From a bacterium (GTDB taxonomy: Bacteria; Blakebacterota; Blakebacteria; Blakebacterales; Blakebacteraceae): DNA of 11,245 nucleotides. This document shows, piece after piece, positions 1 to 11,245 of the stretch. Within the stretch, counting starts at the first letter, position 1. Every line of letters starts with the position of its first letter. Below the pieces are notes generated by a model. That model had not been told where the DNA came from and made no database searches. It was given only the letters and a program-made list of their open reading frames with translations. The stretch lies in contig JALGWK010000107.1 in the NCBI GenBank assembly GCA_025774205.1, positions 1-11,245 on the forward strand. The letters run 5' to 3'. Both the position numbers and the translations under genes were made by a program.

Positions 1-386
1 TTGTGCCAGACCTTCATGAAGTCAGCCTTCGACTTGCTCAGTACGATCTGGCCATCCTGGTTCTCGATGTTCTCGAGGTAGACTTCGACTCTATCGCCGA
101 CCGACACCGTATTCTGATCGCCGAATTCATCGAGCGGAATGATCCCCTCGCTCTTGAATCCGACATCCACGATGACATCACGATCTTCGATGCTCAGTAC
201 GACTCCAGAGACGATCTGACCTTCATCAATGAGGGCCAGCGTCTCGTCGTACAGCGCCATCATCTCGTTGTATTCATCTTCGGTGTATTCCGAAGCTTCG
301 AGCTCTTCCTCCGTGAGGAAGGTCGGTTCATCCATGACCTTCTCCTCAACGGCAGGGTTGGGGTTTACGGTTTTTTCTTCCGGCAT
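1..386 (-). CDS. rpsA: 30S ribosomal protein S1, N-terminal part (cut by left window edge)
   Basis: Reading the minus strand from an ATG at 386 gives 128 codons that stay open to the window edge. S1 binds mRNA on the 30S subunit and helps unfold and recruit messages. Residues 1-55 are very acidic (for example EEELEASEYTEDEYNEMM), as in S1 leaders of many phyla. The first S1/OB repeat starts near residue 56 (EGQIVSGVVLSIEDRDVIVD) and runs to about 120, with the family signature GFKSEGIIPLDEF at 76-88 and GQIVLSKSKAD at 112-122. The start is chosen for a strong GAGGAGG 10 nt upstream; an in-frame ATG at codon 18 has no comparable site. It follows cmk by 74 bp, and cmk-rpsA adjacency is common in bacteria. 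Only the first of several expected S1 repeats is visible. The identification is firm; the C-terminus is not seen. Confidence 0.93.
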   Translation of the reverse strand, partial: MPEEKTVNPNPAVEEKVMDEPTFLTEEELEASEYTEDEYNEMMALYDETLALIDEGQIVSGVVLSIEDRDVIVDVGFKSEGIIPLDEFGDQNTVSVGDRVEVYLENIENQDGQIVLSKSKADFMKVWH

Positions 387-396
387 CAGTCGTGAG

Positions 397-403
397 CCTC
401 CTC
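397..403 (-). promoter_or_regulatory. Ribosome binding site of rpsA
   Basis: The minus strand reads GAGGAGG, 10 nt before the ATG at 386. This near-consensus Shine-Dalgarno sequence decides the rpsA start over the internal ATG at codon 18. Confidence 0.75.
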
Positions 404-421
404 GAACTGCACGTGGCCGTT

Positions 422-462
422 GCGGGCGCTCTGCCCGCTTCGACCGACCGGTTGTTCCGGTC
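422..462 (-). other. Two tandem inverted repeats between cmk and rpsA
   Basis: Read on the minus strand, GACCGG-aacaa-CCGGTC (462 to 446) is followed 7 nt later by GCGGGC-agagc-GCCCGC (438 to 422). Each is a perfect 6-bp stem with a 5-nt loop. The first overlaps the cmk stop codon (463-461). The second ends 18 nt before the rpsA Shine-Dalgarno site. No T-tract follows, so this is not a standard intrinsic terminator. It could be an RNA processing site, a weak attenuator, an S1 leader structure, or chance in GC-rich DNA. The repeats are seen; any role is inference. Confidence 0.4.
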
Positions 463-1118
463 AGGGTTGATGGTTCATGTCAGAATCGCTCTCGATCGCT
501 TTATTCACGAGAGCTTCGATCAGGGCAACCTGTTCATCTATCGTCAGATCACTGGTATCGGTGATGATCGCGTCAGGGGCCTTCCTTAACGGGGAATGCA
601 CCCGCTCCGAATCATACGTGTCACGCTGCTCGAGATCCTCCCGGACCGTTGCCAGGGTGACATCGATACCATCTGAGACAAGTTCCCGACGACGTCTGAA
701 GGCACGTGCCCGCAGATCGGCATCCAGATAGATCTTCACGTCCGCTTCGGGGAAGACGACCGTTCCGATATCTCGCCCTTCGAGGACCACCCCACCCTCG
801 CGACCCATTTCCTGCTGGGCCTGGACGAGGATTTCCCTGACGAATCTCGTCAGAAACATCCTCGCCGTCAAGGAACACACGCACACCGTGTCCATCGGGC
901 TCAAGACGGATAGCGGTCTCATCAGCCAGCCGGGTGACACGTTCGTGGTCGGAAGGGTTAATTCCGGCCCGGATCACCTTCAATGTCATGGCCCGGTACA
1001 TGGCGCCGGTATCGATATGAAGATATCCCAGCCTGCGAGCCAGGAGACGGGCCGTGGTACTCTTCCCTGAGGCGGCTGGACCGTCTATCGCCACGATCAG
1101 GCCTTTCGATCCGGCCAT
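461..1118 (-). pseudogene. cmk: Cytidylate kinase, split by an apparent ~50-bp frameshifting deletion
   Basis: CMP kinase phosphorylates CMP and dCMP with ATP in the cytoplasm. The first frame (ATG at 1118) encodes 93 good residues: P-loop GPAASGKST at 13-21, [10 protein letters not shown] at 34-43 and [13 protein letters not shown] at 81-93. It then turns to nonsense and stops near 621. The next frame takes over at about 841 with [37 protein letters not shown], the RD-rich lid region ([10 protein letters not shown]) and a normal end at 461. In intact homologues about 16 residues (the TxEV...S stretch) lie between EIR and VRE. They are absent here, so roughly 50 bp is missing and the frame is broken. 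The start overlaps the upstream stop as TAATG. This is either a real recent inactivation or an assembly or sequencing error. The family call is firm; the functional status is not. Confidence 0.88.
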
Positions 1119-2809
1119 TACTTCATCCGCTCTCCCTCATCCTCGCGGATGAATATCCAGCCGACGGTCTTGCCGATATCGAGCTGCTGGTCGAGATGCC
1201 AGTAGTTCCGGTCATGGTGGAATCGGCTGCTGGTTTCCTCCGGAGGGATACTCTCCGTCTCCTCGATGATGGCGCGCGCCCGTTCCTGCCACCGGACCAT
1301 ATTCTCCACCCGGAGATCGACCCAGCCGTCAGAGGCCCACTGCTCGACGCTCTCAGGTTCCACCAATTCACTTTCGAGTCCTCGAGGCGGCGGGATCTTG
1401 ATCATCGGACCGCGCAGGAGGCGTCCATCAGGCAACAGGATCGGGATCCCGATCGAGATGATCTCGCTCCTGAACTCGGCGTCTTCCTCGATCAGGGCCA
1501 GGCAGTCCGCCGAGAGGGTGCCGGCGTCGGTCTCCACGACACTTCCGAGGGTCCCGGCCGAGCGGCGCAGCAGTTCGGCTTCAAAGAGCAGTTTACTCAG
1601 GCGGGGTGGACCCAGCACTTCGAAGGCGACCGAGCGGATTCCATGCTCCTCTTCCAGCGCCCGAAGCCTTTCGAGAGCAGACTCCCGCAGTGATCCGGCC
1701 CGGTAGGTCGGTCCCATGACGGACATATCGAGGGCATTGATGATATCGAACCCGGTGTTCCCCCCGAGGATCTCCCGGATGACATGACTCGATATCTCCT
1801 CCGGTGTGATGAACTCCATCTGTCCGATGGTCGTGATAACCCCGAACTCGCCCCGTGAGAAAAAGCCATTCTCCCCGGTGTCGATATAGACCGATTCAAG
1901 GACCCGGTCATCACCCAGCCGTCGGAAATCATCGTCCGGCAAAGACATGACCAGCTCACCGGCCGGTTCTGCCGCTTCCTCCGGGGTGACGTCGAAGAGT
2001 GGAATCGGGCGATGGTGCTTCATGACCGGACCTGTCCCGATCCCCTTCCAGGCAATGACCGCGGCCGGTTTCACTTCCTTGACGATCGGTCCGTCAGGGG
2101 TTCGCCCCATCAGGAAGAGCAGCATGCTGTGGGCGCCCGCCATGGCCGACTTGCTCAGCAGAACCCGCGAGGGTCGTTCCTCGGAATGGGTGTAGGGAAT
2201 ATTCAGTCCCATGCCGCCTGTGCCGGTGGTGCCGACCTTGATGTACATGCCGGTCCCGGCCTCCAGCATGGCCGCGTAGAGTACCTGAACATGACGCACC
2301 AGCTGCGGTGTGTACTGGGTGGCCACCAGGCGGACGGTGGCGTCTGCCACTTCCTCGCGGTCGCCGTTCTGGAGGGCTTTGAGTACTTCATTGCTGCCGA
2401 GATACACATCCTGATAGGCAAGCGCGGTGGCGGTGTTGATCGCGTCTACCACCAGATCGGGACGCATGTCGGCGATCAGGCGGTAGAGCGCCTGCCCCTG
2501 AAGGGATTCTTCATTAAGATCGCCGAACGCATCTTCCAGGAACAGGTTCCGGTGTTCTACATCCTGCAGCAAATCATTCCGGGAGAGATCCTTGAAGGCT
2601 TCACGCACGAAGATGTTACCCCAGCATGCCTCAACCGGAATCCCGGGGAACAGGGCCTGGAGATCATCCCGTGCCTCTTCAGCCTCCGTGCGGAGCAGGC
2701 TCGAAACCGTGAGATGGGACGGTTTCCTCTCAAGCAGGTCGCGGCAGATGGCCTGCCCAACCATACCGAAGCCGCCCAGAACCAGGATACGACGCCCGCT
2801 GATATCCAC
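1118..2809 (-). CDS. Atypical SDR/Rossmann-fold protein of unknown function, 563 aa
   Basis: The N-terminal half looks like an extended short-chain dehydrogenase/epimerase fold. A nucleotide-binding glycine motif sits in [13 protein letters not shown] (6-18), a strand-4-like [11 protein letters not shown] at 118-128, and TTGTGGMG at 194-201. After these comes [13 protein letters not shown] (208-220), where family members usually have an E..P then YxxxK. Here Lys220 is present but the Tyr position is Val216, so ordinary SDR catalysis is doubtful. Residues from about 260 to 563 match no domain I recognise; they end in a Trp-rich acidic segment ([17 protein letters not shown], 494-510). The start is a GTG at 2809 with AAAGGA 8 nt upstream; no better in-frame ATG is near. 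It lies 13 bp after rluB, and its stop overlaps the cmk start (TAATG), so it is part of the operon. The substrate is unknown; an NAD(P)-binding or regulatory role is possible. Confidence 0.75.
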
Positions 2810-2817
2810 GTAAAAGG

Positions 2818-2823
2818 TCCTTT
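2818..2823 (-). promoter_or_regulatory. Ribosome binding site supporting the GTG start at 2809
   Basis: The minus strand reads AAAGGA, 8 nt before GTG (2809-2807), just after the rluB stop (2825-2823). This supports GTG as the start of the SDR-like gene. Confidence 0.6.
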
Positions 2824-3545
2824 CAGTCGTCGGGATCGATCCCGACGCTCTGCTTCAGTTCTTTCACTTCTTCGTTCGTCAGTTCCCGCCACGATCCTGG
2901 TTCGATATCATCCGCCGAAAGCCCCGCGAACCGGCTCCTGTGCAGGGATGCCACCGTGTAACCGAGGGCATCGAACATCCGTCTCACGATCCTCTTCCGT
3001 CCGATATGGAGCCCGACCTCCAGCGTATATGGATCGATCCGCCTGACGGTATCCACCGGCGCCGGCCCATCCTCCAGCTCAAGACCGGCCTCAAGCCGGA
3101 TCAGGCTTGTGCCCTCCACCGATTCTGCGCATCGAACCTGGTAAACCTTGAGAGACTCGAAACTCGGGTGCGTCAGCCGGTACGCCAGATCCCCGTCATC
3201 GGAGAGGAGGAGCGCCCCGGTCGTGTCGGCGTCCAGCCTGCCTACCGGGCTCAACCGACGATCTGGCCAGGCGTCACCGAGCAGTGACAGCACGGTCGGT
3301 CTGCCCTGCGGGTCGGAAACGGTGGTAATGACGCCTGTCGGTTTGTGCATGAGAAGATAGAGCCGGTCGCGGAGAGGCTCAATCCGTTTCCCGTCGACTT
3401 CCACCCTGTCCCGGTCAGGATCCACATCCAGCCACGGTTCCGTGGCCGGTTCACCGTTGATCGCAACGTGGCCCTCACGGATGATGACATCCGCCTTTCG
3501 CCGGGAGGTGACTCCCGCGGAGGCCAGGTAACGGTTGAGTCTCAC
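2823..3545 (-). CDS. rluB: 23S rRNA pseudouridine synthase, RluB/RsuA family
   Basis: The product (240 aa) isomerises a specific uridine of rRNA, most likely in 23S given the gene order; RsuA-like 16S specificity cannot be excluded. An S4 RNA-binding domain occupies residues 1-55 (RLNRYLASAGVTSRRKAD). The catalytic domain starts at LYLLMHKPTGVITT (62-75) and holds the family motif GRLDADTTGALLLS at 102-115, with Asp105 the expected catalytic aspartate. The C-terminal signature GRKRIVRRMFDALG (182-195) departs slightly from the usual GRNRxVRRM. The start is GTG at 3545, overlapping the scpB stop in the sequence GTGA; no clear Shine-Dalgarno is seen, so translational coupling to scpB is likely. 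The length is normal for the family. Confidence 0.93.
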   Translation of the reverse strand: MRLNRYLASAGVTSRRKADVIIREGHVAINGEPATEPWLDVDPDRDRVEVDGKRIEPLRDRLYLLMHKPTGVITTVSDPQGRPTVLSLLGDAWPDRRLSPVGRLDADTTGALLLSDDGDLAYRLTHPSFESLKVYQVRCAESVEGTSLIRLEAGLELEDGPAPVDTVRRIDPYTLEVGLHIGRKRIVRRMFDALGYTVASLHRSRFAGLSADDIEPGSWRELTNEEVKELKQSVGIDPDD

Positions 3546-4381
3546 GCCGCCGGGGGATCCGGTCCGTCGTCCGGCTCGTCCCCAACCTCCTCTTCCTCAA
3601 TCACCTTGAAAGGATGTTCGGTCCCGGGATCCTGATCCTCCGTCCCGGCCGATCCTGATCCGAGGTCATCGATATCCGGGAGGGGTTCGAGGAACGAATG
3701 TTCCAGCCTCAAATGCGCCTGCTCGCTCTCCCCGGTCGCAATCCCGCTGCCCTCCTTCTCGCTCTCCCCGGTCCCAACCCCGCTGCCCTCCTGCTCGATC
3801 TCCGGCCGGACATTCAATCCCATGATCGAAGCCAGCTCATCGGGATCAGGAAGGTCCTCGATACGGTTCAGTCCGAAGTACTTCAGAAAGTTCGGAGTCG
3901 TCTTGTAGAGAAGCGGTCGACCGGGTCCTTCATCGCGCCCCCCTATCGCAACCAGTCCCCGTTCCAGCAGGGTTTTGAGAGCACTGTCGGAGCTCACTCC
4001 CCGGATCGAGTCAATGTCGGGCCGGATGACCGGCTGCCGGTAGGACACGATTGCCAGGGTTTCCAGCGCGGCCCGGGAGAGCCTCTGGGTCCGCCGGTCT
4101 TCCTGCAGTCTGGCAACCAGGTCCACCCATTCAGGGCGCGTGGCCATCTGGTAACCGCCGACGATCCTCAGGACGGTCAGAGGTCTGCCCTCGGTGTCCC
4201 AGTTTCCGGTCAGGATCTCGATATACTTCTCTACCTGACCCGGCGTGAAACTTCCGCCGTCCGTACCGTACCCGCCCTCATCGAGAAGCTTCGCGATCTG
4301 ATAGGAGGAGATCGGCTCGGAAACAGAGAAGAGGATGACCTCGAGGGCGTTCCTCAGGCTGGTGCCGAGGCGCTCGTCCAT
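3542..4381 (-). CDS. scpB: Segregation and condensation protein B
   Basis: ScpB pairs with the kleisin ScpA and Smc in the condensin complex that compacts and segregates chromosomes. With the start at 4381 the protein is 279 aa. Two winged-helix domains fill residues 1-185: LRNALEVILFSVSEPIS at 9-25, then LSRAALETLAIVSYRQPVIR at 101-120, which is the family hallmark, followed by GRPLLYKTTPNFLKYFGL (154-171). From about 195 the tail is acidic and low-complexity, with two 12-residue repeats. An upstream in-frame ATG at 4432 would add 17 residues, but it overlaps scpA by 52 nt and has no good ribosome site. The 4381 ATG overlaps the scpA stop as TGATG and gives the usual ScpB N-terminus. The family is firm; the start is likely. 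Confidence 0.92.
   Translation of the reverse strand: MDERLGTSLRNALEVILFSVSEPISSYQIAKLLDEGGYGTDGGSFTPGQVEKYIEILTGNWDTEGRPLTVLRIVGGYQMATRPEWVDLVARLQEDRRTQRLSRAALETLAIVSYRQPVIRPDIDSIRGVSSDSALKTLLERGLVAIGGRDEGPGRPLLYKTTPNFLKYFGLNRIEDLPDPDELASIMGLNVRPEIEQEGSGVGTGESEKEGSGIATGESEQAHLRLEHSFLEPLPDIDDLGSGSAGTEDQDPGTEHPFKVIEEEEVGDEPDDGPDPPAA
3722..3793. repeat. Two-copy 36-bp tandem repeat inside scpB
   Basis: Positions 3722-3757 and 3758-3793 are the same 36-bp unit with 33 of 36 bases equal, followed by a partial match at 3794-3805. The unit is in frame with scpB and encodes (Q/K)EGSG(V/I)(G/A)TGESE twice (residues 197-220), in the disordered acidic tail. Copy number probably varies by slippage. Confidence 0.85.
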
Positions 4382-5115
4382 CACGACGTCCCGGGCTGGA
4401 ATGTGAAGGCGGGAGTCTTCCTGTTGAGCCATAGATCACCATACAGTTCCGCCTGCTCCATGGAGAGTTCACCGAGTCGGGCGAGTTCGAGGACGGCGAC
4501 GATCGTGACCACCATGACCATGCGATTGTTGAACCCGGTGAGGATCTCCAGAAAGCTGAGTCTCTCCGATCCTGCCAGAAGTCCTCGCAGATATTCTATC
4601 TGGTCGCTGACCTTGACTTCCGGGCCCTGGACCTCGTACCGCCCCTCTTCCTGGATGCGCTCGAGCGCTTCGTGGTAGGCCTGCAGCAGATCGAAGAGGG
4701 TTACATCGAGCACGATCTCGTCCGCTTCCGGCAGGTCAACCGGTCCGGGGCCGCTCTCCCGCAGGAAGTAGTTCGCGTAGGTGTTCTCTCGTTCCTGGAG
4801 GGTTTCAGCCGCCTTCCGATAGAGCTGGTACTCTTCGAGCTGCCGCACCAGCTCCAGGCGTGGATCATCCTCGTCCTCAAGCGCCTGGGACGGAAGGAGC
4901 ATGCGGGCCTTGATCTGCATCAGGGTGGCGGCCATGACGAGGAAATCGCCGGCCAGCTCAAGGTCGAGGAGCTGCATCACTTCGATGTAATCGAGGTACT
5001 GCCGGGTGATGTGGGCGATGGGGATATCGTGGATATCCATCTCGTTCTTGCGGATGAGGAAGAGCAGGAGGTCAAGCGGGCCTTCAAAGGCCTCGATTCG
5101 GACGGCGTACCCCAT
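4381..5115 (-). CDS. scpA: Segregation and condensation protein A (kleisin)
   Basis: ScpA (244 aa) is the kleisin that bridges Smc heads and binds ScpB in bacterial condensin. The N-terminal Smc-neck-binding region is typical: FEGPLDLLLFLIRKNEMDI at 10-28, then HITRQYLDYI at 35-44 and AGDFLVMAATLMQIKARMLL at 55-74. A central acidic, less conserved linker carries the ScpB-binding part. The C-terminal winged helix is seen as VVTIVAVLELARLGELSMEQ, near residues 202-221, ending in AELYGDLWL. The ATG at 5115 lies 6 nt after the trpS stop. The gene ends in the TGATG overlap with scpB, consistent with coupled, near-stoichiometric synthesis of the two partners. Length and motifs are normal. Confidence 0.95.
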   Translation of the reverse strand: MGYAVRIEAFEGPLDLLLFLIRKNEMDIHDIPIAHITRQYLDYIEVMQLLDLELAGDFLVMAATLMQIKARMLLPSQALEDEDDPRLELVRQLEEYQLYRKAAETLQERENTYANYFLRESGPGPVDLPEADEIVLDVTLFDLLQAYHEALERIQEEGRYEVQGPEVKVSDQIEYLRGLLAGSERLSFLEILTGFNNRMVMVVTIVAVLELARLGELSMEQAELYGDLWLNRKTPAFTFQPGTS

Positions 5116-5121
5116 CCCCGG

Positions 5122-6048
5122 TCAGATACCCGGTCTCAGCAGTCCCATCGCGTCCCGAACCAGTTCCATCCGTTTCTCCCGGAAGGGGCCAAAATGGTCA
5201 CTGATGGCGGCGGCAGCTTCCTGCTTGCAGACGACACACCCCCGCTCACCAGAGCGACAGGTGGCGGCGATCTCCTCCAGCTTATCGGAAGAGAAGATGA
5301 CATGCCAGGCATAGACATTGCAGATGTTCGGATCACCGGGATCGTTCTTCCTGATCTTCTTCGGGTCGGTGATCGCTGAACGGACTTTGGCGGCGATATC
5401 GTCCGGCTCGTCGCTCATCAGGATGTGGTTGCCCAGGCTCTTTGACATCTTCCGGCCATCGGGACCGGGAACTCGCGGGAATGGAGTCAGGAGGGTTTCC
5501 GGTTCGGGGAATATGTCGGCGTAGGTCGTGTTGAACTTCCGCGCGATCTCGCGGGTGAGTTCAAGGTGCGGTGCCTGGTCTTCTCCGACGGGAACCGCGT
5601 GGGCGCGATAGACCAGGATGTCTGCCGCCTGCAGGACCGGGTACCCGAGGTGACCGTAGGAAACCTCACCCCGGAGGTCGAGGTCCTTGACCTTCTCCTT
5701 GAATGTCGGATTCCGCTCCAGGCGTCCAAGCATTATCAGCATGCTGAAGAGCAGGTGGAGTTCCGCGTGTTCCGGCACCATCGACTGCAGGAAGATGGTG
5801 GCTTTCTCCGGATCGAGTCCCACGGCCAGGAGATCGAGGAACACTTCCATCGTATCATCCGCGATACGGTCGGTCTGGTCATACGTCACCGTGAGGCTGT
5901 GCCAGTCGACGACGCAGTGGAACGATTCGTACCGGTGCTGGAGTTCGACCCAGTTGGAAAGAGCGCCCACGTAATTGCCGATGTGCAGCTTTCCGGTCGG
6001 TTGAACCCCGCTGAGGATGCGTTTCTTGCTGTTCATATGCTTCAACAT
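5122..6048 (-). CDS. trpS: Tryptophanyl-tRNA synthetase with Fe-S-type cysteine motif
   Basis: This class Ic enzyme (308 aa) charges tRNA-Trp with tryptophan. The HIGH-type motif is PTGKLHIGNYVGA (17-29) and the KMSKS loop is GRKMSKSLGN (198-207). Between are typical TrpS stretches such as YPVLQAADILVYRAHAVPVG (136-155). Cys243, Cys264, Cys271 and Cys274 form C-x20-C-x6-C-x2-C, close to the C-x22-C-x6-C-x2-C that binds a [4Fe-4S] cluster in the Thermotoga maritima enzyme. The C-terminus looks short: family members usually have about 25-30 helical residues between FREKRxEL and the final VRxAMGL, but here the two are joined (residues 287-302). The start at 6048 is supported by GGAGG 5 nt upstream; Met5 is the alternative. 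It lies 19 bp after comEC. Confidence 0.95.
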   Translation of the reverse strand: MLKHMNSKKRILSGVQPTGKLHIGNYVGALSNWVELQHRYESFHCVVDWHSLTVTYDQTDRIADDTMEVFLDLLAVGLDPEKATIFLQSMVPEHAELHLLFSMLIMLGRLERNPTFKEKVKDLDLRGEVSYGHLGYPVLQAADILVYRAHAVPVGEDQAPHLELTREIARKFNTTYADIFPEPETLLTPFPRVPGPDGRKMSKSLGNHILMSDEPDDIAAKVRSAITDPKKIRKNDPGDPNICNVYAWHVIFSSDKLEEIAATCRSGERGCVVCKQEAAAAISDHFGPFREKRMELVRDAMGLLRPGI

Positions 6049-6053
6049 AGAAT

Positions 6054-6058
6054 CCTCC
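6054..6058 (-). promoter_or_regulatory. Ribosome binding site of trpS
   Basis: The minus strand reads GGAGG within a G-rich run, 5 nt before the ATG at 6048. It favours this start over the ATG four codons downstream. Confidence 0.6.
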
Positions 6059-6067
6059 CCCGACCTG

Positions 6068-8077
6068 TCAATGACGGGGACGTATTACCAGGGCTCCGGA
6101 CAGATCAGTGCGCCATATCCGCGCTCCCGATGATTCCAGCTGCTCGAGCACTACCTGGTCAGGATGACCATGGCTGTTCTTCCTGCCGACCGAGATCACT
6201 GCCAGTTCGGGTCGGACCAGGTCGAGGAACCGGCGGGAGGAGGAATCCCCGCTGCCGTGATGGGCGACCTTCAGGATATCGGAGCGGAGCGTACTCGAGT
6301 ACGACTGCAGGCGCCCCTCCCCGGTCACCTCCAGGTCACCCGGCAGCAGAATCGAAAGTCCCTTCATCTCCACACGCAAGACCAGGGACCGGTCGTTCTC
6401 TCCCCCGCTCCCCGCCCTGCCGGTTGTCAGGACGCCTCCCGGGACGTCGATCCATGTCTCGCGGGCCACGACCAGGCGGTCACCGCTGTCGGGCAGCAGC
6501 AGTGGTATCCGCGACTCCGAGATCGCTCTGAGAAGCCGCGAGGCGGTTCCCTCTGCTTCTATCACCCACGAGCCATGCATGAACGCGCCCACTTCGAACC
6601 GCTCGATCAGCGCCTTCATCCCCCCGATATGATCAGCATCGGAATGAGACGCCACCAGCAGGTCGATCGTGCGAACTCCCCTGGATTTCAGATAGGCGGC
6701 CACTACCGCTTCACCTGCGTCCCACATGTCCCAGGCGGGACCGGCATCGATCACGATCACCCGCGAAGGATCACGGGTTTCGAGCACGATGGCATCTCCC
6801 TGTCCCACATCGAGGAAGGTCACCCGCGGCAGCCCCCGGTCGAGGTGAGGGCTCCAGATGGTCAGCGCCAGCGCCGCCAGAGCCACCAGTCGCCCCCGCC
6901 CTCCCCTGGTCCAGGCGATCAGGCCCGTCGCGGCAACGAGGCCGGTCCACGGCTGGACCGCCCGCATCATCCCTGGCAGTGATCCCCACAGGTAGATCCA
7001 CCAGAGCAGTACCCGTCCGGCGCCTTCGGTGAAAGCTCCCGCCACCTGTTCGGGCAGCCCGCCGATCCCCCCCAGTCCGATCGCGACGGGAACCGAAGGC
7101 AGCCAGATTCCCAGCAGCGGGACCGCCAGGACGTTCACCAGCATCGCCAGCGGCGTCACGGCGCCGAAGACCAGTATCTGGATCGGCAGGACGCCCGCCT
7201 GGGCCCCGAGGGAGAGGCGGACTACACTCACGGAACGATGCCGGAACGATCGCCCGTCCGCGGCCTCTGTCTGCCGGTTCATGATGCTGATGCCTGCCAC
7301 CGCGGCCACGGAGAGATGGAATCCGGTAGACGCGACGAGGGGCGGGTCGAGAATGAGCGCGGTCAGAACAGCGACAGGAAATATCCGGGAGCCATCAACC
7401 CTCCGCAGGGTATCACGGAGTCCGATCCAGGCGGTTGCCATGAGTCCCGCCCTGACGGCCGACGGTGGTGCTCCGATGGCGATGATGTAGATCCAGACCG
7501 CAAGCGTCGGTACCACCTTCATGATGAACCTGCCCGAACCCGTGAGCCTGAGGATCATAAGCAGGGACATGAGCAGGATCGAGATGTGCAGACCGCTCAC
7601 TGCCAGCAGGTGGGCTGTACCCGCGCTGCGGAAAGCGTCGATCCAACCACGATCGAGAGCCTCCCGGCGATTGAAGAGGATCCCCTGGATCAGGTTCCAG
7701 ACCGGTTCACTGGCCCATTCGGGGCGGACCGGAGGCCTGCGGGTGTTCTCCATATCCGGCATGTCTCGCCGACCTTGCGGAGCGGAGATGATCAGCGGCC
7801 TGTAATGGGGATTCCGGAGTCCTTCGAATACCTCTTTCGGTGCCTGCCTGCCGGTCCAGGGTGAGGAGGCGTCGAGACGCCGGGAGGCGGGGACGGCCGC
7901 CAGGAAACAGAGCAGCACGATCGAGAGCCGTCGGCCGCGATCGCGTGCCCGGGGCAGCAGAAGCAGCAGTGCTGCCGCGGAGAGAAGACACCAGACAAGG
8001 ACAGGGGAGAGCGTGTCTCCCGCCAGCAGACCGGCTGTCCACGCGGCAATAATGCCCCATATGGCGGCAGATGACAT
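6068..8077 (-). CDS. comEC: ComEC/Rec2 family DNA-uptake channel with metallo-beta-lactamase domain
   Basis: ComEC forms the inner-membrane channel for single-stranded DNA during natural transformation. Two or three hydrophobic segments lie at residues 5-62. The competence domain begins at GILFNRREALDRGWIDAFR (132-150) with the hallmark HLLAVSGLHISIL (156-168), followed by many membrane helices to about 410. The C-terminal metallo-beta-lactamase-like domain starts at RVTFLDVGQGDAIVLE (418-433). It has the metal motif HSDADH (478-483), LLPGDLE (577-583), HHGSGDSS (606-613) and NSHGHP (634-639), consistent with the proposed nuclease role. At 669 aa it is shorter than most full ComEC proteins. 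The soluble OB/DUF4131 segment expected between residues 65 and 128 looks cut to a remnant. AGGAG lies 8 nt before the ATG. Activity in transformation cannot be judged from this gene alone. Confidence 0.92.
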   Translation of the reverse strand: MSSAAIWGIIAAWTAGLLAGDTLSPVLVWCLLSAAALLLLLPRARDRGRRLSIVLLCFLAAVPASRRLDASSPWTGRQAPKEVFEGLRNPHYRPLIISAPQGRRDMPDMENTRRPPVRPEWASEPVWNLIQGILFNRREALDRGWIDAFRSAGTAHLLAVSGLHISILLMSLLMILRLTGSGRFIMKVVPTLAVWIYIIAIGAPPSAVRAGLMATAWIGLRDTLRRVDGSRIFPVAVLTALILDPPLVASTGFHLSVAAVAGISIMNRQTEAADGRSFRHRSVSVVRLSLGAQAGVLPIQILVFGAVTPLAMLVNVLAVPLLGIWLPSVPVAIGLGGIGGLPEQVAGAFTEGAGRVLLWWIYLWGSLPGMMRAVQPWTGLVAATGLIAWTRGGRGRLVALAALALTIWSPHLDRGLPRVTFLDVGQGDAIVLETRDPSRVIVIDAGPAWDMWDAGEAVVAAYLKSRGVRTIDLLVASHSDADHIGGMKALIERFEVGAFMHGSWVIEAEGTASRLLRAISESRIPLLLPDSGDRLVVARETWIDVPGGVLTTGRAGSGGENDRSLVLRVEMKGLSILLPGDLEVTGEGRLQSYSSTLRSDILKVAHHGSGDSSSRRFLDLVRPELAVISVGRKNSHGHPDQVVLEQLESSGARIWRTDLSGALVIRPRH

Positions 8078-8085
8078 GCCGCCCT

Positions 8086-8090
8086 CTCCT
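8086..8090 (-). promoter_or_regulatory. Ribosome binding site of comEC
   Basis: The minus strand reads AGGAG, 8 nt before the ATG at 8077, in the 53-bp gap after the PLP lyase gene. The gap shows no clear promoter or terminator. Confidence 0.6.
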
Positions 8091-8130
8091 GACGGGAGGC
8101 CGGGTTCAGATCAGGGGGCGCGGAAGTCGT

Positions 8131-9333
8131 TCAGATCGCGGCCAGGGCCTGCTCGAGATCAGCCACGATATCGTCCATGTGCTCCAGACCGACCGAGATG
8201 CGGATCAGGTTCTCGGTTATGCCGAACTTGACGAGTTCCTCGGCTGAATAGGTCGAGTGGGTCATGCTGGCCGGATGCTCGATCAGCGTATCGGCGTCAC
8301 CGAGACTGACGGCCAGGGTGCAGATCTTGAGATTGTTGAGGAACTTCGCGCCATCGGCGCGCCCGCCTTTGATGTAGAAAGTCACCATGCCCCCGTAACC
8401 GCTCATCTGCCTGGCAGCGATCTCGTGCTGGGGATGATCTTCGCGGCCGGGATAATCCACCCGCTCAATCTTCGGGTGTGATGCCAGCCAGTCGGCGATC
8501 AGGGCCCCGTTGCGGGAGTGCTGCTCCATGCGGACCGGGAGGGTTTTGAGGCCGCGGATCAGCAGGAATGCGTCCATCGGTCCGAGGCAGCCGCCCAGAT
8601 CAGTCAGTGACTCGTGGCGGATCTTCTCCCCGGTCTCGTTGTCACAGACAACGATCCCGGCGACCACGTCGCCGTGCCCGGAGATGTACTTGGTGCAGCT
8701 GTGGATTACGATACTCGCACCCAGCTCGAGGGGGCGCTGGTAGTAGGGGGTCGCGAAGGTGTTGTCGACCGCCATCGGGACTCCCCGTTCCGCGGCGATC
8801 TCGGCGATCGCGGCGATATCAACGATCTTCAGGGTCGGATTGGCCGGGGTCTCGATCCATATCAGGCTGGTGTTCTCATCGATGGAGTCGCGCACCACCT
8901 CGAGATCGAGAGCGTCAACCATCCGTGCCTCGATCCCGAGCCTCGGCAGGACCGCTTCCGCCAGTGAATGCGTTCCGCCGTAGACCGGTTCACAGAGCAC
9001 GAGGTTCTGACCCGCATCGCAGAGAGCGAGGATCACCGCGCTGGTGGCGGCCATCCCGCTGGCAAAGGCGATCCCCTCTTCGCCGCCCTCCAGCAGGGTT
9101 ACGGTCTTCTCCAGGGCCCGTACGGTGGGATTGCCGATACGGGTGTAGACGTATCCCTCCTCCTCGCCGGCGAAGATCCCTGCCCCCGCCTCAGCGCTCC
9201 TGAAGGCGAAAGTGCTGGTCTGAAAGATCGGCTGACTGACCGCGCCTGTCTGCGGATCGGGACCACCGGAACCGTGGATGGCCTTCGTCTCGAATCCCCA
9301 CTGCTTCATGTCCGCGTCGTGTGTGTCTGACAT
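8131..9333 (-). CDS. Cys/Met-metabolism PLP enzyme, probable cystathionine/methionine gamma-lyase
   Basis: This is a 400-aa fold-type I PLP enzyme of the trans-sulfuration family, cytoplasmic and normally tetrameric. Key residues are visible: YTRIGNPT (63-70; Tyr and Arg bind the neighbouring subunit's PLP phosphate), ASGMAA (91-96), Tyr118 stacking on PLP, Asp190 in AVDNTFATP, and the Schiff-base lysine Lys215 in SCTKYISGHGDVVAG. The C-terminal SLGDADTLIEHPASMTHSTY and VGLEHMDD are gamma-lyase-like and close to the methionine gamma-lyase pattern. However, the cysteine typical of classical methionine gamma-lyases (after Tyr-Gly) is Gly120 here. A cystathionine gamma-lyase, gamma-synthase or O-acyl-homoserine sulfhydrylase role remains possible. 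GGAG lies 9 nt before the ATG, and the gene starts 5 bp after the epimerase stop. The 2-oxobutyrate made by a gamma-lyase would feed the propionyl-CoA route encoded beside it. Confidence 0.88.
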   Translation of the reverse strand: MSDTHDADMKQWGFETKAIHGSGGPDPQTGAVSQPIFQTSTFAFRSAEAGAGIFAGEEEGYVYTRIGNPTVRALEKTVTLLEGGEEGIAFASGMAATSAVILALCDAGQNLVLCEPVYGGTHSLAEAVLPRLGIEARMVDALDLEVVRDSIDENTSLIWIETPANPTLKIVDIAAIAEIAAERGVPMAVDNTFATPYYQRPLELGASIVIHSCTKYISGHGDVVAGIVVCDNETGEKIRHESLTDLGGCLGPMDAFLLIRGLKTLPVRMEQHSRNGALIADWLASHPKIERVDYPGREDHPQHEIAARQMSGYGGMVTFYIKGGRADGAKFLNNLKICTLAVSLGDADTLIEHPASMTHSTYSAEELVKFGITENLIRISVGLEHMDDIVADLEQALAAI

Positions 9334-9338
9334 CTGGT

Positions 9339-9791
9339 TCAGCTCCGATCCTCTTCGCTGTAGAGATTGCTGTCCGGTTCTTCGATGAACTCAATGAGCA
9401 CGCCGCCGGTGCTCGCCGGATGCACGAATGCCACCGGGTGCCCCTCCACCCCAATGTCGTCACCCTCGCCGATGATTTCAATTCCATCCCGCGACAGATC
9501 CGCCAGGGTTCCCTTCAGATCGTCGACCGAGAAACAGAGGTGATGAAGCCCCGGCCCGTTCTTTTCGATGAAGCGCGTGACCGTACTCTCCGGTCCGACT
9601 CCCTCCAGCAGTTCGATCTTCACGGTCCCCGACCTGAAGATCGCCGCCCTGACATCGAAATCACTGCTCGCCGTTATCTGTTCCGGTTCCGTCCCCAGAA
9701 GTCCGGTGTATCGCTCGATGGCCCGTTCCAGGTCATCGACCGCGATCGCCACGTGGTCGAGTTCCCGGCCCATCCGTTCTCGATCGGTCAT
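9339..9791 (-). CDS. mce: Methylmalonyl-CoA epimerase (VOC fold)
   Basis: The enzyme (150 aa) interconverts (2S)- and (2R)-methylmalonyl-CoA, so that the product of propionyl-CoA carboxylase can be used by the B12 mutase. Two vicinal-oxygen-chelate repeats are seen. The first opens with [18 protein letters not shown] (11-28) and holds [14 protein letters not shown] (57-70). The second opens with [14 protein letters not shown] (79-92) and ends [11 protein letters not shown] (129-139). Expected metal ligands are His13, a residue in the VKIELLE strand (Glu60), one of the His83/His84 pair, and Glu134. The ATG at 9791 overlaps the mutase stop as ATGA, which implies coupling and strongly supports the assignment. 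A generic VOC dioxygenase or glyoxalase is unlikely given the GLHH signature and neighbour. Confidence 0.94.
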
Positions 9792-11245
9792 GACAGCCCC
9801 CCCGGTGGATCGTACGGTCCCCAGACATCTTTCAATGCTTCACTGATCTCGCCCAGGGTCGCTTCCGCGTCGACCGCCTCGATCACGACCGGCACCAGGT
9901 TCACGTCGCCATCAGCCTGCTTGCGGAGGGTGTTGAGCACCTCTTCCACCCGGGTGCCATCACGTTCCTCACGCAGTCGCTGCAGGGCGTCGACCTGGGC
10001 TGCCTCCTGTTCCGGGTCGACCTTCAACAGAACTCCGGCCGTCGATCCGTCCGCTTCCTGTTTGAAGCGGTTCACGCCGACCACCGTGCGTTTCCCCTCC
10101 TCTACCGCACACTGGTACTCATAGGCTGACCGGTGGATCTCACGCTGGAACCAGCCCGCCTCGATGGCTCCCACCGCACCGCCCAGATCGTCCACTTCCT
10201 TGAGGTAGGCCCGGGCTCTCTCTTCCAGATCGTCGGTCAGTGACTCGACCGCAAAGGACCCGGCCAGGGGATCGACCGTGTCGGCGACACCGCTCTCATA
10301 ACCGATGATCTGCTGGGTACGCAGGGCGATCGTGACCGCTTCCTCGGAAGGCAGGGCCAGCGCTTCATCCATCGAGTTCGTATGGAGACTCTGGGTACCG
10401 CCGAGGACAGCGGCCAGGGCCTGGATGGTGACCCTGACGACATTGTTCGTCGGCTGCTGGGCGGTAAGGGTCGAGCCGGCGGTCTGGGTATGGAACCTGA
10501 GTCGCCAGGCGTCCTGATCGGTCACCCCGAACCGGTCGCGGGTGAGCGAGGTCCACAGGCGCCGGGCAGCCCGGAATTTCGCTACCTCTTCCAGCAGGTT
10601 GTTATGGGCGTTGAAGAAGAACGACACCCGCCGACAGACGAGATCGAGATCGAGTCCGGCCTCCCGGGCGGCCTCGAGATAGGCGATCGCGTTGGCGAAG
10701 GTGAAGGCGATCTCCTGGGCAGCCGTCGCCCCGGCTTCCCTGATGTGGTACCCGGAGATGGAGATCGTGTTCCAGCGTGGCATCTCGCGGGAGCAGAATG
10801 AGAAGACGTCGGTGATCAGACGCATCGAGGGCGCGGGCGGGTATATGTACGTGCCGCGGGCGATGTACTCCTTCAGGATGTCGTTCTGGATAGTGCCCGA
10901 GAGGGAGGCCAGCGGCACACCTCGTCTTCTGGCCAGCACCGTGTAGAACGCCAGGAGGATGATCGCGGTGGCGTTGATGGTCATGGAAGTAGAAACCTGT
11001 TCGAGGGGTATCTCCGCGAAGAGGGTCTCCATATCCCGGATCGAATCGATCGCCACGCCCGATTTTCCGACTTCTCCCCGGGCGAGCGGATGATCGGAGT
11101 CATAGCCCATCTGGGTTGGCAGATCAAAGGCTACCGAGAGTCCCGTGGTTCCCTGTTCGAGCAGATAGCGGTACCGGCGATTGCTTTCCGCCGCCGTCGA
11201 ATAACCGGCGTACTGACGCATCGTCCAGAGTCGGCCGCGGTACAT
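9788..11245 (-). CDS. mcmA1: Methylmalonyl-CoA mutase, large (catalytic) chain without B12 domain; N-terminus outside window
   Basis: The enzyme converts (2R)-methylmalonyl-CoA to succinyl-CoA by an adenosylcobalamin radical rearrangement. The visible 485 residues begin inside the protein ([14 protein letters not shown]); homologues carry about 75 more residues before this, so the edge ATG is not the start. Substrate-pocket residues equivalent to Propionibacterium Tyr89 and Arg207 are present as Tyr12 in RQYAGYST and Arg130 in [13 protein letters not shown]. These favour methylmalonyl-CoA over isobutyryl-CoA mutase, where they are Phe and Gln. Other barrel motifs include [37 protein letters not shown] and [20 protein letters not shown]. 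The chain ends at [12 protein letters not shown] with no cobalamin-binding domain, so a separate small B12 subunit is expected elsewhere or upstream. The stop overlaps mce. Confidence 0.95.

Follow-up and report, generated by a model that had tools for sequence, protein, structure and literature searches.

A 50-bp gap in cmk of a draft metagenome-assembled genome, best explained as a local assembly error

The cmk locus and its missing segment

The DNA analysed here (the window) is the whole of contig C350, 11,245 bp in length, which belongs to a draft metagenome-assembled genome (MAG) of 527 contigs that is estimated to be 85.85% complete and 4.84% contaminated. All of the main genes of the contig lie on the minus strand. 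In addition to cmk, which encodes the bacterial (d)CMP kinase, they include part of a methylmalonyl-CoA mutase gene and genes for methylmalonyl-CoA epimerase, an enzyme of the methionine gamma-lyase/cystathionine gamma-synthase type, comEC and trpS. The gene adjoining cmk (window 1121–2809, minus strand) encodes a 563-aa protein that gave just a weak match to Epimerase (NAD-binding) and no NCBIfam match, and may represent an uncharacterised family. The features at the cmk end of the contig are as follows:

3–386, minus strand: start portion of an rpsA-like gene (ribosomal protein S1) with a PF00575 S1 domain, downstream of cmk and truncated by the contig end
461–841, minus strand: C-terminal part of cmk, in a different frame from the N-terminal part, reading from VREILVQ... 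to the stop codon at 461–463
839–842, minus strand: cmk junction, at which 50 bp of the sister sequence are absent in DNA alignments
842–1118, minus strand: N-terminal part of cmk, with its start codon at 1118 and the P-loop GPAASGKS, reading to ...GEDVSDEI
826–864, no strand assigned: quasi-palindrome centred on the cmk junction, with 18 nt arms (826–843 and 847–864) that are 83% complementary and 3 nt apart

The truncated gene at 3–386 is probably rpsA, a name that we took from its S1 domain and from the neighbouring cmk. The nearest relatives used for comparison were G001, a sister genome from the same genus, and G002, from the same family. Their cmk contigs match JALGVQ010000001.1 and the Latescibacterota MAG record JAGLTZ010000277.1, respectively.

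An earlier note on this DNA had reported that cmk is broken at 836–846, and our searches agree. Pfam Cytidylate_kin (PF02224) matches the gene in two pieces that lie in different frames of the minus strand; window 1094–837 corresponds to profile positions 1–82, and window 850–506 to positions 95–209 of 211. The junction at 839–842 falls inside the range originally proposed. TIGR00017 also matches in two pieces. The gene is therefore recognizable as a member of the family, since the two parts together match most of the family length, the P-loop and conserved motifs are present, and the order of cmk followed by an S1 gene is the usual one. It differs from other bacterial (d)CMP kinases in that the parts are in different frames and 16 residues of the NMP-binding part are absent, such that this assembly offers neither a continuous frame nor a complete NMP-binding domain.

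The nature of the break is apparent from DNA alignments with G001 and the JAGLTZ record, in which a single clean gap of 50 bp, equivalent to 16 codons plus 2 bases (50 mod 3 = 2), is the only large gap in cmk. The flanks stay nearly identical to those of G001 as far as the edge of the gap, which is therefore not a product of chance. The junction lies at 841/842 and can slide to 839/840 by virtue of a shared 2-nt GT. At the protein level, the N-terminal part is 88% identical to the G001 homologue over residues 4–99, and that homologue (G001:C96) reads DEIR-MLEVTARASLVSEIPY-VREIL, with 16 residues separating the two blocks. Thus, the earlier estimates of one deletion of ~50 bp and of some 16 intervening residues in homologues proved accurate, and the alignment that might have contradicted them, one with no missing residues, instead lacks 50 bp and 16 residues. 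Given that the lost 50 bp belong to the NMP-binding part, simply shifting the frame would still leave an abnormal protein, as had also been argued in the note. The absent part corresponds to about residues 93–108 in E. coli numbering, just before Arg110. Arg110 touches the cytosine base (PMC3603445).

The note had recommended inspecting cmk in sister genomes, and the gene is intact in both G001 and G002. Compared with G001, dN/dS is 0.095 for the N-terminal part and 0.184 for the C-terminal part, values which show that both halves are still under purifying selection. One further, unrelated genome contains a break in cmk close to this point of the profile (G033:C11:10186-10792; L033). We set this case aside, as the split is an NNNN scaffold gap.

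Similar losses elsewhere in the draft

To place the cmk gap in the context of the whole draft, ~366 kb of the window's genome were compared with 502 kb of G001 over the genes that are common to both, which gave about 100 (~102) comparable reading frames. Randomly sampled contigs added almost no further comparable genes, and four of them looked like stretches of N when tested for overlaps. The IleS regions were left out because their alignment was too gappy. Ten one-sided, frame-changing gaps were found in the ~102 frames of the window's genome, with lengths of 50 (cmk), 52, 20, 32, 83, 10, 35, 20, 85 and 4 bp, so that roughly one in ten of the compared genes has suffered such a loss. The 85-bp case is less certain, since a frame that is continuous in the window's genome spans two frames in the sister. 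Apart from cmk, the genes affected encode a MacB/FtsX-type permease, a glycosyltransferase family 9 protein, an ABC transporter ATPase and an ABC exporter, together with a nosZ-like gene (nos_propeller), nosD, secA and a PF13189 (cytidylate kinase-like) gene. A 106-bp loss in valS was found separately by family search. The following sites lack 10–106 bp relative to the sister:

L154:252: secA
L206, ~3030: valS
L148:10325: nosZ-like gene
L148:7640: nosD
L127:3950, L129:8970, L139:2180 and L141:3375: other losses

Damage thus recurs across the draft in genes that are unrelated to one another, some of them essential. The nosZ-like gene and nosD lie near each other (L148/L149) in this Latescibacterota-related lineage, an arrangement that suggests nitrous oxide reduction.

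The sequence matches at the junctions are 0–3 bases long, as judged from the sister, whose flanks may differ from the true flanks of this genome. The G001 draft itself has about three similar short losses when compared with the window's genome (L130:13062, L140:6923 and L146:2452), and its own gene breaks likewise call for care. In most of the compared frames, differences at third codon positions predominate. No mid-gene stop codon was found in 92 clearly coding frames of the window's genome; the stops that do occur all fall within the first 52 matched residues, in a stretch that we take to precede the true start. Finally, two contigs of the draft overlap at their ends by exactly 114 bp, and exact end overlaps of this kind are typical leftovers of de Bruijn assemblers (PMC7111523).

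The palindrome at the junction and other kinase genes

The quasi-palindrome at the cmk junction had not been described in the earlier note. Its stem score is reached by just 0.15% of sites drawn at random from the genome, although among 13 junctions the top score would be this extreme ~2% of the time. At the other 12 junctions, inverted-repeat scores were at background (combined p 0.63 without cmk), and excision of a hairpin loop was accordingly rejected as a mechanism common to all of the losses. Both arms are mostly present already in the sister, and the palindrome therefore predates the loss. It may have been a cause of low coverage, or it may be there by chance.

The note had also proposed a search for a second CMP/UMP kinase. 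Our profile search revealed no other PF02224 gene in the assembly. It does contain two PF13189 genes (L145:16111-16919 and L147:202-855), one of which has a 4-bp frame break. The two genes are in tandem and are found in the sister as well (G001:C58); here they are split over the two contigs with the 114-bp overlap. We considered the idea that they arose as a replacement after cmk was lost, and rejected it because the sister carries both of them alongside an intact cmk. As regards the need for cmk itself, the gene has been reported to be essential to Bacillus subtilis and Streptococcus pneumoniae, but Yersinia pseudotuberculosis and, according to some reports, E. coli can do without it at the cost of growth defects (PMC3603445).

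A probable assembly error and its alternatives

The earlier note had left a choice between a striking inactivation and an assembly fault. The evidence favors the fault, while the similar losses in secA and valS, the lack of mid-gene stops and the conserved halves of cmk disfavor inactivation. In our opinion, the organism very probably has a normal cmk, with the 50 bp having gone missing through a local error in assembling the MAG, a reading that we draw from the pattern of losses. Since similar short losses are found in other essential genes of the draft, the cmk gap is read as a mistake of the same kind. A cell without working secA, valS and cmk together is implausible, and a set of local assembly errors is the simplest cause of the losses. 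Curators have described such errors as a source of wrong protein-coding sequences in metagenome assemblies (PMC7111523), and the likeness extends to short, presumably unsupported joins that harm coding sequences and occur many times per draft; in our case, however, they were deduced by comparison with a sister genome rather than from reads. Probably, a short stretch inside cmk was unsequenced or poorly covered, and the assembler joined its two flanks by a brief chance match where a gap should have been left. We would guess that a hairpin formed by the flanking arms lowered coverage at the junction. On this view, the source of the loss would be library preparation or assembly rather than the cells.

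Two points count against an artefact, namely the strong inverted repeat at the junction, which could favor a real deletion and is the only feature that would also suit one, and the dispensability of cmk in some bacteria (PMC3603445). Taken with the two PF13189 genes, they could describe a real and recent out-of-frame deletion in the sampled population, generated by slippage across the quasi-palindrome and survived through salvage, the low activity of another kinase, or because it is a minor variant. We nevertheless regard such a deletion as unlikely, given the similar breaks in secA, valS and other genes, the conservation of both halves of cmk, and a stem score that loses much of its force once it is set against all 13 junctions, 12 of which do not rise above background. 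Less likely still is a free-living bacterium that copes by means of another kinase, such as the PF13189 proteins, after a hairpin-mediated 50-bp deletion has newly deprived it of its sole CMP kinase of the bacterial type. Like a short-deletion pseudogene, cmk has an out-of-frame loss within an otherwise conserved gene. Unlike one, it exhibits neither relaxed selection nor further disabling changes (although a very recent loss would look the same), and many essential genes of the draft are similarly affected.

Wide decay of genes in the lineage, with short deletions inactivating cmk among many others, would agree with a frame-changing loss in one of every ten compared genes. Yet decay would have struck secA and valS, and we know of no free-living cell that lacks these two genes. 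A decaying genome would also show stops, and the 92 coding frames are free of nonsense changes; moreover, third-position differences dominate in most frames and the close sister is largely intact. We therefore give decay very little credence. We can all but dismiss recoding, by which the ribosome would shift frame at the stem-loop to produce a shortened, working kinase. A strong stem-loop is indeed predicted (with DNA parameters) exactly at the frame change, but the change lies inside the stem-loop rather than upstream of it, and the product would still be 16 residues short in the NMP-binding domain compared with the sister and with solved CMP kinases. Furthermore, no relative has this arrangement, the sole other split (G033) being a run of N.

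Hence, the break in cmk is almost certainly not a real biological feature, and it is uninformative with regard to the pyrimidine metabolism of the organism. By the same token, apparent gene losses, pseudogenes and frameshifts in this and similarly fragmented metagenome drafts should be accepted as biology only when reads support them.
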